In this document: positions 1 through 54,216 of the stretch, in pieces
How the letters are laid out: each line of letters opens with the position of its first letter
Numbering within the stretch: the first letter of the stretch is position 1
Origin: Streptomyces ossamyceticus
GTDB lineage: Bacteria; Actinomycetota; Actinomycetes; Streptomycetales; Streptomycetaceae
Assembly (NCBI RefSeq): GCF_001418475.1
Contig: NZ_LIQX01000159.1
Span: 1-54,216 of the forward strand
Reading direction: 5' to 3'
DNA: 54,216 nucleotides
Made by a program: the position numbers and the translations under genes
The notes under the pieces: generated by a model
Told to the model about the DNA's origin: nothing
What the model saw: only the letters and a program-made list of their open reading frames with translations
Database searches by the model: none

Positions 1-150
1 GCGTAGGACGCCAAAGCCGGAGGCCGGGCGACGGGCGGCGAGGGCCCCGAGCGGACGCCGGACATCAAGGACCCCCAAAGCCGGAGGCCGGGCACCGGGC
101 GTAGGACCCCCGAAGCCGGAGGCCGGGCGACGGGCGGCGAGCGCCCCGAG
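1..150. repeat. Intergenic direct repeats, three copies
   Basis: The motif AAAGCCGGAGGCCGGGC, or a one-base variant of it, occurs three times (about 13-29, 77-93 and 113-129). Copies 1 and 3 share a longer flank that includes GACGGGCGGCGAG and CCCCGAG. The spacing is irregular, so this looks like a decayed tandem repeat rather than a fresh one. No gene is visible in the first 220 bases. The patch lies downstream of the minus-strand TetR gene. Confidence 0.7.
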
Positions 151-220
151 CCGGATGTCGAGCGCCGGGCGCCCTGATCCGGACGCCTAACGCCACCCCC
201 GACCCTCCCCCCTCAGACCC

Positions 221-808
221 TCAGGCCCTCAACCCCCGGACCACCAGGTCCACGACGGCCTCGAACTGGGCCTCGATGTCCGGCTGGTCCCAGTCCTGGG
301 CGTAGCCGGGGTCGTGGAAGCGGGCGGTGGCGTGGAAGACGGCGCGGGCGGTGGTCGCCGGGTCGGTGGCGGTGAAGGCACCGGTGTCCGCCCCGTCGCG
401 GATGATCCGGGTCAGCTGCCCGGTCAGGTCGGTGATGTGGGCGCCGACGGCCTCGACGTTCTCGCCGGTCAGCACCAGGTAGGTGGCGAACAGCTCGGGG
501 TCGTCGCCCGCCTTGCGCCGCTTGGCCGTGAAGAGGGCGGCGAGCCAGTCGCGCAGCCGGGCCTCCGGGTCGCGTGCCTCGGCGGCGACGTCGGTCAGGG
601 ACGCGGACGTACGGTCCAGCCACCGCTTGGTGACCGCCTCCCGCAGCGCCGCCTTCGTCCGGAAGTGGCGGTAGACGCTGCCGTGGCTGACGCCGAGCGC
701 GCGGGCCACGTCGACCACGGTGGCCTTGGCCGGGCCGTGGCGGCGCAGGACCTCCTCGGTCGCTTCGAGGATCCGCTCGGCGGTCAGGGTCTCGGTGCTG
801 GGCGTCAT
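221..808 (-). CDS. TetR family transcriptional regulator
   Basis: The protein has 195 residues, normal for TetR regulators. The N-terminal helix-turn-helix (about residues 12-60, with VVDVARALGVSHGSVYRHF as recognition region) is typical. The helical C-terminal half is the variable ligand-binding domain. I chose the ATG at 806-808 because the HTH begins a few residues later. The same frame stays open further upstream only because of GC bias. The gene follows the aldo/keto reductase by 26 bp on the same strand, so the two are probably one transcript. The perfect palindrome in front of the reductase (1861-1896) is the likely operator, which would make this an autoregulated repressor of both genes. 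The ligand is unknown. Confidence 0.9.
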   Translation of the reverse strand: MTPSTETLTAERILEATEEVLRRHGPAKATVVDVARALGVSHGSVYRHFRTKAALREAVTKRWLDRTSASLTDVAAEARDPEARLRDWLAALFTAKRRKAGDDPELFATYLVLTGENVEAVGAHITDLTGQLTRIIRDGADTGAFTATDPATTARAVFHATARFHDPGYAQDWDQPDIEAQFEAVVDLVVRGLRA

Positions 809-834
809 ATCCGGAACCGTACCCGGAGCCGGAT

Positions 835-1845
835 TCAGCGCTCGCTGTCGAGGTGTGCCATCTGGGCCGACGGGTAGCGGTCGCCCGCCGCCGCGCCGAC
901 CGGGACGGCCTCCTCGATCGCCGCCAGGTCGGCCTGGTCCAGCCGCACCTCCAGCGCGCCCAGCGCCTCGGCCAGCCGGTCGCGGCGGCGGGCACCCACC
1001 AGCGGCACGATGTCCTCGCCGCGTGAGAGGACCCAGGCGATCGCGATCTGCGCGACGGTCACGCCCTTCTGCTCGGCGATCTTCCGCAGCGCCTCGACCA
1101 GGTCCAGGTTGTGCCGGAGGTTGTCGCCCTGGAAGCGGGGCGAGAAGGAGCGGAAGTCCCCGGCCGCGAGCTGCCGGTCGGGGGTGAAGTGGCCGGAGAT
1201 CAGACCGCGGGAGAGGACCCCGTACGCCGTGACGGCGACGCCCAGTGCGCGGGCGGTGGGGAGGATCTCGTCCTCGATGCCGCGCGAGATGAGGGAGTAC
1301 TCGATCTGGAGGTCGGTGATGGGGGCGGTGGCGGCGGCCCGGCGGAGCGTCTCCGCGCCGACCTCGCTGAGGCCGATGTGGCGGACGTAGCCCCGCTCGA
1401 CGAGTTCGGCGATCGCGCCGACCGTCTCCTCGATCGGGACGTCGGGGTCGACGCGGGCGATCCGGTAGACGTCGATGTGGTCCGTGCCGAGCCGCTGGAG
1501 CGAGTAGGCGGCGAAGTTCTTCACGGCCGCGGGCCGGCCGTCGTAGCCGGCCCAGGCGCCGTCCGGGTCGCGCAGCGCCCCGAACTTGACGCTGATCAGG
1601 GCCTGTTCCCGGTGCGCGGCCGGCGCGGCGCGCAGGGCCTCGCCGATCAGCAGCTCGTTGTGGCCCATTCCGTAGAAGTCGCCGGTGTCGAGCAGGGTCA
1701 CCCCGGCTTCGAGAGCCGCGTGGAGGGTGGCGATGGACTCGGCCCGGTCGGCCCCGCCGTACAGCGCGGACATACCCATGCAGCCGAGGCCGAGGGCGGA
1801 GACCTGGGGGCCGGTGGTTCCGAGGGTGCGTGTTCCTGTCGTCAT
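835..1845 (-). CDS. Aldo/keto reductase, catalytic His replaced by Ala
   Basis: The product has 336 residues and a full (beta/alpha)8 aldo/keto reductase fold. These enzymes normally use NADPH to reduce aldehydes or ketones in the cytosol. The family Asp (D53), Tyr (Y58, in TGDFYG) and Lys (K87, in SVKFG) are present. The position that is usually His before RVDP is Ala130 (YRIARVDP). The C-terminal cofactor region (IVPLVGARRRDRL) is intact. The ATG has a good ribosome site (AAGGTGG about 4 bases upstream). It is the first gene of a two-gene unit with the TetR regulator. The His change may lower activity or shift the pH optimum; substrate unknown. Confidence 0.9.
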   Translation of the reverse strand: MTTGTRTLGTTGPQVSALGLGCMGMSALYGGADRAESIATLHAALEAGVTLLDTGDFYGMGHNELLIGEALRAAPAAHREQALISVKFGALRDPDGAWAGYDGRPAAVKNFAAYSLQRLGTDHIDVYRIARVDPDVPIEETVGAIAELVERGYVRHIGLSEVGAETLRRAAATAPITDLQIEYSLISRGIEDEILPTARALGVAVTAYGVLSRGLISGHFTPDRQLAAGDFRSFSPRFQGDNLRHNLDLVEALRKIAEQKGVTVAQIAIAWVLSRGEDIVPLVGARRRDRLAEALGALEVRLDQADLAAIEEAVPVGAAAGDRYPSAQMAHLDSER

Positions 1846-1854
1846 GCCACCACC

Positions 1855-1883
1855 TTGACATGACAGCTGACAGATTTCAATAT
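1855..1883 (+). promoter_or_regulatory. Plus-strand promoter candidate inside the palindrome
   Basis: TTGACA (1855-1860), a 17-base spacer and CAATAT (1878-1883) form a near-consensus sigma-70-type promoter facing right. The first palindrome arm fills the spacer. It points into a region with no intact plus-strand gene until 2445, and another promoter candidate lies nearer that gene. It may be a remnant, or may drive antisense RNA over the decayed DUF4394 gene. Confidence 0.4.
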
Positions 1884-1896
1884 CTGTCAGCTGTCA
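1861..1896. promoter_or_regulatory. 14-bp perfect palindrome, probable TetR operator
   Basis: TGACAGCTGACAGA (1861-1874) is followed by 8 bases and then its exact inverse complement (1883-1896). One further T-A pair extends the arms inward. It sits 16-51 bases upstream of the reductase start, where the promoter should be. Its size and position match TetR operators. Binding by the adjacent regulator is inferred. Confidence 0.75.
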
Positions 1897-1960
1897 TTTG
1901 TCAGTCGCTGGTCCCACTCTCGGGAAACTCCCCGGCGCGCTCGCCCGCCCGGCCGGCAGG

Positions 1961-2245
1961 TCACCGTCGGGCCGCGGCCGGGGCGCGCTGCGGGTCGTCG
2001 AGGTCGGGGCGGAGGTTCTGCCCGATGTCGCCGATCACCCGGAGCCGGTCGGCTGCCGGGTCGAAGTCGACGCCGTACGAGCGGCCCGGAGGCCGCTGAG
2101 AGCCGCGAGACCTTGGCGGCCCCGGCACCCCCCTCGTGAGCCCGACAGCCTTCAGCCCGCCCGACACCCGCGCCACGACGACCACGCCGACCACGACCGC
2201 CGCGACGACCATGGTGAGTACGCCGATGACGGTCTGCCTGCGCAT
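1961..2245 (-). pseudogene. Decayed DUF4394 protein with membrane anchor
   Basis: Read from the ATG at 2243-2245 this frame gives 94 residues. An N-terminal transmembrane helix (MRRQTVIGVLTMVVAAVVVG...) is followed by a stretch containing GVDFDPAADRLRVI and GQNLRPDLD. That stretch matches the recurring motif of DUF4394 proteins (GFDFNPxxDRxRVVSDTGQNLR, recalled). Normal family members are several times longer and have several such repeats, so this is a remnant with an internal deletion and a lost C-terminus. The last residues (PAAARR) are not family-like. A short functional derivative cannot be excluded. Confidence 0.55.
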
Positions 2246-2347
2246 GGCCGACGTGCGTAGCCGACCGTCGGCGGGCGCCGGCGAGCCTCGGCGGGCGTCG
2301 GCAGGCATCGGCGTCGGGAACCGGTGGAAGTCGCCCTGACGTTCCGT

Positions 2348-2376
2348 TGGACACGGTTCGTCCGCTCTCCGACAAT
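2348..2376 (+). promoter_or_regulatory. Promoter candidate for the EEP gene
   Basis: TGGACA (2348-2353), 17 bases, GACAAT (2371-2376). It would start transcription near 2383, about 60 bases before the EEP start codon. The rest of 2246-2444 shows nothing else. Confidence 0.45.
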
Positions 2377-2444
2377 CGGACCATGCGAAGGGTCGGCGCG
2401 CGGTCTCGCGCCCGGCATCGGCCGCGCGGCTCCCTGGAGGGCGC

Positions 2445-3560
2445 ATGACGATCCGCATCGCCACGTTCAACGCCGAGAACCTCTTCCGTCGGCCGAAGGT
2501 GTTCGGCCTCCAGGACCCCGAGCGGCGCAAGGAGATCCTGGACGACTTCAACGAACTGGTCGCCCTCCTCGACAAGGACATCTACCAGGAGGCGGACAAG
2601 GAGCGGATCGCCGAACTGATCGTGAATCACGGCGCCCACGACCCGTCCGGGAGCGGCGACCACCCGTTCCTCGTCAACCAGCCGCGGGGCGGCGCCAAGT
2701 TGTTCACGGTCGGACCGTCGGGCGGCTCAGGTATCCGGATCGTCGCCAAGGGCCGCTCGAAGTGGGCGGGTTGGGCGGAGATGACGCGCGGCGACCTCAG
2801 CTGGCAGGCCGTGGAGAACACCGCCCGGGTGATGGCGGAGGTCGACGCGGACATCCTCCTCACCGTCGAGGTGGAGGACCGCATCACCCTGGACCGCTTC
2901 AACTCCCGGGTCCTGGGCGGAGCGTTGGGCAACCGCCCCTACCCGTACAACCTGCTGGTCGACGGCAACGACAACCGGGGCATCGACGTGGGCGTCCTCA
3001 GCCGGTTCCCGATCACGTCCGTGCGGACGCACATCTTCGACCCGGGCGAGTCCGGGCAGCCGGTGTTCAGCCGGGACTGCCCCGAGTTCGAGATCGACGT
3101 CGTGGGCGAACCCCTGTGGGTCCTCGGCAACCACTTCAAGAGCAAGGGCTTCGGCCGCGCCTCGGAGAACGACAGGCGCCGCAAGGCCCAGGCCCGGCGC
3201 GTCCGGGAGATCTACGAGGCGGCGCTGGACCGTTCGCCCCGAGTCGTCGTCGCCGGTGACCTCAACGACTCCCTGGACAGCGCCCCCGTCAAGCTCCTCC
3301 TCGACGCGGGCCTGCGCGAGGCCATGACCCACGACAGCTACGAAGGGGTCCTGCCGGGCACCCACGGCACCGGCAAGAGTGACGAGCAGAAGCTCGACTA
3401 CCTGCTGTTCTCCCCGGAGTTGTGGGACACAGTGACCCATGTGGACGTGGAACGCCGGGGCATCTGGGCCCCCAGGACCTTCCCGTCCTTCACCACGGTC
3501 ACCTCGAAGATCGACCAGGCCTCGGACCACGCGGCCCTGTTCGCGGATCTGGACCTCTAG
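2445..3560 (+). CDS. Endonuclease/exonuclease/phosphatase family protein
   Basis: This 371-residue protein has the EEP (DNase I-like) fold, which hydrolyses phosphodiester or phosphomonoester bonds with a divalent metal. Visible motifs are TFNAENL at residues 7-13 (metal ligands), LLTVEVED near 145, RGIDVGVLSR near 180, GNHFKSKG near 227, VVAGDLND near 270 and the terminal SDHAAL. There is no signal peptide, so it is probably cytoplasmic. An insertion after residue 40 (about 80 residues, with KDIYQEADKERI) is longer than in compact EEP enzymes. The ATG is preceded by GGAGG at 8 bases. The gene stands alone and converges on glyS. Substrate (nucleic acid, lipid or phosphate ester) cannot be told. 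Confidence 0.85.
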   Translation: MTIRIATFNAENLFRRPKVFGLQDPERRKEILDDFNELVALLDKDIYQEADKERIAELIVNHGAHDPSGSGDHPFLVNQPRGGAKLFTVGPSGGSGIRIVAKGRSKWAGWAEMTRGDLSWQAVENTARVMAEVDADILLTVEVEDRITLDRFNSRVLGGALGNRPYPYNLLVDGNDNRGIDVGVLSRFPITSVRTHIFDPGESGQPVFSRDCPEFEIDVVGEPLWVLGNHFKSKGFGRASENDRRRKAQARRVREIYEAALDRSPRVVVAGDLNDSLDSAPVKLLLDAGLREAMTHDSYEGVLPGTHGTGKSDEQKLDYLLFSPELWDTVTHVDVERRGIWAPRTFPSFTTVTSKIDQASDHAALFADLDL

Positions 3561-3576
3561 GACCTGGTGAAACGAA

Positions 3577-3611
3577 CAGTTCCCCGGCCCCGGTAGGGGC
3601 GCGGGGAACTG
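3577..3611. terminator. Bidirectional terminator, member of a dispersed hairpin repeat
   Basis: CAGTTCCCCGGCCCC (3577-3591), loop GGTA, then GGGGCGCGGGGAACTG (3596-3611) pair almost perfectly. It lies between the convergent EEP and glyS genes and can serve both. The arm, followed by a GCGCGGCCGGCCA-like tail, belongs to the GGGGAACTGCGCGA-type element found also near 8513 and 30013. Confidence 0.8.
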
Positions 3612-3685
3612 CGCGGCCGGCCACGGGCGAACCCGCGGCCGGCCGAAGTCACGAGCCGGGCGGACGCCGACCCGCGGGAAACGAC

Positions 3686-5068
3686 CTAGCAGCCGATGAG
3701 GCGCGCCGCGAGGTACCCCTCGATCTGGTCCAGCGACACCCGCTCCTGCTTCATCGAGTCACGCTCGCGCACCGTCACCGCGTTGTCGTCGAGCGTGTCG
3801 AAGTCCACGGTCACGCAGTACGGCGTACCGATCTCGTCCTGACGGCGGTAGCGGCGACCGATCGCACCCGCGTCGTCGAACTCGATGTTCCAGTGCTGCC
3901 GCAGCGCCTGCGCGAGCCCCTTGGCCTTCGGGGACAGCTCGGGGTTGCGGGACAGGGGCAGGACCGCGACCTTCACCGGGGCGATCCGGTGGTCGAGGCG
4001 GAGCACCGTCCGCTTCTCCATCTTGCCCTTGGCGTTGGGTGCCTCGTCCTCGGTGTACGCGTCGAGCAGGAACGCCAGCATCGTGCGGCCGACACCGGCG
4101 GCGGGCTCGATGACGTACGGGGTGTACTTCTCGCCGAGCTCCTGGTCGAAGTAGACGAGGTCCTGGCCGGAGGCCTTGGAGTGCGCGGTGAGGTCGTAGT
4201 CCGTGCGGTTGGCGACGCCCTCCAGCTCACCCCACTCGTTGCCGCCGAACTGGAAGCGATACTCGATGTCGGCGGTGCGCTTGGAGTAGTGGGAGAGCTT
4301 CTCCTTCGGGTGCTCGTACCACCGCATGTTCTCCTCACGCAGACCCAGGCCGGTGTACCAGTTCCACCGCTCCTGCATCCAGTACTCCTGCCACTTCTCG
4401 TCCTCGCCCGGCTTGACGAAGAACTCCATCTCCATCTGCTCGAACTCGCGGGTGCGGAAGATGAAGTTGCCGGGCGTGATCTCGTTGCGGAAGGACTTGC
4501 CCATCTGCGCGATGCCGAACGGGGGCTTCTTGCGCGAAGTGGTCTGCACCTGGGCGAAGTTGGTGAAGATGCCCTGGGCGGTCTCGGGGCGCAGGTACGC
4601 GATCGAGCCGGTGTCCTGGGTGGGGCCGAGGTGCGTGGAGAGCAGACCCGAGAACTGCTTGGGCTCGGTGAACTGGCCCTTGGTGCCGCAGTTCGGGCAG
4701 TTGATGTCCGCGAGGCCGTTCTCCGGCAGGCGGCCCTTCTTCGCCTCGAACGCCTCCTCCAGGTGGTCCGCGCGGAACCGCTTGTGACAGGAGGTGCACT
4801 CGGTGAGCGGGTCGGAGAAGGTGGCGACGTGGCCGGAGGCGACCCAGACCTCGGAGGCCAGGATGACGGACGAGTCGAGACCGACCACGTCCTCGCGCGA
4901 CGTCACCATGTAGCGCCACCACTGGCGCTTGAGGTTCTCCTTGAGCTCGACACCCAGCGGTCCGTAGTCCCAGGCGGCACGCTGGCCGCCGTAGATCTCG
5001 CTGCACGGGAATACGAAGCCACGGCGCTTGCTCAGGCTGACGATGGTGTCGATCTTGTCGGCGGCCAC
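3686..5068 (-). CDS. glyS: Glycyl-tRNA synthetase, alpha2 type
   Basis: The 460-residue enzyme charges tRNA-Gly with glycine in the cytosol. It is a class II synthetase of the dimeric type. The start ([22 protein letters not shown]) and the FNNEIxP-like [34 protein letters not shown] and [14 protein letters not shown] segments are the diagnostic class II motifs. Two CxxC pairs (CTSCHKRF and CPNCG, about residues 90-128) suggest a structural zinc site. The C-terminal anticodon-binding domain ([10 protein letters not shown] onward) is complete. Length is normal. It is divergent from the zinc transporter operon across 183 bases. Confidence 0.97.
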
Positions 5069-5214
5069 GGTGCTCTCTTCATTACGACGACGGGCGACGA
5101 AGCGATGCGCTTCAGAGCGAATGCCTCAGGTTACCGGCGGAGACTGCCCTCCAATCAAATCGGTTCGGGGCCAGAACGGACATAGGCCTTACCCAGGGCT
5201 TACCAACAGGCTTG

Positions 5215-5252
5215 TTGACAATCGTTTCCAGAAAAGCTGAAAATGACTGTCA
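5215..5252 (+). promoter_or_regulatory. znuA promoter with overlapping Zur box
   Basis: TTGACA (5215-5220) and TGAAAA (5238-5243) are 17 bases apart, which puts the RNA start at about 5250-5252. TGAAAATGACTGTCA (5238-5252) differs at two places from the Streptomyces Zur consensus TGAAAATGATTTTCA as I recall it, and covers the -10 and start site. Zn-Zur would block RNA polymerase here. The transcript would be leaderless, beginning at the ATG at 5252. Confidence 0.7.
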
Positions 5253-6214
5253 TGAACGTAGTACGACGACGACTCCTGATACCCGCGGCGGCGACCGCGG
5301 CCGCCGCCCTGAGCCTCACGACCCTTTCGGCCTGCTCCACCGACAGCGCCGCCGCGGGCAACACGGACAAGTTCGACGTCGTCGCGTCGTTCTACCCGAT
5401 GGCCTTCCTCGCCGAGCAGATCGGCGGGGAGTACGTGAACGTCACCAACCTCACCGAGCCCGGCCAGGAGCCCCACGACCTGGAGATCAGCGCGCGGCAG
5501 ACCGCGCAGCTCCAGGAGTCGGACGCCGTCCTGTACCTCAAGGGCCTCCAGCCCGCCGTCGACGACGCCGTCGACCAGTCGGAGATCAAGACGAAGATCG
5601 ACGCCGCCTCCCTGACCTCCCTGGAGGAGCACGGCGACGAGGTCGGCGGGCACGCCGCCGAGCACGACGACCACGAGCACGAGGAACTGTCCGGCAAGGA
5701 CCCCCACGTCTGGCTCGACCCGGTGAAGTACGCCGAGATCGCCAAGGGCGTCGGCGCCGCCTTCGAGAAGGCCGACCCGGACCACGCCTCCACGTACAAG
5801 ACCAACACCGAGGCCGTCGTCGAGAAGCTCGGCGCGCTGAACGACCAGTACGAGAACAGCCTGAAGAACACGAAGACCAAGGTGTTCATCACCACCCACG
5901 CCGCCTTCGGCTACCTCGCCGAGCGCTACGGCCTCGTCGAGGAGGCCATCTCCGGCCTCGACCCCGAGTCCGAGCCGAGCGGCGCCCGCGTCCGCGAACT
6001 GGAGAAGATGGCGAAGGCCGACGGCGTCACCACCGTCTTCTACGAGACACTGGTCAGCGACAAGACCGCGAAGACCATCGCCGCCGACGCCGGGCTGCGG
6101 ACCGACGTCCTCGACCCGATCGAGGGCATCACCGAGAAGTCCCGCGGCAAGGACTACTTCTCGGTCCAGGAAGCCAATCTCAAGGCGCTCCAGACGGCCC
6201 TGGGAGCCAAGTGA
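5252..6214 (+). CDS. znuA: Zinc ABC transporter substrate-binding lipoprotein
   Basis: The lipoprotein (320 residues from 5252) captures Zn2+ outside the membrane and delivers it to the ZnuB/ZnuC importer. It has a lipoprotein signal peptide with lipobox LSAC, then the cluster A-1 fold (FDVVASFYPMAFLAEQIGG). The metal ligands are EPHDLE (His), the PHVWLDP motif (His), TTHAAFGY (His) and a late Asp/Glu. A His/Glu/Asp-rich loop near residues 130-152 (HAAEHDDHEHEE) is typical of zinc-specific members. An in-frame ATG at 5243 exists, but I prefer 5252 because no ribosome site is visible and the promoter predicts a leaderless message. First gene of znuA-znuC-znuB. Confidence 0.92.
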   Translation: MNVVRRRLLIPAAATAAAALSLTTLSACSTDSAAAGNTDKFDVVASFYPMAFLAEQIGGEYVNVTNLTEPGQEPHDLEISARQTAQLQESDAVLYLKGLQPAVDDAVDQSEIKTKIDAASLTSLEEHGDEVGGHAAEHDDHEHEELSGKDPHVWLDPVKYAEIAKGVGAAFEKADPDHASTYKTNTEAVVEKLGALNDQYENSLKNTKTKVFITTHAAFGYLAERYGLVEEAISGLDPESEPSGARVRELEKMAKADGVTTVFYETLVSDKTAKTIAADAGLRTDVLDPIEGITEKSRGKDYFSVQEANLKALQTALGAK

Positions 6215-6233
6215 CCATCCGGAGGATGCAGGC

Positions 6234-7001
6234 ATGACCGAGCCCGTCATCTCGCTGCGCGGGGTACGCGCCGAACTGGGCTCGCGCACGGTCCTGCGCG
6301 GCATCGACCTCACCGTGAACCGCGGTGAGGTCGTCGCCCTGCTCGGCGCCAACGGTTCCGGCAAGTCCACCGCCGTGCGCACCGTGATCGGCCAGGTACC
6401 CGTCACCGACGGCGAGATCGAACTGTTCGGCACCCCCCGGCGCCGCTTCCGCGACTGGCGGCGGCTCGGCTACGTACCGCAGCGCACCACCGCCGCGGGC
6501 GGCGTGCCCGCGACGGTGACGGAGGTCGTCGCCTCCGGCCGGCTCTCCCGCGCCCGCCTCGGCATCCTCCGCAGGGCCGACCACGAGGCGATCCGCCGGG
6601 CGATCGACCTCGTCGGCCTCGCCGACCGGGCCAAGGACTCGGTGAACGCCCTCTCCGGCGGCCAGCACCAGCGCGTCCTCATCGCCCGCGCCCTCGCCTC
6701 CGAACCCGAGCTGCTGATCATGGACGAGCCGATGGCGGGCGTCGACCTCGCCAGCCAGGAGGTGCTGGCGCGCACCCTGCGGGGCGAGGTCGCCCGCGGC
6801 ACCACCGTGCTGCTCGTCCTGCACGAGCTCGGTCCGCTGGAGCCGCTGATCGACCGCGCGGTCGTCCTGCGCGACGGCTGTGTCCTGCACGACGGCCCGC
6901 CCCCGAAGGCGGTCGGTCAGCACGCGCTGCCCGGCCACGACCACGTACACCCGCACGCGGCGCCCGGCACCGAACCGGTCCGCACGGGTCTGCTGAGCTG
7001 A
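6234..7001 (+). CDS. znuC: Zinc ABC transporter ATP-binding protein
   Basis: The 255-residue ATPase powers zinc import from the cytoplasmic face. It shows Walker A GANGSGKST (residues 38-46), signature LSGGQHQR, Walker B ELLIMDEPMAG and the switch His in VLHELG. The last 30 residues are His-rich (GHDHVHPHAAPG), which is common in zinc importers and may buffer or sense the metal. GGAGGATG precedes the ATG, 19 bases after znuA. It is cotranscribed with znuA and znuB and therefore under the same Zur box. Confidence 0.93.
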   Translation: MTEPVISLRGVRAELGSRTVLRGIDLTVNRGEVVALLGANGSGKSTAVRTVIGQVPVTDGEIELFGTPRRRFRDWRRLGYVPQRTTAAGGVPATVTEVVASGRLSRARLGILRRADHEAIRRAIDLVGLADRAKDSVNALSGGQHQRVLIARALASEPELLIMDEPMAGVDLASQEVLARTLRGEVARGTTVLLVLHELGPLEPLIDRAVVLRDGCVLHDGPPPKAVGQHALPGHDHVHPHAAPGTEPVRTGLLS

Positions 7002-7013
7002 GAAGGCCCCATC

Positions 7014-7958
7014 ATGGAATTCCTGAACTACGCCTTCATGCAGCGGGCCCTGCTCGCCGCCGTCCTCGTCGGCATCACCGCCCCCGCGATCGGCGTCTAC
7101 CTCGTCCAGCGCCGCCAGGCCCTCATGGGCGACGGCATCGGCCATGTCGCGATGACCGGCGTCGGCCTCGGCTTCCTGCTGTCCTGGTCGCCGGTGTGGA
7201 TGGCGACCCTGGTGTCCGTGCTGGGCGCGGTGCTGATGGAGCTGATCCGCTGGTACGGCAGGACCCGCGGCGACATCGCCCTCGCCATGCTCTTCTACGG
7301 CGGCATGGCCGGCGGTGTGATGCTCATCAACCTCGCGCCCGGCGGCACCAACGCCAACCTGATGTCGTTCCTGTTCGGCTCGCTGTCGACGGTGTCGCAG
7401 GAGGACATCACCGCGATCTGCGTCCTCGCCGCGTTCGTGATCGTGATGACGCTGGCGCTGCGCCGGCAGCTGTTCGCGGTGAGCCAGGACGAGGAGTTCG
7501 CGCGGGTCACCGGTCTGCCGGTGCGGGCCCTGAACCTGCTCACAGCGGTCACGGCGGCGGTGACCGTGACGGTCGCCATGCGCGTCGTCGGCCTGCTGCT
7601 GGTCTCCGCGCTGATGGTGGTGCCGGTCGCGGCCGCGCAGCAGCTCACCCGCAGCTTCGCGGCGACGTTCGCGCTCGCCGTGGCGATCGGGGTGACCGTG
7701 ACGATCGGCGGCACCGTCACCTCGTACTACCAGGACGTGCCGCCCGGCGCGACGATCGTGCTGCTCGCCATCGCCGCGTTCATGCTGCTCACGGCGCTGG
7801 CGACACCGCTCGCCCGGCGGCGCGCGAAGGCGGCGGTGACGGCCGCGGCCGACCCCGCCGAGTGTGTGATCCCGGAGGCCGCCGAGGCCACCGGGGCGGG
7901 GGTCGCCAGGGACACGGTTCCGGCCAGCCGGGGCTCCGCCGAGGGGTCCGCCGGGTGA
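7014..7958 (+). CDS. znuB: Zinc ABC transporter permease
   Basis: The 314-residue ABC-3 family permease forms the zinc channel in the cytoplasmic membrane. Seven to nine hydrophobic helices are visible from residue 5 to about 265. Family motifs are RRQALMGDGIGHVAMTGV near residue 32 and ARVTGLPVRALN near 165. The C-terminal 45 residues are an Ala/Glu-rich cytoplasmic tail without family similarity. It begins 13 bases after znuC and is followed 70 bases later by zur, which may have its own promoter (CTGACC at 7966, CACAAT at 7990). Confidence 0.92.
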   Translation: MEFLNYAFMQRALLAAVLVGITAPAIGVYLVQRRQALMGDGIGHVAMTGVGLGFLLSWSPVWMATLVSVLGAVLMELIRWYGRTRGDIALAMLFYGGMAGGVMLINLAPGGTNANLMSFLFGSLSTVSQEDITAICVLAAFVIVMTLALRRQLFAVSQDEEFARVTGLPVRALNLLTAVTAAVTVTVAMRVVGLLLVSALMVVPVAAAQQLTRSFAATFALAVAIGVTVTIGGTVTSYYQDVPPGATIVLLAIAAFMLLTALATPLARRRAKAAVTAAADPAECVIPEAAEATGAGVARDTVPASRGSAEGSAG

Positions 7959-8028
7959 CCGGCGTCTGACCGGGGTGCCGCCGGGCTGGCACAATGGCCC
8001 GGCAAGACCGCGACGTGAGGAGGCAACG

Positions 8029-8451
8029 GTGACGACCGCTGGACCTGTACGAGGTCGTTCCACCCGGCAGCGGGCCGCCGTGGCCGCGGCACTCGACGAG
8101 GTCGACGAGTTCCGCAGCGCGCAGGAACTCCACGACATGCTGAAGCACCGTGGCGACTCGGTGGGGCTCACCACCGTGTACCGCACGTTGCAGTCCCTCG
8201 CGGACGCGGGCGAGGTCGACGTCCTGCGGACGTCCGACGGGGAGTCCGTGTACCGGCGGTGCTCCACCGGCGAGCACCATCACCACCTGGTCTGCCGCAT
8301 GTGCGGCAAGGCCGTCGAGGTCGAGGGGCCCGCGGTGGAGAAGTGGGCCGACGCGATCGCGGCGGAGCACGGGTTCGTGAACGTGGCCCACACGGTGGAG
8401 ATCTTCGGCACGTGCGCGGAGTGCGCTCGCGCGTCCGCGGGTGCCGAGTGA
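8029..8451 (+). CDS. zur: Zinc uptake regulator Zur (Fur family)
   Basis: The 140-residue Fur-family repressor binds Zn2+ and then shuts zinc uptake genes. It has an N-terminal winged helix (STRQRAAVAAALDEVDEFRSAQELHDML ... GLTTVYRTLQSL), the HHHH cluster after EVDVL...RCSTGE, and two CxxC pairs (CRMCG and CAEC) that hold the structural zinc. I chose the GTG at 8029 because GAGGAGG lies 6 bases upstream; the frame is open further upstream without a start signal. Position right after znuB and the Zur-like box before znuA close the regulatory loop. Confidence 0.95.
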   Translation: MTTAGPVRGRSTRQRAAVAAALDEVDEFRSAQELHDMLKHRGDSVGLTTVYRTLQSLADAGEVDVLRTSDGESVYRRCSTGEHHHHLVCRMCGKAVEVEGPAVEKWADAIAAEHGFVNVAHTVEIFGTCAECARASAGAE

Positions 8452-8492
8452 GCAGCGTTCGCGTCGTGAGTGCCGAATAAGCACCGTTCGCG
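8441..8492. repeat. Duplication of the zur 3' end
   Basis: A 23-base segment spanning the last codons and stop of zur (8441-8463) recurs at 8470-8492 with three mismatches, so a second stop (TAA) follows the first. The spacer is six bases. This looks like a small tandem duplication that has begun to drift. Confidence 0.7.
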
Positions 8493-8512
8493 ACCGCGGG
8501 TTCGTGGGGGCT

Positions 8513-8534
8513 GGGCGCGCAGTTCCCCGCGCCC
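8513..8534. terminator. Hairpin of the GTTCCCCGCGCCCC repeat family
   Basis: GGGCGCG (8513-8519), loop of eight bases, CGCGCCC (8528-8534), between convergent zur and the YcxB-like gene. The core CGCAGTTCCCCGCGCCCCT is the inverse orientation of the element at 3577 and probably ends transcription from both sides. Confidence 0.65.
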
Positions 8535-8537
8535 CTG

Positions 8538-9059
8538 TCAGGTGGGCGAGCCGAGCCTCTGGTCCAGAAGTGCCCGGAGAGCCTCCACATCTCCTGTGAC
8601 CCGCTTCGGGAGCAGGATGGGCGCCGGGGCGTACGCGTGCGCGTCCAGGAGGACGAAGGTGCCGCGGGTCTCCGCGTAGCGGGTGATCTCGCTCCAGCGG
8701 GACATACGGGGCGCGCCCCGGTCCTCCGTGGTGGTCGTCACGCCCCAGAGGTCCAGCACCGTGCGGTGCACGCCCCTGGCCGCCGCCCGGCGGTGCAGAC
8801 GGCGGGCCTGGGCCCGGGGCAGGACGACCAGACCGACGAGGGCGGCGGCCAGGCCCACGAGGGCCTGGGCGCCCGGGGTGTCGCCGAGCGCCAGCGAGAC
8901 CGCCGTGACGAGGGCGCCCGCGCCCGCCGCGAAGATCAGCAGTCCCCGCCCCCAGCGGCCGGCGGCCGAGGCGCGCGTGGCGACGCGCAGCGCCTCACGG
9001 AAGTCCCCGACCGTCGCGCGGTACACCAGCTCGACGTGCTCCCCACCGGCCTCGGCCAC
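8538..9059 (-). CDS. YcxB-like membrane protein
   Basis: This 173-residue protein has two adjacent transmembrane helices (about residues 32-75: GLLIFAAGAGALVTAVSLAL and ALVGLAAALVGLVVLP). After them comes a soluble C-terminal domain with MSRWSEITRYAETRGTFVLLD and ILLPKRV, the pattern of the YcxB-like domain. Function of the family is unknown. The GTG at 9059 has AGGAGG seven bases upstream. The frame continues upstream across uppS only as a shadow. It starts two bases after the uppS stop, so it is cotranscribed and probably translationally coupled. Confidence 0.8.
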   Translation of the reverse strand: MAEAGGEHVELVYRATVGDFREALRVATRASAAGRWGRGLLIFAAGAGALVTAVSLALGDTPGAQALVGLAAALVGLVVLPRAQARRLHRRAAARGVHRTVLDLWGVTTTTEDRGAPRMSRWSEITRYAETRGTFVLLDAHAYAPAPILLPKRVTGDVEALRALLDQRLGSPT

Positions 9060-9061
9060 GG

Positions 9062-9898
9062 TCAGTCCTCCTGTCGCCCTTCCATGGCCAGCAGTTCCTC
9101 GTTCGGGATGGCACCGCCGAAGCGGCGGTCGCGGGAGGCGAACTCCACGCAGGCGCGCCACAGGTCGCGGCGGTCGAAGTCCGGCCACAGGACGTCCTGG
9201 AAGACCATCTCCGCATACGCGCTCTGCCAGAGCAGGTAGTTGGAGGTGCGCTGCTCGCCACTGGGCCGCAGGAACAGGTCGACGTCCGGCATGTCGGGGT
9301 AGTACAGGTACTTCGCGAAGGTCTTCTCGGTGACCTTGGAGGGGTCGAGGCGGCCGGCCCGGATGTCCTCGGCGAGGGCCTGCGCGGCGTCGGCGATCTC
9401 GGCGCGGCCGCCGTAGTTCATGCAGAAGTACAGGGTCAGCAGGTCGTTGCCCTTGGTCTGCTCCTGGGCGACCTGGAGTTCCTTGGCGACGGACTTCCAC
9501 AGCTTGGGCATCCGGCCCACCCAGCGGACCCGGATGCCGAGTTCGTCGAGCTGGTCGCGGGTCTTGCGGATGAAGTCGCGGTTGAAGTTCATCAGGAAGC
9601 GGACCTCGTCGGGCGAGCGCTTCCAGTTCTCGGTGGAGAAGGCGTAGAGGGAGATGTTGCGCACACCGATCTCGATCGAGCCCTGGAGGACGTCGAGGAC
9701 GCGCTCGGCGCCGACCTTGTGGCCCTCGGTGCGCGGCAGCCCCCGCTCCTTGGCCCAGCGGCCGTTGCCGTCCATGACGATCGCCACGTGCCGGGGGACG
9801 AGTTCGCCGGGGAGCTTGGGCGCGCGGGCACCGGACGGGTGCGGCTCGGGCGTCTTGTACTCGCGGCGCTGACGCCCCAGGAACCCGCGTACCACCAT
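9062..9898 (-). CDS. uppS: Undecaprenyl diphosphate synthase (cis-prenyltransferase)
   Basis: The enzyme (278 residues) adds isopentenyl units in cis to make the C55 lipid carrier for peptidoglycan, working at the inner membrane face. Diagnostic motifs are [13 protein letters not shown] (catalytic Asp43), [10 protein letters not shown], the [11 protein letters not shown] segment and [25 protein letters not shown] near the C-terminus. An N-terminal extension of about 35 basic residues precedes the fold, as in other actinobacterial enzymes. It sits downstream of recO (43-base gap) and upstream of the YcxB-like gene. Confidence 0.96.
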
Positions 9899-9941
9899 GT
9901 GCTTCTCGTCTCCTCCGTGATGCTTGCGGCGCTGTGGCCGC

Positions 9942-10691
9942 TCAGGACTTTTCCACGTACCGAAGGGAGCGCAGACCGCGCTCCAGATGCCAGTGCAGAT
10001 AGGCGGACACCAGTCCGCTCCCCTCCCTGACGTACCGCGGCTCAGCGGCGTCCGCGGTCGCCCAGTCCCCCGTCAGCAGCGCGCCGAGGAGTTCCAGGGC
10101 CTGCGCAGAGGGTACGACGCTGCCGGGCACCCGGCAGTCCACGCAGACGGAGCCCCCGGCCCCCACCGAGAAGAACCGATTGGGTCCGGGCAGACCGCAC
10201 TTGGCGCAGTCGCCGAAGGTGGGGGCGTAGCCGTTGACGGCGAGGGAGCGCAGCAGGAAGGCGTCGAGGACGAGATGCGGGGCGTGTTCGCCGCGGGCGA
10301 GGGTGCGCAGGCCGCCGACGAGCAGCAGGTACTGCTGCACGGCGGGCTCGCCCTCGTGGTCGGTGAACCGCTCGGCCGTCTCCAGCATGGCCGTCCCGGC
10401 GGTGTAGCGGGCGTAGTCGGTGACGATGCCGCCGCCGTAGGGGGCGATCGTCTCGCTCTGCGTGCACAGGGGCAGCCCGCGGCCGATCAGCTCGCTGCCC
10501 CGCGCGAAGAACTGCACGTCCACATGGGAGAACGGCTCCAGCCGCGCCCCGAACTTCGACTTGGTGCGCCGCACCCCCCGGGCCACGGCCCGTACGCGTC
10601 CGTGACCGCGGGTGAGCAGCGTGATGATCCGGTCCGCCTCGCCCAGCTTCTGGGTGCGCAGCACGATGCCGTCGTCGCGGAACAGACTCAT
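9942..10691 (-). CDS. recO: DNA repair protein RecO
   Basis: RecO (249 residues) loads RecA onto SSB-coated single-stranded DNA in the RecFOR pathway. The N-terminal OB fold begins at once ([39 protein letters not shown]). A helical domain follows, then a zinc finger CAKCG...CVDC (about residues 164-190). Length and order are normal. First gene of recO-uppS-YcxB on the minus strand. Confidence 0.95.
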
Positions 10692-10744
10692 GGGCCCATT
10701 CTCGCCTACGACGGCGCCGCGGCGGACCGCTCAGGGGCCGTACT

Positions 10745-10975
10745 TCAAGGGACCTCCCCACAGCTGCGGGCGTTCTCGTGGGCGGTCGCGGCGCACAGCC
10801 GCTCCATCGCCGTCGCGGCCCGTACGGACCGGGGCGGGCAGTCCCACTCCCGTCCGCCGCCCACGGGTCGCAGCTGGACATAGGGCCCCTCGTGGCCCAT
10901 GACCAGGCCGACCTGCCCGGTGCGGGTGTCCACCGCGTAGGTGCCGATCGGCGGCTTCTTGCCGTTGCCGTTCAC
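10745..10975 (-). CDS. Small conserved actinobacterial protein
   Basis: The 76-residue protein starts at a GTG and reads MNGNGKKPPIGTYAVDTRT, followed by GQVGLVMGHEGPYVQLRP and WDCPPRSVRAA. The middle resembles a small beta-barrel. I recognise the type as a small hypothetical protein common in Streptomyces but know no function. No strong ribosome site is visible. It ends 53 bases before recO and could be cotranscribed with it. Confidence 0.6.
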   Translation of the reverse strand: MNGNGKKPPIGTYAVDTRTGQVGLVMGHEGPYVQLRPVGGGREWDCPPRSVRAATAMERLCAATAHENARSCGEVP

Positions 10976-11265
10976 CGCGGGGCCGCCGCCGGATGCCGGG
11001 GCGCGGGCCGTGCTCCCGCGCTTCTCGCGGGTCCCCGCCGCAATTCCTCCACCGTGTCCTCCGCCTCACTCGACGCACCGCGCCGGGTCTCGTCCCCCGA
11101 GCCCTTCGCCCATTGCCTTCACGGTGCTACCCCCGCCGCATCGAGTTTCACTCTTCGCATCCTTCCGGTGACCTGCTGTGTCTAGACTCGGCAGGAGTCT
11201 GTGCCCCACGCCCGCGGGAGCCGTCGGCGAGGCATGATCGGCGCCGGGCGTGGCACCTCGTCCTC
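10976..11265. other. Intergenic region without a supported gene
   Basis: These 290 bases separate the divergent small protein and the monooxygenase-like gene. It should hold both promoters, but I see no convincing -10/-35 pair or palindrome. Open frames here are low-complexity shadows. Confidence 0.5.
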
Positions 11266-11958
11266 ATGCAGACCTCGCGAGTCCGGCGCGACGAGCCCGT
11301 CACCACCGTGTTCACCTGGCAGGTCCGGCCGGGCAAGGAGAACGTCTTCGAGGAGTGGACCAAGGGCGTCACGCGCAGCGCCTCCCGGTTCCCCGGCAAC
11401 GAGGGCGTCGCCTGGCTGCGGCCCGAGGAGGGGCACCGGTTCCACGCGGTGCTGCGCTTCTCCGACCCGCGGCGGCTGGGCGCCTGGCTGGCCTCCGACG
11501 AGCGGGCGCGCTGGCATGCGCGCATCGACGGCGTCGCCACGGAGGTGAGCAGTGAACGGCAGTCCACCACCGGCATGGAGACCTGGTTCGATCTGCCGGG
11601 CACGAACGGGCCGGCCCCGCCGCGCTGGAAGATGGCGCTGACGACGTTCCTGGGCGCGTATCCGTTCACGCTGCTCATCCAGTGGCTGGTGGCCCCGCAC
11701 ACCGCCGGCTGGCCGCTGCCGTTGCGCGCGGCGATCTTCCCCCTGATCCTGCTGCCGACGCTGACGTTCGTGGTCATGCCGTTCCTCAGTCGGCTGCTGC
11801 GCAGATGGCTGTATCCGTCGCCCCAGGGCTCTTCTGACGGATCTCCGCGGCGTCGCGACGCCGGCACGCACTCTCGCCGCACGAACGCCGCTCCTTCACC
11901 CACGGAGATCCGTCAGAAGGGCCCTAGTCCGCACGATGACGCACACTGGCCCGCGTGA
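11266..11958 (+). CDS. Antibiotic biosynthesis monooxygenase-like membrane protein
   Basis: From the ATG at 11266 the product has 230 residues. The first 95 (TTVFTWQVRPGKENVFEEWTKG, FPGNEGVAWLRP, HAVLRFSD) form an ABM ferredoxin-like domain. Two transmembrane helices follow (about residues 126-180: TTFLGAYPFTLLIQWLV and ILLPTLTFVVMPFLSRLLRRWLYPS). Such ABM-plus-two-helix proteins are common, but their reaction is unproven. The start is uncertain: a GTG eleven codons later is possible. The last 45 residues are read through a large inverted repeat (11832-11918) and are not family-like; the native end was probably near residue 190. The stop overlaps the start of the HD gene (GTGA). Confidence 0.75.
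   Translation: MQTSRVRRDEPVTTVFTWQVRPGKENVFEEWTKGVTRSASRFPGNEGVAWLRPEEGHRFHAVLRFSDPRRLGAWLASDERARWHARIDGVATEVSSERQSTTGMETWFDLPGTNGPAPPRWKMALTTFLGAYPFTLLIQWLVAPHTAGWPLPLRAAIFPLILLPTLTFVVMPFLSRLLRRWLYPSPQGSSDGSPRRRDAGTHSRRTNAAPSPTEIRQKGPSPHDDAHWPA
11832..11918. repeat. Inverted repeat with 55-base loop inside a gene's 3' end
   Basis: TTCTGACGGATCTCCG (11832-11847) is the exact inverse complement of 11903-11918; further pairs extend the ends. The loop is 55 bases. CCCTAG follows the right arm. A degenerate half-copy (CTTCTGATGGATGTCCGCGG, also followed by CCCTAG) lies at 19289-19324. Together they suggest a small mobile or dispersed element. Confidence 0.65.
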
Positions 11959-12542
11959 CCGCCGCCGATCCGCTGACCGTCGCCGCCGAGCCCGCCCTGC
12001 GGCCCCTGCCCGAGCGGGCCGCCGCCCTGCTGCGCGACCTCGGGGCGCCGCCCCGGCTCGCCGCGCACCTCCGGCTCGTGCACGATGTGGCGTTCGAGCT
12101 GGCCGACTGGGTGGAGCGGCGGTACACGGGGCTGCCGTTCGACCGGGCGGCCGTGCTGTTCGGGGCGGCCACGCACGACATCGGGAAGACGGCGCACGTC
12201 GAGGAGTTGTCCGGCCCCGGCTCCGCGCACGAGGAGGCCGGACGCCGGATGCTGCTGGAGCGCGGGGTCGAGCCGGAACTGGCCCGGTTCGCGGGGACCC
12301 ATGCCGCGTGGGCGGCGGACCCGGACGTGGGGTTCGAGGACCTGCTGGTCGCCCTGGCCGACAAGGTGTGGAAGAACAAAAGGGTGTCCGGGCTGGAGGA
12401 CCTGGTGGTCGGCCGGCTGGCCGGGGCGAGCGGGCGTCCCGTGTGGGAGGAGTTCCTGGCCCTCGACGACCTGCTCTCGGCCCTGGGCGCCGACGCGGAG
12501 CGGAGGCTCGCGTTCCAGGCGGCGTATCCCGTACGCCCGTAA
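11955..12542 (+). CDS. HD-domain phosphohydrolase
   Basis: This 195-residue protein carries the metal-binding HD signature: LVHDVAFEL (His43, Asp44), THDIGK (His74, Asp75), GSAHEEAG (His92) and a late Asp in ALADKVWKNKR. HD enzymes hydrolyse phosphate esters, often of nucleotides; the substrate here is not evident. The product is soluble. Its GTG overlaps the stop of the preceding gene (GTGA), so translation is coupled. Confidence 0.85.
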   Translation: MTAADPLTVAAEPALRPLPERAAALLRDLGAPPRLAAHLRLVHDVAFELADWVERRYTGLPFDRAAVLFGAATHDIGKTAHVEELSGPGSAHEEAGRRMLLERGVEPELARFAGTHAAWAADPDVGFEDLLVALADKVWKNKRVSGLEDLVVGRLAGASGRPVWEEFLALDDLLSALGADAERRLAFQAAYPVRP

Positions 12543-12754
12543 TCCCCGCCTCCGCCACATCACTCGCACAGCTCGCCCACGAGGACATGTCGAATCTCCG
12601 TGCCGTCCACCTAAGATTCCCTGTGCTCGCCCCGTTTTACGACAACTCTCTGGCGCATCATGCGTCCTGGGAAACCACTCGGCGTACATGAGCGTCGAAC
12701 GTTGCGTGAGCAGCCGCTGTCCCGGCGGTCCGACGGCACGGAAGATGGGGACCC

Positions 12755-15700
12755 GTGGAGCTGGAATTCCGACTGCTCGGCCCGGTCGAGGCGTGGCATG
12801 CGGGGAGACCTCTGCGGCTGGGCGGCCCCAAGCCGCGTGCGCTGCTGGCCGTGCTGCTGCTGCGGGCCGGGCAGGTGGTGCCCGCGGACGTGCTGGTGGA
12901 CGCGGTGTGGGGGGAGGACCCCCCGGACACCGCGCGGGCGCTGGTGCAGACGTATGTGTCGGCGCTGCGGCGGGCACTGCCCGCGGACGCGGCGGACGCG
13001 ATCGAGACGCGGCCGCCCGGGTATCTGCTGCGGCTCGGGGTCGGGCGGGTCGACCTGGCGGAGTTCGAGGCGCTGACGGCGGAGGGCCGGCAGGCCGCCG
13101 CCGCGGGCGATCACGAGGGTGCGGCGCTGCTGCTGCGGGCGGCGGCGGCGCTGTGGCGCGGTCCGGCGCTCGGCGGGGTCGGGGACGCGCTGCGGGGTGA
13201 GGCCGGGCGGCTGGAGGAGGCCCGGCAGGCGGCGCTGGAGGAACGTATCGCCGCGGAGCTGGAGGCCGGGGGCCACGAGGCGGAGCTGGTCACCGAGCTG
13301 ACCGCGCTGGTGGGGGCGCATCCGACATGGGAGCGGCTGCGCGGGCAGCTGATGCTGGGGCTGTACCGGCTGGGCCGGCAGGCGGACGCGCTGGCCGTCC
13401 ACGCGGAGGGGCGGGCGGTGCTCGCCGAGGAGCTGGGCCTGGACCCCGGCCCGGAACTGACCGGGCTGTACGCGGCGATCCTGCGGGCCGATCCGGAGCT
13501 GTTGGCGCCCGGCACCACGGCCGCCGCCTCGCGGGGCGCCGCCGTGCCCCGGACGGTGTCCCTCCTGCCGCCCGCCATCGGGGACTTCACCGGGCGCGAG
13601 GAGGAACTGGCGGCGGTCGTCGCGGGGTTGTCCGGGGAGCGGGAGGCCATGCCCGTCGTGGTGGTGTCGGGGGCCGCCGGGGTCGGGAAGTCGGCGCTCG
13701 CGGTGCAGGCCGCGCACCGGGTGGCGGGCGCGTACCCCGACGGGCAGCTCTACGCCGAACTCCACGGTTTCAGCGAGCCCGTGCCGCCCGCCGAGGTGCT
13801 GGGCCGGCTGCTGCGGGCCCTCGGCGCCGATCCGCCGGAGGACACCGCGGAGCGCGGCGATCTGTTCCGCTCCCTGGTCGCCGGGCGGCGGATCCTGCTG
13901 GTGCTGGACGACGCGGGCGGCGAGGCGCAGGTCCGGCCGCTGCTGCCGGGCAGCGCGACCTGCGGGGTGCTGGTCACCTCGCGGGCCCGGCTCGGCGGCC
14001 TCATCGGGGCGCGGCGCACCGACCTAGGCGTGCTGGACGACGTGCGCGGCCTGGAGCTGCTGACCCGGGTGACCGGCCCGGAGCGCACGCCGGGCGAGCC
14101 CCGCGAGGAGGCCGCCGCCCGGCGCATCGTCGAGCTGTGCGGCGGGCTGCCGCTGGCGCTGCGGATCGCGGGCGCCCGGCTGGCGACGCGGCGGCACTGG
14201 ACGCCCCGGGTGCTCGCCGAGCGTCTCGCCGACGAGCACCGCAGGCTCGACGAGCTCTCGGTCGGTGACCTGGCGGTACGGGCCAGCCTCGGCCTCAGCT
14301 ACGAGGCGCTGGACGAGTACGCGCGCCGGGTGCTGCGGCGCATCGCCACGCTGGGCTCGGCCGATGTCGCCGTGTGGGCGGTGGCCGCGCTCGCCGACAC
14401 TTCGGAGGACGAGGCGGAGGAGATCCTGGAGCGGCTCCTCGACGCCCAGTTGATCGACTGCCCCGGTACCGACCATGTCGGGCAGCCCCGTTATCGCCTC
14501 CACGATCTGGTCCGGGTCTACGCCGCCGAGCGCGCCGAGGCGGAGGATCCGCCGGGCGACCGCACGGCGGCGGTGGGCCGGGCGCTGTCCGCGGGGCTGT
14601 GGCTGATGGACCGGGTGACGAAGGCGGCGCCCTCGGGCGCGGTGGTCCTCCGGCAGAGCCTCGCCCTCAAGGGGCGTGGGACCGTCCCGTGCGCGACCCC
14701 GTCGCGGGGGCGCCCGCAACCCGGTGCCGGCGAGCAGGCCGAGGCGCCTCCCCCCGTGGGCGCCCGCACCACCCGGCTCGCCCTGGAGGACCCCTTCTCC
14801 TGGTTCGACGCGGAGGCCGACGCTCTGACCTCAGCGGTCGAGCGGGCGGCGGCGATGGGCCTGCACACCCTCGCCTGTGAGGCGGCGGCGGCCCTGTGCT
14901 CCTCCTCGTTCGCCATCAAGAACCGCTTCGACGCGTGGTGGCGCAGCCATGACGCCGCGCTCGCCGCGGCCCGCCGCGCCGAGGACCGCTCGGGCGAGGC
15001 CCTGCTGATCATCGGCCTCGGGCAACTGCGGTACGAGCAGGACCGGATCGCGGAGGCCCAGGAATACTTCCGCACCGCCGAGCGGATCTGCACCGAACTC
15101 GGCGATGTCCGGGGCCGGTCCGCCGCGCTCGCCGGGCTGGGCAGCGCCTGCCGTGAGGTCGGCGAACTCCGCGAGGCGGAACGCGCGTTGACCGACGCGG
15201 CCGACGGCTTCCGGCGGGTCGGCGACGACACCGGGGTCGGGGTCGCCTGCCGTTACGGCGGTTCCGTACGGCTCGAACTCGGCGACCAGGAAGGGGCGTT
15301 CCCGCTGCTCGACGAGTCGCTGCGGGCCTACCGGCGGCTCGGCAGCCGGCGCGGTGAGGCGCTGGCGCTGCGCACCCTCAGCCTGGTGCACCGCTCGCTC
15401 GGCGCGTACGAGGAGGCGGCGCGGGTGGCCGAGCGGGCGCTGGAGATCCTGCGTGCCCTCGGTGACCCGCACATGGCGGCGTACGCCCTGCGGGCCCGCG
15501 CCAAGGCCCGGCTGCGGCTGGGGCACACACGGGAGGCGGAGGCTCAGCTGCGGGAGATCCTGGAGGTCTGCCGGGTCCACGAGGACCGGTTCGGTGAGGC
15601 GCTGACACTGCGCACCCTCGGCGAGTGCGCGTTCGCCGAGGGCCGGGCGGCGGACGCGGACCCTCTGCTGACCGCCTCGGCGGCCCTCTGGGAGGTTCTC

Positions 15701-15865
15701 GCCCTGCCCCTGCCCCGAGCCCGCGCGCTGCGGAACCTGTCCACGGTGCGGGCGGCCCTCGGCGACCCGGAGGGCGCCGCCGCGCTGCGCGCGGAGGCCA
15801 TGGCGGTCTTCGAGGCGTGCGAGGCCCGGGAGCGGTACGAGCCGTGGCCGGGGGCGCCGGCGTAG
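12755..15865 (+). CDS. SARP-STAND-TPR transcriptional regulator (AfsR type)
   Basis: This 1036-residue protein is built like AfsR (about 993 residues). Residues 1-95 are an OmpR-type winged helix (LEFRLLGPVEAWHAG ... RPPGYLL). Residues 100-245 are the bacterial transcriptional activation domain (DLAEFEALTAEG, WRGPALGG, LGLDPGPEL). Residues 276-600 are an NB-ARC/STAND ATPase with Walker A GAAGVGKSA (306-314), LLVLDDAGG, LVTSRARLGG and GLPLAL. About 690-1020 are TPR-like helical repeats. AfsR-type proteins bind direct repeats at promoters and activate secondary metabolism; ATP binding and TPRs gate activity. A low-complexity loop (about 640-680) joins the parts. No biosynthetic cluster lies in this window, so the target is elsewhere. 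GTG start. Confidence 0.93.
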   Translation: MELEFRLLGPVEAWHAGRPLRLGGPKPRALLAVLLLRAGQVVPADVLVDAVWGEDPPDTARALVQTYVSALRRALPADAADAIETRPPGYLLRLGVGRVDLAEFEALTAEGRQAAAAGDHEGAALLLRAAAALWRGPALGGVGDALRGEAGRLEEARQAALEERIAAELEAGGHEAELVTELTALVGAHPTWERLRGQLMLGLYRLGRQADALAVHAEGRAVLAEELGLDPGPELTGLYAAILRADPELLAPGTTAAASRGAAVPRTVSLLPPAIGDFTGREEELAAVVAGLSGEREAMPVVVVSGAAGVGKSALAVQAAHRVAGAYPDGQLYAELHGFSEPVPPAEVLGRLLRALGADPPEDTAERGDLFRSLVAGRRILLVLDDAGGEAQVRPLLPGSATCGVLVTSRARLGGLIGARRTDLGVLDDVRGLELLTRVTGPERTPGEPREEAAARRIVELCGGLPLALRIAGARLATRRHWTPRVLAERLADEHRRLDELSVGDLAVRASLGLSYEALDEYARRVLRRIATLGSADVAVWAVAALADTSEDEAEEILERLLDAQLIDCPGTDHVGQPRYRLHDLVRVYAAERAEAEDPPGDRTAAVGRALSAGLWLMDRVTKAAPSGAVVLRQSLALKGRGTVPCATPSRGRPQPGAGEQAEAPPPVGARTTRLALEDPFSWFDAEADALTSAVERAAAMGLHTLACEAAAALCSSSFAIKNRFDAWWRSHDAALAAARRAEDRSGEALLIIGLGQLRYEQDRIAEAQEYFRTAERICTELGDVRGRSAALAGLGSACREVGELREAERALTDAADGFRRVGDDTGVGVACRYGGSVRLELGDQEGAFPLLDESLRAYRRLGSRRGEALALRTLSLVHRSLGAYEEAARVAERALEILRALGDPHMAAYALRARAKARLRLGHTREAEAQLREILEVCRVHEDRFGEALTLRTLGECAFAEGRAADADPLLTASAALWEVLALPLPRARALRNLSTVRAALGDPEGAAALRAEAMAVFEACEARERYEPWPGAPA

Positions 15866-16152
15866 CCCCGTCAGGGCCGGTCGGGGCGGTGGCCGCGGGG
15901 CCGGGCGGCTGCTTCGGCGCGGCTTGAACTCGCTTGCGGCCGACTTGCAGAGAACTTCCAGCGGAGCCCGGCATTCTCGTGGTTCTCGGGGGAACAACGG
16001 ATCGGCCGGGCGACCACCGCCCGGCCGGTCGGCCCACCGGAACGCACAGGGGACGGACCGGCGGGAACATGAACACAGTGGGATCGGAACGGCAGAACGG
16101 GCGGGTCGCACCACCGTCGCCAGGCCACAGACCACCACTCAAGGGGGGAAGC

Positions 16153-16193
16153 CCCCGGGGAGGGACATCAGGGGATCAGGTCCCTCCCCGGGG
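16153..16193. terminator. Strong hairpin between SARP and dipeptidase genes
   Basis: CCCCGGGGAGGGAC (16153-16166), 13-base loop, exact inverse complement (16180-16193). No T-run follows. It may terminate the SARP transcript or act in the leader of the dipeptidase gene 83 bases downstream. The rest of the 410-base gap (15866-16275) shows no supported gene. Confidence 0.6.
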
Positions 16194-16275
16194 CGCAGCC
16201 TCATCCCCCGCGACACACCTCCGGTACGAGGACCAGGAAGCACTCGGGACTCGTGGACCCTGTGGAAGACGACGC

Positions 16276-16935
16276 ATGCCTTCGATCATCCTGATGAGCG
16301 ACCCCGAGGTCGCCCGCGTCCCGGTCCGGGACTGCGGTGAACCCCTCGTCGATCTGAGGGAACTGCCCTTCGTGGTGGTCGACCCGCGCCAGGCCGACGC
16401 GGCGGGCGCGTTCGCGCACCTGCGCGAGGGTGTGGCCTGGCGGCTGGCCAGGGCCGCCCGGCTGCTGCCGGACGGGCTGCGGCTGCTGGTGACCGAGGGG
16501 TACCGGCCGCTGGCCCTGCAGATCGAGTACTTCGAGGCGTACGCGGCCGAGTTGCGGCTCGCCAACCCGGACTGGCCGGAGGAGTATCTGCGCGAGCAGA
16601 CCAGCCGTTCCCTCTCCCCGCCGGAGATCGGGCCGCATGTCGCGGGGGCGGCCGTCGATCTGACCCTGTGCACCGCCACCGGCGAGGAGCTCGACATGGG
16701 GACGGCGGTCGACGCCAGCCCCGAGGAGAGCGACGACGCCTGCTACACCGACGCGCCGCACATCTCCGAGGCGGCCCGCGGCAACCGCCGTATCCTCTCG
16801 GCGGCGCTCACCACGGCCGGACTGGTCAACTACCCCACCGAGTGGTGGCACTGGTCGTACGGCGACCGCTACTGGGCGCTGATGACCGGGGCGCCCGGCG
16901 CGCTCTACGGGCCGGCCGAGTTCGGCGGCCCGTAG
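16276..16935 (+). CDS. D-alanyl-D-alanine dipeptidase, VanX family
   Basis: The 219-residue zinc enzyme cleaves D-Ala-D-Ala or related dipeptides. The VanX active-site set is complete: Arg77 in TEGYRP, His121 and Asp128 in GPHVAGAAVDL, Glu189 and His192 in TEWWHW. There is no signal peptide, so it acts in the cytosol, where it could recycle peptidoglycan precursors or (as VanX does) remove D-Ala-D-Ala. No vanH, vanA or vanRS gene is near, so a vancomycin-resistance role is unsupported. An ATG at 16294 (MSDPEVARV) is the alternative start. The gene stands alone. Confidence 0.9.
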   Translation: MPSIILMSDPEVARVPVRDCGEPLVDLRELPFVVVDPRQADAAGAFAHLREGVAWRLARAARLLPDGLRLLVTEGYRPLALQIEYFEAYAAELRLANPDWPEEYLREQTSRSLSPPEIGPHVAGAAVDLTLCTATGEELDMGTAVDASPEESDDACYTDAPHISEAARGNRRILSAALTTAGLVNYPTEWWHWSYGDRYWALMTGAPGALYGPAEFGGP

Positions 16936-16940
16936 CCGGG

Positions 16941-16971
16941 AGGGTCCGGGGACCTGGGGGCCCGGGACCCT
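16941..16971. terminator. Terminator after the dipeptidase gene
   Basis: AGGGTCCGGG (16941-16950) pairs with CCCGGGACCCT (16961-16971) with one bulge, starting six bases after the stop codon. Confidence 0.6.
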
Positions 16972-17130
16972 CTCCCGCCCCCGCCGTCCCTACCCGTCCC
17001 ATCCCCGAGGGCTGTACCCGAACCCCTGTTGTCGCCTCGGCGGCAAACCCCGTAGCGGGGGCTCATGGGCAGCACCCTGCGGATGGGGCGGGCAGGGACG
17101 GCGGGGGCCTCGCCGTGTGCGGAGCCCACC

Positions 17131-17170
17131 CGGCGCCACCCGACACCACCCGACACCACCCGACGCCGAC
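17131..17170. repeat. 10-bp tandem repeat, four units
   Basis: Four consecutive 10-base units of the CGACACCACC type, two of them identical and the outer two diverged. It lies in the non-coding stretch 16972-17233, which shows nothing else I can support. Confidence 0.7.
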
Positions 17171-17210
17171 CGCCGACGACCGGCCCGCGACGCGGGTGTC
17201 GCGCTCCGCG

Positions 17211-17240
17211 CGCACGGCTCAGCGGCGCACGGCTCAGCGG
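17211..17240. repeat. 15-bp exact tandem duplication
   Basis: CGCACGGCTCAGCGG occurs twice head to tail (17211-17225, 17226-17240), overlapping the 3' end of the decayed AraC gene. Confidence 0.8.
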
Positions 17241-17440
17241 CGCACCGGGAAGTACTCACGCGGGGTCACACCGATGGTGCGGTGGAAGGCGCTGGCGAAG
17301 GAGCTGGCGGAGGCGTGGCCGACCCGGTGCGCGACGGACTCCAGGGGGAGCCCTCGGCGAGCAGGGGCATCGCGGCCCGCATCCGGGCCTGTTCGCGCCA
17401 CTGGCCGAAGGCGATGCCCGGCCGTCCCGCGCGACGGCCG
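17234..17440 (-). pseudogene. AraC-family regulator, C-terminal remnant with frameshift
   Basis: Two frames together give the second half of an AraC DNA-binding domain. The upstream frame reads GIAFGQWREQARMRAAMPLL then AEG; the downstream frame reads SPLESVAHRVGHASASSFAS then AFHRTIGVTPREYFPVRR and stop. The frame changes at a run of five G (17344-17348); six would restore it. The N-terminal ligand-binding half is missing: the neighbouring DNA instead codes on the other strand for a methyltransferase end. The gene is therefore truncated and frameshifted, and non-functional. Confidence 0.8.
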
Positions 17441-17477
17441 GCACCCGACCGCGATCCGCGGCGGGCGACGCGGTCTC

Positions 17478-17570
17478 CACGCCCGGCTGGAGGCGGCGGG
17501 CTTCACGGATGTTGCCGTGGCCGTGCACGAGGGCGGCGGCAGCCTCCGCTTCCGCGCCCGGCGGCCCTGA
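17478..17570 (+). pseudogene. Methyltransferase C-terminal remnant
   Basis: A short plus-strand frame ends HARLEAAGFTDVAVAVHEGG then GSLRFRARRP and a TGA. This is the usual C-terminal beta-strand arrangement of class I SAM-dependent methyltransferases (LEAAGFTDVxV ... FRARRP). Nothing of the SAM-binding part is upstream; that DNA is the AraC remnant on the opposite strand. The two remnants meeting tail to tail indicate a deletion joining unrelated genes. Evidence is one short motif, so confidence is moderate. Confidence 0.45.
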
Positions 17571-17594
17571 CCGCGCCGCCGCCCCTCGTGTGCG

Positions 17595-18035
17595 TCAGGG
17601 TGGGAAGCGGCGTACGTAGCGCCGCTGCCACGGGGTCTCCACGGCGTGCCGGTCGTAGTGCCGGCGCACATAGGCGACGGCCTCCTCGGGCGGTACGCCG
17701 TCCAGGACCGCCAGGCAGGCGAGCGCGGTGCCGGTCCGGCCCCGGCCGCCGCCGCAGGCGACCTCGACGCGCTCCCCGGCCGCCCGCTCCCGGACGTCCC
17801 GGAACACCTCCGCCGCCTCCGCCCGGTCCGCGGGCAGCCGGAAGTCGGGCCACCGCAACCAGCGGGCCTCCCAGGGGACTTCGGGCGGCTCCTTGCCGAG
17901 CAGATACACCGCGTACGTCGGCACGGGACCGCCGGGCAGCGGATGCCGCAGCCCCCGCCCGCGCACGAGCCGCCCGGACGGCAGCCGCAGCACGCCGGGG
18001 GCGTCCGGGCTCCAGGGTTCGATGGAGTCGGTCAT
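17595..18035 (-). CDS. Protein-tyrosine phosphatase-like protein
   Basis: The 146-residue protein has the phosphatase P-loop CGGGRGRTGT (CX5R, with catalytic Cys and Arg), preceded by VEV as in dual-specificity phosphatases. The general acid could be Asp in LRWPDFRLP. Small cytosolic enzymes of this type remove phosphate from Tyr or Ser/Thr, or from phosphoinositides or nucleotides; the substrate is not known. C-terminal HYDRHAVETPWQRRYV is typical of its actinobacterial homologues. It stands alone. Confidence 0.8.
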   Translation of the reverse strand: MTDSIEPWSPDAPGVLRLPSGRLVRGRGLRHPLPGGPVPTYAVYLLGKEPPEVPWEARWLRWPDFRLPADRAEAAEVFRDVRERAAGERVEVACGGGRGRTGTALACLAVLDGVPPEEAVAYVRRHYDRHAVETPWQRRYVRRFPP

Positions 18036-18266
18036 CCGGTCAGCGTCTCAAATCAGCTCGGCCGGTGTCGGCTGGATGGGGGTCGCCCCGGCGAATGGCC
18101 GGTGATGGGTGTGCTGATCGTCGTCACGCCCTGGTGCCGGTGGGCCGCGCGAGGCTGACCGCGTTCCGTGCCCGGCCGGTACTGAGACTCCGGAGAAGGC
18201 CGCGGCGTTCGGCCCGTGGCCCGTGGCCCGGAGATTTCCACGCCTTCCCCGCTCTCACCTCTTCCG

Positions 18267-19160
18267 TCATGTTCCAAGGGTCGTGCGGGGGTTGCGCCTC
18301 TTGAGCCTCGCCCGTCTCTGGGGGCCGCGGGCGGCCGGGGTCAGGCGCCAGTAGCCGTACGGGTTGTGGAAGAAGTCGTCGTCCTCGAACCGTTCGCACT
18401 CCACACGGTTCATGATCCAGCGCGGGGCGTCCTGGGTGATGCGGAAGCCCTCGCCGTTCTGGACCCCGTGCTCCGGCTGTTCCGTCAGCAGGTAGTATGA
18501 CGCGATCTGCATGGTGGCCATCCAGTCGAGCAGCAGCTTCGGCTCGGGCACCCCGGTGGTTCCGTGGGCCAGCTCCACGTCGGCCTCGCCCAGGAGGTGC
18601 ATGCCGCAGCTGTAGTAGACCTCCCCGTCGTAGATCATCGGCACGACCCAGGCCCGGACGAGGGCGCCGGCCAGGTCGTCCACGGTCTCGGCGGCCGCCG
18701 CCTCGCTCGCCAGGTCCAGCCACCGCTCGCGCCCGCAGGCCACCCCGCTGGACTCGTTCTTCACCGCGGTGGCCCCGTTGGCCAGCAGGGCCGCGGTCAC
18801 GGCCAGCGCCCGGCGGGACACGTCGAGACCGGTGGCCTGGGAGATCGGCGGCGACAGGACGTAGGCGACCGAGTCCTGCGCGTCCACCGCGGCCCAGTCA
18901 CTCTCGCCGAACCCGTCGTCGCCGGTGACCTGGCGGGAGGCGAGCGCCGCGTCGAACGCCTCCCGCATACGGAGGTCCGGCTCCTGCTGGAACTGGTCGA
19001 GTTCGAAGTCCCCTCCGCCCGCCTCCTCGACCACCCGGCTGATGACATCGGGATCCAGGCCCACGCCGACCGCGCACAGCACGTGCCTCGGCGTCACACC
19101 GGACGCCGGGACCACGAAGCGCGTGCCCTCGATGACGTGTCCTTGCCACACCTTGCTCAT
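18267..19160 (-). CDS. Hypothetical protein of unknown family
   Basis: From the ATG at 19158-19160 (MSKVWQGHVIEGTRFVVPAS) the protein has 297 residues. I do not recognise the family. It is soluble, acidic and not low-complexity. Segments include AVTAALLANGATAVKNESSG then VACGRERWLDLA, a compact hydrophobic middle (VRAWVVPMIYDGEVYYSCGMH), a Trp/Tyr-rich part (RWIMNRVECERFEDDDFFHN) and a basic tail. Alternation of strands and helices suggests an enzyme-like alpha/beta fold. Initiation further upstream (to about 19211) is possible, but neither has a good ribosome site. It is monocistronic; flanks 18036-18266 and 19161-19321 show no other gene. Confidence 0.7.
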   Translation of the reverse strand: MSKVWQGHVIEGTRFVVPASGVTPRHVLCAVGVGLDPDVISRVVEEAGGGDFELDQFQQEPDLRMREAFDAALASRQVTGDDGFGESDWAAVDAQDSVAYVLSPPISQATGLDVSRRALAVTAALLANGATAVKNESSGVACGRERWLDLASEAAAAETVDDLAGALVRAWVVPMIYDGEVYYSCGMHLLGEADVELAHGTTGVPEPKLLLDWMATMQIASYYLLTEQPEHGVQNGEGFRITQDAPRWIMNRVECERFEDDDFFHNPYGYWRLTPAARGPQRRARLKRRNPRTTLGT

Positions 19161-19321
19161 CTGCCCAGCATCGCAGATGTGCGTACGACGTTGAGATCTC
19201 TTCGGCACCAACAGACATGCTGGTCCGGCCCGTTCACGCGGTTCCCGGCACCCCCGGGAAAGCAGGGGCGCCGGGAACGTGCCTGGGCCTTCTGATGGAT
19301 GTCCGCGGAACGAGCGGTGCC

Positions 19322-20083
19322 CTAGGGCCGCGCGTCGTGGCTCGCGGTGGGCTCGGGGGAAGCCGTCGCCGTGCGGGCCTCGATGCCGCGGAAGTGCTCG
19401 GACATCGCCCGCTGGGCGCCCTCGACGTCGCGGGCGCGCAGGGCGGCGACGATGTCGCGGTGGCGGCGGACGGTCAGCTCCGGGGTGGGGTCGTCGGTCC
19501 AGCCGCGGGCCCCGGCCACCCGCAGGAAGACCGTCCAGAAGGCGCCGAGCAACTGGGGGACGAGCGCGTTGCCGAGGGAGGCGTAGAGCAACTCGTGGAA
19601 GTCGCGGTCGAGTTCGGCGACGGGCTCGCCCGCCCGGCCGGCCGCCTCCATCCGATCGACGACCGCGGCGAGGCCGTCCAGCTCCTCCTCGGTGAGCGTG
19701 CCCGCGACCCGGCGAACGAGCCCCTCCTCCAGCACCTCACGGATCTGGAGGACCTCCGCGAGCGCGGCGGTGTCGCCGTCGGGCCGGGCGAGCGCACGGA
19801 AGGTCAGGCCGTCGACGAGGGGCGTCAGGGACGCCTCGCCGACATAGGTGCCGTAGCCGTGCCGGATGTCGACTATGTCGAGGGCCTGGAGCGCCTTGAG
19901 GGCCTCGCGGACGGAGTTGCGGCTGACGCCGAGGTCCTCCATCAGCTGCGTCTCGGTGGGCAGCGGCGCCCCCGCCCGCAGTTTGCGGTCGAGGATCAGC
20001 TGCGTCACCGCCCGCTGGACCTGGCCGCTCACCCGCCGCTCGGGCCGGCGCCGGCCGCCGCTCTCCTCTGACATGCGCCGCAT
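19322..20083 (-). CDS. GntR/FadR-family transcriptional regulator
   Basis: The 253-residue regulator has an N-terminal GntR winged helix (GQVQRAVTQLILDRKLRAGA, LPTETQLMEDLGVSRNSVRE) and a C-terminal FCD domain (helical, with the metal-site pattern DRDFHELLYASLGN and later His in TVRRHRDI and MSEHF). FadR-type members sense carboxylic acids or sugar acids. It is divergent from the ABC importer/DapA-like operon and is its likely regulator. The exact start is uncertain: ATG at 20083, 20074 or 20101. The stop codon lies within a degenerate copy of the repeat seen at 11832. Confidence 0.9.
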   Translation of the reverse strand: MRRMSEESGGRRRPERRVSGQVQRAVTQLILDRKLRAGAPLPTETQLMEDLGVSRNSVREALKALQALDIVDIRHGYGTYVGEASLTPLVDGLTFRALARPDGDTAALAEVLQIREVLEEGLVRRVAGTLTEEELDGLAAVVDRMEAAGRAGEPVAELDRDFHELLYASLGNALVPQLLGAFWTVFLRVAGARGWTDDPTPELTVRRHRDIVAALRARDVEGAQRAMSEHFRGIEARTATASPEPTASHDARP

Positions 20084-20279
20084 CGTACGCTCGCCGGACA
20101 TCCGACGACCCACCTCCGGACGGGAACCACGGGAAGGGACCGGGGGAACACCGGGTGAACACCGGGTGGTCGCCCCGGCGAATTCTCTCCCAACAGGGCC
20201 CCAACCCGCCTTGTTTCCTACCGGTGTTGCCCCGGCATTGGTCGAACCTGTGGCGGCTACGCCATTCGTGTGCGAGCCC

Positions 20280-20308
20280 TTGACCGCCCCCACGGGCGCT
20301 CCTAAGGT
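20280..20308 (+). promoter_or_regulatory. Promoter candidate of the peptide ABC operon
   Basis: TTGACC (20280-20285), 17 bases, TAAGGT (20303-20308), predicting a start near 20315 and a leader of about 80 bases. Upstream, GAACACCGGGT is repeated head to tail at 20146-20167 and could be part of a regulator site. The whole gap 20084-20396 has no other gene. Confidence 0.5.
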
Positions 20309-20396
20309 CACGCTGCCCCCTGTAGGACGTAGGACGTCGTACCTCTGTCATCGAGCCCCCACCGCTTCGCTCCCCCGCTGCCTCCTTGGAGGAACC

Positions 20397-22025
20397 GTGC
20401 GCGATGTGACCCATGACGCCCCGGCACCGGCCCGACGGTCGTTCCTGAAGCACTCCGGCGCGCTGGGCGCCGCCGCGGCCCTGTCCCCCGCGCTGGCCGC
20501 CTGTTCGGCCGGGCCGGAGTCCACCAACGACACCGGCGGTGGCGGCGGGCGCAACGGCACCCTGACCGCCGTCATCGGCTACGGCAACGACGGCAGCTGG
20601 GACCCGACCCAGACCGCGTCCGCGTTCTGCATGGCCGCCAACAACCACATCTACGAGGGCCTCCTCGACACCGACCCGCTGTCCCGCGAGCCGTACGCGG
20701 CGCTCGCGACGGCCGTACCCGGCGACCTCGGCGGCACGTCGTGGACGTTCGAGCTGCGGCCCGGCGCCACGTTCCACGACGGGAAACCGGTCACCGCCGA
20801 CGACGTGGTCTTCGTCTACGAGCGGATCCTCGACCCCGGCACCCAGACCCTCGCCAAGGGGTTCTTCGCGAGCTGGCTGAAGGAGGTCCGGAAGGTCGAC
20901 GCGCGCACCGTCGAGCTGGTCCTCAAGTTCCCCTTCCCCGACGGCGTCTCCCGGCTGACCCTGGCGAAGATCATGCCCCAGCACGTCTTCTCCCGGCCGG
21001 GCGCCTGGGAGGAGGCCGTCAAGGGCAAGGCGATCGGGTCGGGGCCGTACCGGCAGACGGCCCACCACCCGAAGTCCAACACGACGTTCGAGGCGTACGC
21101 CGACTACAACGGGCCCCGTCCGGCCGCGTTCGGGAAGATGAACTGGCTGACCATCGTGGACGCGGCGCCCCGGGTCGCGAAGATCTCCGGGGCGAGCGCG
21201 GGCGCGCAGATCGCCGACAACATCCCGTACGCCAACATCGGGCAGCTGGAGAAGGGCGGGATGACCGTCCAGGGCGGCTCCGGCATGAACAACCTCTTCC
21301 TGATGTTCAACACCCGGCACAAGCCCTTCGACGACGTGCGCGTCCGGCAGGCCCTGCACTACGCCGTCGACCGCGACAAGATGATCGAGGTCGCCCTCAA
21401 GGGGCACGGGAAGCCCGCGAGTTCCTTCCTCGACGAGGGGAACCCCAGCTACCGGCCGGCGAGGACGGTGTACGGGTACGACCCGGAGAAGGCGAAGGCG
21501 CTGCTGGCCGAGGCGGGCGTGCGCGACCTGCGCGTCGACATCCTCGCGGTGAACGTGAGCTGGATCGTCGACTGCCTGCCGACCCTCAAGGCGTCCTGGG
21601 ACGCGATCGGCGTCGAGACGACGCTCTCGCCGCAGGAGACGACCGCCGTGTTCACGAAGATGGACCAGAAGCAGGACTACCAGGTGGTGGCCGCCGCCTC
21701 CAACCCCAACCAGTTCGGCCTCGACGCGGACCTGATCATGCGGTACAACTACGGCCCGCAGAACCTGTGGATGCGCTACGCGCGCTGGGCCGACGCCCCG
21801 GTGGCCAGGAAACTCTTCGCGGACATGGACCGGGCCACGAAGGAGCCGGACGCCGACCGGAAGAAGGCGATGGTCCAGGACTACCTCGACGTCGTCGCCG
21901 AACAGGCCGTGCTCTACCCGGTGGTGCACAACGAGCTGATGACGGCGTGGGACCCGAAGCGGCTGTCGGGGATAAGGGCGCAGCCCTATCCGGGGATCAA
22001 CCTGCTCCAGGCCAAGTGGGTCTAG
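20397..22025 (+). CDS. ABC transporter substrate-binding lipoprotein, peptide/opine type
   Basis: This 542-residue family 5 extracytoplasmic binding protein presents peptides or similar solutes to the importer. The N-terminus has twin Arg (RRSFLKHSG) and a lipobox (LAAC), consistent with a Tat-exported lipoprotein. Family hallmarks: NNHIYEGLLDTDPLSREPYA, FHDGKPVTADDVVF and FDDVRVRQALHYAVDR. The GTG has GGAGG four bases upstream. First gene of a five-gene unit with permease, permease-ATPase fusion, ATPase and DapA-like aldolase. The DapA-like partner suggests the cargo is a keto acid, amino sugar or amino acid derivative rather than a plain peptide. Confidence 0.93.
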   Translation: MRDVTHDAPAPARRSFLKHSGALGAAAALSPALAACSAGPESTNDTGGGGGRNGTLTAVIGYGNDGSWDPTQTASAFCMAANNHIYEGLLDTDPLSREPYAALATAVPGDLGGTSWTFELRPGATFHDGKPVTADDVVFVYERILDPGTQTLAKGFFASWLKEVRKVDARTVELVLKFPFPDGVSRLTLAKIMPQHVFSRPGAWEEAVKGKAIGSGPYRQTAHHPKSNTTFEAYADYNGPRPAAFGKMNWLTIVDAAPRVAKISGASAGAQIADNIPYANIGQLEKGGMTVQGGSGMNNLFLMFNTRHKPFDDVRVRQALHYAVDRDKMIEVALKGHGKPASSFLDEGNPSYRPARTVYGYDPEKAKALLAEAGVRDLRVDILAVNVSWIVDCLPTLKASWDAIGVETTLSPQETTAVFTKMDQKQDYQVVAAASNPNQFGLDADLIMRYNYGPQNLWMRYARWADAPVARKLFADMDRATKEPDADRKKAMVQDYLDVVAEQAVLYPVVHNELMTAWDPKRLSGIRAQPYPGINLLQAKWV

Positions 22026-22026
22026 C

Positions 22027-22986
22027 GTGATCGTCGTCCTGCGCGTCCTGCTGCGGCGGATCGCCCTGCTGGTCCCGCTCCTGCTGGGGATCGTGCTGTT
22101 CGTCTTCGTCGTCATGCGGTTCTCGGACGTCGACCCGGCGTCCGCGTTCTTCCAGGGCGCCAATCCGACCCCCGGGCAACTGCACGAGTTCCGGGAGGAG
22201 AACGGGCTCCTCGACCCGCTGCCCGTGCGGTACGTCGGCTTCGTCGGGGATCTGCTCCACGGCGACATGGGCACCAGCGCGCTCACCCGGGCCCCGGTGG
22301 TCGAGCAGGTCACCACCGCCCTTCCGCTCACCCTCCAGCTGACCTTCCTGGGGCTGGGGATCGCGGTGGTGCTGGCCCTGCTCGGCGGGATCACCGCGGC
22401 GATCCACCGGGACCGGCTGCCGGACCAGATCATCCGGGTGGTGTCGCTGACCGGGGTCGCGGCGCCCGGCTTCTGGCTGGCGCTGCTGATGATCCAGTAC
22501 CTGGCGGTGGACCTCGGGTGGTTCCCGACCGGCGGTTACGTCAATCCGGCCGACTCCTTCACCGGGTGGCTGCGGACGATGACCCTGCCCGCGTTCGCCC
22601 TGTCGCTGCCGATGGCCGCGCAGCTCACCCGGATCGTGCGGACGGCCGTGGTGGAGGAGCTGGACAAGGACTACGTGCGGACGGCGATCGGGAGCGGGCT
22701 GCCGCCGCGGGTCGTCGTGGGCCGCAACGTCCTGCGCAACGCGCTGATCAACCCGCTCACGGTGCTCGGGCTGCGCGTCGGCTATCTGCTGGGCGGCGCG
22801 GTCGTGATCGAGACGATCTTCTCGCTGCCCGGTATGGGCAAGTTGATGATCGACGCCGTGAAGAACGGCGACCCGGCGGTCGTCCAGGGCGTCGTCCTCA
22901 CCACGGCCGCGGGGTTCGTCGTGGTGAACCTCGTCATCGACGTCCTCCATCTGCTGGTCAACCCGCGACTGAGGGATGCGAGCTGA
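22027..22986 (+). CDS. ABC transporter permease, DppB type
   Basis: The 319-residue membrane subunit has six predicted helices; the first (RIALLVPLLLGIVLFVFVVM) is at residues 11-31. The cytoplasmic EAA loop is present (YVRTAIGSGLPPRVVVGRNV). The N-terminal FxGANPTPGQL region matches the DppB subfamily. It starts with GTG one base after the lipoprotein stop, so translation is coupled. Pairs with the permease half of the next protein. Confidence 0.93.
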   Translation: MIVVLRVLLRRIALLVPLLLGIVLFVFVVMRFSDVDPASAFFQGANPTPGQLHEFREENGLLDPLPVRYVGFVGDLLHGDMGTSALTRAPVVEQVTTALPLTLQLTFLGLGIAVVLALLGGITAAIHRDRLPDQIIRVVSLTGVAAPGFWLALLMIQYLAVDLGWFPTGGYVNPADSFTGWLRTMTLPAFALSLPMAAQLTRIVRTAVVEELDKDYVRTAIGSGLPPRVVVGRNVLRNALINPLTVLGLRVGYLLGGAVVIETIFSLPGMGKLMIDAVKNGDPAVVQGVVLTTAAGFVVVNLVIDVLHLLVNPRLRDAS

Positions 22987-25081
22987 TGCGCTGATGTTCG
23001 GCCTGATGGTGACCACGCGCCGACGCCTGACGGACGCCCTGTCCCGGCCGGGCCTGCGGCTGCGCGCCTGGCGCGGGCTGCCGGTGCTGTCGCGGATCGC
23101 CGTGTGCTTCCTCGCGCTCGTGGTCCTCACCGCCCTGCTCGCCCCGGTTTTCGCCCCGCACGACCCGCTCGACCAGCGGACCCTCGTCGGCGGCACCGGA
23201 GCGCCCTCCGCCGCTCACTGGATGGGCCAGGACAGCCTCGGCCGGGACATCCTCAGCCGGCTGATGCACGGGGCGCGCTGGTCGCTCGCGATCGGGCTCG
23301 GAGCCACCGCGCTGGCCCTGCTCGTGGGCGCGTTCGTGGGGGCCGTGGCCGCGACCTCGCGCAAGGCGGTCGACGAGACCCTGATGCGCTGTCTGGACGT
23401 CGTCATGGCGTTCCCCGGCATCGCGCTCGCCGCCGTGCTCGTCGCGGTCTTCGGCGGCGGCATCGAGGTGCTGATCTGCGCGATCGCGTTCCTGTTCACG
23501 CCGCCGGTCGCCCGGGTCGTACGGGCCAACGTCCTCGACCAGTACGGCGAGGACTATGTGACCGCCGAGCGGGTCATCGGGGCCCGCACCCGGCACATCG
23601 TGGTCCGGCACGTGGCCGTCAACTGCGCCGCCCCCGTCCTGGTGTTCTGCACGGTGCAGGTCGCCGAGGCCATCGTGTTCGAGGCGTCCCTGTCGTTCAT
23701 CGGCGCGGGCGTACGGCCACCGGACCCGTCGTGGGGCAGCGTCATCGCGGACGGCAAGAACATGGTGCTGACCGGCGGCTGGTGGGCGACCGTGTTCCCC
23801 GGTCTGCTGATGCTGGTCACCGTGCTGTCCCTGAACGTCCTCTCCGAGGGTGTCTCCGACGCCTGGGCGGCACCGGCGGGCCGGGACACGGAGCGCCCGA
23901 CGGAGGACGGCGGCGGGGAGCGGCGGACGGACGGCGGCGGGGAGCGGCGGACGGAGGGCGGCGACGAGGAGCCGGCCCGCCCGGCGGCCCCCAAGGCGGG
24001 GCCCGGCGCTCCGGCGGAGGACCACCGGGAGGCCGTGGGCGGCGAGGCCGCGCTGCCGGGGCTGGCGGAGGCGGCGCGGCGGCTGCGGGCACGGGCGCGA
24101 CCCCTGCCCACCGGGCGGCCGGTGCTGGCTGTGGAGGACCTCTCGATCCGCTTCGAGAAGCGGCACCGGGGCGTGGACATCGTCGACGGGATCAGCTTCG
24201 AGGTCCGCGCCGGTGAGGTCCTCGGCCTGGTCGGCGAGTCGGGGTGCGGCAAGTCGCTGACCGCGCTGACCGTGATGGGGCTGGAGCCGAAGGGGGCACG
24301 GGTGCGCGGCCGGGTCGTGTTCGGGGAGCGGCAGCTGGTGGGCGTGCCGATGCGGGTGCGGCGCCGGCTGCTCGGCCACGACATGGCGATGGTCTACCAG
24401 GACGCCCTGTCGTCGCTGAACCCGGCGATGACGATCCGCGCCCAGCTGCGGCAGGTCGTCCGGCGGGGCGGCGGGCGCACCCCGGCCGCGCTGCTGGAGA
24501 TGGTCGGCCTCGACCCCGGCCGCACCCTGCGCAGCTACCCGCACGAACTCTCCGGGGGTCAGCGCCAGCGTGTGCTGATCGCGATGGCCCTGTCCCGCGC
24601 CCCGAAGCTGATCGTGGCCGACGAGCCGACCACGGCCCTGGACGTGACGGTCCAGGCGCAGGTCATCGAGCTGCTGCTCGGGCTGCGCGCAAAACTGGGC
24701 TTCGCGCTCGTCCTCGTGTCGCACGACCTGGCGCTCGTCGCGGACGTCACCGACCGGGTGGCCGTGATGTACGGCGGGCGGATCGTCGAGACGGGGGTGA
24801 CGGCGGACCTCGTGGAGTCACCGGCCCATCCCTACACGCGCGGTCTGCTGGGCAGCGTCCTGTCGCTGGAGTCGGCGGCCGAGCGGATGACGCAGATCCA
24901 GGGGGTCGTCCCCTCTCCCGCCGACTTCCCGGCGGGCTGCCGCTTCGCCGACCGCTGCCCCCGCGCGAGCGAGGTGTGCCGTACGACCGTCCCGGCGCTG
25001 CTGGGCTCCCCCACCCACACGGCGGCCTGCCACCACCCGGCGGTGGACCTGACCGCGACGGAGAACGAGGTGCCCCGGTGA
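22976..25081 (+). CDS. Fused ABC permease (DppC type) and ATPase (DppD type)
   Basis: This 701-residue protein joins two subunits that are usually separate. Residues 1-300 are a DppC-type permease (HWMGQDSLGRDILSRLMHGA, EAA loop YVTAERVIGARTRHIVVRHV). Residues 300-380 are a Gly/Glu/Arg-rich linker with a repeated GGGERRT unit. Residues 385-690 are a full ATPase: Walker A GESGCGKS, signature LSGGQRQR, Walker B LIVADEPTTALD, switch His VSHDLA, and the OppD/DppD Cys cluster (GCRFADRCPRASEVC) that often holds an Fe-S cluster. Start: ATG at 22976 overlaps the previous gene; ATGs at 22994 and 23006 are alternatives. Confidence 0.92.
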   Translation: MRADALMFGLMVTTRRRLTDALSRPGLRLRAWRGLPVLSRIAVCFLALVVLTALLAPVFAPHDPLDQRTLVGGTGAPSAAHWMGQDSLGRDILSRLMHGARWSLAIGLGATALALLVGAFVGAVAATSRKAVDETLMRCLDVVMAFPGIALAAVLVAVFGGGIEVLICAIAFLFTPPVARVVRANVLDQYGEDYVTAERVIGARTRHIVVRHVAVNCAAPVLVFCTVQVAEAIVFEASLSFIGAGVRPPDPSWGSVIADGKNMVLTGGWWATVFPGLLMLVTVLSLNVLSEGVSDAWAAPAGRDTERPTEDGGGERRTDGGGERRTEGGDEEPARPAAPKAGPGAPAEDHREAVGGEAALPGLAEAARRLRARARPLPTGRPVLAVEDLSIRFEKRHRGVDIVDGISFEVRAGEVLGLVGESGCGKSLTALTVMGLEPKGARVRGRVVFGERQLVGVPMRVRRRLLGHDMAMVYQDALSSLNPAMTIRAQLRQVVRRGGGRTPAALLEMVGLDPGRTLRSYPHELSGGQRQRVLIAMALSRAPKLIVADEPTTALDVTVQAQVIELLLGLRAKLGFALVLVSHDLALVADVTDRVAVMYGGRIVETGVTADLVESPAHPYTRGLLGSVLSLESAAERMTQIQGVVPSPADFPAGCRFADRCPRASEVCRTTVPALLGSPTHTAACHHPAVDLTATENEVPR
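23899..23961 (+). repeat. In-frame tandem repeat in the fusion linker
   Basis: A unit of about 27 bases containing GGCGGCGGGGAGCGGCGGAC is present twice, with a third partial copy, coding GGGERRT repeats in the linker between the permease and ATPase halves. The reading frame is kept. Confidence 0.75.
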
Positions 25082-26163
25082 GCGACGCACTCAGCGACGC
25101 ACTCGTACAGGTCTCCGGCGCCCATGTGGTCCACCGGGCGCGTGGCGGCGGCCTGTTCACCCGGGACCGGGTGTACGCCCTGACGGGCGCCGATCTGACG
25201 ATCGCGCCCGGCGAGACGGTGGGCGTGGTGGGCGAGTCGGGGTGCGGGAAGTCGACGCTGGCGAAGGTGCTGGTGGGCGTGGAGCGGCCGACGGCCGGGA
25301 CGGTCGCCTTCCGGGGGCGGGACCTGTGGTCGATGTCGCCTGCCGAGCGGCGGGCGACCGTGGGCGGCGGCACCGGCATGATCTTCCAGGACCCCTCCAC
25401 GGCCCTGAACCGCCGGCTGACCGTCCGCCGGATCCTGCGCGACCCGCTCGATGTGCACCGGCGCGGCACGCCCGCCGAACGCGAGGAACGGGTGCGGGAG
25501 CTGATGGCGCTGGTCGGTCTGCCCGCCGTGCTGGCCGACGGGCTGCCGGGCCGGCTGTCGGGCGGGCAGCGGCAGCGGGTCGCGATCGCCCGGGCGCTCG
25601 CCCTGGACCCCGGCCTGGTCGTGGCGGACGAGCCGACGAGCGCGCTGGACGTGTCGGTGCGCGCGCAGATCCTGAACCTGCTGCTCGACCTGAAGGAGCG
25701 GCTCGGGCTGGCGTTGGTCTTCGTGTCGCACGACATCCAGACGGTGCGGCGGATGAGCGACCGGGTGATCACCATGTATCTGGGGCGGATCGTGGAGGAG
25801 GCGCCGGCCGACGCCGTCACCGGGCGGTCGCGGCACCCGTACACACGGGCGCTGTTCTCGGCGACGCCGGGACTGCTGGACCCGATCGCCCCGATCCCGC
25901 TGACGGGCCCGGTGCCGTCGGCCACGCGGCCGCCGAGCGGCTGCCCGTTCCGCACCCGCTGCTGGCGGGCGGACGGGGTGTGCGCGGAGGTGATGCCGGA
26001 CTTCGCGGCCGCGTCGGCCCCCGGACACCGTTTCCGCTGCCACCATCCTGTGCAGGAGACGGAGTGGACGGGGGACCTGGTCGCCGAGGCCGCGTCCCGG
26101 TCGGCGTCCGTGTCCCCGGCCACCGCCGGGGCCGTGCAGGAGCGCGCCGTACGAGATACCTAG
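25078..26163 (+). CDS. ABC transporter ATP-binding protein, DppF type
   Basis: The 361-residue second ATPase of the importer. Walker A GESGCGKST, signature LSGGQRQR, Walker B LVVADEPTSALD, VSHDIQ and the oligopeptide Cys cluster CPFRTRCWRADGVC are intact. Its GTG overlaps the stop of the fusion protein (GTGA); the open frame upstream is a shadow. A C-terminal tail of about 35 residues (Ala/Ser/Glu-rich) is not family-like. It pairs with the ATPase half of the fusion. Confidence 0.93.
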   Translation: MSDALSDALVQVSGAHVVHRARGGGLFTRDRVYALTGADLTIAPGETVGVVGESGCGKSTLAKVLVGVERPTAGTVAFRGRDLWSMSPAERRATVGGGTGMIFQDPSTALNRRLTVRRILRDPLDVHRRGTPAEREERVRELMALVGLPAVLADGLPGRLSGGQRQRVAIARALALDPGLVVADEPTSALDVSVRAQILNLLLDLKERLGLALVFVSHDIQTVRRMSDRVITMYLGRIVEEAPADAVTGRSRHPYTRALFSATPGLLDPIAPIPLTGPVPSATRPPSGCPFRTRCWRADGVCAEVMPDFAAASAPGHRFRCHHPVQETEWTGDLVAEAASRSASVSPATAGAVQERAVRDT

Positions 26164-26173
26164 GGAGCAGCCC

Positions 26174-27109
26174 ATGACCTTCCCCGCCCCGCTGACCGGT
26201 GTCATCCCGCCCGTCTGCACTCCCCTGACACCGGACCACGAGGTGGACGTCGCCTCGCTGGTCCGGCTGGTCGACCATCTGGTGGCGGGCGGGGTGGACG
26301 CGCTGTTCGTGCTGGGGTCGTCGTCGGAGGCGGCGTTCCTGACGGACGCGCAGCGGCGGACGGTGGTGGAGACGGTGGTGGGGCACGTCGGCGGTCAGCT
26401 CCCGGTGCTCGCCGGCGCGATCGACATGACGACGCCCCGCGTCCTCGACCACGTCCGGGCTGTGACGGCGGCCGGGGCGGAGGCGGTCGTGGCGACCGCG
26501 CCCTTCTACACGGCCACCCATCCGGCGGAGATCTCCCGCCACTACCGTCTGCTCGGCTCCCGTTCCCCGGTCCCCGTCCTCGCGTACGACATCCCGTCGG
26601 CCGTGCACACCAAGCTGCCCGCCGAGGTGGTGCTGGAGCTGGCCGCGGACGGGGTGATCGCCGGGCTGAAGGACTCCAGCGGGGACCTGGCCGGTTTCCG
26701 TACGGTCGTCACGGGCGCCCGCGACGACGCCCGTGTCACCGGCTTCGCCGTCCTCACCGGGTCCGAGCTGCTTGTCGACGCGGCGCTCGCCATGGGCGCG
26801 GACGGCGCGGTCCCGGGCCTCGCCAACGTCGACCCCGCCGGCTATGTCCGGCTGCACCGCCTGTGCGGGGCGGGCGACCGGGACCGGGCCCGCGCCGAGC
26901 AGGAGCGGCTGTGCGCCCTCTTCGGCATGGTCCGCACCGGCGACCCGCAGCGCATGGGCACCGGCTCGGCCGCGCTCGGCGCCTTCAAGGCGGCGCTGCA
27001 TCTGCGGGGCGTGATCGCGTGCCCGGTGACGGCGGAGCCGCAGGTGCCGCTGTCGGACGACGAGGTCCAGCGGGTGGGCAAGTTCCTGGCGGCGGCGGGA
27101 CTGCTGTAG
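26174..27109 (+). CDS. DapA-family aldolase/dehydratase
   Basis: The 311-residue class I aldolase of the dihydrodipicolinate synthase/N-acetylneuraminate lyase superfamily is cytosolic. Schiff-base Lys166 (AGLKDSSGD) and Tyr138 (LAYDIPS) are present. The pyruvate-carboxylate motif that is GTTGE in DapA is GSSSE here, which argues against lysine biosynthesis. Members split or dehydrate 2-keto-3-deoxy acids, sialic acid or hydroxyproline-derived acids. As the last gene of the importer operon (GGAG before the ATG) it probably degrades what is imported, and its substrate may be what the GntR regulator senses. Confidence 0.88.
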   Translation: MTFPAPLTGVIPPVCTPLTPDHEVDVASLVRLVDHLVAGGVDALFVLGSSSEAAFLTDAQRRTVVETVVGHVGGQLPVLAGAIDMTTPRVLDHVRAVTAAGAEAVVATAPFYTATHPAEISRHYRLLGSRSPVPVLAYDIPSAVHTKLPAEVVLELAADGVIAGLKDSSGDLAGFRTVVTGARDDARVTGFAVLTGSELLVDAALAMGADGAVPGLANVDPAGYVRLHRLCGAGDRDRARAEQERLCALFGMVRTGDPQRMGTGSAALGAFKAALHLRGVIACPVTAEPQVPLSDDEVQRVGKFLAAAGLL

Positions 27110-27120
27110 CGCGGCGGGTG

Positions 27121-27873
27121 TCAGGACGGGGTGCGGGCCGCCGCCAGCAGCCGGGTCACCTCGTCCGCGCAGATGGTGAGCGCCGCCCCGACGGTGGACA
27201 GGACGTCGCGTTCGGCGGGGGTGTAGGGGCCGTCGGCCAGGGCGATCCGGGCGCCCTGGAGGAGGATCGCCTCGCGGCCCGCGGGGGCGAGGTGCGGGGC
27301 GAGCGGGTCGAGGGCCTCGTGCAGCTCTATGGACAGCCCGGCCGCCCCGCAGGGTTCCCCGAAGAGGCGGCCCGTGTCGGCGGCGAGCGCCTCGACGAGG
27401 GCGTCGAGCTGGTCCTCGGTGCAGTCGTCGAAGCCGGCGGAGCGCACGGCGCCCGCGGCGACGCTCAGGGAGGTCCGGGTGCGGGTGCCGCCGGCCGCGA
27501 GGACGGCCAGGGCAACGGTGTGGACGGCGTCGCGGAGCATCGCGGAGAGGCGGACGGTGGTGGGGTGGTCGAGGACCTCCGTGCCGTAGTGGTGGCGGCA
27601 GGCCGCGCACTCCACGACGGGGCCGGTCTCGCCGCGCGGCAGCACGGGGACCCCGAGGAGGGTGAAGCGGCGGCGTCCGGTGAGGCGCTGGTAGTTGCGG
27701 TCGCCTCCGCAGCCGGGGCAGAAGAACTCGCCGTCGCCGACACCGGTCCACGCGATCCGGGTGCCCATGAGACGCGTGAGTCGCGCGGCGCCTCCGGTCG
27801 GTCCGGCGCTCCCGGCCTCCCCGCCGCGCGCGAGCCCGGCGGCACGGCCGATTGGTCCCCGTCCTGGCAGCAC
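27121..27873 (-). CDS. Zinc-ribbon/TerB-like protein
   Basis: The 250-residue protein has an N-terminal zinc ribbon (FFCPGCGGDRNYQRL ... VECAACRHHYG) and a C-terminal all-helical TerB-like domain (DGPYTPAERDVLSTVGAAL). TerB domains are linked to tellurite resistance and membrane stress complexes, but this subfamily has no proven role. GTG at 27873 has GGAGG six bases upstream, so I prefer it over the ATG at MGTRIAW and over longer forms. It converges on the DapA-like gene with 11 bases between stops. Confidence 0.8.
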   Translation of the reverse strand: MLPGRGPIGRAAGLARGGEAGSAGPTGGAARLTRLMGTRIAWTGVGDGEFFCPGCGGDRNYQRLTGRRRFTLLGVPVLPRGETGPVVECAACRHHYGTEVLDHPTTVRLSAMLRDAVHTVALAVLAAGGTRTRTSLSVAAGAVRSAGFDDCTEDQLDALVEALAADTGRLFGEPCGAAGLSIELHEALDPLAPHLAPAGREAILLQGARIALADGPYTPAERDVLSTVGAALTICADEVTRLLAAARTPS

Positions 27874-28002
27874 GTCGCACCTCCGTAGCTCCACGGCAAC
27901 ATCGCCGCGCTTGCGTGATGTTAGCCACATCGGTGAGGCGCAGTCAGTACTCCGGACGATGCCTTCCCGTGACCTCCACAGGGTTTGGCCGGTAAACGAC
28001 GG

Positions 28003-28033
28003 GCCCCGCCCGCCGGAATTCGGCGAACGGGGC
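28003..28033. terminator. Terminator after leuA
   Basis: GCCCCG (28003-28008) pairs with CGGGGC (28028-28033), and an inner CGCCG/CGGCG stem closes on GAATT. On the minus strand it follows leuA by about 25 bases. Confidence 0.7.
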
Positions 28034-28056
28034 TCTCAAACCGCCGGTGAGGCTGG

Positions 28057-29906
<1,850 letters not shown>

Positions 29907-30012
29907 GATGCGGAGCAGCGTAGCCGAGTCTCTTCTGTCGCGCGGGGTCGTATCAGTATGCGGGACCAAGGAAGCAACCTGGACAAAAGGTGCGCAAGGC
30001 CTCACCGGCCGC

Positions 30013-30050
30013 CCCTGAAGGAGTGCGGGGAACCGCGCGACCAGCCACAC
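30013..30050. repeat. Partial dispersed repeat (GCGGGGAACCGCGCGACCAG type)
   Basis: CCGCCCCTGAAGG is followed by GCGGGGAACCGCGCGACCAG and CCACA. It matches the tail of the element near 3577 and, inverted, the one near 8513. The stem is damaged, so it probably no longer terminates. It sits between divergent leuA and the M4 protease gene. Confidence 0.6.
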
Positions 30051-30168
30051 GCGACCGGCAACCCGAAGCGCACCCTCCGTAACACGGCGGTGACGACTCG
30101 CAACCCATACGGCGACATTTCACCAATCATGGTTGCCCCTAGTGACACACCCCTAACGGAGTGCAATC

Positions 30169-31248
30169 GTGCGACTCATGACGACAAACGGGGGCCAAGA
30201 GCCCGTCTTCTGCACAGTCGTACCGCCCCACGTCCTCGACAAGCTCGCCCAGGCCGAGGACTCCGCGCTCTCCGGCGCCGCCCGCCGCACCCTGGAGCGC
30301 GACGCACTCGAACGCACCCGCCGCCGGCTGACCACCGTCATCGGCGCCCCGGCGATCACCGCGCCCGTCGGCGCCGAGCCCGGCACACCCCACCGCACCG
30401 TCTACGACGCCCGGCACGGCACCACCCTGCCCGGCCACCAGGTGCGCGGCGAGGGCGAGGAGCCCGGCAAGGACGCCACGGTCAACCGCGCCTACGCGGG
30501 CCTGGGCGCGACGTTCGAGCTGCTGCTCAAGGCGTACGGGCACGACTCGATCGACGGCAGCGGGCTGCCGCTGGACGCGACCGTGCACTACGACCGCGAC
30601 TACAACAACGCCTTCTGGAACGGCGAGCAGATGGTGTTCGGCGACGGCGACGGCGAGATCTTCCTCGACTTCACCATCCCGATCGACGTCATCGGCCACG
30701 AACTCAGCCACGGACTCACCCAGTACTCGGCGAACCTGACGTACTTCGGCCAGCCGGGCGCGCTGAACGAGTCGATGTCGGACGTCTTCGGCGCCCTCAT
30801 CAAGCAGTACACGCTGGGCCAGACCGCCGCCGAGGCGGACTGGCTGATCGGCGCGGGGCTGCTCGCGCCCCGTGTCACGGGGGTCGCCCTGCGCTCGATG
30901 AAGGCCCCGGGCACCGCGTACGACGACGACGTGCTCGGCAAGGACCCGCAGCCGGCGACGATGGACGACTATGTCCGCACGGGCCGCGACAACGGCGGCG
31001 TGCACATCAACTCCGGTATCCCCAACCACGCGTTCTACCTGGTGGCGACCGCGCTCGGCGGCTACGCCTGGGAGCGGGCCGGGCAGATCTGGTACGACGT
31101 GCTGACCGGCGGCGAACTCAAGCAGCAGGCGCTGTTCGTGGACTTCGCGACGCTCACCGTGAAGGCCACGAAGGACCGGTACGGGCAGGGCGACGAGTTG
31201 ACGGCCGTGCTCAAGGCCTGGGAACAGGTGGGCGTGCGCACGCTGTAG
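30169..31248 (+). CDS. M4-family metalloprotease (protealysin-like), no signal peptide
   Basis: The 359-residue zinc protease has HELSH at residues 177-181 and the third ligand Glu201 in NESMSDVFG; the GGVHINSGIPNHAFY segment carries the M4 transition-state His. Unlike thermolysin it lacks a signal peptide and the long FTP/PepSY propeptide. Only about 50 residues (FCTVVPPHVLDKLAQAE) precede the catalytic part, the short PPHxL-type prosegment of protealysin. It should be cytoplasmic or exported by an unknown route. GTG start with GGAG at 7 bases. The next gene, 20 bases on, encodes its probable inhibitor. Confidence 0.92.
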   Translation: MRLMTTNGGQEPVFCTVVPPHVLDKLAQAEDSALSGAARRTLERDALERTRRRLTTVIGAPAITAPVGAEPGTPHRTVYDARHGTTLPGHQVRGEGEEPGKDATVNRAYAGLGATFELLLKAYGHDSIDGSGLPLDATVHYDRDYNNAFWNGEQMVFGDGDGEIFLDFTIPIDVIGHELSHGLTQYSANLTYFGQPGALNESMSDVFGALIKQYTLGQTAAEADWLIGAGLLAPRVTGVALRSMKAPGTAYDDDVLGKDPQPATMDDYVRTGRDNGGVHINSGIPNHAFYLVATALGGYAWERAGQIWYDVLTGGELKQQALFVDFATLTVKATKDRYGQGDELTAVLKAWEQVGVRTL

Positions 31249-31268
31249 TTCCGTACTAGACATGACCC

Positions 31269-31535
31269 ATGCGGATTGAGGTGCGGCGCACGGGCGGTTT
31301 CGCGGGCATCGAGCGGCACGCGGTGGTGGACACCGCGGGGCGGCTCGATGCCCTGGAATGGCGCGCTCTGGCCGAGGGGGCACTCGCCGGCGGCCGGGGC
31401 GCGGCCCCGCCGGGGGTGCCGGACGGGTTCTCGTACGCGATCACGGTCGACGGGCGGACCGTGTACTGCGCGGATCCCGGGCTGTCGGAGGAGCAGCGGG
31501 AGCTGATCAGAAGGGTGCTCAAGGAAGGGGCGTGA
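31269..31535 (+). CDS. Emfourin-like protease inhibitor
   Basis: The 88-residue protein begins MRIEVRRTGGFAGIERHAVV and ends with DPGLSEEQRELIRRVL. The RTGGFAGI start and the small beta-plus-helix layout match emfourin, the inhibitor encoded next to protealysin in Serratia (known from the literature). Cytosolic coproduction would keep the neighbouring M4 enzyme inactive until needed. Linked by 20 bases, so one operon. Confidence 0.8.
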   Translation: MRIEVRRTGGFAGIERHAVVDTAGRLDALEWRALAEGALAGGRGAAPPGVPDGFSYAITVDGRTVYCADPGLSEEQRELIRRVLKEGA

Positions 31536-31586
31536 GTGCGGGCCCCTGCTGATACCCGGCGGTAACAGGGCAATCGTTCTCGGCCG

Positions 31587-31616
31587 TTGACTTCCGTTAC
31601 CCGTGGTACGGATGAT
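31587..31616 (+). promoter_or_regulatory. Promoter of the beta-glucosidase operon
   Basis: TTGACT (31587-31592), 18 bases, GATGAT (31611-31616). The predicted start is at or beside the ATG at 31623 and no ribosome site precedes it, so the message may be leaderless. Confidence 0.5.
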
Positions 31617-31622
31617 CCGCGC

Positions 31623-32948
31623 ATGGCGACGAACCCGATACCCCAGTTCCCGGCCGGCTTCCTGTGGGGCGTCTCGACCTCCGCGCATCAGATCGAGGGG
31701 GCCGCGGACCGGCGCGAGCCCTCCGTGTGGGACGCCTTCACGGCCGAGGAGGGCCGCGTCAAGGACGGCTCGAACGCGGCGGTGGCGTGCGACCACTTCC
31801 ACCGCTACCCCGAGGACGTGGCGCTCCTGCGCGAGCTGGGCGTGGACGCGTACCGCTTCTCGGTGTCCTGGCCCCGGGTGAACGCCCCCGGCGGACTGGA
31901 CTTCTACGACCGGCTGGTGGACGAGCTGGCCGGGGCGGGCGTACGCCCCGTGCCGACCCTCTTCCACTGGGACCTGCCGCTGTCGCTCCAGGAGGCGGGC
32001 GGCTGGCTGAACCGGGACACCGCCGAGCGGTTCGCCGAGTACGTCGCCGTCGTCGCCGACCGCCTCGGTGACCGGGTCACCAAGTGGATCACCCTCAACG
32101 AGCCCGCCGAGCACACCCTGCTGGGCCATGCGCTGGGCACCCACGCGCCGGGCAAGCAGCTGATGTTCGACGCCCTCCCGGCCGCCCACCACCAGCTGCT
32201 GGGCCACGGTCTGGCCGTACGGGCGCTGCGCGCGGCCGGGGCCTTCGACATCGGCATCGCCAACTCGCACGGGCCGACGTGGGCCGCGTCCGCGGAGCAG
32301 CCGGACGTGGAGGCGGCGGCCTTCTACGACCTGCTGCTGAACCGGTTGTTCGCGGAGCCGGTGCTGCTGGGCGAGTACCCGGACGGAATCGGCGAGCTGA
32401 TGCCGGGCGGCGACGTCTCGGCGGACCTGAAGGTGATCTCCGAGCCGATCGACTGGTACGGCGTCAACTACTACGCGCCGACCCGGGTGGGCGCCCCCGA
32501 GGGCACCGACATCGAGTTCGGCGGTGTGACGATCCCGGCCGAACTCCCCTTCACCGTCAAGGAGATCGAGGACGTCCCGACGACGGACTTCGGCTGGCCG
32601 GTGGTGCCGTCGGGTCTGACCGACCTCCTCACCGCCTTCCGGGACCGCTACGGCGACCGGCTGCCGCCCGTGGTCATCACCGAGAACGGCTGCTCGTACG
32701 AGGGCGTCGACGACCAGGAGCGCATCGCCTACCTGGACGGCCACGTCCGGGCGCTCCACCGGGCCGTGGAGGCGGGCGTCGACGTCCGCGGGTACTTCGT
32801 GTGGTCGCTGCTCGACAACTTCGAGTGGGCGGAGGGCTACGCCCGCCGGTTCGGGCTCGTGCACATCGACTACGCGACGCTGGAGCGGACGCCCAAGGCG
32901 TCGTACGGGTGGTACCGGGACCTGCTCAGAGCGCAGCGCCGGGCATGA
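31623..32948 (+). CDS. Family 1 beta-glucosidase
   Basis: This 441-residue GH1 enzyme removes terminal beta-linked glucose (or galactose) from oligosaccharides such as cellobiose. Acid/base Glu is in ITLNEPAEH and the nucleophile Glu in VVITENGCSYEG. The N-terminal FPAGFLWGVSTSAHQIEG is the family signature. No signal peptide: it acts inside the cell on imported sugar. Cotranscribed with the MFS transporter, whose ATG overlaps its stop. Confidence 0.95.
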   Translation: MATNPIPQFPAGFLWGVSTSAHQIEGAADRREPSVWDAFTAEEGRVKDGSNAAVACDHFHRYPEDVALLRELGVDAYRFSVSWPRVNAPGGLDFYDRLVDELAGAGVRPVPTLFHWDLPLSLQEAGGWLNRDTAERFAEYVAVVADRLGDRVTKWITLNEPAEHTLLGHALGTHAPGKQLMFDALPAAHHQLLGHGLAVRALRAAGAFDIGIANSHGPTWAASAEQPDVEAAAFYDLLLNRLFAEPVLLGEYPDGIGELMPGGDVSADLKVISEPIDWYGVNYYAPTRVGAPEGTDIEFGGVTIPAELPFTVKEIEDVPTTDFGWPVVPSGLTDLLTAFRDRYGDRLPPVVITENGCSYEGVDDQERIAYLDGHVRALHRAVEAGVDVRGYFVWSLLDNFEWAEGYARRFGLVHIDYATLERTPKASYGWYRDLLRAQRRA

Positions 32949-34198
32949 CGACGACACAGCCGGTCGACGCCCTGGCCGAGCCCGTCGCCCGGGTCGGCGG
33001 GGGCTGGACCGCCTCGCTGGCCCTGGCCAACGCGGCGATCTGGGTGGGCTGGTACGGCCCGCTGCAGATCCTGCTGGCCTCCCAGGCGGAGCACTTCGCG
33101 CCGGGTGCCGGGATGTCGAAGGAGACGATGCTGGCCTGGGTGACGGGCGCCGGCGCGGTCGTCTCCCTGGTCGCCACACCGCTGTTCGGCGCGCTGTCGG
33201 ACCGTACGACGTCCCGCTGGGGGCGCCGTACGCCGTGGATCGTGGCGGGCGCGGCGGGCGGCGCGGTGGCGCTGCTGCTCCTCGCGGGCGCGGGCGGGCT
33301 GTGGACGATGGCGGCCGGCTGGTGTCTGGTCCAGCTGACCCTGAACGCGTCCTGGGCGGCGGTCACCGCGGCGGTGCCGGATCGGGTGCCGAGGCTCCAA
33401 CGGGGCGCCGTGGGCGGCTGGTTGGGTGCCGCGCAGATCCTGGGCGTGGTCGGCGGCACGGGGCTCGCGACGTTCGGCGGGGGCGTCGGCACGGGGTACG
33501 CGGCGTGCGCGGTGTTCACTCTGGCGGGCGTGCTGCCGTACGTCCTGCGCCACCCCGATCCGCGGCTGCCGGTGACGGACCGGCCGGTGTGGTCGTGGCG
33601 GGGCTTCCTCGCCGGGTTCTGGCTGAGCCCGCGCCGCCACCCGGACTTCGCGTGGGCGTGGCTGACGCGTTTCCTGGTGAACCTGAGCAACGGCATCGGC
33701 CTGCTCTACCTGCTCTTCTACCTGCGGGACCGCGTCCGGTACCACGACCCCGAGCAGGGGGTGCTGATCCTCACGGCGGTGAACGCGGCGATGCTGCTGG
33801 CGACGGTGGTGGTGGCCGGGGTGTGGTCGGACCGGGTGGGGCGCCGCAAGCCGTTCGTGTACTGGTCGGGGCTGCTGATGGCGGTCGCGACGGCGCTGAT
33901 CGCCGGCTGGCCGACCTGGCCCGGCGCGATCGTCGCCTCGGCGCTCCTCGGGCTCGGCTTCGGTGTGTTCGCCTCCGTCGACTTCGCCCTCATGACCGAT
34001 GTGCTGCCCGAGGCGCGTGACCGGGGCAAGGACCTCGGTGTCATCAACATCGCCAACTCCCTTCCCCAGGTGGTCGCGCCGGTGATCGCCGCGCCGATCG
34101 TGACGTACCTCGGCGGCTACCGGACGCTGTACCTGGTGGCCGCGGTGATCGGGCTGGCGGGGGCGGTGTTCGTGGGGCGGATCCGGGGAGTGGAGTAG
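32945..34198 (+). CDS. MFS sugar transporter
   Basis: The 417-residue, 12-helix major facilitator has the loop motif GALSDRTTSRWGRRTPWIV between helices 2 and 3 and GVWSDRVGRRKPFVYWSG in the second half, as in GPH/SucP-type sugar transporters. Coupling to the beta-glucosidase (ATGA overlap) suggests it brings in a beta-glucoside, or exports a product. No dedicated regulator lies next to the pair. Confidence 0.88.
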   Translation: MTTTQPVDALAEPVARVGGGWTASLALANAAIWVGWYGPLQILLASQAEHFAPGAGMSKETMLAWVTGAGAVVSLVATPLFGALSDRTTSRWGRRTPWIVAGAAGGAVALLLLAGAGGLWTMAAGWCLVQLTLNASWAAVTAAVPDRVPRLQRGAVGGWLGAAQILGVVGGTGLATFGGGVGTGYAACAVFTLAGVLPYVLRHPDPRLPVTDRPVWSWRGFLAGFWLSPRRHPDFAWAWLTRFLVNLSNGIGLLYLLFYLRDRVRYHDPEQGVLILTAVNAAMLLATVVVAGVWSDRVGRRKPFVYWSGLLMAVATALIAGWPTWPGAIVASALLGLGFGVFASVDFALMTDVLPEARDRGKDLGVINIANSLPQVVAPVIAAPIVTYLGGYRTLYLVAAVIGLAGAVFVGRIRGVE

Positions 34199-34289
34199 AT
34201 CACCCGACACACAGTCGGCGCACAGGCAACTCATTCACGCGTTCGACCCTCTTCTGTGACGACCACCCCCGTCGCTGAAGGGACGCCCT

Positions 34290-36278
34290 GTGCCCACGCG
34301 TTCACCGAGATCCGCCCTCACCCGCCCCGCACGCCGTGCGATGGCCGTGCTCGCCGTCTCCGGCACCCTGCTCGCCCTGCCGTCGCTCGCGGCGCCCGTC
34401 GCCTTCGCGGACGGGGCGCCGCCGACCGATCTGCGGGTCGACGCGAACCGGGACGGCCAGGTCGACGTCACCGGCACGACGGACAACGCCGGTGAGAACG
34501 GCTGGACGGTCGGCCGCGGCGCGCTGATGCTGCCCAACATCGACGACGACACCAAGCGCTGCCCCACCAAGGGGTCGGGCGGCAAGCCGCTGTCCGACGC
34601 CAAGCTGGCCGCCTGCAACGACGCCTCCGACACCAAGGTGAACGGCTCGGCCGACGCCGCCGACCTGGCGCGGATCCGCTCCGTGCCGATGAGGAGCCTG
34701 CCGGCCGGCGCGCAGGGCACGGTGAAGGTGACCGCCGGCGCCGACAAGGCCCGCGTCTTCCTGAAGCGGGCCGACACGTGGGTGCCGGTCACGTCGAAGA
34801 CCCGGCTGACGCGTGCCGAGCTGCGGGCGGGCGTGGAGTTCGGCGTCGAGGCGCGGGACGTCATCCGGGACACCGCCAAGTGGGACGGCACCGCCCGGAT
34901 CCGGCTGACCGTGAAGTCCTCCGCGGGCACGTCCTCCGACACGGTGACCCTGCGGGTGGCGCCGGTCCTCACCCACCACCACCTGCAGAACGCACAGCAG
35001 ATGCTGGTCACCAAGATCCCCGGCACGGACGACTACGCGAAGCTCAACCGCGACTTCCGCGAGGGCCTGGACAAGGCCGCGCGGGCCGCCGGCATCACCA
35101 AGCCGACGATCAACTTCACCAAGTACCAGGACATCTGGGCGCAGGACTTCGTGGAGCCCGGCTACGTCAGCATGACCGGCGCGGACGGGCGGCGGCACGT
35201 CATGCGGGTGCTGCTGCGCTCGGCGCAGATGGACCGCGAGGCGGGCCGGGAGCTGTTCGAGAAGCTGCGCGGCCCGAACGTCGGCGCCGTCCAGGTGACC
35301 GGCGCCCGCCCCTCCGAGGAGTGGACGCTCAACTCCATGGGCAACGTGGAGACGATCCCGCCCTACGCCCACGGCGACCGTTCCTTCCCGGCGGGCCGGA
35401 TCATCATGGGGCACCGCCCCGACAGCGGCTCCAAGCCGGCCAAGGTGATGCGGACGTTCCTGAAGTCGCAGGGCCTTCAGGACCCGCTGTTCCTGGACAC
35501 CTCCTGGCTGCACGTGGGCCACGTCGACGAGTTCGTGCAGTTCCTGCCCGCCGACACCCCGCGCGGCTGGAAGCTCGCCGTCGCCGACCCCGAGGCGGGC
35601 CTGAAACTGCTGCGGGACGCCAAGGCCGCCGGGCACGGCTCGAAGCGGATGTTCTCGCTGCCGGTCGGCCCGACCGAGACGATCAACGAGGCCCTCGCCT
35701 CCAAGACGCTGGTCTCCGACAACAACCTCGCCACGCGCCGCATCGAGGCCAACCTCGCGATCCTCAAGCGCGAGACGGGCGTCACGGACGCCGAGGTCGT
35801 GCGCGTGCCGGCTCTGTTCACCCAGGGCCGGGAGCAGCGGGGCGAGTCGGGCGACGAGAAGCTCCGCCTGCCCCGGCTGAGCCGCCTCGGCGCGGGCGCC
35901 GAACTCCCCGACGTGGCCCGTGACCACGGCCAGCAGCGGCAGCTCGACCGGGCCGTGCCGGGCAGCGCCGCCCCGTCCGCGAACGGCGCCGTCGGCAGCC
36001 CCGCCGCGCCCGCCCCGTCGGTCATGACCAGCGCGTACGTCCCCGGCGCCGTCAACGGCATCGTCCTCAGCCGGACCCACTACCTGGCGCCGCGCCAGTG
36101 GGGCCCCGTCATCGGCGGCAAGGACATCTTCACCGAGGCGGTGACGGCCGCGTACACCGCCGCCGGCATGAAGGTGTCGTACATCGACGACTGGGAGACG
36201 TACCACATGGGCATGGGCGAGATCCACTGCGGTACGAACACCCTGCGCGACGCGTCGGCCGCCTGGTGGACGCGATAG
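34290..36278 (+). CDS. Secreted protein-arginine deiminase
   Basis: The 662-residue enzyme converts peptidyl-arginine to citrulline. The catalytic set of the animal PAD family is complete: Asp286 (WAQDFVEPGY), His411 and Asp413 (VGHVDEFVQF), Cys647 (GEIHCGTNTLRD). A PAD middle-domain calcium segment is also visible (DANRDGQVD at 51-59, then GALMLPNIDDD), so Ca2+ dependence is likely. A signal peptide (residues 1-40, ending AFADG) predicts secretion, where calcium is available. GTG start, no operon partner, strong terminator behind. Targets are unknown: own surface proteins or those of hosts or competitors. Confidence 0.92.
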   Translation: MPTRSPRSALTRPARRAMAVLAVSGTLLALPSLAAPVAFADGAPPTDLRVDANRDGQVDVTGTTDNAGENGWTVGRGALMLPNIDDDTKRCPTKGSGGKPLSDAKLAACNDASDTKVNGSADAADLARIRSVPMRSLPAGAQGTVKVTAGADKARVFLKRADTWVPVTSKTRLTRAELRAGVEFGVEARDVIRDTAKWDGTARIRLTVKSSAGTSSDTVTLRVAPVLTHHHLQNAQQMLVTKIPGTDDYAKLNRDFREGLDKAARAAGITKPTINFTKYQDIWAQDFVEPGYVSMTGADGRRHVMRVLLRSAQMDREAGRELFEKLRGPNVGAVQVTGARPSEEWTLNSMGNVETIPPYAHGDRSFPAGRIIMGHRPDSGSKPAKVMRTFLKSQGLQDPLFLDTSWLHVGHVDEFVQFLPADTPRGWKLAVADPEAGLKLLRDAKAAGHGSKRMFSLPVGPTETINEALASKTLVSDNNLATRRIEANLAILKRETGVTDAEVVRVPALFTQGREQRGESGDEKLRLPRLSRLGAGAELPDVARDHGQQRQLDRAVPGSAAPSANGAVGSPAAPAPSVMTSAYVPGAVNGIVLSRTHYLAPRQWGPVIGGKDIFTEAVTAAYTAAGMKVSYIDDWETYHMGMGEIHCGTNTLRDASAAWWTR

Positions 36279-36302
36279 CGGACCCCGCGCACCCGGCCTG
36301 AA

Positions 36303-36339
36303 CGTGCCGTCGCCCCCGGTCGCCGGGGGCGACGGCACG
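36303..36339. terminator. Perfect 17-bp hairpin after the arginine deiminase
   Basis: CGTGCCGTCGCCCCCGG (36303-36319), loop TCG, exact inverse complement to 36339. It isolates the deiminase from the downstream three-gene unit. A TAGGAT -10 candidate for that unit is at 36406-36411. Confidence 0.85.
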
Positions 36340-36447
36340 TCCGTGTCCCGGAACCTGGGGGAAGGTGAAGTGGGTTGCCGCTGGGGGCTCCTGATGCGAG
36401 GTCACTAGGATGGGCGCGCACGGTGACGGGGTGACGGAGGGCGGGTC

Positions 36448-36756
36448 ATGGCGAGCGGTGGTCGCGACGAGGACTGGCTGGACCTGGCCGATGCCGTCGA
36501 GGTGCTGCGGACGCAGCTCGCGGAGGCGCAGCGGCGCGGGCAGGGGTCCCCGCTGCGGTTCGTGGTGGGGGAGATCACCGCGGAGTTCGAGGTCGAGCTG
36601 GTGCGGACCCGCAACGGCGGCGGGGCGCTGCGGTTCGGTGTGGTGGAGGCCGACGCCCGCGCGGAGCGCGCGACGCGGTCGGTGCAGCGGGTCACGCTGA
36701 CGCTGAAGCCGGAGCGGCACGACGGCGGTGACGTCGCCGTGGGCGACGTCGAGTAG
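36448..36756 (+). CDS. Trypco2 family protein (trypsin-co-occurring domain 2)
   Basis: The 102-residue protein has LDLADAVEVLRTQLAEAQ, PLRFVVGEITAEFEVELVR and LRFGVVEADARAER then a TLTLKPE end. This is the trypco2 layout, a helix followed by a beta-sheet, named for occurring with trypsin-like protease/NTPase genes in conflict systems (recalled from comparative genomics). It may be the protein that the neighbouring protease cleaves or is regulated by. GGAGGG precedes the ATG; the next gene follows after 24 bases. Confidence 0.85.
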   Translation: MASGGRDEDWLDLADAVEVLRTQLAEAQRRGQGSPLRFVVGEITAEFEVELVRTRNGGGALRFGVVEADARAERATRSVQRVTLTLKPERHDGGDVAVGDVE

Positions 36757-36780
36757 ACCGGGGCGCGCGGGGGCCGAACG

Positions 36781-39700
36781 GTGGAGGAGACGCAGGTCGT
36801 CCAGGTCCGCGGTGGCGCGGGCTTCGGCAGCGGCTATCTCGTCGCGCCCCGGCTGGTGCTGACCGCCGCGCATCTGGTGCCCCCGGAGGCGGACGGCGCG
36901 ATCACGGTGTCCCTGCCCGGCGGGACGGAACGGTTCCCGGTGGTGGTGCGGTGGCGGCGGGACGACGGGGAGACCGTGGACGCCGCGCTGCTGGAGATCC
37001 CCGCCGACGACGGGCGCTGGTCGCCGCCGAGCACGCTGCGCGGGGCCTTCGGTCGCCGCCCGCAGCGCTGGGGCCGGTGCGTCACCGTCGGCACGGAGAT
37101 CCCGGTCGCCGCCCTGGGCTTCCCCCGCCAGCAGCGGACCGCGGCCGGCCGCCGGGACCGGGAGGTGCTGATCGGCCGGGTACGGCCGCACGCCGGCCCG
37201 CCCCACGAGATCCTCGACGACGCCGGGCCCCTCCGGGCGGACCTGTCGGGGCTCGACGGTTCGACCGCCGCGCGCACCACGTCGTGGTCCGGGATGTCGG
37301 GCGCGGCCGTCTTCGCGGACGGCGGGGCCCTGCTGCTCGGGGTGGTGCAGTACGACCGCCGGCCCGGCCAGGGCACCCGGCTGACGTACACGCGCAGCGA
37401 GGACCTGCTGGCCTGCGACGGGTTCCGGGCGGTGGTGAGGCAGGCGGCCTCCGTCGACCCGCAGGCCGAACCCGCCGAGCTGGCCCGGCTGTTGGAACAG
37501 GCGCCGCCCAAACGGGAGATCGGCTCCCCCAGCATGCTGCTGCGGGCCGACGCCGAGGTCGTGTCGTTCCACGGCAGGGAGGACACCCTCGAACAGCTGG
37601 AGCGGTGGTGTCTGACGGACTCGGGCGGTTTCCCCGCCGTCCGTGTGATCACCGCCCCCGGCGGCCAGGGCAAGACCCGGCTGGCCCGGCGGCTGACGGC
37701 CCGTATGCGGGACCTGGGCTGGGTGGCGGGGCAGGTGGTCCACGACCCGCCCGACCTCGACGTGCTGCGCGGTGTCCGGCATCCGCTGCTGCTGGTCGTC
37801 GACTACGCCGAGACCCGGCCCGAGCTGGTCAGGCAGCTGCGGCAGCGCACCGAGCAGGCCCGGCACCCGGTGCGGCTGCTGCTGCTCGCCCGCTCCCTGG
37901 GCACCTGGCAGACCCGGGCCGCCCGCGGTCTGCGCGAGATCCGGCTGCACGCCCTCAGCCCCGCCGCACCCGACCGTGAACACGCCTTCCGTACGGCGGC
38001 CCGTGACCTGTCCCGCCGGCTGGCCGAGGCCACCGGCGACCCGGACGTCGACTGGGCCGGGCTCGCCGAGACCCTCCCGGCCCGCCGCGCCACCGCCGCC
38101 CCGGGCGCCGAGACGGCGCTGACCGTGCAGATGGCGGCCCTCGCGGCGCTGCTGCGCCGGGTCCGGCTCCCCTCGCAGGACGGGGAGAGCCTGGAGGCGG
38201 AGCTGCTGGAGCACGAGACGAAGTACTGGCACGAGAGTGCCGACCGCCGGGGTCTCGGCCGGCTCGGCGACGGGCTGCTCGCGCGGGCGGTGGCGGCGGC
38301 CGTCCTGTGCCCCGCGCTCGGCGAGGCGGAGGCGCACACGACCGTGGCGCGGCTGCTGCCCGCCGAGTCGCCGCTGCTGATCGCCGAGGTCGCCGCCTGG
38401 CTGCGCGACCTGTACCCGTCGGCCGACGACCGCTACTGGGGCCAGTTGGAGCCCGACCGGCTGGCGGAGACCCACGCCTGCGAGCAGATCCTCCTCGACC
38501 CCCGGCTGCTCGGGCTGCTGTTCGACCGGGCGCCGGACCACCAGCGGGTGCAGACCCTCACCGTGCTGGCCCGCGCGGCCGTCGCCCACGCCAACGCGGG
38601 CCGCGCGGAGGAGGCGTACACCGTCATCGACCGGCTGCGGGCGACGCTGCGCTCGGTGCCCGCCGACGCGCCGCTGACCGCGGCCGTGCTGCGCGCGCAC
38701 TCCGACACGCTGCCCGAACAGTCCCATGTGCTGCGGGAGTACGCCCTCGACGTCGCCCGCGCGCTGAGCGGGCTGTGCGGGGCCGCGGGGGACGACCCGC
38801 GGGCCCTGCGAGACCGGGCGTGGGCGCTGCACAACCTGGCGGAACGACAGTCGGCGGTCGGCGACTGGGCTCAGGCCCGGGAGGCGGCCGCCGCGGCGGC
38901 GGAGCTGCGGGAGCGGCTCGCGGCCGACGGGACGGCGACCCACCGCACGGAGTGGGCCGACTCGCTGCTGATGCTCTCCCAGGCCCTGCGGATGACGGGG
39001 AGCCCCGCGCGGGCGTACGACGTCGGCGACCGGGCGCTGGACCTGTTCCGCGCGCTCGCGGAGGAGGCGGACGAAGCGGGCGGCGAGGAGGGCGGTGAGG
39101 AGGTCGAGCGACGCGGCAGCGGACTCGTGCGGGCCCTCATCCACCAGTCCCAGGTGGTCTGGCGGCTCGACCCGAGCGCGCTCGGCTTCGACCAGGTCGC
39201 CCGGTCCGACGACCACAGCGCCGAGGCCGTCCGCCGGGCCCGGGACCTGGTGACGCGGCGGCCCGATCTCGATCCGCTGCTGCTCACCCGGGCGCTCACG
39301 GAGCGGGGCGCGAACCTGTGGCGCTTCCAGCGGCATCCGGAGGCGGTGTCGCTGAGCGAGGAGGCGGTCGAGGCGTCCCGGCGGCTGGCCGGTGAGAACC
39401 CCGACGCGTACACCGCCGACCTCGCGCGCGCCCTGATGAGCCTCGCCGTCGACCTGGACTCCGCCGGACGCCCGCACACCGAGTGCATGGCGCTGCTGCG
39501 GGAGGCCATCGCTCTGATGCGCCCCCTGGCCGAGGAGCTTCCCGCCGTCCACCGGCCCACCCTGACGCAGATGCTGCACAACCTGGCCTGGGAACACCAC
39601 CTGGCGGGCGACGACACCGCCGCGCGGGCCCGTGTCGACGAGGCGATCGAGCACCGCCGGGCGATGGCGCGGGAACCGTACGGGACGACGATGCCGGCCC

Positions 39701-40761
39701 TCGCCCAGTCGCTCGGCACCCTCGCCACGTTCCTCTCCCGCGCCGGCGCCCACGAGGAGGCGGCCGAGCGGGCGCGGGAGGCCCTGGAGGTCTACGCGCG
39801 CGCCGAACCGCTCAGCGCCAGCGACCTGAACTCGCGGTCCGGCACGGCTCTGGGGCTGGCCCGTTCCTACGACGTCCTGGGCCGCCCGGCCGACGCGCTC
39901 GACGCGCTGAACGAGGGGCTCGCCGTCCGGCGGCGGCTGAGCGAGTACGCCCCGAGCCTGTACACCGAGGGCTACGCCAACGCGCTCCACGACCTGTCGG
40001 ACCTGTACTGGCGCCATGACCGGCAGATCGCCGTACGGATCGTGCTGCGCCAGGCGCTGCCGCACTACCGGCGGCTGGCCCGGGTCGACGAGGGCGCGCG
40101 CCGGGGGCTGGCCGAGTGTCTGCACGACCTCGGCTCCAGCTACGGGACGTCCTGGGCACTGGCCGACCGGGCGGTGACCGCGCTGCGCGAGGCGTACTGG
40201 CTGCGGGGGGAGCTGGCGGCCGCCGACCCGGCCCAGAAGGAGCAACTGGCCGCGACGTGCGCGGCGTTGTGCCGGGCCCTGCTGAAGGCGTGCGTCTTCC
40301 CCGAGGCCGCGCGGGTCGCGGAGCACGAGGTGCGGCTGCGACGCGGGTTGCTCGCCGCGGACCTGGACGGCCAGGAGTGGCCCTTCTGTTTCGCCCTGCT
40401 GCGGCTGGCCAACAGCCGGGCGCGGGCGGGCGAGGACGCGGCGGCCTGGCGGACCGCGCTGGCAGCGGAGGAGGCGTGCGCGGCGCTGCTCGCGCGCCCA
40501 GGTCAGCCGCCGGAGGACGCCGCGTGGCTGCTGCACGGGCTGGGCGAGACGCTGAGCCTGTGCGGGCGGCACGACGTACGGCGGGCCGCCCGGGCGCTGC
40601 GGCCGGCCCGGCGGGCCCTGCGCCTCTACCGGGACGTGGTGGCGGGGGACCCGAGCAAGGAGAACGCGCTCAGGTGGATCGTCGACGGGCTGGCGAAGGC
40701 CCTGGAGCGGGTCGGCCACCATGCGGAGGCCGTCGACGTGCAGATGCGAAGAGGAGTGTGA
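36781..40761 (+). CDS. Trypsin-like protease-STAND NTPase-TPR protein
   Basis: This 1326-residue multidomain protein has a trypsin-like domain at residues 1-225: His31 (TAAHLV), Asp67 (VDAALLEI), Ser173 (GMSGAAVF), all three present. Residues 262-500 are a STAND-type NTPase: FHGRED lead-in, Walker A APGGQGKT (292-299), Walker B LLLVVDYAE, then LLLARS. Residues 610-1310 are TPR-like helical pairs. There is no signal peptide, so it works in the cytosol. By analogy to other STAND proteins, the repeats would sense a trigger, NTP would drive assembly, and the protease would then cut targets. GTG start. Flanked by trypco2 and DUF4913 genes in one unit. Confidence 0.9.
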   Translation: MEETQVVQVRGGAGFGSGYLVAPRLVLTAAHLVPPEADGAITVSLPGGTERFPVVVRWRRDDGETVDAALLEIPADDGRWSPPSTLRGAFGRRPQRWGRCVTVGTEIPVAALGFPRQQRTAAGRRDREVLIGRVRPHAGPPHEILDDAGPLRADLSGLDGSTAARTTSWSGMSGAAVFADGGALLLGVVQYDRRPGQGTRLTYTRSEDLLACDGFRAVVRQAASVDPQAEPAELARLLEQAPPKREIGSPSMLLRADAEVVSFHGREDTLEQLERWCLTDSGGFPAVRVITAPGGQGKTRLARRLTARMRDLGWVAGQVVHDPPDLDVLRGVRHPLLLVVDYAETRPELVRQLRQRTEQARHPVRLLLLARSLGTWQTRAARGLREIRLHALSPAAPDREHAFRTAARDLSRRLAEATGDPDVDWAGLAETLPARRATAAPGAETALTVQMAALAALLRRVRLPSQDGESLEAELLEHETKYWHESADRRGLGRLGDGLLARAVAAAVLCPALGEAEAHTTVARLLPAESPLLIAEVAAWLRDLYPSADDRYWGQLEPDRLAETHACEQILLDPRLLGLLFDRAPDHQRVQTLTVLARAAVAHANAGRAEEAYTVIDRLRATLRSVPADAPLTAAVLRAHSDTLPEQSHVLREYALDVARALSGLCGAAGDDPRALRDRAWALHNLAERQSAVGDWAQAREAAAAAAELRERLAADGTATHRTEWADSLLMLSQALRMTGSPARAYDVGDRALDLFRALAEEADEAGGEEGGEEVERRGSGLVRALIHQSQVVWRLDPSALGFDQVARSDDHSAEAVRRARDLVTRRPDLDPLLLTRALTERGANLWRFQRHPEAVSLSEEAVEASRRLAGENPDAYTADLARALMSLAVDLDSAGRPHTECMALLREAIALMRPLAEELPAVHRPTLTQMLHNLAWEHHLAGDDTAARARVDEAIEHRRAMAREPYGTTMPALAQSLGTLATFLSRAGAHEEAAERAREALEVYARAEPLSASDLNSRSGTALGLARSYDVLGRPADALDALNEGLAVRRRLSEYAPSLYTEGYANALHDLSDLYWRHDRQIAVRIVLRQALPHYRRLARVDEGARRGLAECLHDLGSSYGTSWALADRAVTALREAYWLRGELAAADPAQKEQLAATCAALCRALLKACVFPEAARVAEHEVRLRRGLLAADLDGQEWPFCFALLRLANSRARAGEDAAAWRTALAAEEACAALLARPGQPPEDAAWLLHGLGETLSLCGRHDVRRAARALRPARRALRLYRDVVAGDPSKENALRWIVDGLAKALERVGHHAEAVDVQMRRGV

Positions 40762-40765
40762 CGCG

Positions 40766-41242
40766 ATGACATCACCGTCGGACGACACCGGGCGGACCGG
40801 GCGGGAGGAGTTCCGGGAGGAGTCCGTCGAGGACATCCGGCGGGACGAGGAGAGCGCCGCCCGGCCGGCGGAGCTGTTCTACGGCAACGTCGGCGAGTTC
40901 GTCACGGACCGCTTCGTCCACTTCGTCTCCCGCCCGGCCCCGGGCTCCGGACGGGTGTGGTGTCCCGAGTGGTACCGGCACGCCGAGGCGCTGTCCCGGC
41001 TGGACTCACTGTGGCGGGCCTGGGAGGCGCTGCGCTGGGACGCCGGACCCGGCATGTCCAACTGGTGGGTCCACCACCTCGACCCGACGGTGCGGGCCCT
41101 GCTCGACCCCGTCGCCGGCCCCTTCGGGCGGTGCGTGGACGGGCACAGCCCGCAGGAGCCGCTCCCTGTCGAGACGCCGCCGGCCGGGCTGTTCGACGAC
41201 CAGCGTCTGCCGACGTCGAGGAACCCGTTCGCCCTCGACTGA
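40766..41242 (+). CDS. DUF4913 domain protein
   Basis: The 158-residue protein has the DUF4913 core: ELFYGNVGEFVTDRFVHFVS, WCPEWYRHAEALSRLDSLWR, GMSNWWVHHLDPTVRALLDP then GPFGRC. The first 35 residues are acidic and disordered. Function of DUF4913 is unknown; it is often met in actinobacterial mobile and plasmid regions. Here it begins four bases after the protease-NTPase stop with GAGGAG before the ATG, so it is part of that system. It ends 13 bases from the convergent era gene. Confidence 0.82.
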   Translation: MTSPSDDTGRTGREEFREESVEDIRRDEESAARPAELFYGNVGEFVTDRFVHFVSRPAPGSGRVWCPEWYRHAEALSRLDSLWRAWEALRWDAGPGMSNWWVHHLDPTVRALLDPVAGPFGRCVDGHSPQEPLPVETPPAGLFDDQRLPTSRNPFALD

Positions 41243-41254
41243 GGGTCGGGTGGC

Positions 41255-42208
41255 TCAGAAGCCGAGGCGGCGCAGCTGCTTGGGGTCCCGCTGCCAGTCC
41301 TTGGCGACCTTCACATGGAGGTCCAGGAAGACCGGGGTGCCGAGCAGTGCCTCGATCTGCTTGCGGGACTTGATGCCGACGTCCTTCAGGCGCTTGCCCT
41401 TGGGGCCGATGATGATGCCCTTCTGGCTGGGGCGCTCGATGTAGACGAAGGCGTGGATGTCGAGGAGGGGCTTGTCGGCGGGGCGGCCCTCACGGGGCAG
41501 CATCTCCTCGACGACGACGGCGATGGAGTGCGGCAGCTCGTCGCGGACGCCCTCCAGCGCGGCCTCCCGGATGAGCTCGGCGATCATGACCTGCTCGGGC
41601 TCGTCGGTGAGGTCGCCCTCGGGGTAGAGGGCGGGGCCCTCCGGCAGGAGGGGGACGATCAGGTCGGCGAGCAGGTCCACCTGCTGGTCGGCGACGGCCG
41701 ACACCGGGACGATCTCGGCCCACTCGAAGCCCAGCTCCTTGCCGAGCTGGTCGATGGCGATGAGCTGCTCGGCGAGCCGCTGGCCCTCCACGAGGTCGGT
41801 CTTGGTGACGATCGCGATCTTCGGCGTCTTCTTGATGGACGCCAGTTCCTTGGCGATGAACCGGTCACCGGGGCCGAGCTTCTCGTTCGCCGGGAGGCAG
41901 AAGCCGATCACGTCGACCTCGGCCCATGTGGTGCGGACGACGTCGTTGAGGCGCTCCCCCAGCAGCGTGCGCGGCTTGTGGAGGCCCGGGGTGTCGACCA
42001 GGATCAGCTGGGCGTCCGGGCGGTGCACGATGCCGCGGACCGTGTGCCGCGTGGTCTGCGGCTGGTTCGCCGTGATCGCCACCTTCTGGCCGACCAGAGC
42101 GTTCGTGAGGGTGGACTTGCCCGCGTTGGGGCGGCCCACGAAGCAGGCGAAACCGGCGCGGTGGGCGGCCTCGGCCGGCTGCTCGGATGACTGGGTACGA
42201 ACGCTCAT
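41255..42208 (-). CDS. era: GTPase Era
   Basis: Era (317 residues) binds the 3' end of 16S rRNA and helps assemble the small ribosomal subunit. GTPase motifs GRPNAGKS, DTPGLHKP and TKTDL are intact, and the C-terminal KH domain (GIIIGPKGKRLKDVGIKSRK) follows. Start: ATG at 42208, or 42217 (MGAMSV). It belongs to the phoH-ybeY-CNNM-cdd-era group but is separated from it here by the amtB-glnK unit and others. Confidence 0.96.
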   Translation of the reverse strand: MSVRTQSSEQPAEAAHRAGFACFVGRPNAGKSTLTNALVGQKVAITANQPQTTRHTVRGIVHRPDAQLILVDTPGLHKPRTLLGERLNDVVRTTWAEVDVIGFCLPANEKLGPGDRFIAKELASIKKTPKIAIVTKTDLVEGQRLAEQLIAIDQLGKELGFEWAEIVPVSAVADQQVDLLADLIVPLLPEGPALYPEGDLTDEPEQVMIAELIREAALEGVRDELPHSIAVVVEEMLPREGRPADKPLLDIHAFVYIERPSQKGIIIGPKGKRLKDVGIKSRKQIEALLGTPVFLDLHVKVAKDWQRDPKQLRRLGF

Positions 42209-42285
42209 GGCGCCCATTGTCCCTGATCCCCGGAGCCGCCCCGTACCGGACGTGTCCGGTGAGCTTTCCGAAACCCTCACGCAAC

Positions 42286-42323
42286 GAAACGTCACGGAAA
42301 CACACCTGTACGCAACCGGAAAC
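42286..42323 (+). promoter_or_regulatory. Candidate GlnR binding site upstream of amtB
   Basis: GAAAC occurs at 42286, 42297 and 42319, and GTACG at 42308: four half-sites exactly 11 bases apart, the spacing of GlnR boxes (GTnAC-n6-GAAAC repeated). A further GAAAC is at 42270. It lies 55 bases before the amtB start. GlnR activates ammonium uptake genes under nitrogen limitation in Streptomyces. Confidence 0.6.
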
Positions 42324-42377
42324 GCATGCCGGTGAACCTCTGACGAGCCCCGCACCCGTACCCGCTGGAGAAAGGCC

Positions 42378-43736
42378 GTGACGACCGTGACCCTGGCCGC
42401 GCCCCTCGCCGCGCCCGTCGCCGGGCCCCTGGCCGCGAAAGGCATCGACACCGGCGACACCGCCTGGCTGCTCGCCGCCACCGCCCTCGTACTGCTGATG
42501 ACCCCGGGCCTGGCCCTCTTCTACGGCGGCATGGTCAGGACGAAGAGCGTCCTCAACATGCTGATGATGAGCTTCGTGTCGATCGCCCTGGTCACCGTGG
42601 TGTGGCTGGCGGCCGGGTACACGCTCGCGTTCGGCGACGACGCCTTCGGCGGCCTCGTCGGGAACCTCGACCACCTCGGCATGGCCGGTCTCGGGCCGGA
42701 CAGCGTCCAGGGCACCGTGCCCACCCTGCTGTTCGCCACCTTCCAGCTGACCTTCGCGATCATCACGGCCGCCCTCATCAGCGGCGCCGTCGCGGACCGG
42801 GCGAAGTTCGGGGCGTGGCTGGTCTTCGTACCGGTGTGGGCGCTGCTCGTATACGTTCCGGTCACCCACTGGGTGTGGGGGCCGGGCGGCTGGATCGTGA
42901 GCGACCTGGGAGCCCTGGACTTCGCGGGCGGTCTGCCGGTGGAGATCACCTCCGGTGCCTCGGGCCTCGCGCTGTGCCTGGTCCTCGGCCCCCGCCTGGG
43001 GTTCAAGAAGGACGCCATGCGCCCGCACAACCTGCCCATGGTCGTGCTGGGCGCGGGTCTGCTGTGGTTCGGCTGGTTCGGCTTCAACGCCGGCTCCGCC
43101 CTCGGTGCGAACGGTCTCGCGGCCGCCGTGTTCCTCAACACCCTCGCCGCCGGCTGCACCGGCCTGCTGGGCTGGCTGTTCGTGGAGCAGCGGCGCGACG
43201 GCCATCCGACGACGCTGGGCGCGGCCTCCGGCGCCGTCGCGGGTCTCGTCGCGATCACCCCGTCCTGCGGCTCGGTGTCGCTGCTCGGCGCGCTGGTCGT
43301 CGGCCTCGCCGCCGGTGTCGTCTGCAGTTACGCGGTGAGCTGGAAGTTCCGGCTGAACTACGACGACTCCCTCGACGTCGTCGGCGTCCACCTGGTCGGC
43401 GGGGTCATCGGTACGGTGCTCATCGGTGTCTTCGCCGTCGAGTCGATGACCGGCGGCCCGCAGGGTCTGCTGCACGGCGGCGGGCTCGGCCAGTTGGGCA
43501 GGCAGCTGGTGGCCGTGGTCGCCGTCGGGGCGTACGCGTTCCTCGTGACGTACGGCGTCGGCAAGGTGATCGACCGGCTGCTGGGCTTCCGCGCGGACGA
43601 GGAGCACGAGCACACCGGCCTCGACCTTACGGTCCACGCCGAGACGGCATACGATCACGGCGTCCTGGGCCACGGCGCCCCGGTCGGCGCGTCCGTTCCG
43701 TCCTCCACTTCCTCCACGCAGAAGGCCAAGGCTTAA
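42378..43736 (+). CDS. amtB: Ammonium transporter, twin-His variant with Glu
   Basis: The 452-residue Amt/Mep/Rh channel has eleven helices. Signature segments: ALFYGGMVRTKSVLNMLMMS, FATFQLTFAIITAALISGAV and LNTLAAGCTGLLGW. The second pore His is His338 (DVVGVHLVGG). The first, His in E. coli AmtB, is Glu189 here (LPVEITSGASG), as in yeast Mep1/Mep3 (recalled). The C-terminal tail contains GLDLTVHAETAYDHG. GTG start with GGAG upstream. Cotranscribed with glnK four bases downstream; a GlnR-like site precedes the gene. Confidence 0.93.
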   Translation: MTTVTLAAPLAAPVAGPLAAKGIDTGDTAWLLAATALVLLMTPGLALFYGGMVRTKSVLNMLMMSFVSIALVTVVWLAAGYTLAFGDDAFGGLVGNLDHLGMAGLGPDSVQGTVPTLLFATFQLTFAIITAALISGAVADRAKFGAWLVFVPVWALLVYVPVTHWVWGPGGWIVSDLGALDFAGGLPVEITSGASGLALCLVLGPRLGFKKDAMRPHNLPMVVLGAGLLWFGWFGFNAGSALGANGLAAAVFLNTLAAGCTGLLGWLFVEQRRDGHPTTLGAASGAVAGLVAITPSCGSVSLLGALVVGLAAGVVCSYAVSWKFRLNYDDSLDVVGVHLVGGVIGTVLIGVFAVESMTGGPQGLLHGGGLGQLGRQLVAVVAVGAYAFLVTYGVGKVIDRLLGFRADEEHEHTGLDLTVHAETAYDHGVLGHGAPVGASVPSSTSSTQKAKA

Positions 43737-44078
<342 letters not shown>

Positions 44079-44100
44079 CGCGCGGGGCCGGGAGCGAGGG

Positions 44101-44139
44101 TGAGGGGTGGTGCCGCCGGACGGGCGGCACCACCCCTCA
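44101..44139. terminator. Perfect 17-bp bidirectional terminator
   Basis: TGAGGGGTGGTGCCGCC (44101-44117), five-base loop, exact inverse complement (44123-44139), between convergent glnK and the secreted-protein gene. Confidence 0.88.
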
Positions 44140-44156
44140 GCCGTTCACGTTCGCGA

Positions 44157-44633
44157 TCAGTCGAACACGAACGGGCCGGGCGACTGCGGTCCGCTCGCCG
44201 TGCAGTTCACGGGGAAGCCGAAGACGACCATCTGCAGGGAGCCGCCGTACGCCTCCAGGCTGTCGCCGGGGGCGACGGTGCCGGTGAGCGGGCCGACGAC
44301 CATGCCGTCGCCGGCGGCCAGCGCCGGGTTCTCGGTGCCGGTGAAGGAGGTGGTGCCGCCGCCCGCCTTCACGAAGGTGAGCGTGGACTGGATGGAGTCC
44401 TCGGCGAAGGCGATCGGTGCGGTGATCTCCGAGGAGGAGAGGGTCACGGTGGCGGACGTGCCGTCCTGGGTGGCCGTGAGCGTGGCCGCGCCGGAGCCGC
44501 CGATCGCACAGGTGGCGTTGATCGTCGCGGACTGCGGGGTGACGGCCGCGGCGCTGGGTGCGAGAGCGAGGCCGGTGACGGCGAGCGTCCCCGCGGCGAA
44601 CGCCGCGCCGACTCCGAGTCGTATGCGTCTCAT
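44157..44633 (-). CDS. Small secreted protein of unknown function
   Basis: The 158-residue product begins with a Sec signal peptide (MRRIRLGVGAAFAAGTLAVT, cleavage near PSAAAV). The mature part is Thr/Ser/Ala-rich and probably a beta-sandwich: INATCAIGGSGAATLTATQD and FPVNCTASG. The two Cys could form a disulfide. Resembles Streptomyces dehydratase-like or adhesin-like exoproteins, but I assign no function. GGGAAGGG precedes the ATG. Its leader carries a stable hairpin at 44666-44690. Confidence 0.75.
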   Translation of the reverse strand: MRRIRLGVGAAFAAGTLAVTGLALAPSAAAVTPQSATINATCAIGGSGAATLTATQDGTSATVTLSSSEITAPIAFAEDSIQSTLTFVKAGGGTTSFTGTENPALAAGDGMVVGPLTGTVAPGDSLEAYGGSLQMVVFGFPVNCTASGPQSPGPFVFD

Positions 44634-44665
44634 CGAGCGATTTCCCTTCCCTTGCACGGGAGTTG

Positions 44666-44690
44666 CACGGGGCTTGGGGACAGCCCCGTG
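44666..44690 (-). promoter_or_regulatory. Leader hairpin of the secreted-protein gene
   Basis: CACGGGGCT (44666-44674) and AGCCCCGTG (44682-44690) pair around a seven-base loop about 35 bases upstream of the start codon. TTGCACGGG is also directly repeated next to it (44652 and 44663). The remaining gap to 45032 (about 340 bases) holds no supported gene; GCATACTCAA near 44870 could be part of a promoter. Confidence 0.5.
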
Positions 44691-45032
44691 CGGCCCGGTA
44701 CGGGCATTGCCATGTGGGGGCGGAACAACGCGCGGCCGCGCGGCGGAATCTGACGGTCCGCCATAGGAACGGCTCCATTGAGACGCGCGGCGCCTGAGAT
44801 TGCAAGAGAAGCTGTGCCAGTCGCACTCAGGGTCGACCAAAGTGGCCGAAGGCTTACGTCGGTTGCATACTCAACCACTGCGGGAGGGGCGAACGCGCGG
44901 GCGTTTGGTCCCGTCCCGCGCGGGATGTCGGCGGCCGGAACCGGGTGTCCACTCGCCCGCGCGTGGAACTCGCACCGACCCGGACGACTGTTACCGGCCG
45001 TAACACTAGGGTGGGGACGGCCCCGGCGGGGC

Positions 45033-45386
45033 TCAGCCCGCCGTCACCGTCGCCCGCACCGTGCCGTCCGGACCCGCTAGCAGTACCGGGGTCCCCGCGC
45101 CGCCGAGGTCGCGCACGGCCGCGCGGTCCTCCTCGGAGACGGCCTCGGAGTCGCTCACCACGGCCGCCGCCTCCAGGGACTTCGCGCCGGAGGCCACCGC
45201 CATCGCGACCGCGGTGCGCAGCGCGCTGAGCCGCAGGGAGTCCAGTGCGACGGTTCCGGCGACGTACGTCCGGCCCGTCTCGTCGCGTACGGCCGCGCCC
45301 TCGGGCACGCCGTTGCGGGCCCGCGCGGAACGGGCCAGGGTGACGATCTTGCGGTCCTCGGGGTCGAGCGTGCTGCTGTCGGTCAT
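45033..45386 (-). CDS. Cytidine deaminase-like protein lacking the zinc site
   Basis: The 117-residue protein follows the cytidine deaminase fold: EDRKIVTLARSARARNGVPE then GAAVRDETGRTYVAGTV, LSALRTAVAMAVASGAKSLE and LLAGPDG. The zinc ligands are gone: the usual CAE/HAE is LSA (RLSALRTAV), and no PCxxC is present. It therefore cannot deaminate by the normal mechanism and is probably a binding or structural paralogue. cdd and era neighbour each other in many bacteria, which explains its place in this block. Only residual similarity supports the family call. Confidence 0.75.
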   Translation of the reverse strand: MTDSSTLDPEDRKIVTLARSARARNGVPEGAAVRDETGRTYVAGTVALDSLRLSALRTAVAMAVASGAKSLEAAAVVSDSEAVSEEDRAAVRDLGGAGTPVLLAGPDGTVRATVTAG

Positions 45387-45424
45387 GAGCCGAGCATACG
45401 TAGCCGCGCGGCCGGCACCCGCGC

Positions 45425-46312
45425 TCACCCCGCCACCGGGTACAGGACCCCGCGCCTGCCCTCCGGCGAGACCAGCCGCTCCAGCTTGGCCGCGGTGTCC
45501 GCCTCGTCCAGCGGGGTGTGGAGCACGATGGTCAGATCCGGGCGGGCCGGCATCTTCATCACACTGGACTCCAGGCAGAGCAGCCCGAGCACCGGATGGT
45601 CCAACTCCTTGCGGATCTGCCCGGCGTCCTCGATGTCCCGCCGCTCCCACAGATCCGTGAACTCGGGGCTCGCCGCCATGAGCCGGGCCAGCAGCTCGCG
45701 CAGCCCCTCGTCGTCGGGCGTCGCCGAGCACGCCGCCCGGAACTGGGCGACGACCGAGCAGGCGTTCGCCTCCCAACTCCGGGACCGGGAGCGGTACATC
45801 GGGTCGGTGAAGAAGTCCAGGAGGCAGTTCTGGGTGACACCGGGCCGCATCCCGAGGACGAGGGCGGCCGCGTCGTTGTGGAGGACGCTGTTGTAGTACC
45901 GGTCCATGATGTGCGCCGGGTACGGCATCCACGCGTCCAGCATGCGCCGCAGCCCGTCGCACATGTCCCTCCGCTCGAGCTCCGCCTCGGGGACGGGCGG
46001 GTTGAGCCCGGCGAGGAGGTACAGGTGCCGCCGTTCGGCGCCGCTGAGCCGCAGCACCCGGGCGACGGCGTCCAGGACCTGCGGGGAGACGGAGATGTCC
46101 CGCCCCTGCTCCAGCCATTGGTACCAGGAGGCGCCCACGCCCGCGAGGACGGCGACCTCCTCACGGCGCAGACCGGGCGTGCGGCGCCGGGCCCCGCCGT
46201 CGGGCAGCCCGGCGTCGGCCGGGGAGACCCGGGCCCGCCTGCTCATCAGGAACTCACGCAGTTCGGTGCGGCGGTGCGTCCTGCCCGCCGCGGTCCCCGC
46301 GACCACTGCCAC
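45425..46312 (-). CDS. XRE-family regulator with MmyB-like domain
   Basis: The 295-residue regulator has an N-terminal helix-turn-helix (TPGLRREEVAVLAGVGASWY, QWLEQGRDISVSPQ) and a C-terminal MmyB-like ligand-binding domain (MDRYYNSVLHNDAAALVLGM, TDPMYRSRSRSWE, ELDHPVLGLLCLES). Such proteins often control a divergent transporter or reductase. The GTG at 46312 has GGAGTAGGAG upstream. It is divergent from a DHA2 efflux gene, with a 19-bp palindrome between. Confidence 0.9.
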   Translation of the reverse strand: MAVVAGTAAGRTHRRTELREFLMSRRARVSPADAGLPDGGARRRTPGLRREEVAVLAGVGASWYQWLEQGRDISVSPQVLDAVARVLRLSGAERRHLYLLAGLNPPVPEAELERRDMCDGLRRMLDAWMPYPAHIMDRYYNSVLHNDAAALVLGMRPGVTQNCLLDFFTDPMYRSRSRSWEANACSVVAQFRAACSATPDDEGLRELLARLMAASPEFTDLWERRDIEDAGQIRKELDHPVLGLLCLESSVMKMPARPDLTIVLHTPLDEADTAAKLERLVSPEGRRGVLYPVAG

Positions 46313-46370
46313 GTCTCCTACTCCCCCGGTTCGACTCCATGCCGACACCCGCCCTGCCGCCGAGCGCCGG

Positions 46371-46389
46371 CTGGTGGTGCCACCACCAG
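46371..46389. promoter_or_regulatory. 19-bp palindrome between XRE regulator and MFS gene
   Basis: CTGGTGGTG, one central base, CACCACCAG. It sits in the 126-base divergent region, 50 bases before the MFS start and 59 before the regulator start. Likely operator for the XRE protein. Confidence 0.6.
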
Positions 46390-46438
46390 GACAACTGCCC
46401 GCTCCCCACGGCTATTCCGGCCGCCGCACTGTCTTCCC

Positions 46439-47878
46439 ATGGCAATCGACACCAAGTCCCCGCCCGCCGCCGGCGGACGCACCGCCCTGTCCCCACGCGA
46501 CCGTCTCGTCCTGTTCGTGCTGTGCGCCGCCCAGTTCATGGTCGCGCTCGACTTCTCCGTCCTGAACGTGGCGCTTCCCCTCCTCGGCCCGGACCTCGGC
46601 ATGAGTCCGTCGGCGCTCCAGTGGGCGGTGACGGCGTTCGCGCTGCCCTCCGGCGGTTTCCTGCTCCTCTTCGGCCGGGTCGGCGACCTGTACGGCCGCC
46701 GTCGGCTGTTCCTCGCCGGGCTGGCCGTGTTCGGCGCGGCCTCGGTGCTGGCTACGTTCGCCTGGGACCCTGCGTCGTTCCTGGCGGGCCGCGCGCTCCA
46801 GGGCCTCGGCGCGGCGGCGATCGTGCCGACGGGCATGTCGCTGCTGACGACCACGTTCCCGGAGGGGCCGGCCCGTGACCGCGCCCTCGGTGTCTCGGGC
46901 ACCGTGCTGTCGCTGGGCTTCACCTTCGGGATGGTGGCCGGCGGGGTGATGACCGACGTGCTCGGCTGGCGCTCCACGATGGGTCTGCTCGCCGTCTTCG
47001 CGCTGCTGGTGCTGCCGCTGGCCCCCGGTCTGCTGCCCGAGTCCCGCACCCCGGAGCGCCCGCGGCTGGACGTGCCCGGCGCGATCACGGTCACCGGTGG
47101 TCTGCTGGCCGTCATCTACGCCCTGTCCACGGCGGCGGAGCGCGGCTTCGGCGGTGCCGACGTGATCGGCACCCTCGTCGTGGGCCTCGCCCTGCTGGTG
47201 GCCTTCGTCCGGATCGAGTCCCGTGCGGAGGAACCGCTGGTGTCCCTGCCGATGCTGCGGCGCCGGACGGTGGCGTGGGGCAACCTGGGCGGTCTCGCCA
47301 CCTTCTCGATGATGTCGACGGTGGTCTTCGTCCTGACGCTCTACCTCCAGGAGACCCTGCGGCTGTCGGCGTTCGAGACGGGCCTGGTCTTCGGCACCCA
47401 GGGGGTGCTGTCGGCGGTGGCCGGCACGTACGCCCCCCGGGTCATCGGCCGCCTCGGCGCCCGCCGCACCCTGGTCGTCTCCCTCGCCGGCCAGGGCCTG
47501 CTGACCGCCGTCCTGCTGGGGGTCGGCGAGGCCGGCTGGTCGGTGTGGCTCGCGGTGACCGCGGTCTCCCTGGCGAGCATGTGCCACCTGGGCGCGATCA
47601 TCTCCTACGGCCTGACCGTGACCTCCGGTGTCCCCGACCACGAACAGGGCCTCGCCACCGGCCTGGTCACCTCCACCCAGCAGGTCGGCATCACCGTCGG
47701 CATCCCGCTCCTCGGCGTCCTCGCCACCACCTCGGGCGATCTGCTCGCCGGGGTCCACCTGGTCCTCTCCCTGGACACGGCGATCGTCCTGGCGGCGGCG
47801 GTTCTGGTCGCAGTGGGCCTGCGCGCGCGGCGCGGCGCGTCAGGGACGGTCGAGGCGCAGCCGCTCGGCTCGCGGTAG
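46439..47878 (+). CDS. DHA2-type MFS multidrug exporter
   Basis: The 479-residue, 14-helix drug:proton antiporter. Motif C-like FALLVLPLAPGLLPESRTPE and motif A GRVGDLYGRRRLFLAG are seen, with the DHA2 start AQFMVALDFSVLNVALPLL. It would export toxic compounds or an antibiotic, controlled by the divergent XRE regulator. No clear ribosome site precedes the ATG. The end overlaps the convergent yjbR gene by 39 bases. The pair looks inserted into the phoH-era block. Confidence 0.9.
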   Translation: MAIDTKSPPAAGGRTALSPRDRLVLFVLCAAQFMVALDFSVLNVALPLLGPDLGMSPSALQWAVTAFALPSGGFLLLFGRVGDLYGRRRLFLAGLAVFGAASVLATFAWDPASFLAGRALQGLGAAAIVPTGMSLLTTTFPEGPARDRALGVSGTVLSLGFTFGMVAGGVMTDVLGWRSTMGLLAVFALLVLPLAPGLLPESRTPERPRLDVPGAITVTGGLLAVIYALSTAAERGFGGADVIGTLVVGLALLVAFVRIESRAEEPLVSLPMLRRRTVAWGNLGGLATFSMMSTVVFVLTLYLQETLRLSAFETGLVFGTQGVLSAVAGTYAPRVIGRLGARRTLVVSLAGQGLLTAVLLGVGEAGWSVWLAVTAVSLASMCHLGAIISYGLTVTSGVPDHEQGLATGLVTSTQQVGITVGIPLLGVLATTSGDLLAGVHLVLSLDTAIVLAAAVLVAVGLRARRGASGTVEAQPLGSR

Positions 47879-48199
47879 CCCGGCCACGACCAGGTCGTAG
47901 GAGTCCTCGATGAGCTCCCGGACAACGGCGTCCGGGAGATCGCCGTCGACCGTCACCGTGTTCCAGTGACGCTTGTTCATGTGGTAGCCGGGGGCGATCA
48001 GGCCGGGGTGTTCACCGCGCAGCCGGACCGCGTCCTCGGGGTCGCACTTGAGGTTGACCTTCAGGGGCCGCTGCTCCGTCCAGCTCAGCGCGAACATCTT
48101 GCCGAGGACCTTGAAGACGGAGATCTCCGGCCGGAACGGGAAGTCCTCGACGGCCTCCTCGAAGGACAGGCAGAAGGCGCGCAGGTCGTCGGGGCTCAC
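47840..48199 (-). CDS. MmcQ/YjbR family protein
   Basis: The 119-residue protein has the YjbR fold: DDLRAFCLSFEEAVEDFPFR, KMFALSW, VNLKCDPEDAVRLR, GYHMNKRHWNTV and LIEDSYDLVVAGL. It resembles CyaY-like DNA-binding folds, but the role is unknown. Its ATG overlaps the stop of the CNNM/CBS gene (ATGA), so it is coupled to the phoH-ybeY-CNNM operon. The 3' end overlaps the MFS gene. Confidence 0.88.
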   Translation of the reverse strand: MSPDDLRAFCLSFEEAVEDFPFRPEISVFKVLGKMFALSWTEQRPLKVNLKCDPEDAVRLRGEHPGLIAPGYHMNKRHWNTVTVDGDLPDAVVRELIEDSYDLVVAGLPRAERLRLDRP

Positions 48200-49503
48200 T
48201 CCGCCTTCGCCTCCTCCTCCGCCGGCCCGACCGGGCCGATCGGCTCCACCAGCACCGTGACGATCTTGTTCCGGCGGCCGGCCGCGGCCTCCGCGGTGAG
48301 CCGCAGTTCCCGCCCGTCGGGCAGTTCCACGACCGAGGAGGCACCGGCAATGGGCACCCGCCCCAGCGCCTTGGCGAGAAGACCGCCGACGGTCTCCACG
48401 TCCTCGTCGTCGTAGGCGTCGAGCCCGTACAGCTCGCCGAGGTCGGTGATGTCGAGGCGGGCGGTGACCCGGTGGCGGTCGTCGCCGAGCTCCTCCACCG
48501 GGGGCAGCTCCCGGTCGTACTCGTCGGTGATCTCGCCGACGATCTCCTCCAGGATGTCCTCGATGGTGACGATGCCGGCGGTGCCGCCGTACTCGTCGAT
48601 GACGACGGCGACGTGGTTGCGCTCCTGCTGCATCTCGCGGAGCAGGTCGCCGGCGTTCTTGGTGTCGGGGACGAAGACGGCGGGGCGCATGGCCGTGGAG
48701 ACCAGTTCGTTCTCGGCGTCGCGGTTGATGTGCGTCCTGCGAGCCATGTCCTTGAGGTAGACCACGCCGACGATGTCGTCCTCGCTCTCCCCGGTGACGG
48801 GGATGCGGGAGAAGCCGGACCGCAGGGCGAGGGTGAGCGCCTGACGGATCGTCTTGTACCGCTCGATGACGACGAGGTCGGTGCGCGGGACCATCACCTC
48901 ACGGACGAGGGTGTCGCCGAGTTCGAACACCGAGTGCACCATGCGGCGCTCCTCGGCCTCGATCAGCGACTCCTGCTCGGCGAGGTCGACCAGGGCGCGC
49001 AGCTCCGCCTCGGAGGCGAAGGGGCCGCGGCGGAAGCCCTTGCCGGGGGTGAGCGCGTTGCCGATGAGGATCAGCAGGGCCGGGACGGGGCCCATGATCC
49101 GGGCCAGCGGCAGCAGCACGTACGCCGCCGCCGTGGCCGTGTTCAGGGGGTGCTGGCGGCCGATGGTGCGCGGGGAGACGCCGACGGCGACATAGGAGAC
49201 GAGGACCATGACGCCGATGGCGACGGCCAGCGCCTGCCAGGTCGCGTCGAACTCCTTCAGGCACGCATAGGTGACGAGGGCCGCGGCGGCCATCTCGCAG
49301 GCCACGCGCACCAGGAGCGCGACGTTCAGATAGCGGGTCGGGTCGGCCGTGACCTGGGCGAGCTTGGCGCTGCCGCGCCGCCCGGACCGTACGGCCTCCT
49401 CGGCCCGGAAGCTGGAGACCCGTGCGAGGCCCGCCTCCGCGCAGGCGGCGAGCCAGGCGACGACGACCAGGGCGACGGCACCGCTGACGAGGGATGCGCT
49501 CAT
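48196..49503 (-). CDS. CNNM/CBS-domain membrane protein (HlyC/CorC family)
   Basis: The 435-residue protein has a DUF21/CNNM transmembrane region (residues 1-150, helices such as [20 protein letters not shown]), two CBS domains (about 190-310: [39 protein letters not shown]) and a CorC_HlyC domain at the end ([18 protein letters not shown]). Homologues affect Mg2+/Co2+ export. The ATG overlaps the ybeY stop. Part of the phoH-ybeY-CNNM-yjbR operon. Confidence 0.92.
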
Positions 49504-49997
49504 GACACGGTCGGGGCCGGGGACGGGCCGGTGAGGCCCTTCTCCGCGCGCCAGCCGTCCACGATGGCCGCCTGGAGACCGAACATCTCGGCCTTCTCGT
49601 CGGGCTCCTCGTGGTCGTAACCGAGGAGGTGCAGCACTCCGTGGACGGTCAGGAGCTGGAGCTCCTCGTCCATGGAGTGCTGCGTGGCCGCTTCCTTGCC
49701 CTGCTTCTCGGCGACCTCGGGGCACAGCACGATGTCCCCGAGGAGGCCCTGCGGCGGCTCGTCGTCGTCCTTCGACGGCGGACGCAGCTCGTCCATGGGA
49801 AAGGACATGACATCCGTCGGGCCGGGCAGGTCCATCCACTGGATGTGCAGCTGCTCCATGGCGTCGGCGTCCACGACGATCACCGACAGTTCGGAGAGCG
49901 GGTGGATGCGCATCCGCGCGAGTGCGTAGCGGGCGATGTCGAGGATCGCCTGCTCGTCGACCTCGGTTCCGGACTCGTTGTTGACGTCGATCGACAT
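49500..49997 (-). CDS. ybeY: Endoribonuclease YbeY (rRNA maturation)
   Basis: The 165-residue metalloprotein matures 16S rRNA and takes part in ribosome quality control. The zinc signature [17 protein letters not shown] (three His) is intact, as are [15 protein letters not shown] and [11 protein letters not shown]. An acidic insertion ([13 protein letters not shown]) is typical of actinobacteria. It lies 14 bases after phoH and overlaps the CNNM gene, so it is one operon. Confidence 0.96.
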
Positions 49998-50011
49998 GGC
50001 GCTGTGCTTGT

Positions 50012-52159
<2,148 letters not shown>

Positions 52160-52306
52160 GGGCCGGCTCTGGGGCCGCACGTCCTCCTTGTAACGGCTCG
52201 CAGGCCCTGTGCGGGGGCTGCGCTTGCGATTCAAGGGTACGCCGGGGCACCGACAACACCGTAGGAGTTTTCGATGGTGCGGATGAGCTCCGGGGGGGGC
52301 GGTGGC

Positions 52307-53098
52307 TCAGCGCCAGAGCGGGGCGCCCGCCGTGCTCCCCGTCGCGGCCTCGATCCTGGCCCTGGTCTCCGTCATCACCCGCACGATGCGGTCCTCGTGG
52401 GCCGGGGTCAGGCGGGTGGTCGGCACCGAGCAGCTGATGGCGTCGCGGGCCGGGGTGTCGTAGCGCAGGGCGAAGCCGAAGCCGACGATGCCGGGGACGC
52501 CCTCCTCCCGGTCGACGGAGTGGCCGCGGGCGCGGGTGGCGGCGAGGTCGGCGACGAGGGACGCGCGGGTGGTGCGGGTGCGGGGGGTGAGCGCCTCGTA
52601 CGGGCCCTCGGGCAGCTCCTCGTCGGGGCGTTCGGCGAGGAGGGCCTTGCCGAGGGCGCCGGCGTGGGCGGGGAGGCGGCGCCCGACACGGCTGATCGTG
52701 CGCAGGTACTCGTGGGACTCGCGGGTGGCCAGATAGGCCACGTCCATGCCGTCGAGGCGGGCCAGGTGGATGGTCTCGCCGAGCGCCTCGGACGCCTCGT
52801 CGAGGTACGGCCGTACGGCGCGGACGCGCGGGTCGGAGTCGAGGTAGCCGGTGCCGGTGAGCAGGGCACGGATGCCGATGCCGTAGAGGGAGCCGGTGGT
52901 GTCCGTCCGGACCCAGCCCCGGCCGATCAGCGTCTGGAGCAGCGCGTACATCGAGCTGCGCGGGACCCCCAGCGCGTCCGCCAGTTCCTGGAGCCGGGCC
53001 GGCCGGTCGCCGCGCGCGGCCAGCAGCTCCAGCAGGTCGAGGGTGCGCGCGGCCGATTTCACCTCACGGACGCCCCCCGCGCCCTCTGTCTCCGCCAT
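52307..53098 (-). CDS. IclR-family transcriptional regulator
   Basis: The 263-residue regulator has an N-terminal winged helix (KSAARTLDLLELLAARGDRP, LQELADALGVPRSSMYALLQ) and a C-terminal effector domain (GETIHLARLDGMDVAYLATR, RLPAHAGALGKALLA, GFGFALRYD and ISCSVPTTRL). IclR proteins sense sugar acids or aromatic acids. It is divergent from a sugar-acid dehydratase gene across 105 bases that contain a promoter and inverted repeat, and is its likely regulator. The gap 52160-52306 holds nothing else. Confidence 0.92.
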   Translation of the reverse strand: MAETEGAGGVREVKSAARTLDLLELLAARGDRPARLQELADALGVPRSSMYALLQTLIGRGWVRTDTTGSLYGIGIRALLTGTGYLDSDPRVRAVRPYLDEASEALGETIHLARLDGMDVAYLATRESHEYLRTISRVGRRLPAHAGALGKALLAERPDEELPEGPYEALTPRTRTTRASLVADLAATRARGHSVDREEGVPGIVGFGFALRYDTPARDAISCSVPTTRLTPAHEDRIVRVMTETRARIEAATGSTAGAPLWR

Positions 53099-53129
53099 GC
53101 GCCGATCGTAAGCGGCCGGGCCCTGCCCA

Positions 53130-53177
53130 TTGACGCCCGTCATTCATGTACCTAACCTCCATCCTCATACATGGAGG
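53130..53177 (+). promoter_or_regulatory. Promoter and operator of the dehydratase gene
   Basis: TTGACG (53130-53135), 17 bases, TAACCT (53153-53158) form a promoter starting near 53165. CCTCCAT (53156-53162) and ATGGAGG (53171-53177), separated by eight bases, form an inverted repeat over the start site, suited to an IclR dimer. Confidence 0.6.
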
Positions 53178-53203
53178 ACGTCTACATAGGGAGATGGCTT
53201 CAG

Positions 53204-54216
53204 GTGGGCCTCGACTCCGACCTCTCCACGGCCACGGTCCGGCGGCTGCGCGACGGCATGGCGAGCGGCGTCCTGTCGTTCCCGCTCACCAGCTTCCGCG
53301 CCGACGGCTCCCTGGACCTCGACGGCTTCGTCGTGTACCTCGACGGGCAGGTCGCCACCGGCCCCGGCGCGGTCTTCCCCGCGTGCGGCACGGGCGAGTT
53401 CTTCTCCCTGGACGAGGACGAGTACCGGCAGGTCGTGACCACCGCCGTGGAGGTGACGGCCGGGCGGGTGCCGGTGGTGGCCGGGACGGGCTACGGGTGG
53501 GCGCAGGCCGTACGGTTCGCGCGGATCGCCGAGGAGGCCGGCGCCGACGCGCTGCTGGTGCTGCCGCACTACCAGGTCGCCGCCCCGCAGGACGGGCTGG
53601 TCGGCCAGGTGGAGGAGATAGCCGCCCGGACCCGGCTGCCGCTCATCGTCTACCAGCGCGACCAGGTCTCGTTCACCGCCGACTCGCTCCGCCGGATCGC
53701 CGACATCCCGAACGTCGTCGGCCTGAAGGACGGGCACAGTGACCTCGACCGGCTCCAGCGCCTCACCCTCTCCGCCCCCGAGGGCTTCCTCTTCTTCAAC
53801 GGCGCCGCGACCGCCGAGGTCCAGGCCCGCGCGTACGCCACGGTCGGTGTCCCGGCGTACTCCTCCGCCGTCCACGCCTTCGCGCCCGAGATCGCCGGGG
53901 CGTTCTTCGGCGCGTTGCGGCGCGGCGACGACCCCGCGGTGGAGAGGCTGCTGCGTGCGTTCTACGTCCCCCTCGTCGAGCTGCGGGACCGGCGGCCCGG
54001 GTACGCGGTGTCGCTGGTGAAGGCGGCGGCCCGGCTGCGCGGCCGCCGCGTCGGCCCGGTCCGCGCCCCGCTCACCGACCCCTCGGCCGCCGACCTCGCC
54101 GACCTGGAACGGCTGCTGGCCACCGGCCTCGCCCTCGCCGCGGACCTCGCCGCCACGACACCCGCCGCCCCCACCGACGCGGTGCCCGGCGGCACCGCGT
54201 CGGTGGGGGCGGCGGG
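53204..54216 (+). CDS. 5-dehydro-4-deoxyglucarate dehydratase-like protein, partial
   Basis: The reading frame is open to the window end (at least 337 residues; no stop seen). It belongs to the DapA superfamily and begins like KdgD (GVLSFPLTSFRADGSLDLDG). Pyruvate-type motif is ACGTGEFFSLD (60-70), Tyr150 is in LPLIVYQRDQVSF and Schiff-base Lys175 in VVGLKDGHSD. KdgD dehydrates and decarboxylates 5-dehydro-4-deoxyglucarate to 2-ketoglutarate semialdehyde in glucarate/galactarate use. I chose GTG at 53204 because GGGAGA lies upstream; an in-frame ATG at 53171 falls inside the inverted repeat. The C-terminal 30 residues are Ala-rich and unlike the family. Confidence 0.88.
   Translation, partial: MGLDSDLSTATVRRLRDGMASGVLSFPLTSFRADGSLDLDGFVVYLDGQVATGPGAVFPACGTGEFFSLDEDEYRQVVTTAVEVTAGRVPVVAGTGYGWAQAVRFARIAEEAGADALLVLPHYQVAAPQDGLVGQVEEIAARTRLPLIVYQRDQVSFTADSLRRIADIPNVVGLKDGHSDLDRLQRLTLSAPEGFLFFNGAATAEVQARAYATVGVPAYSSAVHAFAPEIAGAFFGALRRGDDPAVERLLRAFYVPLVELRDRRPGYAVSLVKAAARLRGRRVGPVRAPLTDPSAADLADLERLLATGLALAADLAATTPAAPTDAVPGGTASVGAA

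What the first reader, a model, noticed from the sequence alone, without database searches (positions are those of the whole stretch)
36448..41242. Compact trypco2 / protease-STAND-TPR / DUF4913 unit: candidate conflict or defence system
Three genes with gaps of 24 and 4 bases encode a trypco2 protein, a cytosolic 1326-residue protein with a complete protease triad (His31, Asp67, Ser173), a STAND NTPase (Walker A at 292-299) and long TPR array, and a DUF4913 protein. Trypco2 with trypsin-NTPases is a known comparative-genomics association (recalled). The constant pairing with DUF4913, and what the protease cuts, are to my knowledge not described. DUF4913 or trypco2 could be sensor, adaptor or substrate. 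The unit is walled off by a perfect terminator (36303-36339) and lies next to era, a core locus.
Basis: partly seen in the sequence, partly recalled or inferred. Interest (0 to 1): 0.85.

Follow-up and report, generated by a model that had tools for sequence, protein, structure and literature searches.

The report
Protease immune-receptor with conjugation-gene partner
A soil bacterium carries a three-gene unit that looks like an immune sensor fused to a protein-cutting enzyme, and its third gene, of unknown function, belongs to a family that otherwise sits with the DNA-export machinery of transferable plasmids, which suggests (but does not prove) that the unit watches for incoming plasmids rather than for viruses.

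Summary
In detail: Trypco2, a 1326-aa trypsin-STAND-TPR protein ("PSN") and DUF4913, with gaps of 24 and 4 bases. DUF4913 follows PSN in 21 of 21 distinct loci of one PSN clade (one of them seen on two contigs of its genome), including Glycomyces and Amycolatopsis, and in 0 of 58 other related loci with DNA beyond the protease gene. In the PSN tree it is one gain, never lost. The pairing is strict but clade-bound and rare (5 of 121 Streptomyces genomes).

New lead: DUF4913 elsewhere is a conjugation gene. In 16 of 16 plasmids inspected it directly follows the coupling-protein gene; no trio locus has a coupling protein. Best reading: an Avs1-like protease-STAND receptor whose DUF4913 was recruited from conjugation machinery as bait or recognition subunit, so that coupling complexes of incoming elements trigger proteolysis. 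Against it: trio genomes hold further DUF4913 copies as often as others (8 of 20, 46 of 116), and no binding, substrate or phenotype is shown. Rivals: DUF4913 as protease substrate, or as scaffold unrelated to conjugation.

The parts
36303..36339 (+). perfect 17-bp hairpin between the upstream PAD-family gene and the unit; terminator-like, without T run
36448..36756 (+). Trypco2 protein (102 aa)
   Evidence: PF19631, 84.2 bits; upstream of PSN in 19 of the 20 distinct trio loci where it can be read
36781..40761 (+). PSN: trypsin-like protease, STAND-type NTPase, TPR array (1326 aa)
   Evidence: Pfam, invariant triad and Walker residues, model of residues 1-680 with mean pLDDT 84.5
36781..37455 (+). 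PSN residues 1-225: trypsin-like protease domain (His31, Asp67, Ser173); boundary set by eye
   Evidence: Trypsin_2 36.2 bits; Foldseek matches to serine proteases, best 3lt3 at E 1.6e-7
37513..38640 (+). PSN residues 245-620: STAND-type NTPase with helical extension; boundary set by eye
   Evidence: AAA_16 and nSTAND_NTPase5 matches below cut-off; Walker A GGQGKT conserved; secondary structure of the model
38641..40758 (+). PSN residues 621-1326: TPR array, the fastest-diverging part of PSN
   Evidence: TPR_12, five stretches; mean identity 0.54 among 15 trio loci against 0.60 protease and 0.61 STAND
40766..41242 (+). DUF4913 protein (158 aa), start codon 4 bases after the PSN stop
   Evidence: PF16259, 109.8 bits; follows PSN in 21 of 21 distinct trio loci

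Best explanation
The unit is a STAND-protease immune receptor built on the plan of AVAST type 1: N-terminal trypsin-like effector, central NTPase switch, C-terminal TPR sensor, plus the small standing partner Trypco2. One clade of these receptors has added DUF4913 as a third subunit. DUF4913 otherwise belongs to conjugative type IV secretion modules, in plasmids directly behind the coupling-protein gene; I infer that it is a partner of the coupling protein. Proposed mechanism: resting PSN holds DUF4913 as bait (or uses it as recognition arm); when a conjugative plasmid or ICE makes its coupling complex, this engages the host DUF4913, the STAND domain binds nucleotide and oligomerises, and the protease cuts a partner (Trypco2, DUF4913 or a component of the element), stopping transfer or the cell. 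Shown by sequence: the three genes, intact catalytic and nucleotide motifs, clade-wide retention, the conjugation linkage of DUF4913 elsewhere, retention of its conserved residues. Inferred: DUF4913 binding to coupling protein, the trigger, oligomerisation, substrate and outcome.
For: DUF4913 directly follows the coupling-protein gene in 16 of 16 inspected plasmids (4 of the top hits, 12 picked from a list of 20 spread over the ranking; 383 records match in all). A profile of these 16 coupling proteins finds a homologue on the same strand in 11 of 12 longer chromosomal non-trio DUF4913 loci and in none of 22 trio loci, the whole window included. DUF4913 presence is one clade in the PSN tree: 20 of 58 labelled rows, 1 change against 16.8 for shuffled labels, SH-aLRT 99; the unlabelled row L071 has, in the same genome, DUF4913 behind a PSN C-terminus on another contig (L168). 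By eye no other third gene is conserved in relatives. Of 27 alignment columns conserved in at least 13 of 16 plasmid proteins, 24 hold the same residue in at least 15 of 17 trio proteins, among them W65, C66, W69, H72, R78, W83, E87, S98, W100, H104, G118, F120, C123, H127. Trypco2-PSN without DUF4913 is the commoner form (32 STAND-bearing loci outside the clade), so DUF4913 is what is special to the clade: most simply its specificity. A STAND-fused protease acting on a partner protein is the tested mechanism in Avs1 (PMC12799240, outline, abstract and passages seen).
Against: Genomes with the trio are not poorer in other DUF4913 copies: 8 of 20 against 46 of 116 other Streptomyces, p 1.0. Conserved residues may only reflect the fold. 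No likeness was found between the last 190 residues of 13 trio PSN and coupling proteins (best E 0.085). The partner role of DUF4913 in conjugation is itself inferred from gene order, and tight adjacency is mainly a plasmid feature: in 10 of the 11 chromosomal loci the coupling-protein gene lies 1.7-6.9 kb away, and only 2 of 26 short (3.3-kb) non-trio stretches contain it. The DUF4913 tree splits the trio copies into two groups: starred branches force 2 changes and only 2% of 200 bootstrap trees show one clade, although the AU test does not reject one (p 0.308). No interaction, activity or phenotype was measured.
Confidence: 0.42

Rival explanations
1. DUF4913 is the substrate or pro-effector of the protease: STAND activation by another (phage or plasmid) trigger releases the protease, which cuts DUF4913 (or Trypco2) and so frees an active fragment, as Avs1 and Hachiman proteases cut their pro-nuclease.
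For: Avs1 and Hachiman proteases act on a separately encoded partner of the same operon (PMC12799240). Trio DUF4913 has an acidic N-terminal extension of about 40 residues with a recognisable DIRRDEE-type stretch in 13 of 17 aligned copies, whose divergence follows TPR and STAND (rank correlations 0.90 and 0.89) more than its own core (0.71).
Against: DUF4913 shows no known catalytic domain and its model (pLDDT 70) no solved-fold match; plasmid copies keep the same core and also have variable N-terminal extensions. The correlations are not corrected for shared descent.
Confidence: 0.22
2. DUF4913 was recruited as scaffold or stabiliser of a large NTPase; in plasmids it serves the coupling-protein ATPase, here the STAND NTPase, and conjugation has nothing to do with the trigger. 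The unit then senses phage or stress through the TPR array.
For: In plasmids and in the trio a small DUF4913 gene follows the 3' end of a large NTPase gene, mostly within a few bases or overlapping. PSN units without DUF4913 exist. Trio genomes also hold conjugation-type DUF4913 loci.
Against: No shared docking element was found: the last 190 residues of 13 trio PSN do not resemble coupling proteins (other parts were not compared).
Confidence: 0.25
3. The unit is not a defence system but regulates development or proteolysis of a housekeeping partner in these filamentous bacteria.
For: Related conflict-system types are concentrated in multicellular bacteria (PMC7159879, passages); in the window the unit sits among metabolic and core genes.
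Against: Patchy distribution (5 of 121 Streptomyces genomes, 1 of 394 in the class sample), different chromosomal sites and a plasmid-borne Trypco2-PSN relative beside transposase and recombinase genes fit a conflict system better.
Confidence: 0.11

Closest known systems
AVAST type 1 (Avs1), trypsin-STAND receptor with MBL pro-nuclease (Tuck et al. 2025, PMC12799240)
   Same: N-terminal trypsin-like protease fused to a STAND-type NTPase; partner gene upstream; PSN residues 6-97 match the Avs1b profile weakly (19.9 bits; 16.2 bits over residues 6-75)
   Different: Far below the Avs1b cut-off of 1500 bits; no MBL-fold protein among the three proteins or the seven window neighbours scanned; partners are Trypco2 and DUF4913
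Trypco2-trypsin conflict systems (Kaur et al. 2020, PMC7159879)
   Same: Trypco2 gene beside a trypsin-like peptidase
   Different: The passages seen place Trypco2 with VMAP-MoxR-vWA ternary systems; here protease, STAND and TPR are one protein and none of seven window neighbours scanned is MoxR or vWA; 'DUF49' does not occur in that text
DUF4913 proteins of actinobacterial conjugative plasmids and ICE-like loci
   Same: Same Pfam family; 24 of 27 columns conserved in plasmid copies are kept in the trio
   Different: No coupling-protein match in any trio locus; linked to PSN instead

Membership tests
AVAST type 1 (Avs1) | trypsin-like protease N-terminal to a STAND NTPase | tested here: met
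   the NTPase call rests on motifs and sub-threshold Pfam matches
AVAST type 1 (Avs1) | match to the curated Avs1b model | tested here: not met
   19.9 bits against a cut-off of 1500
AVAST type 1 (Avs1) | upstream MBL-fold pro-nuclease gene | tested here: not met
   upstream gene is Trypco2, the next one a PAD-family gene; no MBL family among seven neighbours scanned
AVAST type 1 (Avs1) | recognition of a phage protein and defence | not testable with these tools
   needs experiments
VMAP ternary system with Trypco2 (Kaur et al. 2020) | Trypco2 next to a trypsin-like peptidase | tested here: met
VMAP ternary system with Trypco2 (Kaur et al. 2020) | adjacent MoxR and vWA genes | tested here: not met
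   four genes upstream (LeuA, M4 peptidase, GH1, PAD; smaller ORFs between them not scanned) and three downstream (Era-like, ammonium transporter, P-II) match other families
DUF4913 (PF16259) | score above the curated cut-off | tested here: met
   109.8 bits against 25
Conjugative T4SS module | coupling-protein gene at the locus | tested here: not met
   no coupling-protein profile match at E up to 1e-10 in 22 trio loci

The most novel reading that the evidence does not exclude
A bacterial STAND-protease receptor that guards against conjugation: it carries a captured copy of a coupling-protein partner as built-in bait, so that the DNA-export machinery of plasmids and ICEs, rather than a phage protein, is the trigger. 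This would be a bacterial counterpart of the integrated-decoy principle of plant NLR receptors (recalled).
Probability: 0.28. Interest if true: 0.87.

Novelty: new variant of a known kind. Interest (0 to 1): 0.63.

Why it matters
The STAND receptors with a known trigger recognise phage proteins such as terminase and portal (recalled). A member tied by descent to a conjugation component would make 'do bacterial NLR-like proteins sense plasmids?' directly testable with three genes and a mating assay. It also gives DUF4913, named in no paper of the held library, a first functional context: a gene tied to the coupling protein of actinobacterial conjugative plasmids, at least one of which carries resistance genes (the Prescottella plasmid).

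Tried and rejected
Phage link of DUF4913: no match in 50,697 phage records at E up to 0.01. Association at genome level: not enriched. Exclusion of other DUF4913 loci by the trio: none seen (8 of 20 against 46 of 116; two of the 20 are not Streptomyces). Fold of DUF4913: no PDB sequence match of note (best E 0.047) and no Foldseek match at E up to 10, with a model of pLDDT 70. Trypco2: no convincing PDB match (best E 0.0083, a designed knot protein). Mimicry of coupling protein by the PSN C-terminus: nothing. Trio on plasmids: PSN relatives occur on 36 plasmid records, none at 60% identity or more; the two inspected are Trypco2-PSN pairs without DUF4913. Paper searches that gave nothing to the point. 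A paper on conjugative elements of actinobacteria (PMC3218068, passages) searched for coupling proteins and VirB4-type genes but says nothing of DUF4913 in the passages seen.

Limits. Gene calls in fetched loci come from my own codon-bias script, which missed genes (for example DUF4913 of L036, found by profile). The genome scan used two short peptide patterns, so divergent trio loci may be missed. Of its 63 loci outside the clade, 23 lack a STAND profile match and 5 (L084, L085, L100, L103, L111) end at or inside the protease gene; the 58 others have at least 316 bases beyond it. The protein searches of whole genomes scored at most 20 or 6 first-look candidates per genome, so PSN counts are lower bounds. 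The PSN tree used L059-L114, eight loci and the window; L075, L078, L083, L084, L086 were dropped as identical to other rows and L103 for lack of STAND; four rows labelled 'noDUF' (L040, L085, L100, L111) cannot be read downstream; support is SH-aLRT only. The DUF4913 tree left out L001 (the window's copy), short and identical sequences, and five long-branch plasmid rows; four trio rows were mislabelled 'chrom', put right. The 12 longer chromosomal DUF4913 loci were taken mostly from the top of the score list, not at random. L071's DUF4913 lies on another contig; that both pieces are one PSN gene is inferred. The two structure jobs went to DUF4913 and PSN 1-680; no complex prediction was available.
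Full report
What is there. The window lies in a Streptomyces-type genome (contig C76 of G000; nearest named loci S. torulosus, S. neyagawaensis and Streptomyces sp. MA5143a at 95-96% best-segment identity). Three same-strand genes with gaps of 24 and 4 bases encode Trypco2 (102 aa), PSN (1326 aa: trypsin-like protease, STAND-type NTPase, TPR array) and DUF4913 (158 aa). H31, D67, S173 and the Walker A residues G295, G297 and K298 are invariant in an alignment of 27 sequences, 14 of them from outside the DUF4913 clade. The model of residues 1-680 is good (pLDDT 84.5); its protease part matches solved serine proteases. The NTPase call rests on motifs and sub-threshold Pfam matches. Upstream lie a PAD-family gene, a GH1 gene, an M4 peptidase and leuA; downstream an Era-like GTPase on the other strand, an ammonium transporter and P-II.

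How constant is the trio? In 121 Streptomyces genomes DUF4913 occurs in 51, PSN-type N-termini in 60 and Trypco2 in 78. DUF4913 stands next to PSN in five (G000, G040, G057, G098, G081), with 0.06 pairs within 5 kb expected by random placement. A scan of 84,980 species' genomes with the trio PSN alignment gave 80 loci. The first 17 rows (L059-L075) belong to the trio: 16 show DUF4913 directly behind PSN; the contig of L071 ends inside PSN, but in the same genome DUF4913 lies behind a PSN C-terminus (residues 926-1325, 53% identity) on another contig (L168). None of the other 63 loci holds DUF4913; 58 of them have DNA beyond the protease gene, and 40 of the 63 bear a STAND match (leaving out L071). 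L075 and L038 are the same sequence in the compared part, so with window, L035, L036 and L037 there are 21 distinct trio loci, all with DUF4913. Trypco2 lies upstream in 19 of the 20 where this can be read; L065 (S. niveus) lacks it. In a sample of 394 genomes of the class only the window's own genome has the pair, by comparing the coordinates.

One gain, kept. In the PSN tree (59 rows, 645 columns) the rows with DUF4913 form one clade with SH-aLRT 99; one change explains the label, against 16.8 for shuffled labels. The clade spans Streptomyces, Glycomyces and Amycolatopsis. No gene outside the trio is shared by all sites: one group sits downstream of the PAD/GH1 genes or before era/amt (window, L059, L060, L061, L064, L072), another before metG (L037, L038/L075, L074) (the first 25 clusters printed; names). 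Thus the three genes are the unit.

What DUF4913 is elsewhere. tblastn finds the family in 383 of 72,556 plasmid records; the ten genera printed are actinobacterial. It finds none in 50,697 phage records. I inspected 16 plasmids: four of the top-ranked hits and 12 picked from a list of 20 drawn evenly over the ranking. In 16 of 16 the gene directly upstream on the same strand is annotated 'type IV secretory system conjugative DNA transfer family protein', 'TraM recognition domain-containing protein' or 'putative TraG-family protein'; most overlap or lie within a few bases, the widest gap being 176 bases (L144). A profile built from these 16 proteins finds a homologue on the same strand in 11 of 12 longer chromosomal non-trio DUF4913 loci (L039, L044-L051, L053, L054; not L052), adjacent only in L054 and otherwise 1.7-6.9 kb away; only 2 of 26 short (3.3-kb) non-trio stretches contain it. 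It finds none in 22 trio loci, the whole window included. DUF4913 is therefore a companion of conjugation machinery with a second life in the trio. No paper of the held library names it.

Is the trio copy still the same protein? Of 27 columns conserved in at least 13 of 16 plasmid proteins, 24 hold the same residue in at least 15 of 17 trio proteins; conversely, of 45 trio-conserved positions, 41 have the same commonest residue in plasmids, though weakly at some. The DUF4913 tree (57 rows) puts the trio copies in two groups: starred branches force two changes and 2% of 200 bootstrap trees show one clade, but the AU test does not reject one clade (1.96 log units, p 0.308). So one capture from the conjugation family, or a capture and a later replacement by a related copy, are both open.

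Evolutionary rates. Mean pairwise identity over 15 trio loci: Trypco2 0.78, DUF4913 core 0.64, STAND 0.61, protease 0.60, TPR 0.54, DUF4913 N-terminus 0.52. Within PSN the TPR array diverges fastest, as expected of a sensor; Trypco2 is the constant part. The DUF4913 N-terminus changes in step with TPR and STAND more than with its own core, a hint of contact that is not corrected for shared descent.

Mechanism. The closest tested system is Avs1: a trypsin-like protease on a STAND receptor which, once the receptor has sensed infection and oligomerised, cuts open a separately encoded MBL pro-nuclease (PMC12799240; outline, abstract and passages seen). Our unit has the receptor plan without the pro-nuclease. 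Since Trypco2-PSN without DUF4913 is the commoner form in the scan (32 STAND-bearing loci outside the clade, 28 with DNA beyond PSN), Trypco2 is probably the general partner or substrate and DUF4913 the clade's special input. Given where DUF4913 is otherwise found, the input is most simply the coupling complex of conjugative elements. Kaur et al. already list decoy interactions among likely ways of such systems (PMC7159879, passage). Shown: anatomy, motifs, retention, conjugation linkage. Inferred: every molecular contact, the trigger, the cut protein and the outcome.

Evidence against. Trio carriers hold additional DUF4913 copies as often as other Streptomyces (8 of 20 against 46 of 116). Of eight additional copies in the genomes, three have a coupling-protein match within the fetched 3 kb (L170, L171, L172), and G000 has one on contig C603 (L054). 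So elements of this type live with the trio, as they may beside a sensor that they evade or that acts on entry only. The search for likeness between PSN C-termini and coupling proteins failed. No structure match explains DUF4913.

Verdict. A real three-gene variant of protease-STAND conflict systems, undescribed within the held library, rare but strictly kept, with a conjugation-type third subunit. The anti-conjugation reading is the best single mechanism but remains below even odds; one mating assay would test it.

Noticed in passing
L055-L058, L139-L150 (plasmid loci): DUF4913 is a fixed neighbour of the type IV coupling-protein gene in actinobacterial plasmids (16 of 16 inspected), in several in the order SCO6880 family - ATP/GTP-binding protein - coupling protein - DUF4913: an unstudied candidate partner of the coupling protein.
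   Followed up: partly
L097 and L098, downstream of PSN: Two related protease-STAND loci (Nonomuraea wenchangensis, Streptomyces chryseus) without a Trypco2 match carry instead a small, by eye membrane-anchored protein right behind PSN (gaps 15 and -4).
   Followed up: no
L039 (G067:C1:3039000-3057000): An ICE-like locus with coupling-protein homologue and DUF4913 that also holds, about 4.4 kb on, Trypco2 and a distant protease-STAND gene: an element may carry such a system itself.
   Followed up: partly
G000:C603 (L054): The window's own genome holds a second DUF4913 copy directly behind a coupling-protein homologue on a 7.6-kb contig, an ICE- or plasmid-like fragment.
   Followed up: partly
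L151 (NZ_CP108158.1, plasmid of Streptomyces sp. NBC_00161): A plasmid-borne Trypco2-PSN pair lies between a Tn3-family transposase and recombinase genes, which suggests movement as cargo.
   Followed up: no
G000:C73:27321-27554 and G000:C274:4139-4363: Two further Trypco2 genes in the same genome; their neighbours were not examined.
   Followed up: no
L115-L118, L120-L124, L126, L128, L129, L132, L135, L138: Related proteases without a match to the STAND profile and without Trypco2 in the locus, many from species that I recall as verticillate Streptomyces; a different architecture sharing the protease domain. In L127, L133, L136 and L137 a Trypco2 gene follows about 3 kb downstream instead.
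   Followed up: no
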